DNA of 64,000 nt from Nitratireductor sp. GISD-1A_MAKvit (lineage in GTDB: Bacteria > Pseudomonadota > Alphaproteobacteria > Rhizobiales > Rhizobiaceae). The translations under genes and the position numbers were made by a program. Below are positions 1-64,000 of this stretch, in pieces. The stretch's first letter is position 1; the number at the start of each line of letters is the position of its first letter. A model generated the notes under the pieces. That model did no database searches and was not told the origin of the DNA. It was given only the letters and a program-made list of their open reading frames with translations. The stretch is from positions 207,705 to 271,704 of the forward strand of contig NZ_CP161919.1 in the NCBI RefSeq assembly GCF_040819555.1, given 5' to 3'.

Positions 1-2
1 TG

Positions 3-389
3 GCGTTTTCTTTCGAGCGCAAGCGCATCATGCTGGAGGAGAATGATGTAACGTGCGGTCTGGTCGGCAAGTATGTTGATACCTATGCCTTTGCCGACGG
101 ACGGCTCGACATACGCTGGAAAGGACTGTCGCTCCCCTATCGCGTGTTCGACAGGGACCAGCGTGTCACCCATGCGGCTGTGACCGAGAACAAGAGGCTC
201 GGAGAGGTCCTCTCGTGGATTAAGGATCATCAGGATGACGTGTCGTCACCACGAGTGAAGACAAACAGCCAGAAAGGCGATTATCGCAAGCGCGACCGCA
301 AACCCGGGCGCAGGACGGACTTTGTAAACGATCCGGCCGTCAACGCGCGGCGTGAGCAGGCACTTGCGAGGTTGAAGGCGGCCGAATGA
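3..389 (+). CDS. ISNCY-type transposase, C-terminal fragment (5' end outside window)
   Basis: The frame is open from the window edge to a TGA at 387-389; the first ATG is only internal, so the true start lies upstream. The C-terminal part GLVGKYVDTYAFADGRL, then VFDRDQRVTHAA and a basic RKPGRRTDF tail match my memory of ISNCY-family transposases of Rhizobiales, which end in this way after a DDE integrase domain. Only the last ~128 residues are visible, so whether the catalytic domain is intact cannot be judged. The gene probably marks the edge of an insertion sequence ending shortly after 389; I could not define its terminal repeat. Confidence 0.7.
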   Translation, partial: AFSFERKRIMLEENDVTCGLVGKYVDTYAFADGRLDIRWKGLSLPYRVFDRDQRVTHAAVTENKRLGEVLSWIKDHQDDVSSPRVKTNSQKGDYRKRDRKPGRRTDFVNDPAVNARREQALARLKAAE

Positions 390-480
390 TCGTTTCGCCG
401 TGCCGCAAACCAGCTGCCATCTCCCACACGGGGCCGTCTGAGGCGGGCGATGAGTAGCCTCCCCGGCCCTATAAGGCGTA

Positions 481-816
481 TCAAACTGCCAGCCCGACGA
501 CCTCATGTTCTATAACTTGAACAATATCGGTGAGATCGATGCCAGGGTAGTGCTCGCGCATTCCCGCCAACATCACTTCGTCCGGCCACTCCTCGGTTCT
601 TCCGAGATAGGCCGCTACCGAACAAAGAGGCATGTCCGTGCATTTGAGAACATTGACGACTACCGATTGGCTGGGGTCATCGTCGCATAAATAGCGCATC
701 GGACCGGGAGTGATGCGTGTCTCTCGCCACCGGATCGTCGAGGTCTTCTCACCGCGCAGAATCATAGGGAAGAGGCGACCCACAACGCCGAGTGTCTGAA
801 TGGAATTATTCATCAC
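481..816 (-). CDS. ASCH-domain protein
   Basis: A 111-residue protein that is nearly all one ASCH fold, a small PUA-like beta barrel proposed to bind RNA or nucleotides. Family signatures visible are the N-terminal strand LGVVGRLFPMILRGEKTSTIRW, quoted in part here as GEKTSTIRW, with its Lys-Thr-x-Thr-x-Arg pattern, and the later TEEWPDEVMLAGMREHYPG segment that resembles other small ASCH proteins. Two adjacent ATG codons (816 and 813) could serve as start. It stands alone beside the transposase fragment. The cellular role of this family is not established, so only the fold is asserted. Confidence 0.7.
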   Translation of the reverse strand: MMNNSIQTLGVVGRLFPMILRGEKTSTIRWRETRITPGPMRYLCDDDPSQSVVVNVLKCTDMPLCSVAAYLGRTEEWPDEVMLAGMREHYPGIDLTDIVQVIEHEVVGLAV

Positions 817-925
817 GAAAATTATAGCTGTATCTCAAAGGACCGCAAGGAAACGCGCCTTGCCCTTCGCACCGTGTCGCGATGAGGCTGTCAAAGCTAA
901 AGTTGATGAGCCAGGCTGGATCGCC

Positions 926-968
926 CCCGACCGGGCTGCGCAACCCTGACCAGCGCCGCCCGGTCGGG
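926..968. repeat. GC-rich inverted repeat in a gene-poor gap
   Basis: Perfect 11-bp arms CCCGACCGGGC (926-936) and GCCCGGTCGGG (958-968) with a 21-nt loop. It lies in the 365-base stretch 817-1181 between the ASCH gene and the haemoglobin gene, where no convincing gene is seen. There is no T-run after either arm, so a classical terminator is unlikely; a transposon scar or structural element is possible. Confidence 0.4.
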
Positions 969-1148
969 CGCTCACGCTAGAGCATGGAACAACGACGGGG
1001 ACATTTCTACTTTGCACACAATCGGACATTCCAACTTGGTTGCAACAAACCCACACTCGCTGATTGTCATTGGTGCCGGTACAGCGACTGCGGAAGCCGC
1101 CGGCCTGCGACATCGTGCCGATTGAGTGGCTCTGAATATCGTATAAAC

Positions 1149-1165
1149 TGGTATTCAATATGCCA
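1149..1165. promoter_or_regulatory. Candidate Rrf2/NsrR operator upstream of the haemoglobin gene
   Basis: An imperfect inverted repeat TGGTATTCAATATGCCA (TGGYAT-N5-ATRCCA) sits 17 bp before the haemoglobin ATG. It overlaps AT-rich sequence (TATAAA at 1142-1147) that could be part of a promoter, with a weak TTGAGT at 1122-1127. The downstream operon ends with an Rrf2-family regulator, so autoregulation by that protein is the obvious inference. The site does not match the enterobacterial NsrR consensus closely. Confidence 0.35.
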
Positions 1166-1181
1166 CTTAAGGACTGGTTCG

Positions 1182-1643
1182 ATGAGCGATGCATTTTCCG
1201 CCCGCCCGAAGCCGCAGCCGGAAGAAGCTGTGGCGGATCCCACACTGAACCGGCCTTTCATCGGTCGCCTGGTGCGCGAGTTCTATGGCCGGGTTCGCAG
1301 CGATGCGCGGCTGGGGCCCATCTTTGCCGGCGAGATCAAGGACGACTGGGAACCGCATCTGGAGAAAATGACCGATTTCTGGTGCGCGGTCATGCTCAAG
1401 GACGGCAGCTATCATGGCAGACCGGTGCCGGCTCACCTCAAGTTGAAGACGGTTGTGGAAGCCGACTTCGACATCTGGCTGGGGCTGTTTCGTGAGACTG
1501 TCGAGGAGCTGTGTGCGCCGGCAGTTGCTGCAGCGTTCATGGAACGGGCGGAGCGTATCGCGAAAAGCCTGAAGCTTGCGATGTTTTTTCGCCTGCCGGC
1601 GGCGCTCGATCCGGATGCCGCGCGCGCCCGGACCCGGGAGTGA
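1182..1643 (+). CDS. Group III truncated haemoglobin
   Basis: A 153-residue globin starting at ATG 1182. Family signs are FIGRLVREFYGRVRSDARLGPIF near the N-terminus (quoted in part as LVREFYGRVRSD), the W-x-PHLEKMTDFW stretch, the PVPAHLKL segment that supplies the proximal haem histidine, and FDIWLGLFRETV. Group III (P-type) truncated globins bind haem and O2/NO. Known relatives are linked to nitric oxide or microaerobic metabolism. The stop is followed after 4 bp by an NsrR-like regulator gene, so the two form an operon, which supports a nitrosative-stress role. An in-frame upstream extension to 984 is rejected because it has no globin similarity. Confidence 0.85.
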   Translation: MSDAFSARPKPQPEEAVADPTLNRPFIGRLVREFYGRVRSDARLGPIFAGEIKDDWEPHLEKMTDFWCAVMLKDGSYHGRPVPAHLKLKTVVEADFDIWLGLFRETVEELCAPAVAAAFMERAERIAKSLKLAMFFRLPAALDPDAARARTRE

Positions 1644-1647
1644 CGCG

Positions 1648-2112
1648 ATGCGCATGACGCTGCACACCGACTATGCGCTACGGATGTTGATTTTTCTGGC
1701 CGTGCGGCCGGATGCGCCCTGCACCGTGAGCGATGTCGCGGAGGCTCATGGGCTTTCGCACAACCACCTTTTGAAGGTTGCCCGCCGGTTGAGGCAGATG
1801 GGCGTGATAAGCACGCTGCGTGGGCGCACGGGCGGCATTTTTCTTGCGCAAGATCCCGAGAGCATCGCTCTGGGAACTGTCGTGCGGGAGATGGAAGGAA
1901 GCCTTGCGCTGGTGGAGTGCATGGGCTCTGAAGCCAGCGCCTGTGTGCTCACGCCGGCCTGCCGGCTCAAAGGCATCGTGACAGAGGCGCTCGATGCCTG
2001 GCTTGCCGTGTTCGATCGCTATACGCTTGCCGATCTGGTTACCAACAGGCAGTCCCTTGCGGGGTTGCTCGGCCTCGATCTGCCTGCCTCAGGCGCAGTC
2101 GCCTCTGCCTGA
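1648..2112 (+). CDS. nsrR: Rrf2-family transcriptional regulator, NsrR-like
   Basis: A 154-residue Rrf2 protein beginning MRMTLHTDYALRML, the classic NsrR/IscR start, with GGGAG at 1636-1640 as ribosome binding site. The winged helix spans about residues 1-65 (VSDVAEAHGLSHNHLLKVARRL then LRGRTGG, quoted in part). Three cysteines follow in ECMGSEASACVLTPAC, spacing C-X8-C-X5-C, the iron-sulphur ligand pattern of NsrR, an NO-sensing repressor. It is co-transcribed with the truncated haemoglobin, fitting an NO-responsive detoxification unit. Assignment to NsrR rather than RirA or IscR rests on the N-terminus and partner gene. Confidence 0.85.
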   Translation: MRMTLHTDYALRMLIFLAVRPDAPCTVSDVAEAHGLSHNHLLKVARRLRQMGVISTLRGRTGGIFLAQDPESIALGTVVREMEGSLALVECMGSEASACVLTPACRLKGIVTEALDAWLAVFDRYTLADLVTNRQSLAGLLGLDLPASGAVASA

Positions 2113-2114
2113 GG
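2087..2114 (+). terminator. Possible weak terminator hairpin at the end of nsrR
   Basis: Perfect 8-bp arms CCTCAGGC (2087-2094) and GCCTGAGG (2107-2114) overlap the nsrR stop codon in the 21-bp gap before a convergent gene. There is no T-run, so it would act weakly or only through structure. Confidence 0.3.
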
Positions 2115-2133
2115 TCGACGCGCCCGCCCTGTT

Positions 2134-3612
2134 CTATCGCACCTGCTCGCCAAATGCGTTTTCGTCGATGGGCCAGATCGGGCGCGCGAGCTTTTTGTAG
2201 CCGGCGGTTTTGGGGTTGTTGGGGTAGCAGCCCTCCACGACCGCGTAGATGATTTCCCCGGAAATGGGGGCGAAGCCGGCATGAAAATGGTTGGTCGACT
2301 TGATGAGCAGCACCTGCTTTTCGAGCGGATCGACACCCAGATTGGAAAAGATGTCCGGCTCGAAGGTTTGTGTGCGGTTGGTGTTGAGCACGATGTCGAT
2401 TTCGGTGCCGACAAGCCGTACCACAGCGGCGGGGCCGAGCGTGACGCGGCTGGTGCCAAAGGTCTGCCAACCCTCGTCTGCCAGTTTTCGTATCTCGAAC
2501 GTGCCGTCGAACGGCGTGCCGCTGGCGGCGTTCGCCTTGCCGCCAATGCGCATGTCGAGAATGGTGCCCGCGCCTGCTCCCTGGGCAAAGGCAACAGCCT
2601 GCGGATCCCAGATCGTTGCGATGCCTGCGCTCTTGATGCCGCTGTCAACAAGAGCGTGCAAAAGAACGGTGTTGTCGCCCGCCGTGCCCCCGCCGGGATT
2701 GTCCCATATGTCGGCGATGACGACGGGCCTGCCGTTTGCACCACCGGCTTTTGCCCTTGCGATGGCGTCATTCGCGGAGAGGCTGTTCATGGCGGTCATG
2801 CCGCGCATTGCGCGCACTTCCTGGCCGAGCTTTTCGGCCAGCGCCGCGCCTTTCTCCGGCGCATTGTCGGTGACGACCATGACCTGCGTGCCGAGCTCCG
2901 GCACATCACCCGCCATGAAGCCGTGGATGAGCGAGACGGAGAGAATGCCTTCCCTGCCCTGCAGCGCCTTCATGCGGTCCACGAAGGAGCGCATGGGCTC
3001 GCGGCTTGTCGGAAAAACATCGATCATGCGGCAGTCGAAGGTGGAAATCACGGGGTGGATTTCGCCGCGCGTGGCACGCAGGGCGAGATCCACCACATGT
3101 TCGGCGCGTTCGAGAAAGTCCGTATGAGGGAATTCGAGAAACGACGCGAGAATATCCGCCGCCGCCACGCGCTTGGCCGTAAGATGGCTGTGCGGATCGA
3201 GTTCGGCGGCGACGATCACGTCCGGGCCGACGATCTCGCGCACACGGGTGAGAAGATCGCCTTCGCAATCGTCGAGCCCGCGCGCGACCATTGCGCCGTG
3301 CAGGCCAAGCACCACACAGTCCACCGGCATGGCGGCCCGCAGCTGGTCCAGAATCTCGTCGCGCAGCGCCTCATAGACATCGAGCCGGACATAGCCGCCC
3401 GGCTCCGCCCAGGTGGCGGTGCCTTCGATCAGCGTGAACCCCTCCTCCCGCGCCCGCCGCCGCAAGACCGGGATGGGTGCCGAACAGAGCGTCGGAGTCT
3501 CGGGGTGTTCCCCCGGCCCGGCATAAAACGCCATCTCGAAATCGCCGCGATCAGTCGGGATCGGCGAGAAGGTGTTCGTTTCGGTGGCGAGCGACGCGGT
3601 AAAGACACGCAT
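2134..3612 (-). CDS. M81-family metallopeptidase (MlrC-like)
   Basis: A 492-residue protein starting MRVFTASLATETNTFSP, the standard beginning of M81/MlrC proteins. Putative metal-binding histidines lie in ELDPHSHL and FPHTDFLERA, and the conserved IADIWDNPGGG stretch is present. MlrC hydrolyses linearised microcystin; most M81 members in Rhizobiales sit beside ABC transporters and have unknown substrates, so a peptide- or amide-cleaving role on the transported compound is inferred. The start was chosen at 3612 because upstream sequence in the same frame is antisense to the permease genes. It is the last gene of the 7040-2134 operon, 23 bp after RidA. It converges with nsrR. Confidence 0.85.
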   Translation of the reverse strand: MRVFTASLATETNTFSPIPTDRGDFEMAFYAGPGEHPETPTLCSAPIPVLRRRAREEGFTLIEGTATWAEPGGYVRLDVYEALRDEILDQLRAAMPVDCVVLGLHGAMVARGLDDCEGDLLTRVREIVGPDVIVAAELDPHSHLTAKRVAAADILASFLEFPHTDFLERAEHVVDLALRATRGEIHPVISTFDCRMIDVFPTSREPMRSFVDRMKALQGREGILSVSLIHGFMAGDVPELGTQVMVVTDNAPEKGAALAEKLGQEVRAMRGMTAMNSLSANDAIARAKAGGANGRPVVIADIWDNPGGGTAGDNTVLLHALVDSGIKSAGIATIWDPQAVAFAQGAGAGTILDMRIGGKANAASGTPFDGTFEIRKLADEGWQTFGTSRVTLGPAAVVRLVGTEIDIVLNTNRTQTFEPDIFSNLGVDPLEKQVLLIKSTNHFHAGFAPISGEIIYAVVEGCYPNNPKTAGYKKLARPIWPIDENAFGEQVR

Positions 3613-3635
3613 GCGATGAGCTTCCGGTTTCCAGA

Positions 3636-4001
3636 TCAGAGCGGCTTGTAGGCGACGGCCTCGACTTCGATCTTGATGTCGATCATCAGCCGTGATTCCA
3701 CCGTGGTGCGTGCCGGCGGGTCTTTCGGGAAATATTTGCCATAGACCGCATTGAACGGGCCGAAATCGCGCGCATCCTCCAGCCAGACGGTCGTTTTCAC
3801 CACATCGTCGAGTGTGCAGCCGGCAAGCGCCAAGGCCGCCTTGACGTTTTCCATCACCTGCCCGGTCTGCTCGGTGATGCCGCCCTTGACGACAACGCCA
3901 TCGGCTCCCACCGGAACCTGGCCCGAGATGTAGACGAAATCGCCGGCGCGCACGGCGGGGGAAAGTGGCACATGGGAGGTGCCGAAGCACTGCTTGGTCA
4001 T
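3636..4001 (-). CDS. RidA-family protein (reactive enamine/imine deaminase)
   Basis: A 121-residue member of the RidA/YjgF/UK114 family, the usual full length. FVYISGQVP near residue 25, GGITEQTGQVMENVKAAL in the middle, and PARTTVES with the arginine that binds the substrate carboxylate are all present. RidA hydrolyses 2-aminoacrylate-type enamines released by PLP enzymes. A PLP enzyme of the D-threonine aldolase type is encoded in the divergent operon, so this protein may clear its reactive products. It lies between the transporter permease gene and the M81 peptidase gene on the same strand. Confidence 0.9.
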   Translation of the reverse strand: MTKQCFGTSHVPLSPAVRAGDFVYISGQVPVGADGVVVKGGITEQTGQVMENVKAALALAGCTLDDVVKTTVWLEDARDFGPFNAVYGKYFPKDPPARTTVESRLMIDIKIEVEAVAYKPL

Positions 4002-4022
4002 AAATATACTCCGTTTTGAGAC

Positions 4023-4847
4023 CTATTTCACCGCACCGATGGCAAGGCCGCGCACGAGATAGCGCTGCAGCCAGGCAAAGATGACGGCGACGGGGATGGT
4101 GGCGACAAAGGTGGCCGCCATGACGTGATGCCACTCGACCGTGTAGCGGCCGGCGACGAGCGAGAAAATCTGGATCGGCAGCGTGTAGCTTTCCTGACGT
4201 CGCAGCATGGTGAGCGCGATGACGAACTCGTTCCACGCATTGATGAAGGAGAAGATGGCCGTCACCGTCATCGCCGGAAGGGCGAGCGGCAAAAACACCA
4301 TCACCAGTGCCTTTGCCGGGCTTGCGCCCTCGATCCACGCGGCCTCTTCAAGATCCTTCGGGATGGTGGAGAAATAGCTTTGCAGCATCCACACCGTGAA
4401 CGCGACATTGAACGCGCCATAGACGAAGACGATCGAGTTCACATTGTCGAGCAGGCCGAGCCAGACCACCAGCCGGAACAGGCCAATGACAAGCACGATG
4501 GGTGAGAGCATCTGCGTGACGAGAAGAAACTGGCGGAAAAAGCCCTGCCCTGCAAACCGGAAGCGGCTCATCGCATAGGCTGCCGGAATGGAGACCGCGA
4601 GCGCGAGAATGGTCGAAAGCACCGAGACATAGACCGAATTCCACAGCGCGTTGCCGAAATTCGTGGCCTCCCACATGTCGATGAAGTTGCGCCACGCCGC
4701 CTCACGCGGCCACCAGGTTGGCGACAGCACCTCGTTTGCCGGCTTGATCGCGGTGATGAACATCACGGCAAACGGAAACAGGATCAGCACGATGAGCGGC
4801 GAAAGCAGCGCCCAGTAGACAAGCGATTTCTTAAGCTTGGGGTTCAT
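4023..4847 (-). CDS. Carbohydrate-type ABC transporter permease, MalG-like
   Basis: A 274-residue inner-membrane permease with about six hydrophobic helices, starting after a cytoplasmic [12 protein letters not shown]. The EAA loop is visible as [23 protein letters not shown], quoted in part as [10 protein letters not shown]. The C-terminus [12 protein letters not shown] is characteristic of MalG/UgpE-type subunits (CUT1 family). It overlaps the preceding permease gene by 4 bp, so translation is coupled. With the binding protein (7040), the partner permease and the divergent ATPase (8098-9165) it would form one importer of unknown substrate. Confidence 0.9.
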
Positions 4848-5719
4848 GTCCGCTCCCTGCGCATGGCGAGCGCGACATAGAGGATGGTGAAGGCCAGAAG
4901 CAGCGCGAACATCATCACCGAAAGAGCAGACGCCTCTCCCAGTTTGCCGAAGCGGAAACCGAGCTTGTAGAGATAGGTGACGAGAATGTCGGTGGAGTTG
5001 GCGGGCCCGCCCTGCGTGGTCGCCCAGATGATCGGGAAGGAATTGAACACATAGATCATGTTGAGCACGATCGAGATGTTCAAAAACGGTTTCATCAGCG
5101 GCAGCGTGATCTCGCGGAAGGTCTGCCAGCGCGTAGCGCCTTCAAGTTTGGCCGCCTCATAAAGGTCGTCGGGGATGGACGACAGGCCGCCGAGAAAGAT
5201 CGTTGTCGTGAACGGGATCGTCACCAGAATCCCGATCATGATCTGCACCGGAAACGCGGTGGAGGCGCGGGCGAGCCACTGGATGTTCTGGTCGATCAGG
5301 CCGATGTTCTGGAGGCCCGAGTTGAGCATGCCGCTTTCGCCATTCAGCGCCCAGCGCCAGACGATGGCGGTCATGGTCAGCGACACGGCCCAGGGCAGCA
5401 TGATGATGACACGCGCAAGCGAGCGGCCATAAAACTCCTCGTTGAGGATCATGGCGACGGGCACGGAAACGATGAGCGTGCCGAACACGATGCCGCCGGT
5501 CCAGATGAAAGTGCGCCAGAGCGCGCCGAGAAAATCCGGATCGGTGAAGACGGCGACATAGTTTTCAACGCCGTTGAACCCGCGCAGCTGGCCGAAGCGG
5601 TTGACGTCGTTCAGCGAAATCGTGCCGAGCTGGTAAAGCGGCCACAGGATGATGAACGCGGCGAGCAGGAACCCCGGCAGGATCAGCAGATATGGATTTG
5701 TCAGAGGCGAGCGGATCAT
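4844..5719 (-). CDS. Carbohydrate-type ABC transporter permease, MalF/UgpA-like
   Basis: A 291-residue permease with six predicted membrane segments. It begins [20 protein letters not shown] and carries the EAA loop [18 protein letters not shown] around residue 185, where the ATPase docks. Length and layout fit the MalF/UgpA group of CUT1 transporters. It lies downstream of the binding-protein gene across an 87-bp gap containing a strong hairpin, and overlaps the next permease by 4 bp. The substrate cannot be told from sequence. Confidence 0.9.
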
Positions 5720-5761
5720 GGTCCCGTCAGTGTTCGCAGGGTTTCAAGCGGGGTCAGAAGC

Positions 5762-5789
5762 GGCATGCGCGAGAGCACTCGCGCATGCC
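5762..5789 (-). terminator. Attenuating hairpin between binding-protein and permease genes
   Basis: A perfect 12-bp stem GGCATGCGCGAG/CTCGCGCATGCC with a 4-nt loop. No T-run follows on the minus strand, so it more likely stabilises the upstream binding-protein mRNA or causes partial termination, as is common after the first gene of ABC operons. Confidence 0.6.
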
Positions 5790-5806
5790 TGTTCGAATGG
5801 ATCTGC

Positions 5807-7040
5807 CTATTGCCCGAGAATGCCGTTGATCTCCTCGGCTGCGCCATTCAGCGTTGCCTTGGGCTCGCCATTTCCGAGATAGATGGTCTGCACCGCATCC
5901 GACGTGGTGGCGGCAATCTCCTCCCAGCCGGCGATGACCGGGGCAAAGCGGGCGTCCGGCAGAAGCGCCGTAAAGGCCTTCAGATCGGCATTGTCGGCAA
6001 AGGGCCGGTTGTGCGGCGACTTCCGGATTGACCGGAAGGAAACCTTCGCCCGAGGTGAACTTTGCGCGCCACTCGGTGGTGAAGAGCTGGTCGAGAAACT
6101 TCCAGGCCAGATCCTTGTTCTGCGAGTTCTCGAACATGATGATGGAATCGGTCACGCCATAGGTGCCGCGGTCACCTTCGGGGCCAGCCGGAATGGCGGC
6201 CACGCCGTATTCGAGGTCGGGTGCTTCTTCCTTGATCTGGTTCGAGAGGAAGGGTGCGGTGATCATCATGCCGACCTTGCCCTGCTTGAACAGGTTCTGC
6301 ACGTCCTCGCGGCTGTAGGAGGTGACACCGGGCTGGGTCGCGCCGGAATCGATCAGCGATTTGTACATCTCCGCCGCCTTGTAGCCGGCATCCGTGTCGA
6401 GGCCGGAGGTGCCGTCTTCCTCGACAAGCTGGCCGCCATAGGCCCAGAAGGCATAATAGAAATAGACGTCGGTCTCGATCTCCTTGCCCTGAAGCCCGAA
6501 GCCGGAAATGTCGTCGCCCAGCGCGCTGATCTTCTCGGCGGCTTCGGCAAGCTCCTCCCAGGTGTCCGGCACTTCCTCGATACCGGCCTGCTCGAACAGC
6601 GCCTTGTTGTAGTACATGGCGCGGGCGGATGCGGCGATGGGCAGGCCATAGGTCTTTTCCTGCATTACGGACGGCTCAAGAAACACCGGGAAGAAACGGT
6701 CCTTGAAGTCCTGCGTCATGTAATCGTCCAGTGGCGCGGCGATGCCCTGATCGACAAAGTCGATCAGCCAGCGCGTGCCAATGATCGACAGATCCGCATT
6801 GGCGCTGCCGGAAATATCGGTGGTCAGCTTCTGCAGAAGCACATCCCACGGCACCACCTCGATCTGGATTTCGGAGCCGGGATTGGCCTCCTCGAATGCC
6901 TTGGCGGCCTCTTCGAAATACGGGCCGGTCTTGGAGCTGTATTCAGCCACGGTAACGCGCACGGTCTCCGCCTGCGCCCAACCAGCCATGGATAGAAGCG
7001 CGGCACCAGCGACGGTGGCTTTCAGTGCGATCCTGTTCAT
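5807..7040 (-). CDS. ABC transporter solute-binding protein (apparent frameshift)
   Basis: A periplasmic sugar-type (CUT1) binding protein with signal peptide MNRIALKATVAGAALLSMAG...AQA. Mature features include PYFEEAAKAFEEANPGSEI, VPWDVLLQKLTTDISGSA (quoted in part) and the YYNKALFEQAGI strand. Near 6001-6007 an extra base in AGGGCCG shifts the frame; removing one base restores PAFADNADLKAFTALL and a natural end GILGQ at the TAG 5807-5809, giving 410 residues. Without repair the frame runs on to 5754 with non-homologous sequence. It is the first gene of the operon. The shift is probably a sequence error. Confidence 0.85.
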
Positions 7041-7149
7041 TCCTGTCTCCCTGTTCCTCTCTCGGGTTCCTGATGCATGCCCGCTGAAGGGGCACCTGCG
7101 CCTGGACTGTTCGTTGGGATCGCCACACGGCGCGAGCAGCGATCTTTTA

Positions 7150-7164
7150 TGTAATTTTTTTACA
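7150..7164. promoter_or_regulatory. Candidate RpiR-type operator in a divergent promoter region
   Basis: TGTAATTTTTTTACA is a TGTAA-N5-TTACA inverted repeat in the AT-rich 287-bp divergent region (7041-7327) between the binding-protein gene and the SDR gene. Several RpiR-family repressors bind TGTAA-type dyads, and an RpiR gene lies in the right-hand operon (9168-10080), so control of both operons from here is a reasonable inference. Confidence 0.4.
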
Positions 7165-7327
7165 GAAATTGAAAACAAGCAAGTGAAATCACACAATCAT
7201 GTTGCTAAATTACGATTTATCGGCAAATCTCAGCCTGCTGGCCTGTGCGTCAGCGGGTGCCAGATTGCCCGGAAAGAACGAAGAGTCCCGTGCAAAACGG
7301 GCGAATGAGGGGAAGAACGGGAGCGCA

Positions 7328-8086
7328 ATGATCGATCTGAATGATCACAGGATTGTCGTGACGGGAGCGGCCGGTGGCATCGGCCGGGCCATGGTGGATG
7401 TCCTTTCAGGGTTCGGCGCCATTGTGATCGCATGCGATCTGGAGGAAGCCGACCTGTCATTCGACGGTGTCGGGGAAACCCACCGCTTCGATCTGCTGGA
7501 CGATGACGCGGTCGAAGCCGCGGTCAAGCGGATCTGCGATGGCGGCGCGCCGGATGCAGTGATCTCCAACGCCGGCTGGACGCGCGCCGAAACGCTGGAT
7601 GATGTGACACCCAAGGCGCTCTCCCACGAGCTGGATCTCAACCTGCGCAGCGCCGCGCGGCTTTCGCAGGCCTTCCTTCCAGCGATGCGCGCAAGCGAAA
7701 AGAGCGCGGCTTTCGTGTTCATTTCATCCATCAATGCGCTGTCGCACTACGGCAACCCCGCCTATGCGGCAGCCAAGGCGGGGCTGATCGCCTGGATGCG
7801 CGCCATCGCCACGGAAGAAGGCCGGCACGGCATCCGCGCCAATGCGATCACGCCGGGCTCCGTGCGCACCATGGCGTGGGACCACCGTATCGAACGCGAT
7901 CCGGGCATACTGGCGAAGGTCCGGCAGCTTTATCCGCTGGGGCGCATGGTCGAGCCTGCGGAAGTGGCGCGTGCCGCCGCCTTTCTTGCCTCCCCGCTTG
8001 CAAGCGGCATCACCGGCACGGTGCTTCCCGTGGATGCCGGCATCTCCGCCGGCAACCTGCCCTTTCTCGAACAGATAGCCGGCTGA
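7328..8086 (+). CDS. SDR-family NAD(P)-dependent oxidoreductase
   Basis: A 252-residue classical short-chain dehydrogenase. The cofactor motif TGAAGGIG is at about residue 12, NAG follows later (VISNAGW), the catalytic Ser is in FISSINAL, and the YxxxK motif reads YAAAKAG. ATG 7328 is chosen because MIDLNDHRIVVTGAAG is the normal SDR start; the longer frame to 7199 reads through promoter sequence. The substrate is probably a hydroxy- or keto-compound made from the solute imported by this locus. It is first in the right-hand operon, followed after 11 bp by the transporter ATPase. Confidence 0.9.
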   Translation: MIDLNDHRIVVTGAAGGIGRAMVDVLSGFGAIVIACDLEEADLSFDGVGETHRFDLLDDDAVEAAVKRICDGGAPDAVISNAGWTRAETLDDVTPKALSHELDLNLRSAARLSQAFLPAMRASEKSAAFVFISSINALSHYGNPAYAAAKAGLIAWMRAIATEEGRHGIRANAITPGSVRTMAWDHRIERDPGILAKVRQLYPLGRMVEPAEVARAAAFLASPLASGITGTVLPVDAGISAGNLPFLEQIAG

Positions 8087-8097
8087 GGAGATCCTTC

Positions 8098-9165
8098 ATG
8101 GCAGAGCTGAAACTGAAGGACATTTCCAAGCGCTACGGTTCGCTGACCGTGATCGAGAAGCTTTCGCTGGCGATTGACGATGGCGAGTTTGTGGTTCTGG
8201 TCGGCCCATCGGGCTGCGGCAAGTCCACACTGTTGCGCATGATCGCGGGGCTGGAGCCAATCACCGGCGGAGACCTCGTCATTGGCGGCGCACGCGCCAA
8301 CGATATTCCGCCCCAGAAGCGCGACACGTCCATGGTGTTCCAGTCCTATGCGCTCTTTCCCCATATGAGCGTGCGCGACAACATTAGTTTCGGCCCGCGC
8401 GTGCGCGGCGAGCCGAAGGACGAGACCGAGCAGCGCATCAAAAAGGCAGCCGAAATTCTCAATCTCGGCGCCTATCTCGACCGCAAGCCGGGCCAGCTTT
8501 CCGGCGGTCAGCGCCAGCGTGTCGCCATGGGTCGCGCCATTGTGCGCGATCCGAAAGTCTTTCTCTTCGATGAGCCGCTGTCGAACCTCGACGCCAAGCT
8601 GCGCATCCAGATGCGCACCGAGATCAAGGCGCTGCACCAGAAGCTCGGAACCACCATTGTCTACGTGACGCATGACCAGATCGAGGCCATGACGATGGCT
8701 GACAGGATCGTCGTCATGAATGGCGGCAATATCGAGCAGGTGGGCACACCGCTGGAGCTTTACGACCGGCCCGCCAACACCTTCGTGGCGGGTTTCATAG
8801 GCTCGCCGGCGATGAGCTTTCTACAGGCCGAATCCGGTGTCGTGAACGGCACTCCCGTGGCGGTGCTGCAGGACGGGACGAGCCTCCCCATCGCGCGGGG
8901 CTTTGGCCATGAAACCGTCACCGTTGGCATCCGCCCCGAATCCTATCAAAGGGATCCGCAAGGGCCGCTGAAACTTCAGGTCGAGGTGGTGGAGCCGACG
9001 GGCCCTGAGATCCATGTGTTCGGCACCATTGCCGGAGAGGATGTGCGCGTCGTGCTGCGCGACCGCGAACTGCCCAGACCGGGCGAGACGCTTGCGCTTT
9101 CGGTTCCGGTCGAGCATGTCCACCTCTTTGACAGCGATGACGGACAACGGCTGGAGACCCACTGA
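8098..9165 (+). CDS. ABC transporter ATP-binding protein, UgpC/MalK-like
   Basis: A 355-residue CUT1 ATPase. Walker [10 protein letters not shown] at about residue 37, signature [14 protein letters not shown] at about 134, Walker [16 protein letters not shown], and switch VTHDQIEAMTMADR are all intact, followed by a C-terminal TOBE/OB domain of about 120 residues. It energises the two permeases encoded divergently (4023-5719), which lack an ATPase of their own. Its stop is 2 bp before the start of the RpiR regulator gene. Confidence 0.92.
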   Translation: MAELKLKDISKRYGSLTVIEKLSLAIDDGEFVVLVGPSGCGKSTLLRMIAGLEPITGGDLVIGGARANDIPPQKRDTSMVFQSYALFPHMSVRDNISFGPRVRGEPKDETEQRIKKAAEILNLGAYLDRKPGQLSGGQRQRVAMGRAIVRDPKVFLFDEPLSNLDAKLRIQMRTEIKALHQKLGTTIVYVTHDQIEAMTMADRIVVMNGGNIEQVGTPLELYDRPANTFVAGFIGSPAMSFLQAESGVVNGTPVAVLQDGTSLPIARGFGHETVTVGIRPESYQRDPQGPLKLQVEVVEPTGPEIHVFGTIAGEDVRVVLRDRELPRPGETLALSVPVEHVHLFDSDDGQRLETH

Positions 9166-9167
9166 TC

Positions 9168-10080
9168 ATGGACGAACGCGTGCCCGAGGACAGCGAACGC
9201 ACGGTCGATATCATCGCCCGGCTGCAGGATCGTCTTGAGCGCGGGCGCGGCGCGGAAATCCGCCTGGTGGAGAGCATTCTGGCCGATCCGCAGTTTGCCG
9301 CCCATGCGCCGATTGCGCAGATTGCCGAGCGGGCAGGCGTGAGTGAGCCGACCATCACGCGGCTGGCGCGGGCGCTGGGGTTTCCCGGCACGCGGGAGAT
9401 GCGGTTCCATCTCGCCCAGGCGCTCGCCATTGGCGGGGCCTATCTGCGCGAGCCAAGCGCACCTGTGGAGGATTTGCCGCTTTCAGGGCAGGTGGTGGCC
9501 AAGGTTGCCTCGGGCGCCCATGCCGCCCTCGACCTGATGTCGATGGCACTTGCCGATATCGACCTCGAGCCCATGGCCAAAGAGATCAGCCGCGCGAGCC
9601 AGATCCTCGTTTATGGCACGGGCGGCAGCTCTTCCTTTGCGGCGGTGGAACTGCAGAACCGGCTCTTTCGCCTCGGTCTGCACGTGACCGCACACACCGA
9701 CCCGCAGCTCCAGCGCATGAGCGCCTCGGTACTGGAGCCAAAAGCGGTGGTGATCGGCTTTTCGGTTTCGGGACAGGGCCGCCTCGGTAATGGATGCGGT
9801 GACGATTGCCCGGCAATATGGTGCGCGTGCCTTTGTGGTGACCACACCCAATTCGCCGCTGGCGGCCGCGGGCGACGCCCTTCTGCCGCTGACCTTCAAG
9901 GAAGACGGCAATCTCTACAAGCCGTCCTCCATGCGCTATGCGCTGCTTTCGGCGGTGGACATCATCGCCATGGCGACGGCGCTCACGCTTGGCAAAAAGG
10001 TGCTTGAGCCGCTCCGGCGCGTGCGCCACAGCCTGGCCAGTCAGAACATCAAGAACCCCAATCTGCCCATCGGAGACTGA
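9168..10080 (+). CDS. MurR/RpiR-family transcriptional regulator (apparent frameshift)
   Basis: An N-terminal HTH of RpiR type (FAAHAPIAQIAERAGVSEPTITRLARALG, quoted in part as AERAGVSEPTITRLARAL) is followed by a SIS sugar-phosphate-binding domain (LVYGTGGSSSFAAVELQ). The frame breaks at AGGGCC 9775-9780; deleting one G gives SVSGQAASVMDAVTIARQYG and continues to the TGA at 10078-10080, a 303-residue protein of normal length. Probably the local repressor of both divergent operons, with the ligand derived from the transported compound. Confidence 0.85.
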
Positions 10081-10084
10081 TGCC

Positions 10085-11143
10085 TTGCGCATTCTCGACC
10101 TTGAAACGCCCGCCGTGGTCATCGACCTTGCGAAGGTGCGGGCCAACCTCGCCCGCGCGCAGGCCCATGCCGACGCCCACGGGCTGAAGCTGCGCCCGCA
10201 CATCAAGACCCACAAGCTCCCGGAGTTCGCAAAAATGCAGTGCGAAATGGGGGCAATCGGCATCACCTGTCAGAAGGTGGGCGAAGCCGAAGTGATGGCC
10301 GAGGCGGGGCTCACCGACATCTTCATCCCCTACAACATTCTGGGTGCGGGCAAGCTCGACCGGCTTCTGGCCCTGCACAGGCGCGTGACGCTTTCCGTGA
10401 CGGCGGACAGTGCCGTGACGATCGCCGGCTATGCAGGGCATTTCACCGATCCCGGCCATCCCCTCCCCGTTCTGGTGGAATGCGATACGGGCATGGGCCG
10501 CTGCGGTGTGCAGACGGTCGATGAAGTCGTTACGCTGGCGAAACAGATCGATGCAGCACCGGGGCTGCGCTTCGAAGGGCTGATGACCTATCCGCCGCGC
10601 GGCGAGCCTGAAGCCGTGGAGCGCTGGCTGGCAGATGCCATCGCGGCGCTTGAGAAGAAAGGCCTTCCGGTCAACACGGTTTCCAATGGTGGATCGCCCG
10701 ATTTTTACCAGGCCCAAAAAATCACCAGCGCGACGGAGCATCGGCCCGGCACCTATATCTATTCCGACCGCATGCAGGTGGCTTTCGGTCATGGCACGCT
10801 GGAAGATTGCGCGTTCACCGTGCTGGCCACGGTGGTGAGCCGGCCTACGGAAAACCGCGCCATCATCGATGCCGGCTCCAAGGCACTCGCTGCCGACACC
10901 GCACCCGTTCCCGGCCATGGGCACATCGTGGAGTATCCCGATGCGGTGATCGCCTCGCTCAGCGAAGAGCACGGCATAGTGGACCTGTCGAACTGCGCGG
11001 CAAAGCCGGAGATCGGTGACAGGGTGCGCATCATCCCCAATCACGTATGCCCGGTATCGAACCTTTACGATGCGGTGAACCTCGTCGATGGCGACCGCGT
11101 GACCGAAACACTGGCTGTTGCCGCCCGCGGCCGCCTCACCTGA
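10085..11143 (+). CDS. D-threonine aldolase-like PLP enzyme (DSD1 / alanine-racemase N-terminal fold)
   Basis: A 352-residue fold-type III PLP enzyme. LETPAVVIDLAKVRANL is the typical start, RPHIKTHKLPEF holds the PLP lysine at about residue 42, and VSNGGSPDF plus EHRPGTYIYSD are conserved phosphate- and substrate-binding segments. The C-terminal metal-binding H-x-C pattern appears as NHVCPVSNLYD. Known members cleave D-threonine-type beta-hydroxy-D-amino acids or dehydrate D-serine or 3-hydroxyaspartate. The start is TTG 10085 with GGAG at 10072-10075; the nearby ATG 10080 is out of frame. A RidA in the divergent operon may handle enamine by-products. Confidence 0.88.
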   Translation: MRILDLETPAVVIDLAKVRANLARAQAHADAHGLKLRPHIKTHKLPEFAKMQCEMGAIGITCQKVGEAEVMAEAGLTDIFIPYNILGAGKLDRLLALHRRVTLSVTADSAVTIAGYAGHFTDPGHPLPVLVECDTGMGRCGVQTVDEVVTLAKQIDAAPGLRFEGLMTYPPRGEPEAVERWLADAIAALEKKGLPVNTVSNGGSPDFYQAQKITSATEHRPGTYIYSDRMQVAFGHGTLEDCAFTVLATVVSRPTENRAIIDAGSKALAADTAPVPGHGHIVEYPDAVIASLSEEHGIVDLSNCAAKPEIGDRVRIIPNHVCPVSNLYDAVNLVDGDRVTETLAVAARGRLT

Positions 11144-11216
11144 CTGATTGTTTCACGCAATTCCGGACGGAAAACCGGTTTCCACTTTTCCCGGAATTGC
11201 TCTCATGGAGAAGCCG

Positions 11217-11703
11217 ATGACTTACGACAAGAACCCCTTCCCTGAAGACGACGCCGACCGTCATTACTTATGGGAAATGCTGGTGCGACGAGACATCGAC
11301 GCGTTCCTTTCGCAGGACTGGTCGATGGTGGAAGGAGATTTTGCCGAGGACCGCTTCTTCGGCATGCACGCGCATTTTCTCAATGATGCCGATTCCTGGC
11401 GGCTGCAGTATCCCGACGTAAAAACCTATCGCGACGAATGGCTGCGACAGGGCAAGGAAACGGCGGCCACCGAGTTTGCCGAGCCGCTGCGCGAGGCGCT
11501 TTTCCGCGTAACCAACATGCGCGACATCGACATCGACGGCGACCGCGCGGTGCTGCACAAGAAATTCAATGGCAGTGTCGCCAAGGGCCGACGGCACCGT
11601 CGACCGGCTGAACTGGCAGACGCTCTATTTCTGCGCCAGGATCGACGGGCGCTGGAAGATCACCGGCTTTGTCGGCTACATGCCGCACCCGCTTTGCGGC
11701 TGA
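11217..11703 (+). CDS. NTF2/SnoaL-like domain protein (apparent frameshift)
   Basis: A protein of about 161 residues after repair, starting at ATG 11217 with GGAG six bases upstream. It has the look of a nuclear-transport-factor-2-like cone fold (VRRDIDAFLSQDWSMVEGDF early; WQTLYFCARIDGRWKITGFVG late, both quoted in part as DAFLSQDWSMVEGD and RIDGRWKITGFVGY). An extra G in AGGGCC at 11584-11589 breaks the frame; with one G removed it reads KADGTVDRLNWQTLYF and ends at TGA 11701-11703. Function is unknown. As the last gene of the operon it is probably an accessory enzyme or binding protein. Its stop abuts the convergent ugpC stop with no spacer. Confidence 0.65.
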
Positions 11704-12780
11704 TCATTCAACGCGCTTGCCCGTCTCCGCATCGAAGAGATGGGTCATGTTCTCTTGAACGGTGAGCGGCAGCGTGTCGCCGGGCGCCACCTTCGCGCTG
11801 CCGGGTAGCCGGGCAACCAGCTCGCCGCCGGCACCATTGGCGCCTGAAAGCGTGCCGTGGGCGAGCGTGTCGGCTCCGAGCGTCTCGACCGCCGTGACGG
11901 AAAGATGAAGCGTTGCCTTTTTCTCCGAGGCAATCTGCAGATGCTCGGGCCGCACGCCGAAAAGGAGCGGACGGCCCGTCTCGGCCGGCTGGGCATCGAG
12001 CGCAAGTTTTCCACCGCCCTCCAGCACGAAATCGGTTCCCGAAACGCTTCCCTTCAGAATGTTCATCGCCGGGGATCCGATGAAGCCTGCGACGAAGCGT
12101 GTTGCCGGGCGTTCATAGACAGCCATCGGCGTGTCGATCTGCTCGGCGATGCCGGCATTCATCACCACCAGCCGGTCGGCGAGCGTCATTGCCTCGACCT
12201 GATCATGGGTCACGTAAAGCGCGGTGGTGTCGACGGAACGCTGCATCTGCTTGATCTCTAGCCGCATCTGCACACGCAGCTTGGCATCGAGGTTTGACAG
12301 CGGTTCGTCGAACAGGAAGACGGCAGGGTTGCGCACGAGCGCGCGGCCCATGGCAACACGCTGTCGCTGCCCCCCGGAAAGCGCGCGCGGCTTGCGGTCG
12401 AGATAGGGTTCAAGCTGCAGCATGGCGGCCGCCTGGTCGACGCGCTGGCGGATTTCCTCCTTCGTCTTGCCGGCGATCTTCAGCCCGTAGGCCATGTTGT
12501 CGAAGACGGACATGTGCGGGTAGAGCGCATAATTCTGGAACACCATGGCGATGTCGCGCTCGCGCGGTTCCAGATCGTTGACCACCCGACCGCCGATTTC
12601 CATCGTGCCGGCGGTGATGCGCTCAAGCCCGGCCACCATGCGCAAGAGCGTGGACTTCCCGCAGCCGGACGGGCCGACAATGACGATGAATTCGCCATCG
12701 GCCACATCCAGGCTGACGCCATGAATGACCTCGGTCTTACCGTAGGATTTGCGAACGTCGCGTATGGAAATCGTCGCCAT
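11704..12780 (-). CDS. ugpC: sn-glycerol-3-phosphate ABC transporter ATP-binding protein UgpC
   Basis: A 358-residue CUT1 ATPase with Walker [10 protein letters not shown], signature [14 protein letters not shown], Walker [16 protein letters not shown] and switch [15 protein letters not shown], then a C-terminal TOBE domain. It is the last gene of a complete ugpB-ugpA-ugpE-ugpC set, which identifies the system better than the ATPase alone. It energises uptake of glycerol-3-phosphate and glycerophosphodiesters across the inner membrane. The 16-bp spacing from ugpE supports one transcript. Confidence 0.92.
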
Positions 12781-12796
12781 GCCGATTCCGGTCCTT

Positions 12797-13633
12797 CTAT
12801 TTTTCTGTCTCGACGAGGCCCTTGACGAAAAGGCGCTGCATGAAGATCACCACCGCCACCGGCGGCAAAACGGCCAGTGTTGCGGCGGCCATGGTCACGG
12901 GCCAGTTGCCGTAGTCGTCGGCGGTCGGCATCATCTGTTTCAGACCCATCACGATGGTGTTCATTTCCGGCTTGGTGGTGATCAGAAGCGGCCAGAGGAA
13001 CTGGTTCCACCCGTAAATGAACAGGATCACGAAAAGGGCCGCGATGTTGGTCACCGAGAGCGGTAAGAGAATGTCCTTGAAGAAGCGCAGCGGCCCGGCA
13101 CCATCAACCCGCGCAGCCTCCACAAGCTCGTCCGGCACGGTCATGAAAAACTGACGGAAGAGGAATGTGGCGGTCGCCGAGGCGATCAGCGGCAGGATCA
13201 GGCCCGTGTAGGAATTGAGCATCCCGAGCGAAGCCACGACCTCATAGGTCGGCACGATGCGCACTTCCACCGGCAGCATCAGGGTCATGAAGATCGCCCA
13301 GAAGGCGAACATGCGAAACGGAAAGCGGAAATAGACAATCGCATAGGCCGACAGGATCGAAATGGCGATCTTGCCGATGGCGATCCCCATGGCCATGACG
13401 AAGGAATTGAACAGCATGCGCCCCACCGGAGCGGTGATGCCGGAGGTGAGCGCTTCGCTGTAGTTGTCGAGGAAGTGCGGTCCCGGCACCAGCGGCATGG
13501 GTGGGCGGATGATCTCGAAATGCGTCAGCGTCGAGCCAACGAAGGTGAGATAGATCGGGAAGCAGACTATGGCGATGCCGATGATCAGCATCGCGTGCAT
13601 CAGGATTGTTCCTAAGCCCTGTTTTTCAACCAT
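12797..13633 (-). CDS. ugpE: sn-glycerol-3-phosphate ABC transporter permease UgpE
   Basis: A 278-residue MalG-type permease with six membrane helices. The EAA loop is [20 protein letters not shown] at about residue 185 and the C-terminus [15 protein letters not shown] is typical. [18 protein letters not shown] after the first helix is a UgpE-like periplasmic segment. It follows ugpA by 13 bp in the ugpBAEC operon. Confidence 0.92.
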
Positions 13634-13646
13634 GTTCCGCCCCCCT

Positions 13647-14528
13647 TCAATAGTGCACGCGCCGCTCGATGAAGCGGAACTGGATGACGGTCAGAACGCC
13701 CACGACAACCATCAGGATGACGGACTGGGCGGCGGATGATCCGAGGTCCTGCCCGACGAAGCCGTCGGAATAGACCTTGTAGACGAGGATGGTGGTGGAC
13801 TGGCCCGGCCCGCCCGCCGTCATGGTGTGGATGATGCCGAAGGTCTCGAAGAAGGCGTAGACGATGTTGACCACCAGGAGGAAGAAGGTGGTGGGCGACA
13901 ATAGCGGGAAGATGATGGTGCGGAAACGATGCCATTTGCCCGCACCATCAATCGCCGCCGCCTCGATCAGGCTTTTGGGGATCGCCTGCAAACCGGCCAG
14001 GAAGAACAGGAAGTTGTAGCTGATCTGCTTCCACGCGGCCGCGAGAATGACCAGCGTCATCGCCTGACCGCCATTGAGAACGGGGTTCCAGTCGACGCCC
14101 ATGGCTTTCATGTAATAGGCGATCACGCCGATGGATGGCTGGAACATGAAGAGCCACATGACGCCGGCCACGGCAGGCGCCACGGCATAGGGCCATATGA
14201 GCAGCGTCTTGTAAGCCCCCGCTCCCTTGATGACCTGATCGGCCATCACGGCGAAAAGCAGCGCGACCGACATGGAAACCAGCGTCACGAAAAAGGTGAA
14301 GACGGCCGTGGTGACGAATGACTGGAGATAATACCGGTCGTTGAAAAGATACTCGAAATTGGAAAACCAGACGAAGCGCGCCCCAAGCCCGAACGGATCG
14401 GGCAGAAGCAGCGACTGGTAAAGGGCCTGACCGGCTGGCCAGAAGAAAAAAACGATCGTCACTGCGAGCTGCGGTGCGAGCAGCAGATAGGGCAGCAATC
14501 GGTTGTCGAAGGTAACGCGCTTTTCCAT
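13647..14528 (-). CDS. ugpA: sn-glycerol-3-phosphate ABC transporter permease UgpA
   Basis: A 293-residue MalF-type permease. The first helix begins [20 protein letters not shown], and [25 protein letters not shown] (quoted in part as [18 protein letters not shown]) is characteristic of UgpA. The EAA loop [19 protein letters not shown] is at about residue 195. The gene follows ugpB across a 60-bp gap holding a strong hairpin. Confidence 0.92.
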
Positions 14529-14544
14529 GGGCCGACCAGGTATG

Positions 14545-14575
14545 ACAGGGCCGGCAGATCATCCGCCGGCCCTGT
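14545..14575 (-). terminator. Hairpin between ugpB and ugpA
   Basis: A perfect 11-bp stem ACAGGGCCGGC/GCCGGCCCTGT with a 9-nt loop. There is no long T-run after the stem. It probably protects the ugpB mRNA 3' end or partially terminates, giving excess binding protein. Confidence 0.6.
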
Positions 14576-14588
14576 GGGTTTCAAAGAC

Positions 14589-15911
14589 TTATCGCGTCGA
14601 CTGCTCGAAGCGGCGCAGCAGCTCGTTGCCGCGGCTCACGGCCTCGTCGAGCGCCGCTTTGGCGTCCTTCTGACCCTGCCAGACGGCTTCCAGCTCTTCA
14701 TCGATGATGGCGCGGATCTGGTCGAAATTCCCGAGACGGATGCCCTTGGAGTTTTCCGTCGGAGCCTTGCCCGTCATCTGCAGAATGGCGATGTCGGTGC
14801 CAGGGTTTTCTTCGTAGAAACCCTGCTCCTTCGTCAGGTCATAGGCGGCGGTGGTGATCGGCAGATAACCGGTATCCTGGTGCCACTGGGCCTGCACTTC
14901 GGCGCTGGAGAGATAGTTCAGGAATGCGGCAACACCGGCATACTCCTCCGCCTCATGGCCCGACATGACCCACAGCGAAGCACCGCCGATGATCGTGTTG
15001 TAGGGCGCACCTTCCGCATCCGGCCAGTAAGGCAGGTTTGTCACGGTGAAGGGGAAGTCGGTCTCGGCCTTCACACCGGCATAGCCGGCTGACGATTCGG
15101 TGAACATGGCGCATTCGCCCGAGCGGAAGCGTGCACCGCCCTCGTTGCGACGGCCCGAATAGCTGAAGAGACCTTCCTTGGCCCATTCGCCCATCTTGTC
15201 GATGTGCTGCACCTGCAGATCGCCATTGAAGGCGAGTTCGGTGTTGGTGCCGGCAAAGCCGTTGGCTTCCGTGGCGAAGGGTACATTGTGGTAGGCGCTG
15301 AGATTCTCGAGGTGAATCCAGGACTGCCATGCCGTCGTCAGCGGGCACTCGGAACCGGCTTCCTTGAGCTTGACGAGCAGCTCCTCGACTTCCGGCCAGG
15401 TGGCAGGCTTCGCCTCGGGATCGAGACCGGCCTCCTCCAGTGCATTCTTGTTGATGTAAAGAACAGGTGTGGAGGAGTTGTACGGCAGCGACAGCATTTC
15501 GCCGTCCGTGTTGGTGTAATAACCCGCCACCGGTGCAAGATAGGCGTTCGGGTCAAACTCGGCCTCAGCCTCGGCCATCACTTCATAGACGGGCTTGATC
15601 GCGCCCTTGGCAGCCATCATCGTGGCGGTGCCGACCTCGAACACCTGCAGAATGTGCGGCTGCTCGCCGGCACGGAAGGCGGCGATGCCCGCATTCAGGG
15701 CTTCCGAGTAGTTGCCCTTCAGGGTTGCAACAACCTCATAGTCTTCCTGGCTGGCATTGAAGTCGGAGACCTGCTTTTCCAGAAGTTCACCGAGACGACC
15801 GGTGAAGGCATGCCAGAACTGGACCTGGGTTTGCGCCTGAGCGACGCCGACCATTGCCGGAAGTGCCATGGATAACGCCGTGGCCGCGGATAGCATTGCG
15901 CGAAATTTCAT
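14589..15911 (-). CDS. ugpB: sn-glycerol-3-phosphate-binding protein UgpB
   Basis: A 440-residue periplasmic binding protein with a signal peptide (MKFRAMLSAATALSMALP to about residue 26, ending AQA). The mature start QTQVQFWHAFTGRLGELLEK matches UgpB. LPYNSSTPVLYINKNALEEAG and GASLWVMSG are further UgpB-type segments. It captures glycerol-3-phosphate and glycerophosphodiesters. First gene of ugpBAEC, with a possible Pho box about 60 bp upstream. A phospholipid biosynthesis operon is transcribed divergently, so the uptake product would feed the neighbouring pathway. Confidence 0.92.
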   Translation of the reverse strand: MKFRAMLSAATALSMALPAMVGVAQAQTQVQFWHAFTGRLGELLEKQVSDFNASQEDYEVVATLKGNYSEALNAGIAAFRAGEQPHILQVFEVGTATMMAAKGAIKPVYEVMAEAEAEFDPNAYLAPVAGYYTNTDGEMLSLPYNSSTPVLYINKNALEEAGLDPEAKPATWPEVEELLVKLKEAGSECPLTTAWQSWIHLENLSAYHNVPFATEANGFAGTNTELAFNGDLQVQHIDKMGEWAKEGLFSYSGRRNEGGARFRSGECAMFTESSAGYAGVKAETDFPFTVTNLPYWPDAEGAPYNTIIGGASLWVMSGHEAEEYAGVAAFLNYLSSAEVQAQWHQDTGYLPITTAAYDLTKEQGFYEENPGTDIAILQMTGKAPTENSKGIRLGNFDQIRAIIDEELEAVWQGQKDAKAALDEAVSRGNELLRRFEQSTR

Positions 15912-15970
15912 TTTTCATCTCCCTTTAGCGTCCTGCGCCGGATTGTGCCGGTCTCTCTTGATCGCCTATT

Positions 15971-15988
15971 GTTACGGCTGGATGACAC
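15971..15988 (-). promoter_or_regulatory. Candidate Pho box upstream of ugpB
   Basis: Read on the minus strand, GTGTCAT-CCAG-CCGTAAC has the 7-4-7 spacing of a PhoB box (CTGTCAT repeats); the first repeat matches 6/7 and the second about 4-5/7. ugp genes are classic Pho regulon members, so the location is right, but the second repeat is weak. Confidence 0.4.
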
Positions 15989-16129
15989 CATCTGCGGAAT
16001 GCATTGTCCATACCTTTTGCGATATAGAAACTTCATGCCGGGCGGGGGGATGTGCTCATGCGCTTGGCCATGTGTTCATGCATCCTATACAAGAAGCAGA
16101 ATCGAATCGGATTCGGACTTGAGGACAAG

Positions 16130-16768
16130 ATGGCAATCCTGGCGCGGCTGGCAGCTGGCGGAATAACGCTGTTCGCACGCTTCATTACCGCTGTGCGGGC
16201 TGTGTGGGATGGCATCGAGCCCGTTCCCCGGCAACGCGTTTACTTCGCCAACCATGTCAGCCATGGCGATTTCATTCTCCTGTGGACGGTTCTACCCGCC
16301 AACATGCGCCGGCAGACCCGACCGGTCGCCGGAGCGGACTATTGGCTCAAATCGCCTATCCGCCGGTTCATCGGCCGGGATGTGTTCAATGCGGTGCTGA
16401 TCGATCGCGACCGCAGGACACGGGCCGACGATCCGATCAGGCAGATGGCGGATGCACTGGATGGCGGCGCTTCGCTCATCATCTTTCCCGAAGGTACACG
16501 CAATGAAACGGACAACCCTCTCCTGCCCTTCAAGAGCGGGATCTTCCACCTGGCCAAGGCGCGACCGGAGATCGATCTTGTGCCCGTCTGGATCGACAAT
16601 CTGAACCGGGTGATGCCAAAGGGTGAGTTCGTGCCGGTTCCGCTGATCTGCACGGTGACCTTTGGCGCACCGCTACGTTTGGATGCAGGAGAAAAGAAAG
16701 ACGCATTTCTCGCGCGGGCGCGCGCCGCGCTCTTATCCATCTCCGGAACTGAAGAAGGCAGCGCGTGA
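16130..16768 (+). CDS. Lysophospholipid acyltransferase, PlsC-like
   Basis: A 212-residue membrane-associated acyltransferase. The HX4D catalytic motif is in NHVSHGDF at about residue 38, and the acceptor motif appears as FPEGTRN at about 122. This family transfers an acyl group to lysophosphatidic acid or a related lysophospholipid. ATG 16130 is preceded by GAGGACAAG; the longer frame to 16052 has no homology. The gene overlaps cdsA by 4 bp and the third gene follows with another ATGA overlap, so a three-gene phospholipid operon is evident. Confidence 0.88.
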   Translation: MAILARLAAGGITLFARFITAVRAVWDGIEPVPRQRVYFANHVSHGDFILLWTVLPANMRRQTRPVAGADYWLKSPIRRFIGRDVFNAVLIDRDRRTRADDPIRQMADALDGGASLIIFPEGTRNETDNPLLPFKSGIFHLAKARPEIDLVPVWIDNLNRVMPKGEFVPVPLICTVTFGAPLRLDAGEKKDAFLARARAALLSISGTEEGSA

Positions 16769-17718
16769 TGACCGGGCACCAGATCGACCTTCTGAAGCTG
16801 CTTGGCGGACTGGCCGCCGTGCTTCTGCTTGCCTCCCTCGTGGGACAGTTTCTCAAACGCAGGCTTTCGCCCGATGGCTCCAATGCGGTCATCGAGAATC
16901 TGAACGACCGGGTGAATGCCTGGTGGGTGATGATCGTTCTCATGGGCGGAGCGCTGCTTTTCGGCCGGCTCGGTGCCATTCTGCTTTTCGCATTTGCGTC
17001 CTTCGCCGCCCTGCGCGAGTTCGTGACGCTGACAGACACACGGCGCGGCGATCACTGGGCACTGGCCTGCGCATTTTTTCTCGTGCTGCCGGTTCAGTAC
17101 TACCTCGTCTATATCGACTGGTACGGGCTCTATTCGATCCTTGTACCGGTTTATGCATTTCTCCTCATGCCGATCGTCTCGGCCCTGCGCGGTGACACGG
17201 ACCATTTCCTTGTGCGGGTGGCGGAAGTGCAGTGGGCGCTGATGATCTGCGTCTTCTGCGTCTCCCATGTGCCGGCACTGCTGACGTTGCAGATCCCCGG
17301 CTATGAGGGGCGCAACCTGCTTCTGATCGCGTTCCTGGTGGTGGTGGTGCAGTCGAGCGACGTGCTGCAATATGTCTGGGGGAAATTGCTAGGGCGCACG
17401 AAGATCGCGCCAAAACTCTCTCCTTCCAAAACGGTTGAAGGCTTTATCGGCGGCGCACTAAGCGCCACGCTGGTTGGTGCTGCCCTGTTCTGGATGACAC
17501 CCTTCACGCCTGTTCAGGCGGGGCTCCTGTCCTTCGTCATCGTGCTCATGGGCTTTTTCGGCGGGCTCGTCATGTCGGCCATCAAGCGCGACCGTGGCGT
17601 GAAGGACTGGGGGCATCTGATCGCCGGGCATGGCGGCTTCATCGACCGGCTGGATTCGGTGATCTTCTCCGCCCCCATCTTCTTTCATCTCGTGCGCTAC
17701 TGGTGGTCTCTCACATGA
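16765..17718 (+). CDS. cdsA: Phosphatidate cytidylyltransferase
   Basis: A 317-residue integral membrane protein with about eight helices. The CdsA signature near the C-terminus is intact: SPSKTVEGFIGG around residue 223 and the KRDRGVKDWGHLIAGHGGF(I)DR region (quoted in part as GVKDWGHLIAGHGGF) with its essential acidic and glycine residues. It makes CDP-diacylglycerol from CTP and phosphatidic acid, the acyltransferase product. It is longer than housekeeping CdsA and lies outside the usual frr-cdsA-dxr context, so it may be a second, specialised copy. It is translationally coupled to both neighbours. Confidence 0.9.
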   Translation: MMTGHQIDLLKLLGGLAAVLLLASLVGQFLKRRLSPDGSNAVIENLNDRVNAWWVMIVLMGGALLFGRLGAILLFAFASFAALREFVTLTDTRRGDHWALACAFFLVLPVQYYLVYIDWYGLYSILVPVYAFLLMPIVSALRGDTDHFLVRVAEVQWALMICVFCVSHVPALLTLQIPGYEGRNLLLIAFLVVVVQSSDVLQYVWGKLLGRTKIAPKLSPSKTVEGFIGGALSATLVGAALFWMTPFTPVQAGLLSFVIVLMGFFGGLVMSAIKRDRGVKDWGHLIAGHGGFIDRLDSVIFSAPIFFHLVRYWWSLT

Positions 17719-18359
17719 ACAAGACCGAAAACCGCCGCCCTCTCGCCAGTCGCGACACGGGCTGGGCGAAGGCCGTGGCCCGCAGGCTTGCCGCCACCTC
17801 CATCACACCCAACCAGATTTCCATGGCCAGCATGGGCTTTGCAGCACTTGCCGGGCTGGCTTTCTGGCAGTCCGGTGAGGCGCATGGCGGCGCACGCCTT
17901 GCGCTTCTTGTGCTTGCCGGTCTTTTTGTCCAATGCCGCCTTCTCTGCAATCTGTTCGACGGCATGGTCGCCGTGGAGGCAGGCAAGGCATCGCCGGACG
18001 GCCCTTTCTGGAACGAGTTCCCGGACCGGGTTGCCGATATCGTGATCCTCATCGGTGTGGGCTATGGCGTCGGTCTGCCAGCTCTCGGCTGGGCGACGGC
18101 CGGCTTTGCCGTTCTCACCGCCTATGTGCGCGAGCTTGGTCGCGCCTGCGGCCAGGAGACGGATTTTTCGGGGCCCATGGCCAAGCCGCATCGCATGGCT
18201 GCGATCACCCTTGCCGCCGCGCTCTCACTCTTCGAACCGCTGTGGCACGGGCGTGGCGAGGTGTTGACGGTGGCACTCTGGATCGTCGCCATCGGCGCAG
18301 CCCTGACGGCAATGCGCCGCTCCATGCGGCTGGTGAAGGCGCTGCGCGGTTCGGCCTAG
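17715..18359 (+). CDS. CDP-alcohol phosphatidyltransferase family protein (variant motif)
   Basis: A 214-residue membrane protein with six hydrophobic segments. The family motif is D-G-x2-A-R-x8-G-x3-D-x3-D. Here residues from LFDGMVAVEAGK through GPFWNEFPDRVAD give D-G-M-V-A-V with the arginine changed to valine, the glycine kept, Asn where the third Asp is expected, then Asp, and a further Asp four residues on. The enzyme would normally join CDP-diacylglycerol to an alcohol. The motif changes may mean altered alcohol or donor choice, or reduced activity. It overlaps cdsA by 4 bp (ATGA), placing substrate supply and use in one transcript. Confidence 0.8.
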   Translation: MNKTENRRPLASRDTGWAKAVARRLAATSITPNQISMASMGFAALAGLAFWQSGEAHGGARLALLVLAGLFVQCRLLCNLFDGMVAVEAGKASPDGPFWNEFPDRVADIVILIGVGYGVGLPALGWATAGFAVLTAYVRELGRACGQETDFSGPMAKPHRMAAITLAAALSLFEPLWHGRGEVLTVALWIVAIGAALTAMRRSMRLVKALRGSA

Positions 18360-18366
18360 TTGCTCG

Positions 18367-18933
18367 TCAGGCAAGACCCGGCAACACGGCTTTCACACCT
18401 GCGACGATCATCTCCACGGCGATGGCGAGCAGGATCATGCCCATGAGCCGCGAGGTGATCACGCTCATGGTTTCGCTCAACACGCGTCCGATGAATGATG
18501 CAAAGAAAAACACGACGAAAAGAACCGCCAGAATAATGGCAACAACAGCGCCCACAGCCAGTGTTGCCTCCAACCCGCCGGCATGTCCCGCATAGATGAT
18601 CAGCGTTGCGATGGTGCCGGGACCAACGATCATCGGAAAGGCGATCGGATAGAAGGCGAGCCCCGAAAGATCGCCCATGTGATCCTGCTCGCTCTCGGTT
18701 CCGTGGTGGGAAGAAAAACCGCTCCCATTCAGCATCGACCAGGCGATGTGCGCCAGAACGATGCCGCCGGCGACGCGAAACTCATCCACCGTAATGCCGA
18801 AGAACCCGATGATCGCCTGTCCGGCAAACAGGATGACCGCGCACATGATGGCCGAGAAAATCGCAATTCTGAATGCGAGAAAGCGCTGCTGCTGAACCGT
18901 GAAACCTGCCGTCAGCGCCAGAAAGATCGGCAG
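18367..18933 (-). pseudogene. MarC-family membrane protein, N-terminus removed by the island
   Basis: From 18933 down, the minus strand reads LPIFLALTAGFTVQQQRFLAF and continues as a normal MarC/YhgN protein to PGLA, 188 residues. A complete protein is about 205-210 residues. The first 20-odd residues (usually ending DPxGNLPIF or similar) are missing because the Tn3-like terminal repeat starts at 18936. The only in-frame ATG is at 18846, inside the second helix, so a working protein is unlikely. Joining the sequence beyond the right end of the island does not restore a hydrophobic MarC start. It converges with the phosphatidyltransferase gene, with a 7-bp gap. Confidence 0.8.
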
Positions 18934-18935
18934 GT

Positions 18936-18973
18936 GGGGGCGGCTCCGGGAAAGTGCAAAATTTTACGCTAAG
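18936..18973 (+). repeat. Left terminal inverted repeat of Tn3 type
   Basis: 38 bp beginning GGGGGCGGCTCCGGG and ending TTTTACGCTAAG, outer end to the left. It matches the right repeat (26625-26662, read on the minus strand) at 32 of 38 positions, including the unbroken core CGGCTCCGGGAAAGTGC. The stop codon of the last operon gene (18969-18971) lies inside this repeat. Confidence 0.75.
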
Positions 18974-19655
18974 TCGAGAACGAGTTTTCCATAGTCTCCA
19001 GGGTTGCCTTTTCCCACACTTCCGCAACGGTGTCGTCTAGAGCGTTGCAGGCGTCAACCTTGATGGTATTTGCGGATAGCCTCATTTCCCGCTCAAGGAT
19101 GGCACTGACTTGCCCCTGATAGTCAATAAAGGACGTTCGGACGTCTTGCAGTACAAAGCCGTTAAAGGCTCCACTTTCAGATCGTTTCAGCATTTTCTTC
19201 CTCTGAAACGCAATTGCCGGGTCAATATCGAGCAGAACGTTGATGTCGGGCTGCCGGATCGGCCGGTAGGCGGCTCTTAGATAGTCGATATCGGCATTCT
19301 CTTTCAGCGCAAATCGAGCCAGATATTTGTAGTAATAGCCATCACATAGAATGATATCGGCGCGGCTGTTGCGGATTTCCTCTGAAATCGCATGATACCA
19401 ACAGCAGATCAGATGATACCAGTGATTGTCTCCCAAGCTCTCGATCGGGTCGTCATCGGAGTAATCCCAAAGGACACCCTTAATGGCGGACAGATGATGC
19501 TGCTTATACGGTGTCAGCCCATAAAGGTTGCGTTTTTCAAGCAGCTTGATCGACTGGTTCTCTGCCAAGCCCTTCTGATGGAGCGCCGCTGCCAGGGTGG
19601 ATTTTCCTGCCCCGTCGATACCCTCGATATTCACGAATACGGGTTGTTTGTGCAT
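18969..19655 (-). CDS. Thymidylate-kinase-like P-loop kinase
   Basis: A 228-residue P-loop protein. EGIDGAGKST (residues 11-20) is a Walker A of the TMP-kinase type, and the strand DINVLLDIDPAIAFQRKK is the Asp-Pro-x-x-Ala-x-x-Arg region near the lid of that family. It probably phosphorylates a nucleotide, nucleoside or small sugar-like substrate; the overall sequence is divergent, so it is not the housekeeping Tmk. The start is taken at ATG 19655, 4 bp after the radical SAM stop; an extension to 19724 would overlap that gene. It is the last gene of the island operon, ending inside the terminal repeat. Confidence 0.75.
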   Translation of the reverse strand: MHKQPVFVNIEGIDGAGKSTLAAALHQKGLAENQSIKLLEKRNLYGLTPYKQHHLSAIKGVLWDYSDDDPIESLGDNHWYHLICCWYHAISEEIRNSRADIILCDGYYYKYLARFALKENADIDYLRAAYRPIRQPDINVLLDIDPAIAFQRKKMLKRSESGAFNGFVLQDVRTSFIDYQGQVSAILEREMRLSANTIKVDACNALDDTVAEVWEKATLETMENSFST

Positions 19656-19659
19656 AGTC

Positions 19660-20841
19660 TTACACGACCTCTGTCGTACGCTTTTCGTATTTTGCGGCTT
19701 CATAGGCTTCTGTATCGATTGCATTGCGACCGGAGTTGGGAAGGAACGGTGTGGCCCCCGGCACCCGATGATACACTTTCGTCAGTTCCTCCAGTGCCGC
19801 GCGGATGAAATCCTGCGTGGGACGCACTAGATTCTCAAGCGTCGTACCGGGGTCCGGATGAAAAATGTTGACCGCCGGAATGACGCCCATGGCGCCATAA
19901 TATTCAAAGCCTCGTGACAGACTGTCGATGCTTTCGAAGCCCGCTATCAGTCCCGCATGTACCTTACCCACGCCCAGCGCATCGATCGCCCGGAGGAAGG
20001 ACCGCTCATAGCCGGCACGGCCAAAATCTTCGGCCTTTCCCTGGCAGATCAGGTGCATCAGCGCCTCATCATAGATTTCTGGATCGAACACGATTTTGTC
20101 GATAAGGCCCTTGGCTTCATCGATCAGACAGGTTGTAACCGGCGGCATGGTGATCAGGTGAATGGTCAGGCCCAGCCGGTCGCATGTTTCGCGTATCTCT
20201 TCGACAATGCGGATGTGATTGAGAAACCCATTGTCATGATTTTTCAGGTTGCCGCCGTTCAGCATCACCTTGTTGAAGGTGCCAGGATCCAGTTCTGCGA
20301 TACGTTCGATTGCCTCACGCACATCCTGCGGCTTGATGAAGTGAGAAATGTCCTTCTTGAGCGTCTTCCTTGTATCCTTCAACGAACAGAAGTGGCACTC
20401 GGTGCCCGCTGCGAAATAATAACATACCCCTGGAGTGAAGAATCCCAGCGTGGACCGGCCATAGACGGTCGCATAATGCTGAACCGGCTGGCCGTTCGAC
20501 ATACTGGCGTTGTAAAAACGGGGTGTTTCCGTAAAACTGACCTCATATTCGCCGCCCTCTTCGGTCACGGCAAGATACCGGTTCCCCTCGCAGACCAGCC
20601 TGACCTGGCCTCGCGCGCTGTAATTGACCGCGATGGCAAACGGGCCGACGGAAAATTCCGGGGGCACTTTCTGTGATTTGAGATCGGCAGGCAGCCGGTC
20701 GCTGTTGCCATAGGCACGCCGCTTGCCGATGGCGTTGCTGTTGGAGGCATACTGCTTCAGGAAGGGCGCATCATAATACACCCCATCGGCCAAGCTTTGA
20801 ATTTTCAGGTCGATAGCGTCATGGATTCCAGCTGTACTCAT
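19660..20841 (-). CDS. Radical SAM enzyme with CX8CX2C cluster motif
   Basis: A 393-residue protein. Cys140, Cys149 and Cys152 lie in CYYFAAGTECHFC, a CX8CX2C version of the radical SAM motif instead of the usual CX3CX2C. After it come the strand NKVMLNGGNL (glycine-rich SAM-contact region) and segments such as LITMPPVTT and HAGLIAGFES that fit the TIM-barrel core. The first ~130 residues form a separate beta-rich region with no recognised domain. It probably modifies the island's peptide or a precursor of its decoration by radical chemistry. It overlaps the IMPase-like gene by 23 bp, so translation is coupled. Confidence 0.8.
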   Translation of the reverse strand: MSTAGIHDAIDLKIQSLADGVYYDAPFLKQYASNSNAIGKRRAYGNSDRLPADLKSQKVPPEFSVGPFAIAVNYSARGQVRLVCEGNRYLAVTEEGGEYEVSFTETPRFYNASMSNGQPVQHYATVYGRSTLGFFTPGVCYYFAAGTECHFCSLKDTRKTLKKDISHFIKPQDVREAIERIAELDPGTFNKVMLNGGNLKNHDNGFLNHIRIVEEIRETCDRLGLTIHLITMPPVTTCLIDEAKGLIDKIVFDPEIYDEALMHLICQGKAEDFGRAGYERSFLRAIDALGVGKVHAGLIAGFESIDSLSRGFEYYGAMGVIPAVNIFHPDPGTTLENLVRPTQDFIRAALEELTKVYHRVPGATPFLPNSGRNAIDTEAYEAAKYEKRTTEVV

Positions 20842-21577
20842 CTAAATATACCTCTTGAGAAGCGGCTATCAGGCGACGAGGGCGAAGCCAGTCTGGATCG
20901 GCTCCACTGAGAGGATCGACCGGGCAGTCGTAGTGATAGTGTCCACCCGCTGCGGTCAGAATGTACAATGCCGCCGCAATGTCACATTGCTTCTCATAGC
21001 CCGTTTGGTCGACGAATGCGTCCAGAGCGCCCTGTGCGACCAGGCACAATTCAATGGACGAACAGGAGATGGTCCGGATCTTTTCAGGGTAGTTGCCTCC
21101 GGAAAGAAACTGGCGCTTGAAGACGGATATAGCCCTGTCTGGCGGCGGAACGGGCGCGCGCACTTTGATTTCGTCCATCCCGAAAGGTGTAGACCGGTAG
21201 GCCCTGCCCTCAAGGGCCAGATAGAGCGTCGCCCACTCGGGAACGAAGACCATCGAACAACTGACCCGCCCCAGGTCGTATTGCGCAATGCAGACGGAAT
21301 AATAGGGAAGCCCACGCTCTCGGTTATGACTGCCGTCGACAGGATCGATCAGGAACGCGGTTACGCCTTCCGCTGTTTGAAAGGGCGGGCTCGTCTCTTC
21401 ACCGAAGCACATGGCATTCGGAAGAACGTTTTTTATGATCTCAAACAAGACCCTTTCAATATCGCTGTCGGACTGATCTTTCAGATCCTGCCAAGTCTGC
21501 ACGACCTCTCGCGTGATTTGTAGAAAATACCGAGATCTTCTACCAGTGGCTGAAGGAATCTCAGTGTTTATCATCAT
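20819..21577 (-). CDS. Inositol-monophosphatase-family phosphatase
   Basis: A 252-residue protein of the Mg2+-dependent sugar-phosphatase superfamily. GEE at residues 59-61, FLIDPVDGSHN (Asp78, Asp81, Ser83) and a C-terminal KQCDIAAAL with Asp199 give the usual metal ligands; the common W-D-x-A-A-G reads QCDIAAA here. Members dephosphorylate inositol phosphates, PAP, fructose-1,6-bisphosphate or related compounds. In this operon it could strip phosphate from an intermediate made by the kinase or phosphoribosyltransferase-like protein. The start overlaps the preceding gene by 17 bp and its end overlaps the radical SAM gene. Confidence 0.8.
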   Translation of the reverse strand: MMINTEIPSATGRRSRYFLQITREVVQTWQDLKDQSDSDIERVLFEIIKNVLPNAMCFGEETSPPFQTAEGVTAFLIDPVDGSHNRERGLPYYSVCIAQYDLGRVSCSMVFVPEWATLYLALEGRAYRSTPFGMDEIKVRAPVPPPDRAISVFKRQFLSGGNYPEKIRTISCSSIELCLVAQGALDAFVDQTGYEKQCDIAAALYILTAAGGHYHYDCPVDPLSGADPDWLRPRRLIAASQEVYLDEYSWNP

Positions 21578-22592
21578 GGTCTTCCAGCAGTAATTCCGTG
21601 TGCCAATCCAAGGGCGAATAGCGCCGTTCGGACAGCCGGATCAGGCGCCCCGCATAGACGCAGTAATCGAGACGGTTCACCGCTTCGAAGGATTTCGGGA
21701 ACAGGCCGACTGTGACGATCTGCGCCCCGGGACCGAGGCGCTCTTCGATCATCTCCCGCGCCCTAAGAATGGACCCGCCCGTATAGGCGATATCAATGAT
21801 GACGGTGGGCTTGGCCCGGTCCAGCTCACCAGTCTGTATCATGTCGACGTCTCGGCGCCTGAACAGCTCATAGGCATCGTTCTGTCGATGAACTTCAAAG
21901 AATGCAGCCGGAAACAACCCGGTTGAATTGATCATACTCAAATAGAAACGCAGACCCGAATTCAATATAAATACAAAATTGTGCCCAAGATCTCTGATCT
22001 TCTGCCAAACGGCATGATTTGCATAAACAGTCTTCAGGTTGAAAACGCTTACGTATTTTCGGAACTCTTCAATGTAGTAAGGTGCCAGCTCTCCGCAGAT
22101 TTTGTGATATTCACTCAGGGTTTGCGAATAGAGGGAATCCATACTGCGGCTTTTTGCGATCCCCCGTGAACAAAAGGGATTGTGGACCTGAAGACGCTTT
22201 TCCAGGCCGAACAGCTTGAGGGCGCGTTCCTGCACTCTCTGCCCTTCCTTCTGCAGGGATTCCTGATCCTGCCCGTAGAGGGCGATTTCGGTTTTGAGGC
22301 CGGAACCGGTGATGATCCGGGAGCGCAGTTCAGCGCTTTCTGCTTCCAGCGCCTCCCGGATCAGGTCGTGATAGAGCCGGATATCCTCGGACGATAGCAG
22401 CGAAATCAGCTGAGAAGGATTGGACAGGTCACTCAGCATGAATTCCGGCTTGCGCAAAGTGAACTTCACGGCCTGTATGGAGTAGCCGGATTGAACCGCC
22501 TCCAGGCAATCCGACGCCCTTTCCAGGATAACCCCGCCCAGTGTGCGCGCATTGTGCGCGGTGCTCATTAGTGTGATTTCTTGGAAAGTCAT
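21561..22592 (-). CDS. Phosphoribosyltransferase-like protein
   Basis: A 343-residue protein whose C-terminal third has a PRPP-binding loop, TVIIDIAYTGGSI at residues 263-275, the hallmark of type I phosphoribosyltransferases. The N-terminal 200 residues are mixed alpha-helical and unrecognised; LHNPFCSRG-like and CGELAPYYIEEF stretches are distinctive. The start at 22592 has GGAGGAAG just upstream. Possible roles are adding or removing a ribose-phosphate unit, or ligand-binding regulation. In this operon an enzymatic role next to the NTase, kinase and phosphatase is more likely. It overlaps the MFS gene by 4 bp. Confidence 0.65.
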   Translation of the reverse strand: MTFQEITLMSTAHNARTLGGVILERASDCLEAVQSGYSIQAVKFTLRKPEFMLSDLSNPSQLISLLSSEDIRLYHDLIREALEAESAELRSRIITGSGLKTEIALYGQDQESLQKEGQRVQERALKLFGLEKRLQVHNPFCSRGIAKSRSMDSLYSQTLSEYHKICGELAPYYIEEFRKYVSVFNLKTVYANHAVWQKIRDLGHNFVFILNSGLRFYLSMINSTGLFPAAFFEVHRQNDAYELFRRRDVDMIQTGELDRAKPTVIIDIAYTGGSILRAREMIEERLGPGAQIVTVGLFPKSFEAVNRLDYCVYAGRLIRLSERRYSPLDWHTELLLEDHDDKH

Positions 22593-23824
22593 CGCGTGCC
22601 GCTTCCTCCAGGCGAGCGCAAAATGCGGGTTTGACAGGAAACGTAGTACAATGCGCCAAGTATGCAGGCGGTCGCCATGCAGGCAGTTTGTATACCGGTA
22701 TTGGCCGCAAGCGAGCCGACGACTGGCAGCATGACCAGCGAGGGTATCTTATACGCGGCCCCGGTGACGCCCGCGATGGTACCGATATTTTCGGGGCGGC
22801 TACGCTGCAGACGGATATCCCAGGCTAGGACGACCGTTATGCTGCCAAGGACACCGATGCACGCTATCGCAGCCAGCGAAAAGACGCTGGAGATCAGCAA
22901 CGCCTGTACCATCATGAGAACGATACTCGCAGACATGGTAAAGCTGAGGGCCTTTGTGGCTATATATTTCTGCTTCACTTTACCCGCGATGAGTGACCCC
23001 AGCAGCGCCCCAGCGCCCATGGCAATCAGAGGAGTTCCAGGCAAAAGGTTATCGGAAGCGAAAGCTCCTAGACTGTATTCGTTGAAGGCGGCGAGACCCG
23101 CATAGCCGCTGACGAACACAATGACATTCACCAGAGCGACGACGATGACGGAATGGGCCAGTTCCCGATCATTGGTAATGAAGGAGAATGCCGCGAGCAG
23201 CGTTTCAGGAATGCTTTGCCGTTTGGCCCGAGATTCCTTCTTTTTGACAGCTTCGCCGGTTCCGCGCGATAGCGCTATTCCGAACAAAAGGACTCCACAC
23301 AGAAGAATGGAGGTTCCGCCCGACCAAGAGGAAATCGTCCCCGACCCATCGTTCTCAAGTAACCCGGCGGCGAGTGGAGCTACGATTGGAACAGCCTGCA
23401 TTATCCAGACGACTGAAGCATGATATGCAGTATATTCTGCACTGGGAACAAGATACTTGGAGCTGGCGATTCTAACGTTTGCGGATAGATAGGCCAGCAC
23501 AGACAAAACGACCAAAACCAACAGTCGCCATTCGGTCGGATAATAGTCGGCTTGCAGGATTGCCAGCGGCGCCCACAGAGCGACGGCAATAAGCGGCGCT
23601 ATATACCACCTGATTGAAATTCTGTCCGTAAATACACCCACGATCGGGCCCAGCATAACCGGGCCAACCAGCGCAAGCGCGGGGATAAGCATCACCAAAA
23701 ATGGCCCGTTGTCCTGCGCAAGAGAATCCAGCGCCAAGTAAATTTTAACCGTATCTATGGCAATGTATTCAATCGCCATGGATACGATGATAAGGGCGGT
23801 AGTGATCGAAAACTTATTTCCCAT
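22589..23824 (-). CDS. MFS transporter, probable product exporter
   Basis: A 411-residue protein with about 12 hydrophobic segments in two halves separated by a basic cytoplasmic loop (AVKKKESRAKRQ near residue 200). The motif-A-like loop GVFTDRISIRW follows the second helix. Length and layout fit the major facilitator superfamily. Its position in the middle of a biosynthetic operon suggests it exports the finished compound and so may also give self-protection. It overlaps the upstream nucleotidyltransferase-like gene by 11 bp and the downstream gene by 4 bp. Confidence 0.85.
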   Translation of the reverse strand: MGNKFSITTALIIVSMAIEYIAIDTVKIYLALDSLAQDNGPFLVMLIPALALVGPVMLGPIVGVFTDRISIRWYIAPLIAVALWAPLAILQADYYPTEWRLLVLVVLSVLAYLSANVRIASSKYLVPSAEYTAYHASVVWIMQAVPIVAPLAAGLLENDGSGTISSWSGGTSILLCGVLLFGIALSRGTGEAVKKKESRAKRQSIPETLLAAFSFITNDRELAHSVIVVALVNVIVFVSGYAGLAAFNEYSLGAFASDNLLPGTPLIAMGAGALLGSLIAGKVKQKYIATKALSFTMSASIVLMMVQALLISSVFSLAAIACIGVLGSITVVLAWDIRLQRSRPENIGTIAGVTGAAYKIPSLVMLPVVGSLAANTGIQTACMATACILGALYYVSCQTRILRSPGGSGTR

Positions 23825-24806
23825 GATCTGCCATGAGAGATTCTAGCGCTTCATAAACCTCGTCGAACGTGAAGCCCGCAACGCCCTGCGTGGCGTCGAC
23901 GTTTTGCAGCTGCGCCATATATTCTTCGTATTTCTCCTCGTTGATGAAATGCCGGTGGTATTCGATATACATTTTCAGGAACGGGAGTAGATCATGCTTC
24001 CCCGTGCCGTCGACAATCCGGGTGGTGTCCACCAAGGAAAGCATGTGAGGAACGATAAGGAGAAGATTCGGCTTAAGGTATCCGAGTTTTAAAGAATAGA
24101 ATAAGCGCACCAGCGTCGTTGTGGCATTATGCTCGGGCACCTGTATGCGTAAGTCGCCGTGAGGACGCGTACAGGCATCCATGTCTATGGGATCACCGCC
24201 ATAGGCATGTACTGCGTCAACGCCGTAAAGAAGGTATGGCTCGCCTGCCTTGGGGACATTGAGGGGCTGATGCTCACCGGCAAGTCGAAGAATGTAACTT
24301 TGGGTTCTGGGATCGAACTGCGACAGTGAAAAGGGTATGACAATGCTTCCGACAAGTGTCTTGTCAGGCACTTCCATGATATCCTCATCAACCTCAATTA
24401 GCGCGCCTGTTTCGGCGTCGATGACGCGGCGGTAATGGCCCCGCCTCTCAAGGTCCCTCACAAGGCTTTCGGTGTTCTCTTGTTCCAGAAGAATATCGAT
24501 GTCGCACTTGTATCCATTGAGCCCTGTACGTTGATCAAGCAGCCCCCAGGCCAAAGACTGCCCAACTGCTGCCGGATACCGTCCCTCTATGGCGCTGCTG
24601 ATTTCCTGTAGCGCGAAAAGCTGTTGGTCTCGCAGCCATCTATGTAATCGCAACAATCCAAGACGCTCATGAACTGATCCCTCCAAAACATAGTCGATCC
24701 CGTTCAGGATGAACCCGTCGATTTCCGAGGGTGTAAAGGTTTGTACGGCGTCAACCCGACCGGAATAGGCCCTGAAGCAGCGCGTATGAGAAGCGGAAGC
24801 GCTCAA
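23814..24806 (-). CDS. Nucleotidyltransferase-like protein
   Basis: A 330-residue soluble protein. Around residues 79-107 the run AAVGQSLAWGLLD followed by KCDIDILLE (Asp102-x-Asp104) resembles the active site of pol-beta-type nucleotidyltransferases, including the poorly studied NTP_transf_5 group, in which a D-x-D pair binds metal and nucleotide. Later helices (FLKMYIEYHRHFINEEKYEEY, quoted in part) are typical of the C-terminal helical part. It might transfer a nucleoside monophosphate to the peptide or to a small molecule. The assignment is by pattern only. It overlaps the genes on both sides (4 and 11 bp). Confidence 0.55.
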   Translation of the reverse strand: MSASASHTRCFRAYSGRVDAVQTFTPSEIDGFILNGIDYVLEGSVHERLGLLRLHRWLRDQQLFALQEISSAIEGRYPAAVGQSLAWGLLDQRTGLNGYKCDIDILLEQENTESLVRDLERRGHYRRVIDAETGALIEVDEDIMEVPDKTLVGSIVIPFSLSQFDPRTQSYILRLAGEHQPLNVPKAGEPYLLYGVDAVHAYGGDPIDMDACTRPHGDLRIQVPEHNATTTLVRLFYSLKLGYLKPNLLLIVPHMLSLVDTTRIVDGTGKHDLLPFLKMYIEYHRHFINEEKYEEYMAQLQNVDATQGVAGFTFDEVYEALESLMADHGK

Positions 24807-25516
24807 TAGGTTTTTGATATACGACGTTGTTTACGGGCATAACTTCCCATTTCACCCTTGTTTCTGTCTCGAAAGCAGGTTTCCCAGGTTGACCAAAATT
24901 CATGGTCCAACACATCGAGCTCAACTGTGCTGCCCGTTACTTCGCTCTTTGCAAGAACGCTGGTGGGGAGCGGGACAATCTGTAAGAGGGGGCGGTGTGT
25001 AGGAAATGAAATTGGTACGTCTTGTTTGGTCAGGCGGATATTCGTCGCCAGGGGGGATAGGAACCAACTGCTATCGAGTATGGCCTCGAAATACTGGTAA
25101 TGTCCGGACAGTGGCATGTTTATTGGCCCGCGAACATGATGACAGATGCCTTCCTGCCCATGGATCGCATAGCCCGTCCAAATCTGAACAATGTTACCTT
25201 CCGAGAAGAGATCAAGAAAAGACGGGTAGCAATCATGAACTTCTTCGGGTGCTATCTTAACGTAACTTGTGACGGCCTCTGCAAGATAGTAGCGATCAAG
25301 GATCGTCCAATCGTCTTCACCAATTCGAAAAACAACTTCACTGCCGGTCCACATTAGATCAAAGGAAACAGGAGGGAAGACATACCAGCCTTGCCGCGCG
25401 GCTGCAGTCAGTCCCTCACAGTATTGAAGTGCCCTTGCAGGAATGGTTCCTAACGCCGAACCATCCGCTTTTACAATATCCGGAGCATCGGGAAAAAGTC
25501 GACAAAAGCGAAACAT
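24803..25516 (-). CDS. DUF6065-like protein
   Basis: A 237-residue soluble protein with no signal peptide or membrane segment. MFRFCRLFPDAP at the start, the ARALQYCEGLTAAARQGWYVFPP stretch (quoted in part as ALQYCEGLTAAARQGWYVFP) and the two central tryptophans resemble what I remember of DUF6065 proteins, a family without known function. It is the first full-length gene after the short peptide and its attenuator, so it may be the leader-binding or first modifying protein. It overlaps the nucleotidyltransferase-like gene by 4 bp. Confidence 0.6.
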   Translation of the reverse strand: MFRFCRLFPDAPDIVKADGSALGTIPARALQYCEGLTAAARQGWYVFPPVSFDLMWTGSEVVFRIGEDDWTILDRYYLAEAVTSYVKIAPEEVHDCYPSFLDLFSEGNIVQIWTGYAIHGQEGICHHVRGPINMPLSGHYQYFEAILDSSWFLSPLATNIRLTKQDVPISFPTHRPLLQIVPLPTSVLAKSEVTGSTVELDVLDHEFWSTWETCFRDRNKGEMGSYARKQRRISKTY

Positions 25517-25525
25517 TTAAGATCC

Positions 25526-25566
25526 AAAAAACGGTCTAGTGTTAAAGTGGAAATAGCACTAGACCG
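25526..25566 (-). terminator. Intrinsic terminator/attenuator between the peptide gene and the enzyme genes
   Basis: On the minus strand a perfect 10-bp stem CGGTCTAGTG/CACTAGACCG (arms 25557-25566 and 25532-25541) with a 15-nt loop is followed directly by six T residues, a textbook rho-independent terminator. It lies 9 bp after the peptide stop codon and 10 bp before the DUF6065-like start. Partial read-through would give many copies of the peptide mRNA and fewer of the enzymes, the usual arrangement for ribosomal peptide precursors. Confidence 0.88.
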
Positions 25567-25574
25567 GGTCATTA

Positions 25575-25661
25575 TTATTTCGGCGCTTGACCGCCGTTGG
25601 CGCGAACAGGGCGTCCTTTGACAACCGCAGGGCGGCCACAAGTTACAGGCTTAAATTTCAT
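25575..25661 (-). CDS. Short peptide gene, candidate RiPP precursor (28 aa)
   Basis: A 28-codon frame starting at ATG 25661 with AAGGG (25671-25675) 9 nt upstream and ending in two tandem TAA codons (25575-25577, 25572-25574). The peptide starts MKFKPVTCGRPAVVKG and is basic (Lys2, 4, 15, 28; Arg10, 17, 20). It has a single Cys8, a repeated Gly-Arg-Pro at residues 9-11 and 16-18, and an Ala-Asn-Gly-Gly turn at 21-24 near the C-terminus. It is too short for standard gene finders. A promoter upstream, an intrinsic terminator directly downstream and an operon of modifying enzymes plus exporter all point to a precursor peptide. Which residues are modified is unknown. Confidence 0.78.
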   Translation of the reverse strand: MKFKPVTCGRPAVVKGRPVRANGGQAPK

Positions 25662-25725
25662 ATCAATGTTCCCTTTTTTTGAGTTCAAACATACCCGCTG
25701 CAATTCACGTGCAACAAGCACAGGT

Positions 25726-25754
25726 AGAATTGGACAACTCATTTCGCATGTCAA
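25726..25754 (-). promoter_or_regulatory. Sigma-70-type promoter of the island operon
   Basis: On the minus strand TTGACA (25754-25749) is a perfect -35 box, followed after 17 bp by AATTCT (25731-25726), a 3/6 match to TATAAT. The implied start is near 25718, giving a leader of about 57 nt before the peptide ATG. The -10 box is weak, so activation or an alternative start nearby remains possible. Confidence 0.55.
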
Positions 25755-26314
25755 CGGTTGATATTATGGCCGAGATACACGTATAGTGTGTGATCGTCGC
25801 AATGCCATCAATGCTCCCGCACGTCAGCCGTCAGGCCGTCCAGGGCTGCTTTTACCTGTATTTTCGTCAATCAGTTCCACGGCTTGATGTCTTGATGGGA
25901 ACTCAAATCTGAGGCCTCAATCACCGCTTGTTCCGCCTATAGCGTAGGATTTCGCCCCGTTCCGCAAACGCCGCCTTTTTCCACGCTGGCTGTCCACGCC
26001 ACGTCGGTCTGTCCTTTCGAAAACAATGAACCTGGTGCGGGACCCCGGATGCCCTGAGAGCCGTAACCAGAGGCTGAAACAAGTTGCATGAAGGGTAACC
26101 GGTATCGTCGTTTTTTACGGGGGGGATCGCAGCGCGGCTTCAGGGGAGGAGGCGGTTCCGGGAGGCGCGAAATCTTACGTCAGTGGGAATGTGCCCACAA
26201 ATTCGTGAGCGACCGGCAACATTTTCATGCTCGGCCCTCATTGTTCGACAGAAACTGTCCGAGCTTGCACGGATAGAGGTTCATCATGCCCGCCTTGAAC
26301 ACGGCTAGAGGAAA
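25755..26314. other. Gene-poor, degenerate stretch inside the island
   Basis: About 560 bases with no convincing coding region. An open frame of 62 codons at 26088-26276 (plus strand) has no recognisable domain and is rich in Gly and Arg. The only structured element seen is the Tn3-like end at 25937-25975. The stretch looks like decayed mobile-element sequence between the operon promoter and the right end. Confidence 0.5.
25937..25975 (-). repeat. Second Tn3-family end, Tn5393-like
   Basis: Read on the minus strand, 39 bp beginning GGCGGCGTTTGCGGAACG and ending AATCCTACGCTATAG. From memory this closely resembles the terminal repeat of Tn5393 (GGGGTCGTTTGCGGG...AATCCTACGCTAAG). It has the same orientation as the outer right repeat, with which it shares TAGCGTAGGATTT on the plus strand. 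No matching left partner was found. Confidence 0.5.
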
Positions 26315-26539
26315 CTACTGTGCAGTAAATTCGGTCCCGTTAACTCCGATGGCGTGTGTCATTTCGCGATGAAGGGCGTGTTCCCGCGTCTCACCAATCA
26401 CGATCGACCCGCCCAACGGCCGGGCTCCCTTGACGCGGACGCGATCGTCCTTGACTTCACAGACCAGCAACTCTTCGCCGCGCCAGGCAAGGCAGAGCAC
26501 TATAGACCGGACGATCTGCCGGGGCCGCCAGGTGGTCAT
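26315..26539 (-). pseudogene. Truncated NUDIX hydrolase remnant
   Basis: From ATG 26539 the frame reads IVRSIVLCLAWRGEELLVCEV and then GARPLGGSIVIGETREHALHREM, quoted in part, a clear NUDIX N-terminal half. The NUDIX box should end R-E-x-x-E-E-x-G, but here it reads REMTHAIGV, losing both catalytic glutamates, and the frame stops seven residues later after 74 codons, half the normal length. It is a decayed fragment just inside the right end of the island, not a working hydrolase. Confidence 0.65.
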
Positions 26540-26624
26540 GACTTCAAGTTCCGGCTGGCATCGTTGTGCAACTGTCTGTTGGATTGCGCGATCACCACCC
26601 GTCACTCTGCCCGAGACCCGGCCC

Positions 26625-26662
26625 TTTAGCGTAGGATTTAGCACTTTCCCGGAGCCGATCCC
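26625..26662 (-). repeat. Right terminal inverted repeat of Tn3 type
   Basis: Read on the minus strand it begins GGGATCGGCTCCGGG and ends CCTACGCTAAA. It matches the left repeat at 32 of 38 positions. If the outer edge is set at 26661 instead of 26662, the next five bases are CAGGT, identical to the five bases outside the left repeat. Confidence 0.75.
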
Positions 26663-26788
26663 AGGTTCACGAAGGGGGGCATGATCCTGCCCCGCCTGCC
26701 GATTTCGCGTCGCCCGGATCATGCCAGATGCGACTCAGTGAGTTCCCGGGCACTATGGCATCAACATGCGCCTCAGGCACCAGCGCGT

Positions 26789-27604
26789 TCAGCCGGCCTT
26801 CGCATCCCGCTCGAAGATCCAGTCGTGATCCGGGTGGTTCGCGAAGCGCCATTTGCGCAAGGGGCCGGCCATCACGTTGAGGTAATACATCTCGTAGCCA
26901 TAGGGTGCGCCGCAGGGGTGATGCCCTTTCGGAACCAGCACCACATCGTGGTCGCTCACGGCCATGGTCTCGTCGAGTTCACCATCCTCGGTGAACACCC
27001 GCTGGAAACCGAAGCCCTGTGCCGGGTTCAGCCGGTGATAATAGGTCTCCTCCAGATAGGTCATGTTCGGGAAATCGTCCTCGTCATGCCGGTGCGGGGG
27101 ATAGGACGACCAGTTGCCCTGCGGGGTGTAGACCTCGGTGACGAGCAGGCTGTCGGCAACATCGCGGCCTTCCATGGCGATGTTGTGAATGTAGCGCGTG
27201 TTGGCGCCCTTGCCGCGCTCTTCAAGGCTGATGCCTGCGGGGCCGATCACCTGCGCTTCATGCCCACTCTTACCCGGCGCGCTGCAGACGGCGAGCGTGC
27301 AGTCCGTGGTGGCCCTGGCCTGCCATTCGGTGGCGTTCGGGATGTAGACCGCATGAGGCGGCAGGCGCTCGAACACGTTCATGCGCTCGCCAAGTTCGCC
27401 AAAGGCCTTGCCTGCGCCCGAAATCTCCGCCTTGCCCTCGACCAGCACGAGAATGACCTCGCGGTCTCCTGTCGCCTCGGAGGCCGTTTCGCCGGCTTTC
27501 AGACGGTAAAGGCCGAAGCCGACATAACCCCAGCCTGCCGATGCCGGCGTGATGTCATGCACCTTGCCGGCGGTGCCTGCGGGTTTGACCAGAAGTTGGG
27601 ACAT
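26789..27604 (-). CDS. iolB: 5-deoxy-glucuronate isomerase IolB
   Basis: A 271-residue two-cupin protein starting MSQLLVKPAGTAGKVHDITP. Conserved IolB segments include GNWSSYPPHRHDEDDFPNMTYLEE (quoted in part as SSYPPHRHDEDDFPNM), with metal-binding His residues, and GYEMYYLNVMAGP. It isomerises 5-deoxy-D-glucuronate to 2-deoxy-5-keto-D-gluconate in inositol catabolism. The frame is also open upstream, but MSQLL is the normal start. It is the last gene of the iolR-C-D-E-(orf)-B run, and nothing follows but the right end of the island about 125 bp away. Confidence 0.93.
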   Translation of the reverse strand: MSQLLVKPAGTAGKVHDITPASAGWGYVGFGLYRLKAGETASEATGDREVILVLVEGKAEISGAGKAFGELGERMNVFERLPPHAVYIPNATEWQARATTDCTLAVCSAPGKSGHEAQVIGPAGISLEERGKGANTRYIHNIAMEGRDVADSLLVTEVYTPQGNWSSYPPHRHDEDDFPNMTYLEETYYHRLNPAQGFGFQRVFTEDGELDETMAVSDHDVVLVPKGHHPCGAPYGYEMYYLNVMAGPLRKWRFANHPDHDWIFERDAKAG

Positions 27605-27614
27605 GGTTCCTGCC

Positions 27615-27815
27615 TTATTCGTTTTCGGTGTCGCCGGGCGTGAAGGTGTAGAGCAGCGACCAGGCTGCATAAACACCTGCGGCGGTGAAGAGAATTCCCC
27701 AGAATGGCGCCCCGGAGAAAAATTCGAACAGCCCCCAGCCAAGACAGACGGCCACCACGGCCACCCGTCGCCAGAGCGGCCGGAAAAAGGGATGGCGTGG
27801 ATCGAGAAAATTCAT
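27615..27815 (-). CDS. Small two-helix membrane protein in the iol operon
   Basis: 66 residues starting [17 protein letters not shown], followed by two hydrophobic segments ([16 protein letters not shown] and [17 protein letters not shown]) and a short acidic tail. It overlaps the iolE stop region by 4 bp and ends 10 bp before iolB, so it is co-expressed. A protein of this size between iolE and iolB is, to my knowledge, found in other Rhizobiales, but its function is not known. Confidence 0.75.
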
Positions 27816-28720
27816 TCTTCGGGCTTCCGGGTGAGACCGGCAGCATGCGCTGCCTCCCTGAGCGCTTTCAAGCCCATGGACTGATATTTGACCGGCTCGG
27901 CCTTGAGCGGGTCCTGCTCGGCCTCGATCACGAGCCATCCATCATAGCCCTTCTTTGCGAGCACGCTCAGCACGGGCTCGAACGCGATGCCACCTTCGGG
28001 GTCTCCCGGCACGGTGAAGACGCCACGCCGCACACCTTCGAGAAAGGAGAGCTTTTCCTGCTCCACTTCGCTGCGAATGGCAGGCCGCACATTCTTGGCA
28101 TGGAAATGGGCGACCCGCGCGCCATGGGTTTCGGCCAGTTCCACCGGGTCGGACCCGCCAAACCAGGCATGGCCGGTGTCCAGCAGGAGACGCGTTGCCG
28201 GACCGGTGCCATCCATCAGGCGACCGATCTCGTCGCGGTTTTCAACCACGGTGCCCATATGATGATGATAGACCAGTGTGATGCCCTGCCCCGCGCAATG
28301 TTCGGCAATCGCCTCGACGCCAGCGCAGAAATCCGGCCAGCGCTCTTCCGCAAGTCGGGGACGGTCTGCCAGCGCCACGACGTCGTCGCCGTGAACAGCG
28401 TTCGACGTCTCGCAGACGATGCACACCTTGCAGCCATTCGCCTTCAGCATGTCGAGATGCGGCTGGATCGCCTCTTTTTCCGTTTCGATGTCATTGGCGA
28501 GAAGGTTGAGCGAGTGCCAGCCGGAAACGAAGACGAGGCCATGCCCGGCCAGAAGGGTTTTCAGCGTCTCGCCATCGGAGGGCATCCTGTGCCCCTTCTC
28601 GATCCCGTCAAAGCCGATGGCCGCTGTTTCCGCCAGGCACCGCTCAAGCGGAATATGCGCGCCGATAGTCTGATCATCATCATTCGACCAGGCAATGGGA
28701 TTGGTGCCGAAACGGATCAT
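27812..28720 (-). CDS. iolE: Myo-inosose-2 dehydratase IolE
   Basis: A 302-residue TIM-barrel protein of the xylose-isomerase-like fold. It starts [20 protein letters not shown], a strong IolE marker, and contains [10 protein letters not shown] and [12 protein letters not shown], which hold metal-binding residues. It dehydrates 2-keto-myo-inositol to the trihydroxycyclohexane dione used by IolD. Its start immediately follows the iolD stop. Confidence 0.93.
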
Positions 28721-30544
28721 TCAGTGTCTCTCCTTCAGCGCTTTTTCGTAGGCCTTGCGGGCGGTCTTAACCTGTTGCCGGTCGGAAACCTCGGGCACGG
28801 CGACATCCCACCAGTAGCCACCAGCCTCCGTCGAAGGATAGGGGTCCGTGTCGATCACCACGACAAACGGTCCTTTTGCGGCCCGCGCTTCGGCAAGGGC
28901 TGCTTCAAGCTCTGCGATGGAGCCGGCCTTGCGCGTGTCCGCTCCCATCGAAGCGGCATGGGCGACGAAGTCGATCCGCGACGGGTTCACATGGTGGGTG
29001 TGATCCAGCAGATTGTTGAACTCGGCCCCGCCAGTGCCCATCTGCAGCCGGTTGATGCAGCCGAACCCGCGATTGTCGGTGATCACCACGGTGATCTTGA
29101 TGCCCATGGAAACGGCGGTGGCCAGCTCCGAATTCATCATCATGTAGGAGCCGTCGCCCAGCATCACGATCACGTCTCGCTCGGGCTCCGCCATCTTGAT
29201 GCCCAGCCCGCCGGCGATCTCGTAGCCCATGCACGAATAGCCATATTCCATGTGATAGGAGCCGGGCCGCCCGGCCTTCCACAGCTTGTGCAACTCTCCG
29301 GGCATGGTGCCGGCCGCACACATGACCACCGTGTTTTCACGCGCCGCGCGCTGCACCGCGCCGATGACCTGCATGTCGGTGGGAAGTGCGTTTTCGTCCA
29401 CCGAAGGTGCTTCCGTCACCGCATCGGCGGCCCTGAACCAGTCTTCCCTCAGTGCGGGCGACGGCGCTTCCGCCTTCCAGCCGCCCAGCCTGTCAGACAG
29501 AAGCCTCAGACCCACATCGGCATCGGCGATCAGCGCCTGCGCATCGTGCTTGTTGCCATCATATGGCTGAACGTTAAGAGACAGGATTCCGGGCCGTTTT
29601 TTGAACAGCGCCCAGGAGCCGGTGGTGAAATCCTGAAACCGCGTGCCGACCCCGAAAACCAGATCCGCCTCCTCGCAGATCGCATTGGCGCTCGCCGAAC
29701 CCGTGACCCCGACCGGGCCGAAATTGAGCGGATGGTCCCACGGGAGCGCGGACTTGCCAGCCTGCGTTTCCACCACCGGTATGGCGTGTTTTTCCGCAAA
29801 CGCTTTCAGCGTGTCACATGCACCCGAATAGTGAACGCCACCGCCAGCAACAATCACCGGGCGGCTTGCCGCACGAATGGCTTCGATGGCATCGGCCAGT
29901 TCATTCTCGTCTGGCCGGGGTCTGCGCCGTCGCCAGATGCGTTCGTCGAAAAAGCTCTCCGGCCAATCATAAGCTTCCGCCTGCACATCCTGGCAGAAGG
30001 CGAGTGTCACCGGTCCGCAATCGGCCGGATCGGTCATCACGCGAAAGGCACGCGGCAGCGCGGTCAAAAGCTGTTCAGGCCGGGTGATGCGATCGAAATA
30101 GCGCGAGACCGGGCGGAAACAGTCATTGGCGCTCACCGTGCCATCGCCAAAATCCTCGATCTGCTGCAAGACGGGGTCGGGTCCGCGATTGGCAAAGACA
30201 TCGCCCGGCATCAGAAGCACGGGCAGGCGGTTCACGTGGGCGAGTGCAGCCGCCGTCACCATGTTCGTCGCACCGGGGCCGATGGAGGATGTAACGGCCA
30301 TGGCGCGACGCCGGCCAAGCTGTTTTGCATAGGCGATGGCCGCGTGCGCCATGGATTGCTCATTGTGCCCGCGATAAGTGGTCAGCGTTTCGCGCGCCGC
30401 ATAAAGCGCTTCGCCAAGGCCCGCCACATTGCCGTGACCGAAAATGGCCCACATGCCGGCAATAAAGGGCTCGCCCTCCTCGTTCTTCTGCGCTGCAATG
30501 TAGCGGATGGCCGCCTGCGCTGCCGTCAGCCGGATTGTCTTCAT
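28721..30544 (-). CDS. iolD: 3D-(3,5/4)-trihydroxycyclohexane-1,2-dione acylhydrolase IolD
   Basis: A 607-residue thiamine-diphosphate enzyme beginning MKTIRLTAAQAAIRYIAAQ. The ThDP-binding run GDGSYMMMNSELATAV and later DNRGFGCINRLQ are present, and the N-terminal domain holds the FGHGNVAGLGEAL segment typical of IolD. It opens the ring to 5-deoxy-glucuronate. ATG 30544 overlaps the iolC stop by 4 bp; an open frame further upstream is inside iolC. Very long antisense frames cover this gene and are not real. Confidence 0.94.
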   Translation of the reverse strand: MKTIRLTAAQAAIRYIAAQKNEEGEPFIAGMWAIFGHGNVAGLGEALYAARETLTTYRGHNEQSMAHAAIAYAKQLGRRRAMAVTSSIGPGATNMVTAAALAHVNRLPVLLMPGDVFANRGPDPVLQQIEDFGDGTVSANDCFRPVSRYFDRITRPEQLLTALPRAFRVMTDPADCGPVTLAFCQDVQAEAYDWPESFFDERIWRRRRPRPDENELADAIEAIRAASRPVIVAGGGVHYSGACDTLKAFAEKHAIPVVETQAGKSALPWDHPLNFGPVGVTGSASANAICEEADLVFGVGTRFQDFTTGSWALFKKRPGILSLNVQPYDGNKHDAQALIADADVGLRLLSDRLGGWKAEAPSPALREDWFRAADAVTEAPSVDENALPTDMQVIGAVQRAARENTVVMCAAGTMPGELHKLWKAGRPGSYHMEYGYSCMGYEIAGGLGIKMAEPERDVIVMLGDGSYMMMNSELATAVSMGIKITVVITDNRGFGCINRLQMGTGGAEFNNLLDHTHHVNPSRIDFVAHAASMGADTRKAGSIAELEAALAEARAAKGPFVVVIDTDPYPSTEAGGYWWDVAVPEVSDRQQVKTARKAYEKALKERH

Positions 30545-32457
30545 GCTGCCGCTCCCCTGCTCGCGCGTGCACGATCCCAGACCGTGCACAGATTTGCGTA
30601 ATTCTGCGTCATTTCCGCAATGGCCGTTTGGTCGTCGATGGCACCGGAAAGCCAGCGCCGTGCCGCATGGGCAAAGATGGTGCGACCGACGGCAAAACCC
30701 TTCACCAGATCGAAGGAGGCAGCAACCGCGAAACTGTCTTCCAGTTCCTTTTCCGGTGCATCGAGCCCGAGAACCACGATGCCGCGCGAGTGCGGATCAT
30801 GGCGTTTTATCGTATCGCATGCCTTCTGCCAGGCCGAATGTGACGTCATCGGTTCCAGCTTCCACCAGTCGGGAAAAACACCAATTCGATAAAAACGATC
30901 GATCACGGTGGCGACCGTGTTGTCGTCGCAGGGGCCGACCTTGGAAGGAATGATCTCCAGCAGCATTTCCAGCCGGTTGCGGCGGCTGGCAGCGAACAGG
31001 CGTTTGACGGTTGATTCCTGTTCTTCCTTCACTGTCGGGTCATCATCGGGGTGGTAGAAACACAAGAGCTTGACGACGTTTTCCAGCGGCCATTCATTCA
31101 GCCCCCCGCAATCGGGACCTATGGCGGGCTCCAGCGCGAGCGGGCGCGAACCCGGCCACTCGACCGGCCGTCCGATCCAGAGCCCGGATCCCGAAGCCGT
31201 GTGAAGCGCTTCGCGGCCAAGTCGCTCATCGCAGAGTATCCCATATCCATGGCGACCGTCTGCAACCGTCATGGCCGCTTGCAGGCACAGCTTCTTGAAT
31301 TCACCAATGCGTTCGTGGGAAACGCCTGCCTCATCGGCCATGGCCTCAAACTGCATGCGGTGGTCGAAGGCGAAAACACGCATCTGCGGCCAGTCGCCAT
31401 GCCGTGTCGTCGCCCAGTGCACCTGTTCAAGCGCGGCATCCTTGCGCAGCGCCTTCTCGCGAACGCCGGTGCGGAAGAAATATTCCAGTTCCTCAAGCGA
31501 GGGATAGGCCGGCGCGCAGCCATGGCGGGAGACTGCAAAGGCGCCGCATGCATTGGCGTATTTCAGGGCGGTCGGCCAGTTCTCTCCCGAGAGCCAGCCT
31601 TTCAGAAGGCCGGACATGAAGCCGTCGCCCGCGCCAAGCACGTTGAACACCTCGATCGGAAACCCCTCCCCCGCCTCGCCCTCATCGAGCGTGTCGGGTA
31701 TGGAGCCGGAAAATGCGGAGGCACCCATCGGTCCCCGCTTGCACACGAGCACGGCATTCGTCAGCGCACGCACATTTCTCAGCGCTTCAATCGTGTCGGT
31801 GGACCCGCCGGCGATGTGAAACTCCTCTTCCGTGCCGACGATCAGATCGAACAGCGGCAGGGTGGATTGCAGCTTGGCGGTCACGCGTTCGGATTCGATG
31901 AAGCGGCTTTCGCCGGCACCATGCCCCGCAAGCCCCCAGAGATTGGGGCGATAGTCGATGTCGAGCGCGGTCAGCGCGCCATGCTCGCGGGCAAGCCGCA
32001 ACGCTTTCAGAACGGCAGCCTCGGTGCGTGGATGAGAAAGATGCGTGCCGGTCGCGCACACACAGCGAGCCTCGGCAATGAAATCCGGGTCGATGTCTTC
32101 CTCACCCAGCGCCATGTCGGCGCAGTTCTCGCGATAGAAGATCAGCGGAAACTGTTCCTGATCGCGAATGCCGAGCAGCACCAGCGCCGTCAGGCGTTCA
32201 GGGTCGGTCACGACACCGCGCGTATCCACGCCTTCACGCTCAAGCTCCTCGCGGATGAAGCGCCCCATATGCTCGTCACCCACACGTGTGATCAAAGCCG
32301 ATTTGAGACCAAGCCGCGCCGTGCCCGCTGCAATATTGGTTGGGGAGCCGCCGATATATTTGTTGAAGGATCCCATGTCTTCCAGGCGTCCGCCAACCTG
32401 CGCGCCGTAAAGATCGACCGATGACCGGCCGATTGTGATGAGGTCGAGGGACTTCAT
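30541..32457 (-). CDS. iolC: 5-dehydro-2-deoxygluconokinase IolC, fused to a DUF2090 domain
   Basis: A 638-residue two-domain protein. Residues 1 to about 330 are a PfkB-family sugar kinase (DLITIGRSSVDLYGAQVGG at the start; NVLGAGDGFMSGLLKG with the catalytic Asp). The rest, from about MRVFAFDHRMQFE, is a DUF2090 domain, as in other rhizobial IolC proteins; a role in the following aldolase step has been suggested for that domain. It phosphorylates 2-deoxy-5-keto-D-gluconate. ATG 32457 has GGAGG 10 bases upstream. First of iolCDE-orf-B, 137 bp after iolR. Confidence 0.92.
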   Translation of the reverse strand: MKSLDLITIGRSSVDLYGAQVGGRLEDMGSFNKYIGGSPTNIAAGTARLGLKSALITRVGDEHMGRFIREELEREGVDTRGVVTDPERLTALVLLGIRDQEQFPLIFYRENCADMALGEEDIDPDFIAEARCVCATGTHLSHPRTEAAVLKALRLAREHGALTALDIDYRPNLWGLAGHGAGESRFIESERVTAKLQSTLPLFDLIVGTEEEFHIAGGSTDTIEALRNVRALTNAVLVCKRGPMGASAFSGSIPDTLDEGEAGEGFPIEVFNVLGAGDGFMSGLLKGWLSGENWPTALKYANACGAFAVSRHGCAPAYPSLEELEYFFRTGVREKALRKDAALEQVHWATTRHGDWPQMRVFAFDHRMQFEAMADEAGVSHERIGEFKKLCLQAAMTVADGRHGYGILCDERLGREALHTASGSGLWIGRPVEWPGSRPLALEPAIGPDCGGLNEWPLENVVKLLCFYHPDDDPTVKEEQESTVKRLFAASRRNRLEMLLEIIPSKVGPCDDNTVATVIDRFYRIGVFPDWWKLEPMTSHSAWQKACDTIKRHDPHSRGIVVLGLDAPEKELEDSFAVAASFDLVKGFAVGRTIFAHAARRWLSGAIDDQTAIAEMTQNYANLCTVWDRARASRGAAA

Positions 32458-32551
32458 CCTTGTCTCCTCCAAGCGTTCCTGACGCGCGTTCTCCCGTTGG
32501 ACAACAGGGTCGACGGGGAGCCGGGTTCAGTGTTCCGTCACTGACGATAAT

Positions 32552-32565
32552 GGAAGATATGTTCT
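32552..32565. promoter_or_regulatory. Weak IolR-type site upstream of iolC
   Basis: GGAAGATATGTTCT fits GGAA-N6-TTCC except for the last base. It lies in the 137-bp iolR-iolC gap, about 95 bp before the iolC start. A site is expected here by comparison with Sinorhizobium meliloti. Confidence 0.35.
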
Positions 32566-32594
32566 ATTTTTTGGATGAAAGCAATGTTGAAATT

Positions 32595-33413
32595 CTATTT
32601 CTGTTCCACATTCGCCCCCACGGCCACGACAAGAGCCACGGCGAGCGAGAGTGTTGCGGAGAGTGAGCGGAAGTCTCCGAAATCGGCTTCCGAAACCGTC
32701 AGCATGAGCGGGGTGACCGGGCGTAGCGGACTTGCGATGGCATCGGTGATCGCCACCACTTCGGCTCCGGCCGCGCGCGCGGCCTCGGCCAGTTCGATCG
32801 TTTCAGGCGTGTAGGGCGCGAAGGTGATCGCGATCACGGCGTCGCCCTTGCGAATGGCATGACGATTGTCGAGCCTGCCGACATGATCGTGCAGCATCGC
32901 TGGCACATTCATTTTTTCAAAGGCATAGGCGAAATAGGTAGCGACGGAAAAGGCCCGGCGCAGGCCGACAATATGCACCATGTTCGCCTGGGAAAGCGCC
33001 TTGATGGCGGCCTCCAGCGTCTCCGGATCGATAGTCTTGGCCAGACTTTCGAGCGAAAGGCGCCCTGCCTCGATGAACTCCGCCAGAAGGGCGGAGGGAC
33101 TGCCCGCGCCGCTTTCGCGCAGTTTTTCCAGTCGCGTAGGATAGTCGGGCCAGTTCTGGGCGTAGGAATCGCGAAACAGGCGCTGCATCTGCGAAAAGCC
33201 CGAAAAGCCGAGCACCTGGCAAAATCGCATGAAGGCGGAAGGCTTCACGCCTGCGCCCTCGGCCATCTCTGCCACGGTCGAAACCGCAATGCGGTCAGGG
33301 TTCGCAGCCACATAGTCTGCGCATTGCTTCAGGCGCTTGGGCAGGCCATCGGAAACCTCCAGCATGCGGTCGAGCAGATCCTCGATGGTCTGCGGTGCGG
33401 AATGCTCTGCCAT
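32595..33413 (-). CDS. iolR: Inositol catabolism repressor IolR (MurR/RpiR family)
   Basis: A 272-residue regulator with an N-terminal RpiR helix-turn-helix (VSTVAEMAEGAGVKPSAFMRFC) and a C-terminal SIS domain (MVHIVGLRRAFSVATYFAY). Rhizobial iol genes are controlled by an RpiR-family IolR that senses a phosphorylated inositol intermediate, unlike the DeoR-type IolR of Bacillus. Gene order iolR-iolC-iolD-iolE-iolB is the rhizobial one. A GGAA-N6-TTCC palindrome lies 47 bp upstream of its start. Confidence 0.88.
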   Translation of the reverse strand: MAEHSAPQTIEDLLDRMLEVSDGLPKRLKQCADYVAANPDRIAVSTVAEMAEGAGVKPSAFMRFCQVLGFSGFSQMQRLFRDSYAQNWPDYPTRLEKLRESGAGSPSALLAEFIEAGRLSLESLAKTIDPETLEAAIKALSQANMVHIVGLRRAFSVATYFAYAFEKMNVPAMLHDHVGRLDNRHAIRKGDAVIAITFAPYTPETIELAEAARAAGAEVVAITDAIASPLRPVTPLMLTVSEADFGDFRSLSATLSLAVALVVAVGANVEQK

Positions 33414-33459
33414 GCCCGTGCGGTTCCTCTCGCTGGAAAGGAGCAGACACTACGCAACT

Positions 33460-33473
33460 GGAATAAAAATTCC
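33460..33473. promoter_or_regulatory. IolR operator upstream of iolR
   Basis: GGAATAAAAATTCC is an exact GGAA-N6-TTCC palindrome, the motif reported for IolR of Sinorhizobium meliloti. It sits just upstream of iolR, consistent with autoregulation. Confidence 0.7.
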
Positions 33474-33556
33474 AATAGCGGTGGATAATTTCCACGCGCC
33501 ATCCCGGAGCGAACCCTGCTTGCGGGATGGCGCAACACCGAAACGGCCAAGCCGCC

Positions 33557-34585
33557 TCAGCCCGCCAGTGCTTTCCGGCTGGCGGTGAGGAAGATTTCCG
33601 CATTTCTGGAGAGCGAAGGTCCGAGATAGCCGCCTTCCTGGATTAATGCCGTCGGCAACCCCAGCGCCGCGATCTCGCGCGCCATGGTGGCAAAGCCGTC
33701 GCCGGTGAGCTTGACCTCCGAGAGCGGATCGTCCGCCGCCATGTCGAGCCCCAGCGAAATCACCAGCGCCTCCGCGCCGAAGGTGGTGATGGCCGCAAGC
33801 CCCTCGCGGAAGCGGCCAAGGATCGTTTCCGTGTCCGAACCGGGTTTCAGGCAGAGATTGAGCGTCGCCCCCTCGCCTTCGCCCTCGCCGCGCTCGTCCT
33901 CATAGCCGAGATAATAGGTCGGGTAGAGGTCGGGGTCCGTGTGCAGCGAGCAGACGAAAACGTCGCCGCGATCATAGAAGATGTCGAGCGTGCCATTGCC
34001 CGTATGCGTGTCGATGTCGAGCACCGCCACCTTACCGAAGCGTTCGCGCAGGCTTTGCGCTGCAATGGCCGCATTGTTGAAGAGGCAAAAGCCGTTCGAC
34101 GCATTGGAAAGCGCGTGGTGACCCGGCGGGCGGCACAGGCCATAGACCATGCGTTCGCCTTCCTTCACGCGTTCGGCGGTTTCAAGGGCAGTCTGCGCCG
34201 ACCAGTAGACGGCCTCCCACGTGCCTTCCGTGAGCGGAACCGATGTGTCGGTCGCCCACCAGCCGAGCTGGCCGAAAACGGATGAGGAAGGCCGCCCACG
34301 GCGCGGGCCGGGGTGGCAGTTGGGGATCGGCTCCTGATCCGGCGCCTCCGCACGCCAGCGCTCATAAGCATCTTTCCAGAAATCCACATAGTCCGGGTCA
34401 TGCACCGCCTTGACCGGCCCCTCGCCAAAATCGCGCGGTTTCTCTATGGGGAAGTCGTTTTTGACCAGCATGTCGCGGATCAGGATCGCGCGTTCTGCCT
34501 GTTCGGGATGGGGCATATAGGCCCCGCGCCGGAAATAGCGCTCCGGCGTGTGCCGCAATTGGCGTTCGTCGAAAATGGCTTTCAT
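33557..34585 (-). CDS. Histone-deacetylase-family amidohydrolase (acetylpolyamine amidohydrolase-like)
   Basis: A 342-residue arginase/deacetylase-fold Zn enzyme. CRPPGHHA holds the paired active-site histidines, DIDTHTGNGT the first Asp and His zinc ligands (the usual aromatic residue is Thr here), SLGLDMAADDP the second Asp, and QEGGYLG the C-terminal signature. Bacterial relatives hydrolyse acetylated polyamines or other acylamides. It is followed upstream in the operon by a dehydrogenase, a peptidase and a peptide-type transporter, so the substrate is probably an amide released from the imported compound. Confidence 0.88.
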   Translation of the reverse strand: MKAIFDERQLRHTPERYFRRGAYMPHPEQAERAILIRDMLVKNDFPIEKPRDFGEGPVKAVHDPDYVDFWKDAYERWRAEAPDQEPIPNCHPGPRRGRPSSSVFGQLGWWATDTSVPLTEGTWEAVYWSAQTALETAERVKEGERMVYGLCRPPGHHALSNASNGFCLFNNAAIAAQSLRERFGKVAVLDIDTHTGNGTLDIFYDRGDVFVCSLHTDPDLYPTYYLGYEDERGEGEGEGATLNLCLKPGSDTETILGRFREGLAAITTFGAEALVISLGLDMAADDPLSEVKLTGDGFATMAREIAALGLPTALIQEGGYLGPSLSRNAEIFLTASRKALAG

Positions 34586-34594
34586 TGTCGTCCT

Positions 34595-35560
34595 TCAATA
34601 TCCGTTGGATCTGTCGACCACCGTTTCCGGTATTTTTCCTGCCACCACAGCCTGTGCGGCGCGGACAAGCTGTTCCGCCATGGTGTGCGGCGAGCAGTCG
34701 CCCGCCTGATGCGGCGTGACGAGGATGCGTTCATCCGCCCAGAAGGGATGATCCTTCGGCAATGGTTCGACCTCGAAAACGTCGAGCGAGGCAGAGGCGA
34801 TGCGGCCGCTGTCGAGCGCACGCACAAGATCGGCCTCGATCAGATGTTCGCCTCGCCCAAGCTGGATGAGAGCGGCCCCTTCCGGCATCCGGTTGAAGAA
34901 ATCGAGATCGAGCAGGCCGCGCGTCTCTTGCGTCAGCGGCAGCACGTTGATCAGGATTGCAGCCTGTTCCGCAACACGCCGGGCGGCTCCTTTGCCGCTC
35001 TCGAAGCGCACGCCGGGCAGCCCTTCCGTTGGCGAGGTCCGCACGGCAGCAACCACAGGAAAGCCCATGGCCGTCACCGCGCGGGCAATGGCCCGCCCCA
35101 TCAGCCCGAAACCGAGAATGCCCACCGGTGTCTCGCGGGGTGGCTTCATGATCGATGGGATGAGCCGCGCCCATTCGTGCCTGGCCTCATGCACGATGTG
35201 GTGGCGCATGTTGCGATGATGCCAGATCACATGCCATGCCGCGAAGCCTGCCATCACATCGCCCTGATCCGGGTCGCGCACGCGCGCCACAACCGCGTCC
35301 TCGGGCAGGCTCGGGCAATTGATGATGCTGTCGACGCCCGCCGCAATGGAATGCGCAAGCCGCAAATTCGGATAGGGCAGGAATGCATCGTCGGCAGGGC
35401 GCCAGCACAGCGCAAAGCGGATCGCCTCCGGATCATCGATCTCATGCGGGTGCCGCAGCCGGATCCTGCCCGCATGCGGGGCCAGCGCATGTCCATAAAG
35501 CGCATGCAGGTCGAAGGCGTTGCTCAGATAGACGCCCTCGATCACCTGTCCGTCAGCCAT
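34595..35560 (-). CDS. D-isomer-specific 2-hydroxyacid dehydrogenase, GhrA-like
   Basis: A 321-residue NAD(P)-binding protein. The Rossmann motif GILGFGLMGRAIA is at about residue 147, LIQLGRGEHLIEADL carries the catalytic Arg region, LDVFEVEPLPKDHPFW the Glu, and VTPHQAGD the catalytic His. This fits glyoxylate/hydroxypyruvate reductase A and related enzymes. The ATG at 35560 overlaps the end of the M20 peptidase gene by 8 bp, and its stop is 9 bp before the deacetylase-like gene, so all three are co-translated. Confidence 0.88.
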   Translation of the reverse strand: MADGQVIEGVYLSNAFDLHALYGHALAPHAGRIRLRHPHEIDDPEAIRFALCWRPADDAFLPYPNLRLAHSIAAGVDSIINCPSLPEDAVVARVRDPDQGDVMAGFAAWHVIWHHRNMRHHIVHEARHEWARLIPSIMKPPRETPVGILGFGLMGRAIARAVTAMGFPVVAAVRTSPTEGLPGVRFESGKGAARRVAEQAAILINVLPLTQETRGLLDLDFFNRMPEGAALIQLGRGEHLIEADLVRALDSGRIASASLDVFEVEPLPKDHPFWADERILVTPHQAGDCSPHTMAEQLVRAAQAVVAGKIPETVVDRSNGY

Positions 35561-36855
35561 GTGCAGCCTCCGTCTCGATGGGTTCCACCCCGCACCAGTC
35601 GGCGATGAATAGCGCGATCGCGCCGGTTACCCGCTTTATGGAGGAAAGGCTCACGCGCTCATCGAACCCGTGAATGTTCTCCGTGATCGGACCATAGACG
35701 AGGCACGGCATGCCCGCATAGATCACGAAGACGCGCGCATCGAGATAGCCGGGTGTGACGAAGCTTTTCAGTTCGCTCGCGGTTGCCGCGCGGTGCGCTT
35801 CGGCCAGCGCCTTTTCGGCATCCGTCCCTTCCTCCAGCACATAGCCGCGCGCGAAAAACCCGTTCCAGATCACCTCCGGTGGGCGGTTTCCGAGAAAGGC
35901 ATCGTCGGCCAGCTCGCGCGCCAGATGCGCCTCGATCTGCGCTGCGCGATCCTTCGGGTCGTCACCGGGATAGATGGCGATGCGGCAGGAGAGCTTGCAC
36001 CAGGGCCGCCACGGTGGAGGCCCAGTCGCCACCTTCGATCTTGCCGACATTGAAATTGATCGGGTGATCGAGCTCCTCAAAATAAGGATAGTTCGCCTTC
36101 TCGCCGTTCCAATCCGCAGTCAGGCGTTTCAAGCTTTCGATCACGCGGAAGCTCGCCTCGATGGCGTTGGCCCCTGTGCCCGCCTCGCGCACATGCACGG
36201 GGTGGCCCGACACATTCACCTCGAACCACAAAACCCCCGTATTGGCGCGCACCAGCATTTCGTCTTCCGGTTCGGGAATGATCGCGGCATCCGCCGTATA
36301 GCCCTCCACCAGGCAGGCGAGCGCGCCATTGCCTGTGCACTCCTCCTCAACGACGCTTTGTACATGCACTTTCGCCGCCGGTTGAAGGCCGATGCGGCGC
36401 AGCGCGTCGAGCGCGAAAATGTTGGCCGCGATGCCGGCCTTCATGTCGCCGCCGCCGCGCCCATAGAGCCAGTCGCCCTCGCGCTTGGGCTCATAGGGTG
36501 GCGAGACCTCCCACATGTCGTGCGGGCCTTCCGGCACCACATCCATGTGACCGTTCAGGATCAGCGACCGGCCTTTCTCGATGCGCGGTGCGTGGGTGGC
36601 GATCACGTTCACTGCGTCGGAGTAATCGACGGCCACGGGCGAAAAGCCCGGGTGATCCCTGATTTTGTCTTCATCGATATGGAAGGTTTTCACCGCATAG
36701 CCACGCGCTTCGAGCGCCTTGTGCACGAATTCCTGGGCGGGTTTTTCCTTTCCACGCAGCGAGGGAAAGCGGATCAGCTCTTCGGTAAAACCGATCTGTT
36801 CTTCAAAGCCCTCCTCGACGGCTGCGAGGATTTTTTGTGCCAGTTGTTCGTCCAA
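35553..36855 (-). CDS. M20-family peptidase, ArgE/DapE-like (apparent frameshift)
   Basis: A 433-residue metallopeptidase after repair. LNGHMDVVP holds the first metal His and Asp, YGRGGGDMKAG the bridging Asp, VEEECTGNGA the catalytic Glu pair, and IIPEPEDE another ligand. The frame breaks at AGGGCC 36002-36007 (plus strand); deleting one base gives VAAWCKLSCRIAIYPG and the normal C-terminal half with NIHGFDERV. Members hydrolyse N-acyl amino acids or dipeptides. It sits between a peptide-type transporter and a dehydrogenase, suggesting it processes the imported substrate. Confidence 0.85.
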
Positions 36856-36914
36856 ATTGGTGGTTCCTGCGGATTAGTGTTGAGAGTGGTGAGTGATGGC
36901 GCCCGTCATCCCGC

Positions 36915-37090
36915 CCTCGCCCTTCGACAAGCTCAGGATGAGAGCTGGTCTTGGCGATTGCTGGCTGAGCGGTGGAGCTGAGAAACGGCTAAGGGCTGGT
37001 GTCGGAAGCGCGGGCGTTTTGCAATCCTTCGCCACAGACGCCAGCCTCTCCATGCCCCTCCCCTCATCCTGAGCCTGTCGAAGGGCGAGG
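36915..37090. repeat. Pair of inverted REP-like palindromic elements
   Basis: In the 281-bp gap between the M20 gene and the ABC ATPase gene, a 28-bp unit at 36915-36942 (core CCTTCGACAAGCTCAGGATG) is repeated in inverted orientation at 37063-37090 with 27 of 28 matching bases. This CTTCGACA-GCTCAGGATGAG unit is a widespread intergenic repeat in alphaproteobacteria. The pair could form a long hairpin in the transcript. Confidence 0.75.
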
Positions 37091-37136
37091 GGACGGGCAC
37101 GCACCGCGCTGCCACAGCCACACATAGCAACCATCC

Positions 37137-38759
<1,623 letters not shown>

Positions 38760-38768
38760 CGCGCCCTC

Positions 38769-39612
38769 CTATTTGCCGCGCCGCGCAAGGCGCGGGTTGA
38801 GCGCATCGTTCAGCCCTTCGCCGATCAGGTTCAGCGCCAGAACGGTGAGCAGAATGGCAACGCCGGGAAAGAAGGAAAGCCACCAGGCCCTGCCGGATCA
38901 CGGTGCGCGCCGCGCCGATCATGTAGCCCCACGACATCAGATTGGGGTCGCCGAGGCCGAGGAAGGACAGCGAGGATTCCAGAAGGATCGCTGTGGCCAC
39001 CATCAGCGAGGCAAGCACGATGATGGGCGAGATCGTGTTGGGCAGAACCTGCCGCAGAATGATCGTGAGGCTGGTCTGGCCCGAAAGGATCGCCGCCTCC
39101 ACATATTCGCGCGAGCGCAGCGATAGCACCTCGCCGCGCACGAGGCGGGCGACGGGCGGCCAGCTCACGATGGCGATTGCGGCGATGATCGATTCGATCG
39201 AGGGCTGGAAGATCGCCACCAGAACGATGGCGAGCGCAAAGCTCGGCACGGTCTGGAAGAACTCGGTAAAGCGCATCAGCGCGTCGTCCACCCAGCCGCC
39301 GAAATAGCCGGCAAGCGCGCCGATGGGAATGCCGATCAGAAGGGCGGCAACCGTCGAGACGAGGCCGACCAGAAGCGAAACCTGCGCCCCATAGGCAAGG
39401 CCCGAGATCACATCGCGCCCAAGCGCGTCGGTTCCCAGCGGATACTGGTCCATGGCAAATGGCGGCAGGAAGGGCCGCTGCACCATGCGCCACGGCGATT
39501 GCGGGAAGATGAGCGGCGCAAGCAGCGCCACCAGTATGACGAATACGAGGATCGCAAGGCCGATCACGGCGCCACGATTGCGAGAGAAGCGTTTCCAGAA
39601 ATCAGCCATCAT
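38769..39612 (-). CDS. Dipeptide-type ABC transporter permease, DppC-like (apparent frameshift)
   Basis: A 280-residue permease after repair. It has the DppC N-terminal start [37 protein letters not shown] and the EAA-type loop [19 protein letters not shown]. The frame breaks at 38886-38891 (AGGGCC on the minus strand); deleting one base gives [20 protein letters not shown] and the standard C-terminus [13 protein letters not shown]. Without repair the tail is unrelated. It overlaps the partner permease by 4 bp. Most likely a sequence error. Confidence 0.87.
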
Positions 39613-40577
39613 GCCACCCGGATTCTTGGGTCAACGAACCGATAGAGAATGTCGGTGATGAGGTTGAACAGGAGCACCATGGCGGCGGAGACGAAGAACA
39701 CGCCAAGAAGCAGGTTGTAGTCGCGCTGTGCGAGCGCCTCGAACATCAGCCGCCCGATGCCGGGCCACGCGAACACGGTTTCGGTCAGCACCGCGCCGCC
39801 CACGAGCTGGCCCGCCTGCAGGCCGGCAAGCGTCACCACCGGCAGCATGGCGTTGCGGAAGATGTGGCGGCGCTGGATGATGCCGGGCTTCAGCCCCTTG
39901 GCCCGCGCCGTCTTGACGAAATCGAGCTGGCTGACCTCCAGCATGGAGGCCCGCGTCATGCGCATATAGACCGCCATGAAGAAGAGGCCGAGCGTGGTGG
40001 CCGGCAGGATCAGATGCTGGCCGATGTCGAGCGCGCGGCGAAAGCCGGTGTAGTTCGCGCCCACCGTCTCATAGCCGAAACCCGGCAGCCAGTTGAAATG
40101 GACGGAGAACAGAAGCACCGCCATCAGTGCGGCCCAGTAAAGCGGGGTCGCATAGAAGAGCAGTGCCAGGGTGGAGATCGCCGTGTCCGACCATTTGCCG
40201 ACACGCGCGGAGGCGAGAACGCCTGCCAGCGTGCCGAGCACAAGCGAGATGACGAAAGCCGTCATGGTCAGGAGCAGTGTCGCGGGCAGCCGGTCGAGGA
40301 TCAGGTCGGCCACGGGCATCTGCTGGCGATAGGAAAAGCCGAGATCGAACTGCAGCACGCCCTTGAGATAGATCCCGAGCTGGGTGAGCAGCGGCTTGTC
40401 GAGGCCGAACTGCTCGCGCAACTGCGCGATGAATTTCGCGTCGGCGGCCCCCGCCTCGCCTGCCATCACGGCGGCGGGATCGCCGGGTGCGGCGTGGATC
40501 AGGAAGAAGTTGAGCGTCAGGATGGCGATCAGGATGATCGCCGCCTTGCCCAGGCGCATGAGTATGAAGCGTAGCAT
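39609..40577 (-). CDS. Dipeptide-type ABC transporter permease, DppB-like
   Basis: A 322-residue inner-membrane permease starting MLRFILMRLGKAAIILIAIL. LIHAAPGDPA after the first helix and TRASMLEVSQLDFVKTARAKG (quoted in part) with the downstream GVVLTETVFAWPG-like segment, here GGAVLTETVFAWPGIG, are standard for DppB/OppB. It pairs with the DppC-like protein encoded next. Confidence 0.92.
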   Translation of the reverse strand: MLRFILMRLGKAAIILIAILTLNFFLIHAAPGDPAAVMAGEAGAADAKFIAQLREQFGLDKPLLTQLGIYLKGVLQFDLGFSYRQQMPVADLILDRLPATLLLTMTAFVISLVLGTLAGVLASARVGKWSDTAISTLALLFYATPLYWAALMAVLLFSVHFNWLPGFGYETVGANYTGFRRALDIGQHLILPATTLGLFFMAVYMRMTRASMLEVSQLDFVKTARAKGLKPGIIQRRHIFRNAMLPVVTLAGLQAGQLVGGAVLTETVFAWPGIGRLMFEALAQRDYNLLLGVFFVSAAMVLLFNLITDILYRFVDPRIRVA

Positions 40578-40609
40578 CGGGCCCCTGCAGGATCAGAACC
40601 AAGGCAGGA

Positions 40610-40635
40610 ATGCGCGGGATGTTTCGCCCGCGCAT
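40610..40635 (-). terminator. Hairpin between the binding-protein and permease genes
   Basis: Perfect 9-bp stem ATGCGCGGG/CCCGCGCAT with an 8-nt loop in the 76-bp gap after the binding-protein stop. No T-run follows; partial termination or mRNA stabilisation is likely. Confidence 0.5.
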
Positions 40636-40653
40636 CCGGATCAGGCTGTTGGC

Positions 40654-42202
40654 CTATTTCTCGATATAGGCGTCCTTGAACCCGTCATTCACGCCGATGG
40701 CCGTGGTGACGAGATCCTTCACGTTGCAGCGATAGATGGTCGGGAAACCGAGTTCCAGCAGCCAGGCCACCGGCACGTCATCCACGAGTTTCTGCTGCAC
40801 TTCGGTGTAGAGCTTCTGGCGTTCCTCCGCCGTCACGGCGACCGCTGCCTTGGCAAAGAGATCGTCGATCTCCTTGTTCTCGTAGCCTTCCACATTGTTC
40901 CACTGCGAACCCTTGGCAATGTTGGTGGAAATGTAGGTGCGGGCGACGCCCAGCGCCGGATCGCCATACTGGTAGAGATAGGTGAAGGCCATGTCGTAGT
41001 CCCACTCGGCCAGCTTCTGGTTCCAGCCGGCCACATCGGTGGAGACGATCTCGACATTGATGCCCACTTCGCCGAGATTCTGCTTCACGGCCTCGGCCCA
41101 GCGCTGCCATGTCTCGCCATAGGGCAGCGGCAGAAGGCGCACGGTCTCGCCGTCATAGCCCATCTCTTCGAGCAGGGCCTTGGCCTTCTCCGGGTCGTGG
41201 TCATATGCGGTCACGTTGTCGGTGAAGAAACGCGTCGACGAGGATACCGGGCCTTTCGCAACCTTGCCGAGGCCGTTCCACAGCGCGTCGCGAGCGAAGT
41301 CGCGGTCCATCGCATACATCACCGCCTGGCGAAAGCGCTTGTCGGCCGTCGGGGCCTTCGCGGTTGTTGAGCCACATCCACGACAGCGGTCCGAAATATT
41401 CCCAGCCCTTGTCGGTGATGCAGGTGTTCTCCATGTCGGCGATGCGCTGAACGTCGAAATTCTCCACGGAGCCGCCGGGCAGGATGTCCACCACGCCCGT
41501 CTCATAGGCAACCGCGCGCGAAGCCGCGTCCGGGATCACATGCCAGTAGATCTCGTCGAGATAGGGTTTGCCCTCCTCGTAATAGTCCTCGAACTTGGTG
41601 AGCAGGATATGCGATCCCTTCACCCATTCGGTGAACTTGAACGGCCCGGTGCCGAGCGGCGTGTTGTTGGCCGGGTTGTTCTTGTAATCCGTGCCTTCAT
41701 AGATGTGCTTGGGCACCATCGGCATCGTGCCGGCCTCGAAAATTCCGAGGAACGGGCCGAAGGGCTGCTTCAGCTTGAAAACGACTGTCGTGTCGTCGGG
41801 CGCGGTGATGGAGTCCACATGCTCCAGCGAGGTGCGCAGGCGCGCATGGGTTTCGCGCAGGAAGACATCGGCAGAAAACACCACATCGGCGGAGGTGAAC
41901 GGCTCACCGTCATGCCATTTCACATTTTCGTGCAGCGTGAAGGTATAGGTCAGGCCATCCTCCGAAACCTCCCAGGATTTGGCGAGCTGCGGCATGGGCT
42001 GCAGCTTCTCGTCGTAGCGCAGCAGACCCTCATAGATTTGTCCCGCAACCATCTGCGTCGGGCCGTTCTGCACCAGACCCATCATCAGGCTTGGCGGCTC
42101 CGGCTGGATCACCACATTGGCGCGTCCGCCCGAAACGGGCTCTGCATTGAGCGCCGTCGAGACCAGCATGGCGGCGGCGAGTGTCGTCAGTCGTTTCAGC
42201 AT
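40654..42202 (-). CDS. Peptide-type ABC transporter solute-binding protein, DppA-like (apparent frameshift)
   Basis: A 515-residue SBP family 5 protein after repair, with signal peptide MLKRLTTLAAAMLVSTALNA. VIQPEPPSLMMG and the LAKSWEVSEDGLTYTFTL run near residue 80 are family signatures. At 41351-41357 a run of four G (GGGGCCT on the plus strand) breaks the frame; removing one base gives NNREGPTADKRFRQAVMYAM, the conserved helix-strand of this family. It delivers peptides or similar cations to the permeases. First gene of the transporter set, about 85 bp after the class II aldolase gene. Confidence 0.87.
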
Positions 42203-42286
42203 GGCTTTCGTTCCCCTTTTTTGTTTCCCGGCAAAAGATCGTTCTCCCTTGACCCTGCCGGACAATTGCTTTGCTTCAGTCCGCTC

Positions 42287-43066
42287 TCACTCCACGAGAT
42301 CGGGATAGTGCTTGATGGCGAGGCGCTGAAACGCCTCCCATTGCGGGTCGGGCCTGTTGCCGGTGTGGTGAGTGTCCCAGCCCTCATATTGGCGCGCCGT
42401 CTTCTCGGCCAGTTCCTCGGCAATGCGGATCTGCTTTCCACCCGAAGACATGATGGCAAGCTGCGCGCGGCAGGCGCGCTCCATGTTGAACATGAGCGCG
42501 AAAGCCTCGCCCACCGTGCGCCCGCAGGTCAGAAGCCCGTGGTTTCGCAGGATCATGACATTGCGGTCGCCCAGATCGGCGACAAGCCGCTCGCGCTCGC
42601 CGAGATCCAGCGCGATGCCCTCATAGTCATGGAAGGCAAGGCGGTTGTGAAACTGCAGCGACCACTGGTTCAGCGGCAGTATGCCCTCTTCCATGGAGGA
42701 GATGGCAACGCCCGCCACCGTGTGCGTGTGTAGAACGCAATGCACGTCGGGCCGTGCCGCATGGACGGCGCTGTGGATGGTGAAGCCTGCCTTGTTGATG
42801 CCCGCACCATGATTGTCGCGCAGGATCTCGCCATTGATGTCCACGGTCACGAGATTCGTCGCCGTGACCTCGTCGAAGCGCAGTCCGAACGGGTTGATCA
42901 GGAAGGCGTGCTCGCCTTCCTCTGCCGGCGCCCGGGCCGAGATATGCGTGAAGATGCTGTCATCCAGGTGATAATGCGCGATCAGCCGATAGGCCGCCGC
43001 CAGCTCGATCCTTTCACGCGGTTGCCCGGTATCGTCAGCTGAAACCGGTTGGGATTGTACGTTCAT
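42287..43066 (-). CDS. Class II aldolase/adducin-family protein
   Basis: A 259-residue metal-dependent aldolase-fold protein. HTHTVAG supplies the zinc-binding histidines, ILRNHGLLTCG the third, and FTHISARAP plus INPFGLRFDEVTA are conserved. Members include L-fuculose-phosphate aldolases, decarboxylases and uncharacterised decyclases; this group lacks a firm substrate. The start MNVQSQPV at 43066 has GGAG six bases upstream; a longer frame lacks a ribosome binding site. It begins the operon that continues through the peptide transporter, under the divergent GntR regulator. Confidence 0.85.
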   Translation of the reverse strand: MNVQSQPVSADDTGQPRERIELAAAYRLIAHYHLDDSIFTHISARAPAEEGEHAFLINPFGLRFDEVTATNLVTVDINGEILRDNHGAGINKAGFTIHSAVHAARPDVHCVLHTHTVAGVAISSMEEGILPLNQWSLQFHNRLAFHDYEGIALDLGERERLVADLGDRNVMILRNHGLLTCGRTVGEAFALMFNMERACRAQLAIMSSGGKQIRIAEELAEKTARQYEGWDTHHTGNRPDPQWEAFQRLAIKHYPDLVE

Positions 43067-43184
43067 CAACATCTCCCTCGCGCAAACCGTCCGGGGCCGA
43101 ACGGTGATCATGTCGTTGTCGCGCGGCTCCCCTCAGAGCCGTTTTGTTGATCGACAGGCAAGCACAGGTTCGGCCAAAGTGTCA

Positions 43185-43196
43185 ATTGTCGACAAT
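43185..43196. promoter_or_regulatory. Candidate GntR/FCD operator
   Basis: ATTGTCGACAAT is a perfect 12-bp palindrome in the divergent region between the aldolase gene (start 43066) and the GntR gene. TTGT-N2-ACAA-type dyads are typical for FCD-type GntR proteins, so it is a good candidate for the local regulator. Confidence 0.5.
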
Positions 43197-43280
43197 CGTC
43201 ATTTCGCCTGCCATAGTGGCAGGTACCCGCGGCGTCTTCGCTGCGAGGCCATTGGGAGGGGAAGTTTTGGGAAAACGGCC

Positions 43281-43955
43281 GTGAGCGTGTTTTCGGAAGT
43301 GTCCACGATCGATCTGGTGACGCAGATTGCCCGGCAGATCACCGAGGCGATTGTCACCGGACATCTGAAGCCTGGCGAGCGTCTGACGGAGCTTCAGCTA
43401 TCGCGCGAGTTCGGCACCAGCCGCGCGCCTGTCCGCGAGGCCGCGCGCCTTCTGGAGAGCCAGGGCCTTGTCACCTTTTCGCCGCGGCGCGGTTTCTTTG
43501 TCCGCACATTCAGCGCCAGCGAGATGCGCGACATCTACGAGTTGCGCATCGGCCTCGAATTGCATGCGGGCTGTCTTGCGGTGGAACGCGCCACCGGGGC
43601 GGACCTCGCCGCCCTCGAAAAACAGCTTGGCCGCCTTTATGGCACGGCCGGCCAGGCGTCGATCGAGACACAGATTTTCGAGGATTTCGCCTTCCACCGC
43701 ATGCTCTGCAAGGCGAGCGGGAATGCCCGTCTCCTGCGTGTCTATGACGAGCTGGCAACTGAAATGCGCGCGGGCATCACGCTGATCGGCAAGCTTTATG
43801 ACGACCCGCAGCGGATGGCCGAAACCCATGAGCCCATCATGGAGGCGGTGAGAAAACGAGACGGAGACGAGTTGCGTGAAGCCTTGCGCTATCACATCTC
43901 CGTTGCGCGCGACGCGGTTGTTGCCCTCTTCGAAGAGCTGGAAAAGGGCGCCTGA
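43281..43955 (+). CDS. GntR-family regulator, FCD (FadR/VanR) type
   Basis: About 224 residues. The N-terminal winged helix (LVTQIARQITEAIVTGHLKPGERL then SREFGTSRAPVREAARLLE, quoted in part as GTSRAPVREAARLLESQGLV) is followed by an all-helical FCD ligand-binding domain (IYELRIGLELHAGCLA; DFAFHRMLCKASGN with metal-binding residues). The start is uncertain: GTG 43281 is proposed because sequence before it lacks homology. It is divergent from the aldolase-transporter operon and probably represses it until an organic acid or similar ligand binds. Confidence 0.82.
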   Translation: MSVFSEVSTIDLVTQIARQITEAIVTGHLKPGERLTELQLSREFGTSRAPVREAARLLESQGLVTFSPRRGFFVRTFSASEMRDIYELRIGLELHAGCLAVERATGADLAALEKQLGRLYGTAGQASIETQIFEDFAFHRMLCKASGNARLLRVYDELATEMRAGITLIGKLYDDPQRMAETHEPIMEAVRKRDGDELREALRYHISVARDAVVALFEELEKGA

Positions 43956-43979
43956 CGACGCCCTCTCCCCGGATGCAGA

Positions 43980-44384
43980 TCACTGCTGCGATTTCGCGGC
44001 TTCACCGATCATGCCATTCAGCTTCTTGGCCAGCGTCTCGTCCGTCTGGGCCGTCTGGATGATCTCGTTGTACTCATCCACCGAGATGCCATCGGTCTGG
44101 TCGACAGCCTGTTCCATCTTCTTTGTCGCTTCGCTCTGAACCTGCTGCTTTTCCGTTTCGCCGGGAGCCTGCCGGAAGCGTTCGCTATATTGCTGCTTCA
44201 CGTCGCTCACGGCCAGAAACGCCACGGTGAACGCTTCGAGCTTCTTTTCATCGAATGACTGTGCCTGCCGGTTGGGAGCGGGCGTCGGCACGGCATCCTG
44301 TGCAAGCGCCGGAGCGAGCGTTGTCGCACCCGCGGTGAAAACGAATGCGGCTGCTACCATGCGCAATCTGCTGCGAAGAATCAT
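43980..44384 (-). CDS. DUF4168 secreted protein
   Basis: A 134-residue exported protein. A signal peptide (MILRSRLRMVAAAFVFTAG to ALAQ at about 29) precedes a helical, Gln- and Lys-rich domain with FTVAFLAVSDVKQQYSERF and ISVDEYNEIIQTAQTD, matching DUF4168. The function of this family is unknown. ATG 44384 has GGAAGGAG six bases upstream. It converges with the GntR gene. Confidence 0.8.
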   Translation of the reverse strand: MILRSRLRMVAAAFVFTAGATTLAPALAQDAVPTPAPNRQAQSFDEKKLEAFTVAFLAVSDVKQQYSERFRQAPGETEKQQVQSEATKKMEQAVDQTDGISVDEYNEIIQTAQTDETLAKKLNGMIGEAAKSQQ

Positions 44385-44548
44385 GAAGAACTCCTTCCTT
44401 TCGGTGCTCCCCCTTTCGGGGGGTAAAATGCCCGACCCCGGGTTCATCCCGGGTGCCACACTCATCATGAATGTGGCGACAAGGAAGAATGTGCCGGCTC
44501 AGACCGATCAAATCGGGTTGCCGGCAAAAACATATTATGACCGCGCAG

Positions 44549-44573
44549 AAAAAACCCCGCCGAAGCGGGGTTT
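44549..44573 (-). terminator. Intrinsic terminator after the RND efflux operon
   Basis: On the minus strand AACCCCGC-TTCG-GCGGGGTT followed by TTTT: an 8-bp stem, stable tetraloop and T-run, just 10 bp after the efflux permease stop at 44583. Confidence 0.88.
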
Positions 44574-44582
44574 CCTCAAGTC

Positions 44583-47500
44583 TTACTCGCCTGCCGGTGC
44601 AGGCTGTGTCTGCCCGCCGGGATGATCGTCTTCCTCGCTCTCCAGCGTTTTCTTCGCAATGAAAGAGTAGAACATCGGTACCACGAACAGCGTGAAGGTG
44701 GTGCCGACGATCAGGCCGGTGAAGATGACGAGACCCATCGAGTAGCGTGCCGCGGCGCCCGCACCCGATGCCATGATCAGCGGCACGACGCCGAGCGCCA
44801 TGGCGGCCGTGGTCATGAGGATCGGCCGCAGGCGCACCTTGGCCGAAGCGATGATGGCGTCGAGGCGCGAGAGGCCATGTTCCTCACGCTGCTGGTTGGC
44901 AAACTCCACCATCAGAATGCCGTGCTTGGTGATCAGGCCTATCAGCGTGATCAGGCCCACCTGGGTGTAGATGTTCAGCGTCGACAGGCCCAGATTGAGC
45001 GGAAGCAGCGCACCGAAGATCGACAATGGCACCGTCATCATGATGATGAGCGGATCGCGGAAGCTCTCGAACTGTGCGGCAAGCACCAGATAGATCACCA
45101 CCACGGCCAGAGTGAAGGCGATCAGGATCGTGTTGCCCTGCTCCACCTCAAGCCGCGACTGGCCCGAATATTCGATGAAGAAGCCGTCCGGTATCGTGTT
45201 GCGGGCGATGTCCTCGATCACGGCAACGCCGTCGCCGGTCGAGACACCGGGCACCGGCAGGGCCGAGATCGTGGCCGAGTTCAACTGGTTGAACTGCTCG
45301 ATGGCCGCAGCCGACACATCCGTCGACACCGTGATGACCGCCGAGAGCGGCACCATTTCGCCCGTCGCGCTGCGCACGAAGAAATCGCCCAGCCTTTCGG
45401 GGTTCTCACGATATTCCTTTGGCACCTGCATGATGATGTCGTAGCTGTTCGAATCTCGGTCGAACTGCGCGATGGAGCCACCACCGACGAGAAGGCCAAG
45501 TGTCGTGCCAACATCCGAAATCGGCAGGTTGAGTGCGGCAGCGCGCTCGCGGTCGATGGTCACCACCACCTGCTGCGCATTATAGGCGAGCGAGTTCTGC
45601 ACCACGATGAAGCGGCCGGAAGCCTGCGCCTCTTCCTTGATCTTCTCGGCCACCTCGTAAACCCGCGCGGAATCGCTGGTTGACTGGATCACGAGCGAGA
45701 TCGGCAGCCCGCCGCCCGCGCCGGGCAGTGAAGGCGGTGCGAAAACCAGCGCCTGAACACCGGCCACCTTGGAGAGGCGCGCCTGAATGTCCTGCTGGAT
45801 TTCCTTCTGCGACCGGTCACGGTCCGCCCAGTCCTTGAAGGCCCACAGCGCGATGCCCGAATTGGTCTGCCCGCCAAAGCCCACAATGGAGAAGCTGGCC
45901 TTGAGTTCCGGCAGATCTTTTGTCAGCTCATGGATCTGCGTGGTGTAGAGCGTCGTGTAGTCGGTGGTCGCATAGGAGGGCGCGGTCACGAGAGAAAACA
46001 GTGCGCCATCATCCTCTTCCGGTGCCAGTTCGCTCGATGTGTTCATCAGCATGAACCCGGTCAGGCCGAGCAGCACGAAGACGACCATGAGCGTGACGGC
46101 GCGATAGTTGAGCGAACCCGCAACGAGCCTTTCGTAAAAGTTGGCCAGCCTGTCGAACGTCCTGTCGACGATGACCTGAAACCGACTGTGATTGCCGCGC
46201 TTGAGAATGCGCGCCGACATCATCGGCGTGATCGTCAACGCGACAATGCCGGAGATCACCACCGCACCGGCGAGCGTCATCGCAAACTCGCGGAACAGCG
46301 AGCCGGTCAGACCGCCGGTAAAGGCGAGCGGCGCAAACACGGCGGCCAGCGTGATCGTCATGGCGACCACCGGGCCGGTAATTTCCTTCATGCCGACAAA
46401 GGCAGCGCGCCGTGGCGAAAGCCCTTCCTCGATATGCCGGTGGATGTTTTCCACCACCACGATGGCGTCGTCCACCACCAGACCGATCGCCAGCACCATG
46501 GCCAGAAGCGACAGGAGGTTGATGGAATACCCCAGCATGAAGAGGACGAAACAGACACCGATCAGAGACAGCGGTATCGTCACGATGGGCATGAGGACGG
46601 AGCGGAACGAGCCGAGGAACAGCAGAATGATGACGATAACGATCAGCACCGCTTCCATGATGGTCTTGAAGACCTCGTCGATGGAGGCGCTGATGGATTC
46701 TGTCGCATCGTAAAGAACCTCGATGCTCATGCCTTCCGGCAGGCTCGACTGGATTTCAGGCAGCTCCTCCGTCACGGCACTCGCCATGTCGAGCGGGTTT
46801 GCTCCCGGCGTGGGGAACACGCCGATGAATGTGCCCGGCTGGCCGTTGAAGCTGACCACCATGTCGGTGCTCTCGGCAGCAAGCTCGATATCGGCCACAT
46901 CGCGCAGCCGCACCACGTCGTCGCCCTTTGCCTTCAGGGGCAGGGCACCGAACGCCTCGGGAGTCTGCAGCGTGGATTCCATCGAGATGGCGTAGGCGAC
47001 ATATTCGTTTTCCGTCTTGCCGGGGGCTGCCAGGAAGTTCGATGCCTTGATGCCGGCCAGAACTTCAGCTGCCGTGAGCTGGCGCGCCGCCAGCCGCACC
47101 GGATCGATCCACACCCGCATGGAATAGTTCGCCGCGCCGATGATCTGGACCTCGGCCACGCCCTCGATGGTCGACATGCGGGGCCGGATCACGCGTTCGA
47201 TGTATTCGGTGAGCTGCTCGCTCGACATGTTGGGGTTCTGCATCGCCAGATACATGGTGGCGAACTGCATGCCCGTGCCTTTCACGATGGTCGGGTCCTT
47301 GGCGTCCGATGGCAGCTGGCTGCGCACCTGCTGCACCTTGGACATGACCTCCGTCAGTGCCACATCGGGATCCGACCCCAGCCGCATCTGCACACTCACC
47401 GAGCTGGCGGAAGGCCGGCTCTGCGAGGTGACATAATCGACGTTCTCCGTCGTTGCCACCGCGCGTGCAATGGGAGCCGTGATGAAGCCCTGGATCAGAT

Positions 47501-47669
47501 CGGCGCTCGCACCGGGATAGATCGTGGTCACGGTGATCACCGTTTCCTCGACTTCCGGATACTGGCGAACCTGTAGATTGAAGAGACCCTGGAAACCGAG
47601 CAGCAGGATCAGCAGTCCGAGAACGGTCGAAAGGACCGGCCTGCGGATGAAGATGTCGGAAAAGCTCAT
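44583..47669 (-). CDS. RND-family multidrug efflux permease, AcrB/MexB-like
   Basis: A 1028-residue inner-membrane transporter with 12 predicted helices and two large periplasmic loops. It starts MSFSDIFIRRPVLSTVLGLL, the standard HAE1 start. The proton-relay motif GLVVDDAIVVVENIHRHIEEG is at about residue 400, and FVLLGLTGFML and the later GLITKHGILMVEFANQ (proton path Lys) are present. It expels hydrophobic compounds with the adaptor encoded upstream. No outer-membrane factor gene is next to it, so a TolC-like protein must come from elsewhere. It overlaps the adaptor gene by 4 bp. Confidence 0.94.
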   Translation of the reverse strand: MSFSDIFIRRPVLSTVLGLLILLLGFQGLFNLQVRQYPEVEETVITVTTIYPGASADLIQGFITAPIARAVATTENVDYVTSQSRPSASSVSVQMRLGSDPDVALTEVMSKVQQVRSQLPSDAKDPTIVKGTGMQFATMYLAMQNPNMSSEQLTEYIERVIRPRMSTIEGVAEVQIIGAANYSMRVWIDPVRLAARQLTAAEVLAGIKASNFLAAPGKTENEYVAYAISMESTLQTPEAFGALPLKAKGDDVVRLRDVADIELAAESTDMVVSFNGQPGTFIGVFPTPGANPLDMASAVTEELPEIQSSLPEGMSIEVLYDATESISASIDEVFKTIMEAVLIVIVIILLFLGSFRSVLMPIVTIPLSLIGVCFVLFMLGYSINLLSLLAMVLAIGLVVDDAIVVVENIHRHIEEGLSPRRAAFVGMKEITGPVVAMTITLAAVFAPLAFTGGLTGSLFREFAMTLAGAVVISGIVALTITPMMSARILKRGNHSRFQVIVDRTFDRLANFYERLVAGSLNYRAVTLMVVFVLLGLTGFMLMNTSSELAPEEDDGALFSLVTAPSYATTDYTTLYTTQIHELTKDLPELKASFSIVGFGGQTNSGIALWAFKDWADRDRSQKEIQQDIQARLSKVAGVQALVFAPPSLPGAGGGLPISLVIQSTSDSARVYEVAEKIKEEAQASGRFIVVQNSLAYNAQQVVVTIDRERAAALNLPISDVGTTLGLLVGGGSIAQFDRDSNSYDIIMQVPKEYRENPERLGDFFVRSATGEMVPLSAVITVSTDVSAAAIEQFNQLNSATISALPVPGVSTGDGVAVIEDIARNTIPDGFFIEYSGQSRLEVEQGNTILIAFTLAVVVIYLVLAAQFESFRDPLIIMMTVPLSIFGALLPLNLGLSTLNIYTQVGLITLIGLITKHGILMVEFANQQREEHGLSRLDAIIASAKVRLRPILMTTAAMALGVVPLIMASGAGAAARYSMGLVIFTGLIVGTTFTLFVVPMFYSFIAKKTLESEEDDHPGGQTQPAPAGE

Positions 47670-48829
47670 TGGGCTGCGGCCTCTTCGGTCTTGGCTTTAT
47701 CGTCGCCCTGATCGTTTTGGGAAGGCAGACCGGCAGCGCCGGGGTTGATCGTGTTGTCGACTGCGACCGGCGTCCCGTTGGAAAGGCGGTTCTGACCGGC
47801 AGTCACCACCACATCGCCGGGTTTGACGCCCGAGCGGATTTCGACCAGATGGCCCGAGCGACGCCCGACCTCGACAAACACCTGGCGCGCTTCCAGTTTT
47901 TCGTCGTCCTCCGCGTCGTCCGGTTTGCGGGCAACAAACACATAGTCACCATAAAGGCTGGTCACGACGGCGGTCTGCGGCAGGGCGATAACGCCATCTT
48001 CTTCCGGCAGGATCACCTGGACCTGCACGAACTGGCCAGGGGTCAGCCTTCCAGACGTGTTGTCGATGCGTGCACGCACTGAAACAAGTCGGCTTGAAGG
48101 ATCGACCTTGGGGTCGATGCCGGTGATTTCACCTTCGAATGTCTCGCTGTCATCGTTGAGCGAGAGCCGAACCGGCTGGCCGATGTTCAGATTGCCGAGC
48201 TGCTGTTCGGGAACGGTGAAATCGGCGCGCATCGTCTCCATGTCCTGCAACGTGGCGACAATGGTCCCGGGCGAGAGATACTGGCCCTTGTCGACGCGCG
48301 GAATGCCGATCGTTCCGGAAAAAGGCGCCCTCAGCTGGCGCTGCTGCAAAACGGCCTCCGCCTTCTCAACCTGCGCCGCGGATGCCTGGGCGGCTGCCTC
48401 GGCATTGTCGAGCGACACCCCTGAGCTGACGCCGCGGTTGCGCAGTTCGCGGGCGCGATCCAGTGCCTGCTGGTCAAGTGCTGCCTGGGTGCGGGACGCA
48501 CTCAGATCGGCCTGCTGGATGTTATCCTCCAGCTTGAGGAGCGTATCACCGGCGCTGACCTGCTGGTTCGCCTCGAAACGAATGTCCGTCACGATGCCGG
48601 TGGTCTCGACCGTCAGGTCAACACCCTGATTGGCGTTCACCGTTCCGATCGCCTCGATGGCCGGTGTCCATTTGCCTTCTTTCGCTTCAACGGTCGAAAC
48701 CGTGACGGTGGGAACCGGCATGTTGGCGAAGAACTGCTGGATCGCCTGATCCCGGAACATGTTGAAGCCGACTATGCCGCCCGCAAGAATTGCGAGCAGG
48801 ACAATGGCGATGAGAAGACGCTTGATCAT
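47666..48829 (-). CDS. RND efflux periplasmic adaptor (membrane fusion protein)
   Basis: A 387-residue adaptor with an N-terminal membrane anchor (LLIAIVLLAILAGGIVGFNMF). It has a lipoyl half-motif (GVDLTVETTGIVTDIRFEANQQV, quoted in part), a coiled-coil hairpin rich in Ala/Gln/Arg (residues about 105-165), a second lipoyl half (APFSGTIGI) and beta-barrel domains. The C-terminus is acidic and Gln-rich. It bridges the RND pump to an outer-membrane channel. First gene of the pair, divergent from a TetR regulator. Confidence 0.93.
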   Translation of the reverse strand: MIKRLLIAIVLLAILAGGIVGFNMFRDQAIQQFFANMPVPTVTVSTVEAKEGKWTPAIEAIGTVNANQGVDLTVETTGIVTDIRFEANQQVSAGDTLLKLEDNIQQADLSASRTQAALDQQALDRARELRNRGVSSGVSLDNAEAAAQASAAQVEKAEAVLQQRQLRAPFSGTIGIPRVDKGQYLSPGTIVATLQDMETMRADFTVPEQQLGNLNIGQPVRLSLNDDSETFEGEITGIDPKVDPSSRLVSVRARIDNTSGRLTPGQFVQVQVILPEEDGVIALPQTAVVTSLYGDYVFVARKPDDAEDDEKLEARQVFVEVGRRSGHLVEIRSGVKPGDVVVTAGQNRLSNGTPVAVDNTINPGAAGLPSQNDQGDDKAKTEEAAAQ

Positions 48830-48959
48830 GTCGTCGGACCCCGGAGGCGTGCTGAAAGGATATCGTTTAGTTTACATAAGTGTGGCGCAGATAGCGATGC
48901 GACGCGTTCTGAACAAGAGAGCGGGAAAACCCATCTTGCCAAAAGCCGGCGCTTTACTG

Positions 48960-48975
48960 TACCGTCTGGACGGTA
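48960..48975. promoter_or_regulatory. TetR-type operator before the efflux regulator
   Basis: TACCGTCTGGACGGTA has perfect 7-bp arms around a 2-bp centre. It lies 25 bp before the TetR start, in the divergent region with the efflux operon, so it probably binds that regulator. Confidence 0.65.
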
Positions 48976-48999
48976 TTGTCAAGCTTCAGGATGTCAGGA

Positions 49000-49566
49000 A
49001 TGGTGAAACCGGGATCCGGTGCGCGGGAAAAAATTCTCGACGCAGCGGCTGAAATCGTTCGCGAGGCGGGCGCTGCCAGCATGTCGCTCGATGCGGTCGC
49101 GGCTCGTGCGGGCGTCTCCAAGGGCGGGCTGCTCTATCACTTTTCCAGCAAGTCGAAACTGTTCGAAGCCCTTGTCGAGTCTTTTGTCAGCGAAGACTAC
49201 GCGAAGTTTCAGATGCGCAAACAGATGCATGGCGTGAACGCCAATGGCGTCGTGCGGGCCTATATCGACCTGTTCGTCGAGGAGCGCAAAGAGAGCCGCC
49301 CGCCGCCGTCCGGCCTCCTGGCGGCCCTTGCCGAGAATCCCGATTTTCTGAAGCCCGTGCAAAAATATCAGCGCGAGGTTCTGGATGAGATGAAGGCCGG
49401 CGCAAGCGACCCTTCGCTGGCCGTCATCGCCCTGCTAGTGGTACACGGTGTTCGGGCAATGGAACTCCTGTCCATCGATGTTGTCGATGAAAAGGAAGAG
49501 GCAGATATGCTCAAAAGGCTCCAGGAGCTTCTCGCCGCCCAGGCCGGCGCAGGCTACCGGGCATGA
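49000..49566 (+). CDS. TetR-family regulator of the efflux operon
   Basis: A 188-residue protein with a TetR helix-turn-helix at residues 10-55 (ILDAAAEIVREAGAASMSLD, then GVSKGGLLYHFSSKSKLFEA, given in parts) and an all-helical ligand domain. Two earlier starts (TTG 48976, ATG 48991) are possible; ATG 49000 is preferred, as MVKPGSGAREKILDAA is a typical beginning. It is divergent from the RND adaptor gene with a strong operator between, so repression of the pump is the likely role. Confidence 0.82.
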   Translation: MVKPGSGAREKILDAAAEIVREAGAASMSLDAVAARAGVSKGGLLYHFSSKSKLFEALVESFVSEDYAKFQMRKQMHGVNANGVVRAYIDLFVEERKESRPPPSGLLAALAENPDFLKPVQKYQREVLDEMKAGASDPSLAVIALLVVHGVRAMELLSIDVVDEKEEADMLKRLQELLAAQAGAGYRA

Positions 49567-49584
49567 CGTGCCTGATGTTTGCCC

Positions 49585-50637
49585 TTACGCACTCTGCTTC
49601 GCCGCAAGCCCGGCGTGGTCTGCCGTGTCGCAGCCGGTAAATCGCGGAACCGGCTCCTGCAAAACGTTCAGCGCTCCGGCCGCTTCCCCGGCAATGCGCC
49701 GCAGAAGAAGTTTTCCGAGCATTTCACCCGTTTCCGCAATGTCTTCATAGACCGTGTCGATCCGGGGCCGAACTTCGTCAAAAAGCAGGGAAGTCTGCTT
49801 TGCCACGATGTCGAATTCCCGGCCGACCATCAGGCCGTGATCATTCAGCGCGGCCATGACGGACAGCGCCGAAACCTCGCCGGGACACACGATCCCGTCG
49901 GGCGGCGAAGGCTGCTTCAATCGCCAGCGCAGCCACGCATAGACATCAGCGGACACGCTGTCGAGCGTCACTTCATTCGGCAGTTCCCACTCCACTCCCA
50001 GTCGGGCTGCCGCCTCCTGAAAACCGCGCTTCAGATGGCCGTGAAAGGTGAAGCGATCGGGGGGCAGGATAAGCGCCAGCCGTCGACGTCCCTTTGCCAC
50101 CAGTCGCTCAGCGGCGATGCGGGCAAACGCCATGTTGTCGTAGTCGACAAAGGGATGGTCGAAGCCCATCTCGGTGCGCCCGTGCGAAACGAATGGAAAA
50201 TCGTTCTCCATCAGAAGCCTGACCCGGGGGTCGTCCGGCTCGGTGCGTGAAATGACAACCCCGTCGGCCATTCGGTTGCGCAGAATGTAGTCGATCGGAT
50301 CGGTCGAGTCCGTCTCCGCGAAATGCGGCGTGATGACAAGATGATACTGAGTGCCGCGCAGTGCCCGGGTCAAACCGCTTATCATGGAGGTTGAAAAGCC
50401 CAGCAGTTCATCATGCGGATCCAGAACGAAGCTGATGACATTGGTTCGTCCGGTGCGCAGATGTCTTGCCGCGCGGTCAGGCTGGTAGCCGATCTCACGC
50501 GCCACGCGCTGCACCCGCTGACGGGTGGCCAGTGCGATCTGCGGCGCATCGAGAAGAGCCCGGGATACGGTGGTGACGGCAAGGCCGGTCATCTCCGCAA
50601 TGGTTCGCAGCGTCGGGCGGTCGGATCGGTGCACCAT
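49585..50637 (-). CDS. LacI-family transcriptional regulator
   Basis: A 350-residue repressor. The LacI helix-turn-helix and hinge helix are clear (PTLRTIAEMTGLAVTTVSRAL and RVAREIGYQPDRAARHLRTG, the latter quoted in part). The rest is a periplasmic-binding-protein-like sugar domain (VISFVLDPHDE, DGVVISRTEPDDP, FVDYDNMAFARIAAERL). ATG 50637 has GGAGG just upstream. It is divergent from a sugar ABC transporter, with two palindromes in the gap, and so probably regulates that system and itself. Confidence 0.9.
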   Translation of the reverse strand: MVHRSDRPTLRTIAEMTGLAVTTVSRALLDAPQIALATRQRVQRVAREIGYQPDRAARHLRTGRTNVISFVLDPHDELLGFSTSMISGLTRALRGTQYHLVITPHFAETDSTDPIDYILRNRMADGVVISRTEPDDPRVRLLMENDFPFVSHGRTEMGFDHPFVDYDNMAFARIAAERLVAKGRRRLALILPPDRFTFHGHLKRGFQEAAARLGVEWELPNEVTLDSVSADVYAWLRWRLKQPSPPDGIVCPGEVSALSVMAALNDHGLMVGREFDIVAKQTSLLFDEVRPRIDTVYEDIAETGEMLGKLLLRRIAGEAAGALNVLQEPVPRFTGCDTADHAGLAAKQSA

Positions 50638-50700
50638 GTCATCTCCTCCCGGTGGCCAGTGGATGGGCGTCCAGGGCTCCGAAATTGGCAAAAAGTATAA

Positions 50701-50716
50701 TTTCAATCGATATAAA
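50701..50716. promoter_or_regulatory. Second, imperfect LacI-type operator
   Basis: TTTCAATCGATATAAA shares the TTT...CG...ATAAA layout of the perfect palindrome at 50826-50841, with a central CG and 16-bp length. Two operators about 125 bp apart would allow looping. Confidence 0.35.
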
Positions 50717-50825
50717 TTTATGTTTCCACACGTTGGAGGCGAATAATTTGAAAAAATACCCGTTGATTTTCAATGTTTTGCCTCCTCCCTGCGGTCAGAC
50801 AAGAATCTGATTGACCTTCGAGGGA

Positions 50826-50841
50826 TTTATAACGTTATAAA
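50826..50841. promoter_or_regulatory. LacI-type operator upstream of the sugar transporter
   Basis: TTTATAACGTTATAAA is a perfect 16-bp palindrome with central CG, the hallmark of LacI-family operators. It lies 45 bp before the binding-protein start and opposite the divergent LacI gene. Confidence 0.72.
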
Positions 50842-50886
50842 TAGATAGATCGCAGAGGAGCAAGCGATCCCATTGGGAGGATTATC

Positions 50887-52143
50887 ATGACCATTCGCAA
50901 ATTCGCCGCGCTGGCGGCGGGAACAGCCCTTCTCACCCTGGCCGCCGGCAGCAATGCCATGGCAGAAGACAGTGTGGAAGTGCTTCACTGGTGGACGTCT
51001 GGCGGTGAAGCCGCAGCGCTGAACGTTCTCAAGGAAGATCTGGAATCCAAGGGTGTCACCTGGCAGGACATGCCGGTCGCCGGTGGTGGCGGTGAGGCTG
51101 CCATGACCGCGCTGCGCGCCCGCGTCACCGCAGGCAATGCGCCGACTGCTGTTCAGATGCTCGGCTTCGACATCATCGACTGGGCCGAACAGGGCGTTGT
51201 CGCCAATCTCAACGATGTCGCCGAGGAAGAAGGCTGGGCCGACGTTGTCCCGGCCGCCCTCCAGAACTTCTCCAAATATGACGGCAACTGGATTGCCTCG
51301 CCGGTCAACGTTCACTCGACAAACTGGGTATGGATCAACAAGGCCGCACTCGATGCCGCCGGCGGCAAGGCACCGGAAACCTGGGAAGAGCTTGTCGCCG
51401 TTCTCGACAAGATGAAGGAAAACGGCATCACCCCGCTCGCCCATGGCGGTCAGCCCTGGCAGGATGCCACGGTGTTCGAGGCAGTCGTTCTCTCGCTCGG
51501 CAATGATTTCTACAAGGCCGCGCTCAACGAGCTCGATCCCGAGGCGCTCGGCTCCGACAAGATGAAGGAAGCCTTCGACCGCATGGCGAAGCTGCGCAGC
51601 TATGTGGATGACAATTTCTCCGGCCGTGAGTGGAACCTGGCCTCGGCCATGGTCATCGAGGGCACGGGCGGCATGCAGATGATGGGCGACTGGGCCAAGG
51701 GCGAGTTCCTCAAGGCCGGCAAGAAGCCGGGCGAGGATTTCGTCTGCATCCGCTTCCCCGGAACGCAGGGCTCGGTCACCTTCAACTCCGACCAGTTCGT
51801 CATGTTCCAGGTCGGCGAGGACAAGCAGAAGGCCCAGAAGCTGATGGCTTCCGCCGTCATGAACCCCGAGTTCCAGTCCGCCTTCAATGTGGTCAAGGGC
51901 TCGGTGCCGGCCCGCACCGACGTGCCGAACGACGCATTCGATGATTGTGGCAAGAAGGGCATGGCCGATCTTGCCGAAGCCAATGCGGGCGGTGGCCTGT
52001 TCGGCTCCATGGCCCATGGCCACGGCGCACCGGCTGCCGTGAAAAATGCGGTGAACGACGTTGTCACCCAGCATTTCAACGGCGAGCTGACGTCTGAAGA
52101 GGCCGTCGAAGAGCTTCAGAACGCCGTCGCTGCCGCTCAGTAA
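50887..52143 (+). CDS. Sugar ABC transporter solute-binding protein, GtsA-like
   Basis: A 418-residue periplasmic protein with signal peptide [21 protein letters not shown] to AMA (about residue 26). The mature start [20 protein letters not shown] and the following [17 protein letters not shown] match the glucose/mannose-binding proteins of GtsABCD systems. TLQ...-type later segments such as [35 protein letters not shown] (quoted in part) and [18 protein letters not shown] fit the same group. The exact sugar is inferred. First gene of the operon, after a strong GGGAGG ribosome binding site. Confidence 0.87.
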
Positions 52144-52208
52144 CAGCGCAGCAGGTGCCCGGTTCGGACATTCCCGGGCCGGGCTGATCGCTCTGGCGCA
52201 TTGTCATG

Positions 52209-52236
52209 TTCCCCTCTGCCTGCATGCAGAGGGGAA
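52209..52236 (+). terminator. Hairpin between the binding-protein and permease genes
   Basis: Perfect 11-bp stem TTCCCCTCTGC/GCAGAGGGGAA with a 6-nt loop in the 128-bp gap after the binding-protein stop. No T-run follows, so partial termination or mRNA protection is more likely than full termination. Confidence 0.6.
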
Positions 52237-52271
52237 GCGATGGGCCACACCGTTGAACACGGATAACCAGC

Positions 52272-53150
52272 ATGAACCGAAACCGCCTGCAGGAGATCAT
52301 CCCGCGCCTGGTGCTCAGCCCGAGCATGGCGCTGATCCTGATCTTCGTCTACGCCTTCATCCTCTACACGCTCTACCTGTCGATGACGGATTCGCGCATG
52401 CTGCCGTCCTATGGCTTCGTCGGGTTCGAGAATTACGCAAAACTGTGGGATCTGCGTCACTGGTGGCGGGCGCTGACCAATCTGGCGATCTTCGGTTCGC
52501 TCTACATCATCATCTGCTCCGTACTGGGTCTCTTTCTGGCGATCCTGCTCGACCAGAAAATCCGTGGCGAAGGCTTCCTGCGGCCGATCTATCTCTATCC
52601 GATGGCGCTCTCCTTCATCGTCACCGGCACGGCATGGAAATGGTTTCTCGATCCCGGCATCGGGCTTGAAAACACCATGCATGACTGGGGCTGGACGAGT
52701 TTCGAATTCGCCTGGATCAAGGATCGCACGCTGGCGATCTACACGGTGGTGATCGCCGCCGTCTGGCAGTCTTCGGGTTTTGTCATGGCCATGTTCCTCG
52801 CGGGCCTTCGCGGCGTCGACAGCGAGATCATCAAGGCCGCGCAGATGGATGGCGCGTCCAATGTCACCATCTATCGCCGCATCATCATTCCCATGATGCG
52901 CCCCGTCTTCCTGTCCGCCTTCGTCGTGCTCGCGCATCTGGCGATCAAGTCCTACGATCTGGTCGTGGCGCTCACGGGAGGCGGCCCCGGTCAGGCCACC
53001 GAACTGCCGGCCACCTTCATGTATTCCTACACCTTCACCCGCAACCAGATGGGCATTGGCGCATCGTCCGCCATCATCATGCTGGTGATGATCTTCTCGA
53101 TCATCATTCCCTATCTCTATTCCGAACTGAAGCCGGGGAGGCAGAGATGA
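52272..53150 (+). CDS. Sugar ABC transporter permease, GtsB-like
   Basis: A 292-residue MalF-type permease with six helices. YAFILYTLYLSMTDSRMLP near the first helix, RPIYLYPMALSFIVTGTAWKW and the EAA loop DSEIIKAAQMDGASNVTIYRR (quoted in part as IIKAAQMDGASNVTIYR) fit the glucose-type CUT1 permeases. It is coupled by a 4-bp overlap to the next permease. Confidence 0.9.
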   Translation: MNRNRLQEIIPRLVLSPSMALILIFVYAFILYTLYLSMTDSRMLPSYGFVGFENYAKLWDLRHWWRALTNLAIFGSLYIIICSVLGLFLAILLDQKIRGEGFLRPIYLYPMALSFIVTGTAWKWFLDPGIGLENTMHDWGWTSFEFAWIKDRTLAIYTVVIAAVWQSSGFVMAMFLAGLRGVDSEIIKAAQMDGASNVTIYRRIIIPMMRPVFLSAFVVLAHLAIKSYDLVVALTGGGPGQATELPATFMYSYTFTRNQMGIGASSAIIMLVMIFSIIIPYLYSELKPGRQR

Positions 53151-54025
53151 GTGCCGTCAAAACCGCAGGCGCCAGCGGCAACAGGCTTGCCCGCGCCCTT
53201 CTCTATTCCGTCCTCATCGTCTTTGCGGTCTACTACCTTCTGCCGCTCTATGTGATGCTGGTCAATTCGGTGAAGCCGCTCGATGAAATCCGCCAGGGCA
53301 ACATGCTCGCCCTGCCCGATGTCTTCACCTTCGAGCCATGGGCCAAGGCGTGGTCGAGCGCGCAGGTGGGCGTGCAGCCGACGGGCCTGAAACCCTATTT
53401 CTTCAATTCCATCCTGATGGTGGTGCCGGCAGTGGCCATCTCCACCATACTGGGCGCGCTCAATGGCTATGTGCTCACCAAATGGCGCTTCCGGGGCGAT
53501 GACATCGTCTTCGGGCTCATTCTTCTGTCCTGCTTCATCCCGTTCCAGATCGCGCTCATTCCCGCCGCGCGTATTCTGGGCATGCTGGGCATTGCCGGCA
53601 CGACACAGGGGCTGGTGCTCATCCACGTGGTTTATGGCCTCGGTTTCACCACGCTTTTCTTCCGCAATTATTACGCCGCCTTCCCCACGGAGCTGATCCG
53701 CGCGGCGCAGATCGATGGCGCAGGCTTCTTCCAGATCTTCCGGCGCATTCTCCTGCCCTCTTCCGCGCCCATCATCGTGGTCACGGTCATCTGGCAGTTC
53801 ACCAATATCTGGAACGACTTCCTGTTCGGCGTCTCCTTCGGCGATTTCGATTCCCAACCGATGACGGTGGCGCTCAACAATCTCGTGTCCTCGTCGGGCG
53901 GCGTGAAGGAATACAATGTCCATTTCGCCGGCGCGATCCTTGCCGCCCTGCCCACCCTGATCGTCTACATCGTCTCCGGACGCTATTTCGTGCGCGGCCT
54001 CATGGCCGGCGCCGTCAAAGGATAA
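53147..54025 (+). CDS. Sugar ABC transporter permease, GtsC-like
   Basis: A 292-residue MalG-type permease. VYYLLPLYVMLVNSVKPLDEI starts the first helix and loop, the EAA loop reads PTELIRAAQIDGAGFFQIFRR (quoted in part as LIRAAQIDGAGFFQIF), and the C-terminus RYFVRGLMAGAVKG is standard. It ends 4 bp before the ATPase start. Confidence 0.9.
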   Translation: MSAVKTAGASGNRLARALLYSVLIVFAVYYLLPLYVMLVNSVKPLDEIRQGNMLALPDVFTFEPWAKAWSSAQVGVQPTGLKPYFFNSILMVVPAVAISTILGALNGYVLTKWRFRGDDIVFGLILLSCFIPFQIALIPAARILGMLGIAGTTQGLVLIHVVYGLGFTTLFFRNYYAAFPTELIRAAQIDGAGFFQIFRRILLPSSAPIIVVTVIWQFTNIWNDFLFGVSFGDFDSQPMTVALNNLVSSSGGVKEYNVHFAGAILAALPTLIVYIVSGRYFVRGLMAGAVKG

Positions 54026-54029
54026 GCCC

Positions 54030-55145
54030 ATGGCCTTTCTCAAGATCGACAACCTCAGAAAATCCTTCGGCAAGGTGGATGTGCTGAAGGGCATCGACCT
54101 CGAAATCGAAGAGGGCGGCTTCCTGGTGCTCGTCGGCCCATCCGGCTGCGGCAAGTCCACCCTGCTCAACACGATTGCAGGGCTTGAGCCCATCACCAGC
54201 GGCTCGATCAGCATCAATGGCAAGGTGGTGAATGACCTTCACCCCTCGCAGCGCGACATCGCCATGGTGTTCCAGTCCTATGCACTCTACCCCAACATGA
54301 CGGTGGCCGAGAACATCGGCTTCGGCATGGAAATCCGCGGCACGCCGAAAGCCGAGCGCGATGCGGCCATCGCCAAAGTGGCGGAAACCCTTCAGATCGG
54401 CGTGCTACTCGACCGCAAGCCGAGCCAGCTTTCCGGCGGCCAGCGACAGCGTGTCGCCATGGGCCGGGCGCTCGTGCGCGATCCGCTGGTGTTCCTGTTC
54501 GACGAGCCGCTCTCCAATCTCGATGCCAAGCTGCGTGTCGACATGCGCACCGAGATCAAGCGCCTGCACCAGCGCATGGGCACCACCATCGTCTATGTCA
54601 CGCACGACCAGATCGAGGCGATGACGCTGGCCACCAAGATCGCAGTCCTGAAGGATGGCGTTCTCCAGCAATTCGGCACGCCCGCCGAGATCTACAACCG
54701 GCCCAACAATCTCTTCGTCGCCGATTTCATGGGTTCGCCTTCCATGAACCTCATCCCGGCGAAGGTGAAAGCCGATGGCAGCGATGTCGCCATCGTCATG
54801 GAGCGCGAGGATGGCGCGCCCCTGACCTTGCCGATGGCTGGAACGAATGGCGCGCTTGCAGGCCGCGATGGCAAGGAGGTGGTGTTCGGCATCCGGCCCG
54901 AAGCGCTGACGGATCCCGACAGCGCCGACCGCAATGCCCGGCAGGTCAGCGAGCTTGATTGCGAAATCGAGGTGATCGAGCCGGCCGGCTCCGACACCTT
55001 CGCGGTGACCCGGCTCGGCGGGCGCGAGATCGTCGCCCGCCTGCGCGCCGATGCGCCCATCTCCGCCGGCCAGACCGCCCGCCTCGCCTTCAATCTCGAC
55101 AAGGCGGTGCTGTTCGACCCGCAGACGCAAGAGCGGATCGGGTGA
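54030..55145 (+). CDS. Sugar ABC transporter ATP-binding protein, GtsD/UgpC-like
   Basis: A 371-residue CUT1 ATPase with Walker [10 protein letters not shown], signature [14 protein letters not shown], Walker [16 protein letters not shown] and switch YVTHDQIEAMTLATK, then TOBE domains. It powers the GtsB/C-like permeases. The amino-sugar transporter encoded convergently 24 bp downstream has two permeases and a binding protein but no ATPase, so this subunit might serve both systems, as some MalK/MsmX-type ATPases do. Confidence 0.92.
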   Translation: MAFLKIDNLRKSFGKVDVLKGIDLEIEEGGFLVLVGPSGCGKSTLLNTIAGLEPITSGSISINGKVVNDLHPSQRDIAMVFQSYALYPNMTVAENIGFGMEIRGTPKAERDAAIAKVAETLQIGVLLDRKPSQLSGGQRQRVAMGRALVRDPLVFLFDEPLSNLDAKLRVDMRTEIKRLHQRMGTTIVYVTHDQIEAMTLATKIAVLKDGVLQQFGTPAEIYNRPNNLFVADFMGSPSMNLIPAKVKADGSDVAIVMEREDGAPLTLPMAGTNGALAGRDGKEVVFGIRPEALTDPDSADRNARQVSELDCEIEVIEPAGSDTFAVTRLGGREIVARLRADAPISAGQTARLAFNLDKAVLFDPQTQERIG

Positions 55146-55169
55146 ACCGGGCCCCTTCGATAGGCCGCG

Positions 55170-55994
55170 CTACCCCTTCACCGCTCCTGCCATCATCGTG
55201 CCGCTGATCTTGCGATACATCACGAGCCCAAGCAGCATGGGCGGCAGCGCACCGACCATCATCACCGCCGCCGCCACACCCCATTGAACGCCGCCGCCTG
55301 AAGCGGCAAAGAAGAAGGATGCACCGACCGTTACCGGAACCGCCTTCGAGGTGGTCAGCATCAGGCCGAACAGGAACTCGTTCCACGCGGTGATGAAGCC
55401 GAAGATCATGCTCGTCACAAGTGCCGGCCGGCACACGGGGCCGACGATCTTGAAAAGAATGCCCGTGCGGCTCACCCCGTCGATCATCGCCGCTTCATCC
55501 AGTTCAAACGGCACATCCGAAATGGCGTTGACGAGAATGATCAGCACCAGCGGAATGTTGACGATGGTCATCACCAGCCCGAGGCCAAACCGTGTGTCGA
55601 GCAGCCCCATGAACTGGAACATCATGTAGATGGGGATAGCGAAGATGACGAGCGGCACCGCCCGCAGATTCACGATCAACGGCAGAAGCGTGTTTTCCCC
55701 AAACCGCCCGCGCACGATCGCATAGGCCGCCGGCAGCGCCAGCGCCACGGCCAAAAGCGTGCCCATCGCCGCAACGGCAAAGCTGTTGGCGAGATAGAGA
55801 AAAATGTTCAGCCGGTCCGAGACCGTAAGCACCGTCACATAATTTTCCAGCGTCGGCGCATTGATCCACAGACCCGGATTGGTGGTGATTTCGCGCGCGC
55901 TCTTAAAGGAGGTTACGAGCGTGACAATGAGCGGAAAGTTCATTGCAAAGGCGGCGAGGGCAAACACGGCCCAGCGGATCGCATTGAGCATCAA
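55170..55994 (-). CDS. Carbohydrate-type ABC transporter permease (amino-sugar operon), MalG-like
   Basis: A 274-residue permease with six helices. The EAA loop is FELDEAAMIDGVSRTGILFK at about residue 180, and the C-terminus YRKISGTMMAGAVKG is typical. It overlaps the partner permease by 4 bp and is the last gene of the nanE-nanK-transporter operon. The inferred cargo is N-acetylmannosamine or a sialic-acid-related sugar. Confidence 0.88.
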   Translation of the reverse strand: MMLNAIRWAVFALAAFAMNFPLIVTLVTSFKSAREITTNPGLWINAPTLENYVTVLTVSDRLNIFLYLANSFAVAAMGTLLAVALALPAAYAIVRGRFGENTLLPLIVNLRAVPLVIFAIPIYMMFQFMGLLDTRFGLGLVMTIVNIPLVLIILVNAISDVPFELDEAAMIDGVSRTGILFKIVGPVCRPALVTSMIFGFITAWNEFLFGLMLTTSKAVPVTVGASFFFAASGGGVQWGVAAAVMMVGALPPMLLGLVMYRKISGTMMAGAVKG

Positions 55995-56857
55995 CGTCTC
56001 CTGCGCCTTGCGAGGCGGTTCAGGGCGTAAAGCACGGCAAAGGACGCGGCGAACAGGATCACCGATGCCGCCACCGCCTTGCCAATGGCCGCCTGCTTGA
56101 AGAAGGCTTCATAGATGTAGATCGAGAGCGACGTGGTGGAGCCCCCTGCCCCGCTTCCGGTCAGCACATAGACATTGTCGAACACGCGGAACCCGTCGAT
56201 GAAGCGGATTAGGAGCGCGGCTGCTAGCGTCGGCAGCATCAGGGGCAGTTCGATGCGCCAGAAGCGGGCAAGGCCCATCACCCCGTCGATGGATGCCGCC
56301 TCCTGCAGCTCTTTCGGGATCGCCTGATAGGCCATGTGAAAAAGCAGAAAGGCAAATGGCGTCCATTGCAGCGTCTCGACCACAATCAGCGTCCAGAACG
56401 CCGAGTTCGGTCCGAGAAACGCAGGGCTGTTGCCGAACCATGCCCACAGATAATGCGGCACCGGCCCGGCGAATTCATGCAGCACGAGCCGATACATCAG
56501 TCCCATCAGCGCGGGCGCCACCATCAGCGGCAGCATCAAAATGGCAATCGGCCAGCTACGGTCCCTGAAAAGCGGCGCAAGGAAGACGGCAAGCCCCAGC
56601 CCGATCAGGCATTCGAGCATGGCGGTCAGAAGACCAAAGCGCAGCGAAAACCAGTTGGCTTGCCAGAAGCCGCTGTCCGTCAAAACGGCAGCGAAATTGC
56701 CAAAGCCGGAAATCTCGGGGCTCCGCAGCGTCTCGAAACTGATCTCCGACACGGAATAGATCAGGTTCACGATGGCCGGGAAGCCGAGACACACCAGCAG
56801 AAACGCCATCAGCGGCGTCGCAAGCAGCGTCCATTCAAGGCGATGGGTCGTTTCCAT
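55991..56857 (-). CDS. Carbohydrate-type ABC transporter permease (amino-sugar operon), MalF-like
   Basis: A 288-residue permease. ATPLMAFLLVCLGFPAIVNLIY starts the first helix, the EAA loop KELQEAASIDGVMGLARFWR is at about residue 190, and a proline-poor periplasmic loop follows helix 1. It comes 172 bp after the binding-protein gene; that gap holds two strong hairpins. Confidence 0.88.
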   Translation of the reverse strand: METTHRLEWTLLATPLMAFLLVCLGFPAIVNLIYSVSEISFETLRSPEISGFGNFAAVLTDSGFWQANWFSLRFGLLTAMLECLIGLGLAVFLAPLFRDRSWPIAILMLPLMVAPALMGLMYRLVLHEFAGPVPHYLWAWFGNSPAFLGPNSAFWTLIVVETLQWTPFAFLLFHMAYQAIPKELQEAASIDGVMGLARFWRIELPLMLPTLAAALLIRFIDGFRVFDNVYVLTGSGAGGSTTSLSIYIYEAFFKQAAIGKAVAASVILFAASFAVLYALNRLARRRRR

Positions 56858-56917
56858 TGGGTTTCTTGGTCTGGTTTCCAGATCGGTTTAGCGGTTGGCG
56901 CCGCCCCTCACCCTCAC

Positions 56918-56992
56918 CCTCTCCCCGCAGGCGGGGAGAGGGGCACCTCGACGGTGCGGCCATCCTCCTTCTCCCCGCAAGCGGGGAGAAGG
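56918..56992. repeat. Two Rhizobiales-type intergenic palindromes (REP-like)
   Basis: CCCTCTCCCCGC(A)GGCGGGGAGAGGG at 56918-56943 and CTTCTCCCCGC(AA)GCGGGGAGAAG at 56968-56991 are near-perfect hairpins, followed by GTGCCGGCAGGCGGATGAGG. Such units are scattered between genes in many Rhizobiales. Here they separate the binding-protein gene from its permeases and could stabilise the upstream mRNA. Confidence 0.75.
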
Positions 56993-57029
56993 TGCCGGCA
57001 GGCGGATGAGGGGCGAGCGCCAGCCAGTG

Positions 57030-58361
57030 CTATTTCAGAAGATCCGCCATGCCCTTCTCGACATTGGCAAGTGCGGTATCGAGATCCTGCTGGCCCGACC
57101 AGTAGCCGGTGAACTCCTTCGCCTGCAATTCGTAGATTGCAAGCGCGTTGGCCGAAGCCCCGCCATTCATGACATAGCCATAGGCACCGGCATATTCACC
57201 AAGCTGCACCAGATCGGGCCGCTCGTCGGCAACCGCCGAAACCGCGTCCGCCGAAAGCGCCGGCGCTCCGCCCGCGCGCGCATAGATCAGGGCCGCTTCC
57301 TCGGTCGAGAGCCATTTCAGGAACGCCTTTGCGCCCTCCTTGTTTCCGGCACTCTTGTTGAGGCCAAGCCCCAGGCCATGGATGTGCGTGGCACGGGCCT
57401 CCGGACCGGCGGGCGGCGCAATCGTCGCCGTCACCTCACCCACGGCGGGAGATTTTTCCGCACTGGTGAGGTCTCCCGCTGCCGCGTTCCACTGTACCAT
57501 GGCCGCCACCTGGCCCGCCGCATAGGCGGCATTGGCTTCGGCAAATTCGTAGGAAAGCGAATCGCGCGGCGTCGCACCGGCATCATAGAGCTTCTTGTAG
57601 AGCTCGAGCCCCTTGCGGAAGGCCTCCGAGTCCACCGTGATCTTGCCATCGGCATCCATCCAGTCGCCGCCATAAGAGCGCGCGGTGGACTGCCACACCA
57701 TGATGTTGAAGAGCAGGTTCTTCATCTGCAGCACCGTGCCATAGCGCGTCGGGCTGTCGGGGTTCACCGCCTTGGTGAAATAGAGCGCGGTGGCGGCATA
57801 GTCGTCCCAGGTCCATTCATCCGGGTTTTTCGGCTCCATCGCCGTGCCCAGATGCTCCTTGCTGATTTCCGCATAGCGCGCCTTGGCATCGTCGTCGCTC
57901 ATCAGCGCGTCGATCAGATCCGTGCGGTAATACATGAAATGCAGCGAAAGGTCGGTTGGCACGCCATACTGTTTGCCATCGAACTGCATGGTGGAAAGCA
58001 CCGCATCGCCATAAAGCGCCTGCGCTTCATCGGAAAGCTCCACCGGTTCCATGAAGGGCGCGTAGCGGCCGATCGAATAAGTGGCGAGCAGGTTCAGGTC
58101 AAATGCGTCCGAGCCTGCGGCCAGATCCGCCTGCAGCTTGTCCCAGAAACCGTCGCGGTTGAAGAACAGAAGCTCGACCTTGTTCTCCTCACTCACATCG
58201 TCCTTGGCGTTATAGGCATCGGCGGCAGCCCGCAGGGCCGTTTCTTCCGGGCCGCCCGGCCAGCCAAGCACGGTCACTTCCGCATTGGCCGCACCGGCAT
58301 AAAGGCCGGCGGCGAAGACGCTGCCCGCGAGAGCGGCTGCAAATCGTGCAACAGGTTTCAT
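57030..58361 (-). CDS. ABC transporter solute-binding protein of the amino-sugar operon
   Basis: A 443-residue periplasmic protein with signal peptide MKPVARFAAALAGSVFAAGLY to ANA (about residue 27). The mature start EVTVLGWPGGPEETALRAAAD is followed by FDLNLLATYSIGRYAPFMEP and the later QVAAMVQWNAAAGDL, a CUT1 binding protein. The sugar is inferred from its place directly after nanK, 14 bp downstream, and before two permeases. Confidence 0.88.
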   Translation of the reverse strand: MKPVARFAAALAGSVFAAGLYAGAANAEVTVLGWPGGPEETALRAAADAYNAKDDVSEENKVELLFFNRDGFWDKLQADLAAGSDAFDLNLLATYSIGRYAPFMEPVELSDEAQALYGDAVLSTMQFDGKQYGVPTDLSLHFMYYRTDLIDALMSDDDAKARYAEISKEHLGTAMEPKNPDEWTWDDYAATALYFTKAVNPDSPTRYGTVLQMKNLLFNIMVWQSTARSYGGDWMDADGKITVDSEAFRKGLELYKKLYDAGATPRDSLSYEFAEANAAYAAGQVAAMVQWNAAAGDLTSAEKSPAVGEVTATIAPPAGPEARATHIHGLGLGLNKSAGNKEGAKAFLKWLSTEEAALIYARAGGAPALSADAVSAVADERPDLVQLGEYAGAYGYVMNGGASANALAIYELQAKEFTGYWSGQQDLDTALANVEKGMADLLK

Positions 58362-58375
58362 GATCGTTCTCCCAT

Positions 58376-59245
58376 TTATTGGTTTGTCTGGTTCTGGGTC
58401 ATGGTTTCATGTGCAAGGTCGGCGATCCCCACCACGCCGGCCTTGTCGCCGAGCCTCGCCGGCACAAGCCGGGGCCTCAGCCTTTCGGGCACATCCTGAA
58501 GATGCGCCTCGATGCGCGCCCGGTAGCCCGGCGCCAGCCCGATGCCCCCGCCGATCACGATACGCGACGGGTCGAAGGTCAGTTTGATGTTGCGGCACAG
58601 TATGGCCGCGCGCCGCGCCGAAAGATCGAGGATCGCTTCAGCCCAGCCTTCACCCCGGGCTGCCGCCTCGAAAACCTCGCGCGCGCTCGCTCCCGGCATA
58701 TGCGGTGTTGCCGCAGCGGCGATGAAGTTGCCCGAGACGTGGTCTTCAAGCGCGCCTTCGAAATCCTGTCCGAGTGTGAGGCCGAAATGGCCGGCGAGCC
58801 CGGTCCGCAGCTTGCCGTCCAGAACGATGCCGCCACCAATGCCGGTGGAAATCGTCAAAAAAACGAGATCGCCCTCACCATCGCCGAAGCGATATTCGCC
58901 CCAGGCGGCGGCCTGTGCATCATTGGCGGCAATGGCCGGCTTTTCTGAAAGACCCATCACCGTCTTCAACAGTGGAAACCGGTCTGGAATGTCGAGCGTC
59001 CTGCGGTTGAGCGGCGACCAGAGCCCGTCATCGACAATACCCGTCACCGCCACGCCAACACTCTCGTAGGCCCCCCGCCAGTGCGCGATTTCGGCAAACA
59101 GCGCCTCCAGCCATTCGGCCGGGCTGCCCTTTCCTTTCGGGGTGGGCAGGGTCACACTGTCGGCAACGGTCTTGCCACACACAAGGGCGGCGAGCATTTT
59201 CGTCCCGCCGATATCGAGTGCAAGAACCGCCTCCGCTCCGCTCAT
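58376..59245 (-). CDS. nanK: N-acetylmannosamine kinase (ROK family)
   Basis: A 289-residue ROK kinase. VLALDIGGTKMLAALV is the phosphate-binding N-terminus, TISTGIGGGIVLDGKL the central ATP site, and IVIGGGIGLAPGYRARIE the C-terminal adenosine region. The CxCGxxGCxE zinc motif of many ROK proteins is not seen, as in other NanK-like kinases. It phosphorylates N-acetylmannosamine for the epimerase encoded just upstream, with a 4-bp overlap (59242-59245). Confidence 0.82.
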   Translation of the reverse strand: MSGAEAVLALDIGGTKMLAALVCGKTVADSVTLPTPKGKGSPAEWLEALFAEIAHWRGAYESVGVAVTGIVDDGLWSPLNRRTLDIPDRFPLLKTVMGLSEKPAIAANDAQAAAWGEYRFGDGEGDLVFLTISTGIGGGIVLDGKLRTGLAGHFGLTLGQDFEGALEDHVSGNFIAAAATPHMPGASAREVFEAAARGEGWAEAILDLSARRAAILCRNIKLTFDPSRIVIGGGIGLAPGYRARIEAHLQDVPERLRPRLVPARLGDKAGVVGIADLAHETMTQNQTNQ

Positions 59246-59925
59246 GCGCGCACTCCCGAAGCGTCGTCCATCTCTTCACGAAACCAGGAGGTGATGTGCT
59301 CTGGCCGCGTGATCGCCGAGCCGACCACCACCAGCCGCGCGCCGGCCTGGAGTGCGGCGCTCGCATGGTGCGGCTGGCGAATGCAGCCTTCCGCCACCAC
59401 TTGCGGCGTCAGCGCGCGCATGGCGCGGATCAGTTCCAGGTCGGGTTCCGTCGGTTCCGGCCCGCCCGTATAGCCCGAAAGTGTGGAGCCGACCATTTCG
59501 GCACCTTCGTCCAGAGCCTGCCGCGCATCGGAAATGACGGAGCAGTCGGCCATGGCGATCTTGCCGGCTGCATGAATGCGGTTCACGAGTGCAGCCGTTG
59601 GCACCGGGCGTTCACGCTGTGTCGCGTCATAGGCGATGACATCCGCCCCCGCCGCCGCCAGCGCTTCCACATCCTCGATCCATGGCGTGATGCGCACGGG
59701 CGAGGTGTCGAGATCCCGTTTCACCAGCCCGATGATGGGCGCGTCGGTCGCCGCCCGCACGGCCTTCACATAAGGGGCAGACTCGATCCGCAGCCCCTGA
59801 GCGCCGCCGGCAAGCGCGGCCAGCGCGAAGGCAACGACGATCGGTGCCGCATCCATCGGCCCGCCGGTCACCGGCTGGCAGGAAACGATCAGACCGTTCT
59901 CAAGCGACTGGATGCTGTTTGTCAC
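59242..59925 (-). CDS. nanE: N-acetylmannosamine-6-phosphate 2-epimerase
   Basis: A 227-residue TIM-barrel protein. The NanE start NGLIVSCQPVTGGPMD is clear, with later IIGLVKRDL, ADVIAYDATQRERP and VVAEGCIRQP holding the catalytic Lys, Asp and Glu. It converts N-acetylmannosamine-6-phosphate to N-acetylglucosamine-6-phosphate. GTG 59925 with GGGGGAG five bases upstream is preferred over an upstream ATG at 59955. No sialate lyase (nanA) is present, so the pathway probably starts from N-acetylmannosamine. Confidence 0.9.
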   Translation of the reverse strand: MTNSIQSLENGLIVSCQPVTGGPMDAAPIVVAFALAALAGGAQGLRIESAPYVKAVRAATDAPIIGLVKRDLDTSPVRITPWIEDVEALAAAGADVIAYDATQRERPVPTAALVNRIHAAGKIAMADCSVISDARQALDEGAEMVGSTLSGYTGGPEPTEPDLELIRAMRALTPQVVAEGCIRQPHHASAALQAGARLVVVGSAITRPEHITSWFREEMDDASGVRA

Positions 59926-59979
59926 GCTGTCTCCCCCATTCGAGGAGAGCATCATAGGCAGATCAAATACCAGAGTACA

Positions 59980-59996
59980 ACCAGTTTTAAACTGGT
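59980..59996. promoter_or_regulatory. GntR operator before nanE
   Basis: ACCAGTTTTAAACTGGT is a 17-bp palindrome between the regulator stop (59998) and nanE. The sequence from AACTGGTATTATC recurs at 60807-60819, upstream of the regulator itself, marking both as sites for the same protein. Confidence 0.65.
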
Positions 59997-59997
59997 A

Positions 59998-60747
59998 TTA
60001 TCGGTGCAACTCGATCACGAAGTCATAGACATCGCCGCGATATTTCGTCTGGGTGAACTCCACGATCTGCCCGTCCTCCAGAAAACAGCGCCGCTCCACC
60101 ACCAGCAGGCTGGTGTCTGTGGGCGCCTCGAGCAGGCGCGCCTCTTCCGGCGTGATCGGGGTTGACTGCATGCGCTGAACCGCACGCACCGGCATGGCGC
60201 CGCGCGCCTCCAGCGCCTGATAAAGCGATGCTCCAACCGCCGTGGGCCTGGGCAGAAACCGCACGGGCAGCGCGGCGGTCTCGATGGCGATGGGCAGGTC
60301 GTCGGCGGTGCGGATGCGCTTCAGCCGCGCAATCTCCTCAGCCCCCGAGATGCCGAGCGCCATCATTTCCGCTGGCGAAGGTCGCGCGGTTTCCTTGGAA
60401 ATCCAGATGCAGCCGGGCTCCAGCCCGCGCGAGCGCATGTCTTCTGAAAAGCTGGTCATGGTGGAGAGCGATTTCTCCAGCCGCGAGGAGACCACGGTCT
60501 TCGCCCCGTGCCGCCGATGCACAAGCCCCTCCCGCTCCAGGTCCTCGATGGCGCGGCGTATGGTGACGCGCGACATGGAAAGCGCGGAGCACAGGGTCCG
60601 CTCGCTGGGGATCACCGCGCCGCGTTTCAGCCGCGAGGATTGAATGGCTTCCGCCAGCGCCATCTCGACCCTTCGATAGAGCGGTTCGGCGCTGTTGCCG
60701 CGCGCGATGTGCCCGCGCATGAAGTCGAGAAGTGCCGCTTCTTCCAT
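59998..60747 (-). CDS. GntR-family regulator, HutC/UTRA type, of the amino-sugar operon
   Basis: A 249-residue regulator. A GntR winged helix spans residues about 20-85 (AEAIQSSRLKRGAVIPSERTL then MSRVTIRRAIEDLEREGLVH, the first quoted in part), and a UTRA effector domain makes up the rest (FSEDMRSRGLEPGCIW; VVERRCFLEDGQIVEFTQT). UTRA proteins sense sugar phosphates such as GlcNAc-6-P. It starts the nan operon and has matching operators before itself and before nanE. Confidence 0.88.
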   Translation of the reverse strand: MEEAALLDFMRGHIARGNSAEPLYRRVEMALAEAIQSSRLKRGAVIPSERTLCSALSMSRVTIRRAIEDLEREGLVHRRHGAKTVVSSRLEKSLSTMTSFSEDMRSRGLEPGCIWISKETARPSPAEMMALGISGAEEIARLKRIRTADDLPIAIETAALPVRFLPRPTAVGASLYQALEARGAMPVRAVQRMQSTPITPEEARLLEAPTDTSLLVVERRCFLEDGQIVEFTQTKYRGDVYDFVIELHR

Positions 60748-60797
60748 CCTGTGATCCTCTGCCTGACCTTGCCGCGCCCATCATGGCAAATTTTTCA

Positions 60798-60813
60798 CAG
60801 GTTTTGAACTGGT
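60798..60813. promoter_or_regulatory. GntR operator before the nan regulator gene
   Basis: CAGGTTTTGAACTGGT matches the nanE-proximal operator core at 13 of 16 positions and continues identically into ATTATC. It lies about 50 bp upstream of the regulator start. Confidence 0.55.
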
Positions 60814-60911
60814 ATTATCCGCTCCGTCCCCGCCGTCGTCTTTCCGGTCGCCGGGATGGCGCGCCAGTGCTCTGCCAACACACGTCCACAGATCCGGTCA
60901 GAGGGGAGGAA

Positions 60912-61796
60912 TTACCGGCTCGCAAGCACATCCGCCACAGCAGCGCCGATCTCTTTCAGGGCCGCATTGCGTGTCTTGAACGTCACGCCCGCATCGGAAA
61001 TGAAGATCGAGACCAGAAAGGGTGCGCGCCCGGGCGGTGTCACCATGGCAATGAGGTTGCGCGTGTGGCTCCCCGCGCCCGACTTGTCCGAGACGGCCCA
61101 GTCCTTCGGCAGATCGGCGCGCATCAGGTCACCGGTCACGCCGCCATGGCTCATCCATTCGATGAACTGCGCGCGCGAAGCGGGTTTGAGCACTTCGCCC
61201 AGCAGCAGTGTCTTCCAGGTCTCGGTTATCGCCTTCGGCGTTGTGGTGTCGCGCGGATCGCCGGGTGCGAAAGTGTTGAGTTCGGGCTCCAGCCGGTCGA
61301 GGCGGGTGGTGGGGTCACCTGCTTCCCTTAAAAAAGCGGTGACAGTCGCCGGGCCGCCCAGTCGGTTGAATAGAAGGTTCGCGGCGCCATTGTCGCTCAT
61401 GTCCAGCGTTGCGAGGCAGAGCCTGCCGATCGAAAGGGAGCCGCCGATATGCTCCCGGGTGACCGGAGAATGCGAAATGATATCGGATTTCCGGATCGGC
61501 AGGCTTTCATCGAGCGACAGCGATCCTTCATCCGCCCGTGCAAGCACGCTGCCACAGATCAGCGCCTTCACGGTGCTGTTCATCAGGAACCTTTCGTCCG
61601 CCCGGTGGCTCCAGCTCCAGCCGGTCCCGGTCTCACGGATCATGATCCCAACCCTTGCGCCCAGCGTGCCCTCCACGCGCGCCACCGTTTCGGAAAGCGT
61701 TGCCTCGCTGTCACTTGCGCCGGCGGACCCCAGAAGGGCCAGGCCGAGAACCAGCCCCGCTGCGAGCCGCGAAAATACCGGGTCGGAAAATCTCAT
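60912..61796 (-). CDS. bla: Class A beta-lactamase
   Basis: A 294-residue serine beta-lactamase with signal peptide (MRFSDPVFSRLAAGLVLGLA to SAGA). The active-site motifs are MNSTVKAL (S70-x-x-K73), MSDNGAANL (S130-D-N), RLEPELNT (E166-x-x-L-N) and DKSGAGSH (K234-S-G). All catalytic residues are present, so hydrolysis of penicillins is expected, but the spectrum cannot be predicted from this. No ampR-like regulator is adjacent. It looks like an intrinsic chromosomal gene rather than an acquired one, as no mobile element flanks it. Confidence 0.9.
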   Translation of the reverse strand: MRFSDPVFSRLAAGLVLGLALLGSAGASDSEATLSETVARVEGTLGARVGIMIRETGTGWSWSHRADERFLMNSTVKALICGSVLARADEGSLSLDESLPIRKSDIISHSPVTREHIGGSLSIGRLCLATLDMSDNGAANLLFNRLGGPATVTAFLREAGDPTTRLDRLEPELNTFAPGDPRDTTTPKAITETWKTLLLGEVLKPASRAQFIEWMSHGGVTGDLMRADLPKDWAVSDKSGAGSHTRNLIAMVTPPGRAPFLVSIFISDAGVTFKTRNAALKEIGAAVADVLASR

Positions 61797-61947
61797 GGCC
61801 TGTTGCCTGTTCGTGGAGCCGGCGGCGGGCTGCCACCGTTGCAAGACCCCTCACTGTTCCCTGAATGCGGTGAGATGATGTCAGGGAAGTACCACGCACG
61901 CGCGGCAGTCTTTCATCCAGCGCGGCCGCGTCTGCGCGGTTTCGGTT

Positions 61948-62742
61948 TCACCGCCCCTCATAGCGTGGCGTGCGGCGTTCGATCCAGGCGCCAAGCCCCT
62001 CGTGCACATCGCGCGTGGTGGCCATTCTGGCAAACTGCTCGCTCTCGATCTGCAGGCCTTCCGAAATCGTTGCATTGAGCCCGCGCGTGACCGCATGAAG
62101 GATGCGCGCACTTGCCAGCGGTGAATGACGCGTGATGCGCCCGGCCAGCTCGAATGCGGCATCGAGCAGCCTTTCATGTGGAACGACACGGTTGATGATG
62201 CCCATTTCGCATGCGCGGTCGGGACCGAAGGGGTCACCCGTCAGAAGATATTCCAGCGCACGCTTGCGGCCGGCCAGTCTCGGCAGGCGCTGGGTGCCCC
62301 CAAAAGTGGGCGGTATGCCGATATTGATCTCGGGTTTGGCAAAAAGCGCCCGCTCGCTTGCGATCGCCAGATGCGCCGCCTCGGTAATCTCGCAACCGCC
62401 GCCATAGGCAAGGCCGTTTACCGCAGCGATGACAGGTTTGGGAAAGGATTCGAGGCGGGCCGTCATAGCCTGGCCGCGCCGCACGAAGTCCCGCACTGCC
62501 ACCTCCGCCCCGTCCCTGATGCTGCTGGCAAATTCATGAATGTCGCCGCCTGCCGAAAAGGCGCGCTCCCCGGCTCCCGTCAGGATGACCGCCTGAATGC
62601 TTTCATCCGTTTCGATCTGATCCAGCAACTCGATGAGACGGTCGTTGGTCGCGTAGTTCAGGGCGTTCAGCTTTTGCGGTCTGTTCAGTGTGAGAAGCGC
62701 AACATGGCTGCGCTTTTCCAGGAGCACTGTGCTGGTGGACAT
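61948..62742 (-). CDS. Enoyl-CoA hydratase/isomerase family protein
   Basis: A 264-residue crotonase-fold protein. LTLNRPQKLNALN begins the CoA-binding strand, AFSAGGDIHEF forms the first oxyanion-hole loop, and AAVNGLAYGGGCEI the second; FAKPEINIGIPPTFGGTQRLPR holds the usual catalytic Glu region (quoted in part: PEINIGIPPTFGGTQRLP). ATG 62742 begins MSTSTVLLEKRSHVALLTL. It is divergent from a TetR regulator with a perfect operator between, so a ligand-induced acyl-CoA degradation step is likely. Confidence 0.88.
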   Translation of the reverse strand: MSTSTVLLEKRSHVALLTLNRPQKLNALNYATNDRLIELLDQIETDESIQAVILTGAGERAFSAGGDIHEFASSIRDGAEVAVRDFVRRGQAMTARLESFPKPVIAAVNGLAYGGGCEITEAAHLAIASERALFAKPEINIGIPPTFGGTQRLPRLAGRKRALEYLLTGDPFGPDRACEMGIINRVVPHERLLDAAFELAGRITRHSPLASARILHAVTRGLNATISEGLQIESEQFARMATTRDVHEGLGAWIERRTPRYEGR

Positions 62743-62807
62743 GAAAACCTCCGTTGCGCTTTGAAAAAAGCCTGCATCGGGGCTACCATCGGGTTTCACT
62801 TCATTAA

Positions 62808-62821
62808 ACTCACTAGTGAGT
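62808..62821. promoter_or_regulatory. TetR-type operator between the hydratase and TetR genes
   Basis: ACTCACTAGTGAGT is a perfect 14-bp palindrome, 9 bp before the TetR start. ACT-N-ACTAGT-N-AGT palindromes are common TetR/AcrR targets. Confidence 0.72.
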
Positions 62822-62830
62822 GTAGTTACA

Positions 62831-63403
62831 ATGCCCAGAGATGCCACAGCAACCCGGAACCGGATCGTCAAAACGGCCAGTCGGCTGTTTTATGGAAAGG
62901 GCATCCGCGCCGTCAGCATGGATGCGGTGGCCGAAAGGACGGGCGTTACCAAGAAGACGCTCTACTATCACTTTCGCAGCAAGGACGATCTCGTCACGGC
63001 CTATCTCGCCTCTCGCGACCAGCCCAATATCGACCTCTTTGCCAAATGGTATGCTCAGGCGGAAGGCCCACTCCCCGAGCGTATCCGCGCGATCTTCGAA
63101 AACATTGCCGCCGGTGCCGCAAACCGTCGCTGGAAAGGCTGCGGTTTTCTGCGAACGGCTGCCGAGCTGGTGGAGACGCCTGGTCATCCGGCGGTCAGGC
63201 AGGCTTCGCTGCACAAGAAACGGCTTGAGGCGTGGCTTGCCGAGGTGATCGCGGTGGAGCACCCCGACCAGGCTCGGCAGCTCGCCCGCCATGTCCTGCT
63301 GCTTCTCGATGGTGCGTTCTCCACCATGCTCGTTCATCACGACACGGCCTATGTCCTGAGTGCCGGAGACGCGGCGGCGGCCTTGCTTCGCCAGCCTCTC
63401 TGA
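62831..63403 (+). CDS. TetR-family transcriptional regulator
   Basis: A 190-residue regulator. The helix-turn-helix is IVKTASRLFYGKGIRAVSMD then GVTKKTLYYHFRSKDDLVTA (given in parts), followed by an all-helical effector domain with WKGCGFLRTAAELVETPGHPA. ATG 62831 directly follows the operator palindrome. It probably represses itself and the divergent enoyl-CoA hydratase gene. Confidence 0.88.
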   Translation: MPRDATATRNRIVKTASRLFYGKGIRAVSMDAVAERTGVTKKTLYYHFRSKDDLVTAYLASRDQPNIDLFAKWYAQAEGPLPERIRAIFENIAAGAANRRWKGCGFLRTAAELVETPGHPAVRQASLHKKRLEAWLAEVIAVEHPDQARQLARHVLLLLDGAFSTMLVHHDTAYVLSAGDAAAALLRQPL

Positions 63404-63572
63404 TGCTTCTCCCTATGGGTCTTTTCGAAATAGGGCCTGTGGTGAGAGGCTGATTCTGCGCGCAGCACGTCGGTTTTCATCCGCAGTTCCGTTAAAACTT
63501 GGCGTTCCATCGGGGAAAGGCAAAGCGAAAACGCGCGGGGGCCGGTTTGGGTACCGCCGGTGGCGACGCGGC

Positions 63573-63971
63573 CTAAGTGTCGGGAAGTGTGCGTGTATTC
63601 AGCGCTGTCCGACGGCTGAGCGCGTCGCCGGGAGCCTTCGTTAACCCTTTGTTAACCAAAAACTTCTTGACGGCAGAGCCGGTCTTCATGGCATTAGTAA
63701 CGGTATTGAAGGCGTTTGCCTGAAATCGGCGTAACCGAGATGCGGTACTGTTAATAGCGGTTATTTCCGGTTTGAGGCCGAGCAGCAGGTCGTTTGCTTT
63801 TTCAGCGTATCTTGGTCCCCAGCCGTAGGCCACTCGCCCAGCGGCTGCGAATCGGGTTACGTTGCGCAACGAAAACCCGTGGTCGTCATCCGGCTGCGGG
63901 AGCGAGGGTGAACATACCGCGCTGCAGTCGCCAGTGAAATGCCCCGCGTTGACAGCTGTCAACGATGGCAA
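63573..63971 (-). CDS. Uncertain ORF near the window end
   Basis: A 132-codon frame with no recognised domain and composition unlike neighbouring genes; the C-terminal half is Lys/Thr/Asn-rich (NAMKTGSAVKKFLVNKGLTKAPGD). The 597-base stretch 63404-64000 has no convincing gene. It holds two GTTAACC direct repeats (63640-63646, 63651-63657) and the palindrome at 63947-63964, so it may instead be a promoter region for a rightward gene. Recorded as possible only. Confidence 0.15.
   Translation of the reverse strand: MPSLTAVNAGHFTGDCSAVCSPSLPQPDDDHGFSLRNVTRFAAAGRVAYGWGPRYAEKANDLLLGLKPEITAINSTASRLRRFQANAFNTVTNAMKTGSAVKKFLVNKGLTKAPGDALSRRTALNTRTLPDT
63947..63964. promoter_or_regulatory. Perfect palindrome before a possible rightward gene
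   Basis: CGTTGACAGCTGTCAACG, an 18-bp perfect palindrome, ends immediately before ATG 63965. TTGACA-TGTCAA dyads are typical operators (MarR, GntR or TetR types). The gene it would control lies mostly beyond the window. Confidence 0.5.
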
Positions 63972-64000
63972 AACGAACGAACGACGAGGAGCAGCGCAGC
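63965..64000 (+). CDS. Possible start of a rightward gene, cut by the window
   Basis: ATG 63965 opens a frame reading MAKRTNDEEQRS to the window end. There is no Shine-Dalgarno sequence, since the operator-like palindrome abuts the start codon, so it may be a leaderless message or not a gene. Nothing can be said about function. Confidence 0.25.
   Translation, partial: MAKRTNDEEQRS

Follow-up and report, generated by a model that had tools for sequence, protein, structure and literature searches.

A transposon-like island in Nitratireductor joins a conserved peptide-DUF6065 pair to a separate nucleotide-type enzyme module

An eight-gene island in Nitratireductor sp. GISD-1A_MAKvit combines a short peptide gene and its DUF6065 partner with a separate module consisting of a phosphoribosyltransferase-fold protein (PRT), an inositol-monophosphatase-family phosphatase (IMPase), a variant radical SAM protein and a thymidylate-kinase-like kinase (TMK). 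On balance, we favour the view that the two parts have been fused into one pathway for an exported RiPP of a new kind, in which DUF6065 is predicted to add a nucleotide-derived group supplied by the module. The RiPP-like operon layout is ordinary. What is new lies in the candidate class enzyme, in the association of DUF6065 with repeat peptides, and in the joining of two modules, one of them of nucleotide type, within a transposon-like element. All coordinates refer to the window, which is the whole stretch of 64,000 nucleotides analysed here. The island and its operon comprise the following features:

18935..18972, plus strand: left 38-bp inverted repeat (Tn3-like end), within the first codons of marC
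18969..19724, minus strand: TMK, a thymidylate-kinase-like kinase with a P-loop, probably starting at 19655
19660..20841, minus strand: variant radical SAM protein with cysteines C140-x8-C149-x2-C152 (NF045502)
20819..21577, minus strand: IMPase, assigned by family scan
21561..22592, minus strand: PRT, assigned by predicted fold; homologues begin MSTAHN and have 335 aa
22589..23824, minus strand: MFS transporter, assigned by family scan
23814..24806, minus strand: 330-aa protein, resembling a nucleotidyltransferase by eye only; its R. hamelinense counterpart is 53% identical
24803..25516, minus strand: DUF6065 protein of 237 aa, assigned by profile match, with a predicted dUTPase-like fold
25526..25566, minus strand: hairpin (25532-25566) followed by a T tract (25526-25531), located after the peptide gene and before the enzyme genes, found by folding
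25575..25661, minus strand: precursor peptide gene of 28 codons, MKFKPVTCGRPAVVKGRPVRANGGQAPK, conserved in relatives with pN<pS
26626..26663, minus strand: right 38-bp inverted repeat, 87% complementary to the left one

The DUF6065 protein scored 45 bits against the PF19541 profile (curated cut-off 26.6), and the MFS protein is likely the exporter. PRT is predicted to adopt a type I phosphoribosyltransferase fold; sequence searches of solved structures returned uracil PRTases only, at E 1.2-2. The three cysteines of the radical SAM protein are invariant across 13 aligned sequences, and the variant model that it matches is not labelled as a RiPP enzyme. Its profile, compared with structures, matched about 35 residues of two pentatricopeptide-repeat proteins at E 2-3e-4, which we judged spurious. 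Profile searches gave no family support for the 330-aa protein, which the preliminary description called nucleotidyltransferase-like. Scanned against Pfam and NCBIfam, the seven proteins matched no known class-defining RiPP enzyme and, as described earlier, no ThiF-type enzyme. A defence-system reading was discarded, with PADLOC matches limited to the P-loop of the kinase. The hairpin and T tract downstream of the peptide gene are a putative attenuator or terminator; a hairpin also lies 3' of the peptide gene in the three other loci folded, and a scan for consensus terminators called none at the hairpin and T tract of the window.

Comparison of the borders with a related genome indicates that the island is a mobile, transposon-like element that interrupts marC and is bordered by Tn3-like inverted repeats. 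In N. rhodophyticola, marC adjoins iolB and the island is absent; relative to this genome, the left flank ends within the beginning of the marC reading frame and the right flank picks up at the same point. Reading of the junctions suggests a target duplication of 4-5 bp, AGGT or CAGGT. Inverted repeats of 38 bp are typical of Tn3-family elements, and the island carries a pair of exactly this length. No further copy of their 28-bp inner pattern was found in the genome, with up to three mismatches allowed. A second, inner Tn3-like end lies at 25935-25985; it matches plasmid DNA, which carries a Tn3-family transposase annotation in half (6/12) of the matches listed. The island itself contains no transposase, and it would be non-autonomous because no open reading frame besides the operon exceeds 135 aa.

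The short open reading frame of the window is, judged by its pattern of substitutions, a gene conserved at the protein level, with amino acids kept while codons vary. The eight genes of the operon recur in R. hamelinense in unchanged order, and the peptide of this species is identical to that of the window at 22/28 positions (79%), with pS 0.55 and pN 0.17 for the two genes; its enzymes and transporter are 53-78% identical to those of the window. The peptides next to DUF6065 in two related genomes share 50% identity with the window peptide over 28 residues, and the comparison with locus L064 gave pS 0.86 and pN 0.36. In the family of R. hamelinense, presumably the Stappiaceae, DUF6065 occurs in 14 of 87 genomes. 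Eight of these 14 encode a peptide of the type MKFSVA(N/T)DGRP(A/S)SAQAKPAKLNGG(L/M)APK... upstream of a close DUF6065 (8/8), followed by a hairpin that was folded for one locus and is visible in other sequences. For the nine pairs listed among these eight related genes, pS was 0.29-0.65 and pN 0-0.14. The island thus has a short precursor gene, conserved at the protein level and adjoining putative modifying enzymes, as is characteristic of RiPPs. MKF, one GRP and a C-terminal N(G/S)G are common to the three close peptide types. The preliminary description had proposed a conserved Cys8 and a conserved Gly-Arg-Pro repeat: eight related peptides have Asp at the position of Cys8 and no Cys anywhere, which rules it out as the key residue, and only the first Gly-Arg-Pro is kept in the three close peptide types.

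Peptide and DUF6065 are, from their joint recurrence across genomes, a conserved pair that elsewhere occurs without PRT. Eight genomes have the pair and no PRT; in the two whose surroundings were inspected, we saw no further operon gene. Among distant DUF6065 proteins (about 31-36% identical), the upstream reading frames are built of tandem repeats, by eye, in 11 of 15 loci, some of which are not independent (L101-L103 are closely related). The units include VRLGDGLSPW (three copies), VRMGSGELPPRVAKHVKATQ (about 12), IEIAGGMNPPRVKPVSK (about 10), (S/G)GGVAPV-like units (four), VHIANKSPAF (three) and others, in frames of about 60-270 aa that occupy the position of the peptide gene. The four remaining loci, L071, L079, L104 and L105, had no repeat upstream. 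A fixed-rule repeat test was positive for 7 of 14 DUF6065 loci and 5 of 139 control genes; L118 and L120, which have visible repeats, lay beyond its distance limit. In a later sample of 385 new genomes, tandem repeats were present upstream of DUF6065 in all four strong members of the peptide-linked branch, which had been weak, unread hits before: VRLGNMSPAFKV-like units in three of one genus and VKLGMMAPAFGKS-like units in one of another. Altogether, a short or tandem-repeat reading frame precedes DUF6065 on the same strand in the window, R. hamelinense, 8/8 family loci, 11/15 distant loci and 4/4 later ones. Of the new results, the strongest is that a DUF6065 gene of this branch signals a peptide precursor.

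The classical PF19541 branch was counted separately. None of its 25 loci examined had V[RK]xG-type units upstream, and three (L172, L189, L191) had an upstream frame with repeats at p<=0.005; the search is less sensitive for these loci because the match begins inside the gene. The segment VRANGGQAPK of the window peptide resembles the distant repeats of the form V-R-x-G-x-G-x-x-P, which is suggestive only. With a core-motif matrix built from the distant repeats, the window peptide ranked 11th of 477 short reading frames and 459 of 20000 shuffles scored equally well, and the peptides of R. hamelinense, L079 and L104 gained no support. Viral contigs yielded no DUF6065, and no paper on DUF6065 or PF19541 was found in a literature search that covered few subscription journals.

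The predicted structure of DUF6065 has a dUTPase-like fold. Of 27 sequences, 26-27 retain an Arg, an Asp/Glu and a Gln, along with a C-terminal Gly-x-Tyr, and the spacing from Arg to the acid matches that of the dUTPase superfamily, with motifs assigned by eye. Unlike in the dUTPase/dCTP deaminase superfamily, the motif I Asp is, by eye, not conserved and there are large insertions. Profile similarity to these families was not significant: hhalign comparison with 20 dUTPases, 19 dCTP deaminases and two unrelated control families gave probabilities of <=0.4 of 100, no better than the controls, with 23 as well as with 27 DUF6065 sequences. No solved structure was found for DUF6065 by sequence search, and a literature search on dUTPases and RiPPs matched only a title on antibiotic resistance. 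We regard DUF6065 as a likely peptide-modifying enzyme.

The set of PRT, IMPase, radical SAM and TMK is, on the same kind of genome comparison, an independent module that elsewhere occurs without DUF6065. PRT itself is rare, with four relatives in a set of 5.8 billion proteins, the protein of the window included. A scan for the radical SAM protein, using one genome per species and two short family patterns, gave 27 loci, which is a lower bound. All four module genes were found together in 17 of them: R. hamelinense, two near-identical Bacillus, ten Pseudomonas and four Photorhabdus, one of the latter with the radical SAM match split over two frames and another with an interrupted PRT. L010 has three of the four genes together with an NTP_transf_5 protein (PF14907, E 2.4e-9), and the remaining nine loci contain a smaller number of them, in several cases as fragments. 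Transporter genes are frequent at the module loci; a further transporter-like gene (cluster c5) is present in most Pseudomonas loci, where the one protein tested was MATE-like below the model cut-off, and the one Photorhabdus transporter tested is an MFS protein. No paper matching this combination of enzymes was found.

DUF6065 was found in none of 17 searched genomes with relatives of the module (15 with PRT, two with a radical SAM relative and no PRT), and it is absent from six other sampled genomes of the Nitratireductor genus. Conversely, PRT occurred in 2 of 22 DUF6065 genomes searched, that of the window and R. hamelinense. These two therefore join systems that are otherwise apart in the genomes searched. 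The observations of the preliminary description were confirmed in part, and its interpretation is partly supported. The RiPP-like reading holds with another centre: the conserved short peptide is tied to DUF6065, and the radical SAM protein was rejected as its partner on account of relatives that lack DUF6065. The preliminary description had also named homologous operons lacking a conserved peptide as evidence against its reading. In part this applies to the module half in Pseudomonas, where a search of the plus strand detected no precursor peptide and the short frames common to the loci lie within larger genes; the DUF6065 half keeps its peptide.

The four Photorhabdus loci, which lack DUF6065, start with a conserved 30-aa frame, MNVITAQAFRPLTDDEILNYDNGLMNSSPN and variants, about 77 bp upstream of a nucleotidyltransferase gene and followed by a hairpin in the one locus folded. 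Its pN is 0.04-0.08 and its pS 0.11-0.44. It is only a lead, because the species are close and many out-of-frame reading frames of the region are equally similar. If real, it would mean that the module can act on a peptide too.

Microcin C is exported by an MFS protein. Like its operon, the island has a short precursor gene and an MFS gene, and its hairpin and T tract may be a terminator in the corresponding place before the first enzyme gene; unlike it, the island has no match to ThiF/MccB-type enzymes among its seven proteins, and its precursor has 28 instead of 7 aa and ends in Lys, not Asn. According to PMC6495379, the short precursor receives a nucleotide, MccB needs the C-terminal Asn, and mccA is separated from mccB by a terminator. 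For peptide clusters with a nucleotidyltransferase homologue, the closest case that has been studied is the lasso peptide pseudomycoidin (PMC9266682): the homologue acts on a phosphorylated peptide and hexoses, not nucleotides, are reported, with nucleotidylation as first step stated as one that could not be excluded. The paeninodin and pseudomycoidin clusters resemble the island in pairing a peptide with a kinase, and the pseudomycoidin cluster also has its nucleotidyltransferase homologue (PMC9266682), which the related module locus L010 parallels with its PF14907 protein. In contrast to lasso clusters, no lasso cyclase or leader peptidase was matched among the seven proteins of the island, its kinase is thymidylate-kinase-like, and its nucleotidyltransferase-like protein lacks detectable similarity to PF14907 or the L010 protein. 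As in radical SAM RiPPs, the radical SAM protein shares an operon with a short peptide, but it is of the variant C-x8-C-x2-C type and most of its relatives accompany PRT, IMPase and TMK.

In the mechanism that we propose, attenuation at the hairpin would keep precursor mRNA in excess, as in the mcc operon. The PRT-fold protein, phosphatase, radical SAM protein and kinase may build an unusual nucleotide-like or sugar-phosphate group. DUF6065 would recognise the peptide and bind this group, with VRANGGQAPK, the Gly-rich core at the C terminus, as its site of action; the 330-aa protein may join or extend the group, and the MFS protein would export the product. The predicted folds of DUF6065 (dUTPase-like) and PRT (PRTase) give some support to the putative nucleotide link.

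The module may make a free small molecule, because it is found without DUF6065 and, in Pseudomonas, without a detectable peptide. Two products could then come from one operon, a nucleoside-like molecule from the module and a separate RiPP from peptide and DUF6065, travelling together without being chemically joined. This has a smaller, still appreciable chance of being right: each module exists without the other in many genomes, and the Pseudomonas loci mostly have a further transporter-like gene. The identical eight-gene order in two bacterial families, the overlapping frames and single exporter gene of the window, and the 30-aa frame at the start of the Photorhabdus loci argue against it.

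Alternatively, DUF6065 could bind the peptides, confer immunity to them or act as their regulator without modifying them, with another enzyme of the island doing the chemistry. Proteins of the dUTPase fold can also act as regulators, as phage dUTPases do, and next to several DUF6065-peptide pairs no further enzyme is evident; the conserved, active-site-like residues of DUF6065, together with the MFS gene downstream of or adjoining it in several loci, make such a role improbable. Least probable is that the short frame is merely an attenuator leader peptide regulating the operon. The hairpin with its T tract fits this idea, yet amino acids are retained despite changes of codon, the peptide recurs with DUF6065 in unrelated surroundings, and the long tandem-repeat frames at the same position are unlike leader peptides.

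The favoured reading, a fused pathway for a modified peptide, can be carried further to a rather unlikely but specific proposal. DUF6065 might act as class enzyme for a RiPP family not described so far: a protein of dUTPase fold that has become a peptide nucleotidyltransferase and lets a side chain of the peptide, instead of water, attack a nucleoside triphosphate. Most hosts would use an ordinary nucleotide and tandem-repeat peptides, the island a dedicated unusual-nucleotide pathway, and conjugates would form without a ThiF-type enzyme.

One branch of DUF6065 can now be used to predict peptide precursors and to track them from genome to genome, and peptide and DUF6065 of the R. hamelinense family offer a two-gene test system. 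The island is also a naturally modular cluster, with a peptide part and a nucleotide-type part brought together within a transposon-like element. Should a nucleotide indeed be attached, peptide-nucleotide conjugates, of which microcin C is one, would have a second route of formation that is independent of ThiF.

Besides the operon, three further features at the island or next to it were seen in the window:

18367-18935: marC, first codons missing, remainder of the gene present
25935-25985: inner Tn3-like end, matching plasmid DNA
26315-26722 (-): ORF of 135 aa at the right end of the island, upstream of the operon

Insertion of the island cost marC its first codons, and the rest of the gene was kept. 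In six of the 12 records shown, the plasmid DNA matching the inner end was annotated as Tn3-family transposase. Older transposon remains are thus present in the right part of the island. Judged by eye, the 135-aa ORF looks like a decayed NUDIX box, an assignment without backing from Pfam. NUDIX genes were identified by Pfam at two loci of module 2, the PRT-IMPase-radical SAM-TMK module (L007 and L010), and one adjoins the radical SAM relative of L005 by annotation.

By the Pfam model, DUF6065 has a wide distribution in Alphaproteobacteria (loci L033-L061 and L171-L195) and was found, with every branch included, in 37 of 289 genomes. Repeat peptides of the peptide-linked DUF6065 type were absent from the 25 classical-branch loci examined.

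The variant radical SAM family also occurs in other settings. At L005 (an A. pusense plasmid), L022 and L023, its gene is paired with a larger second gene of cluster c17, which in L022 has a B12-binding match together with a weak radical SAM match, and PRT is absent. These three loci represent a different enzyme set built around the same radical SAM family. At six loci of Photorhabdus and Pseudomonas (L024, L026, L028, L030, L031, L032), the radical SAM gene was matched only in part, with an adjoining TMK match, which may reflect frequent decay of the cluster.

In Photorhabdus, a conserved 30-aa ORF precedes the module-2 operon at four loci:

L019: 6898-6990
L020: 6820-6912
L021: 6898-6990
L029: 6901-6993

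Its C-terminal residue is Asn, likewise the last residue of microcin C precursors, as described in PMC6495379.
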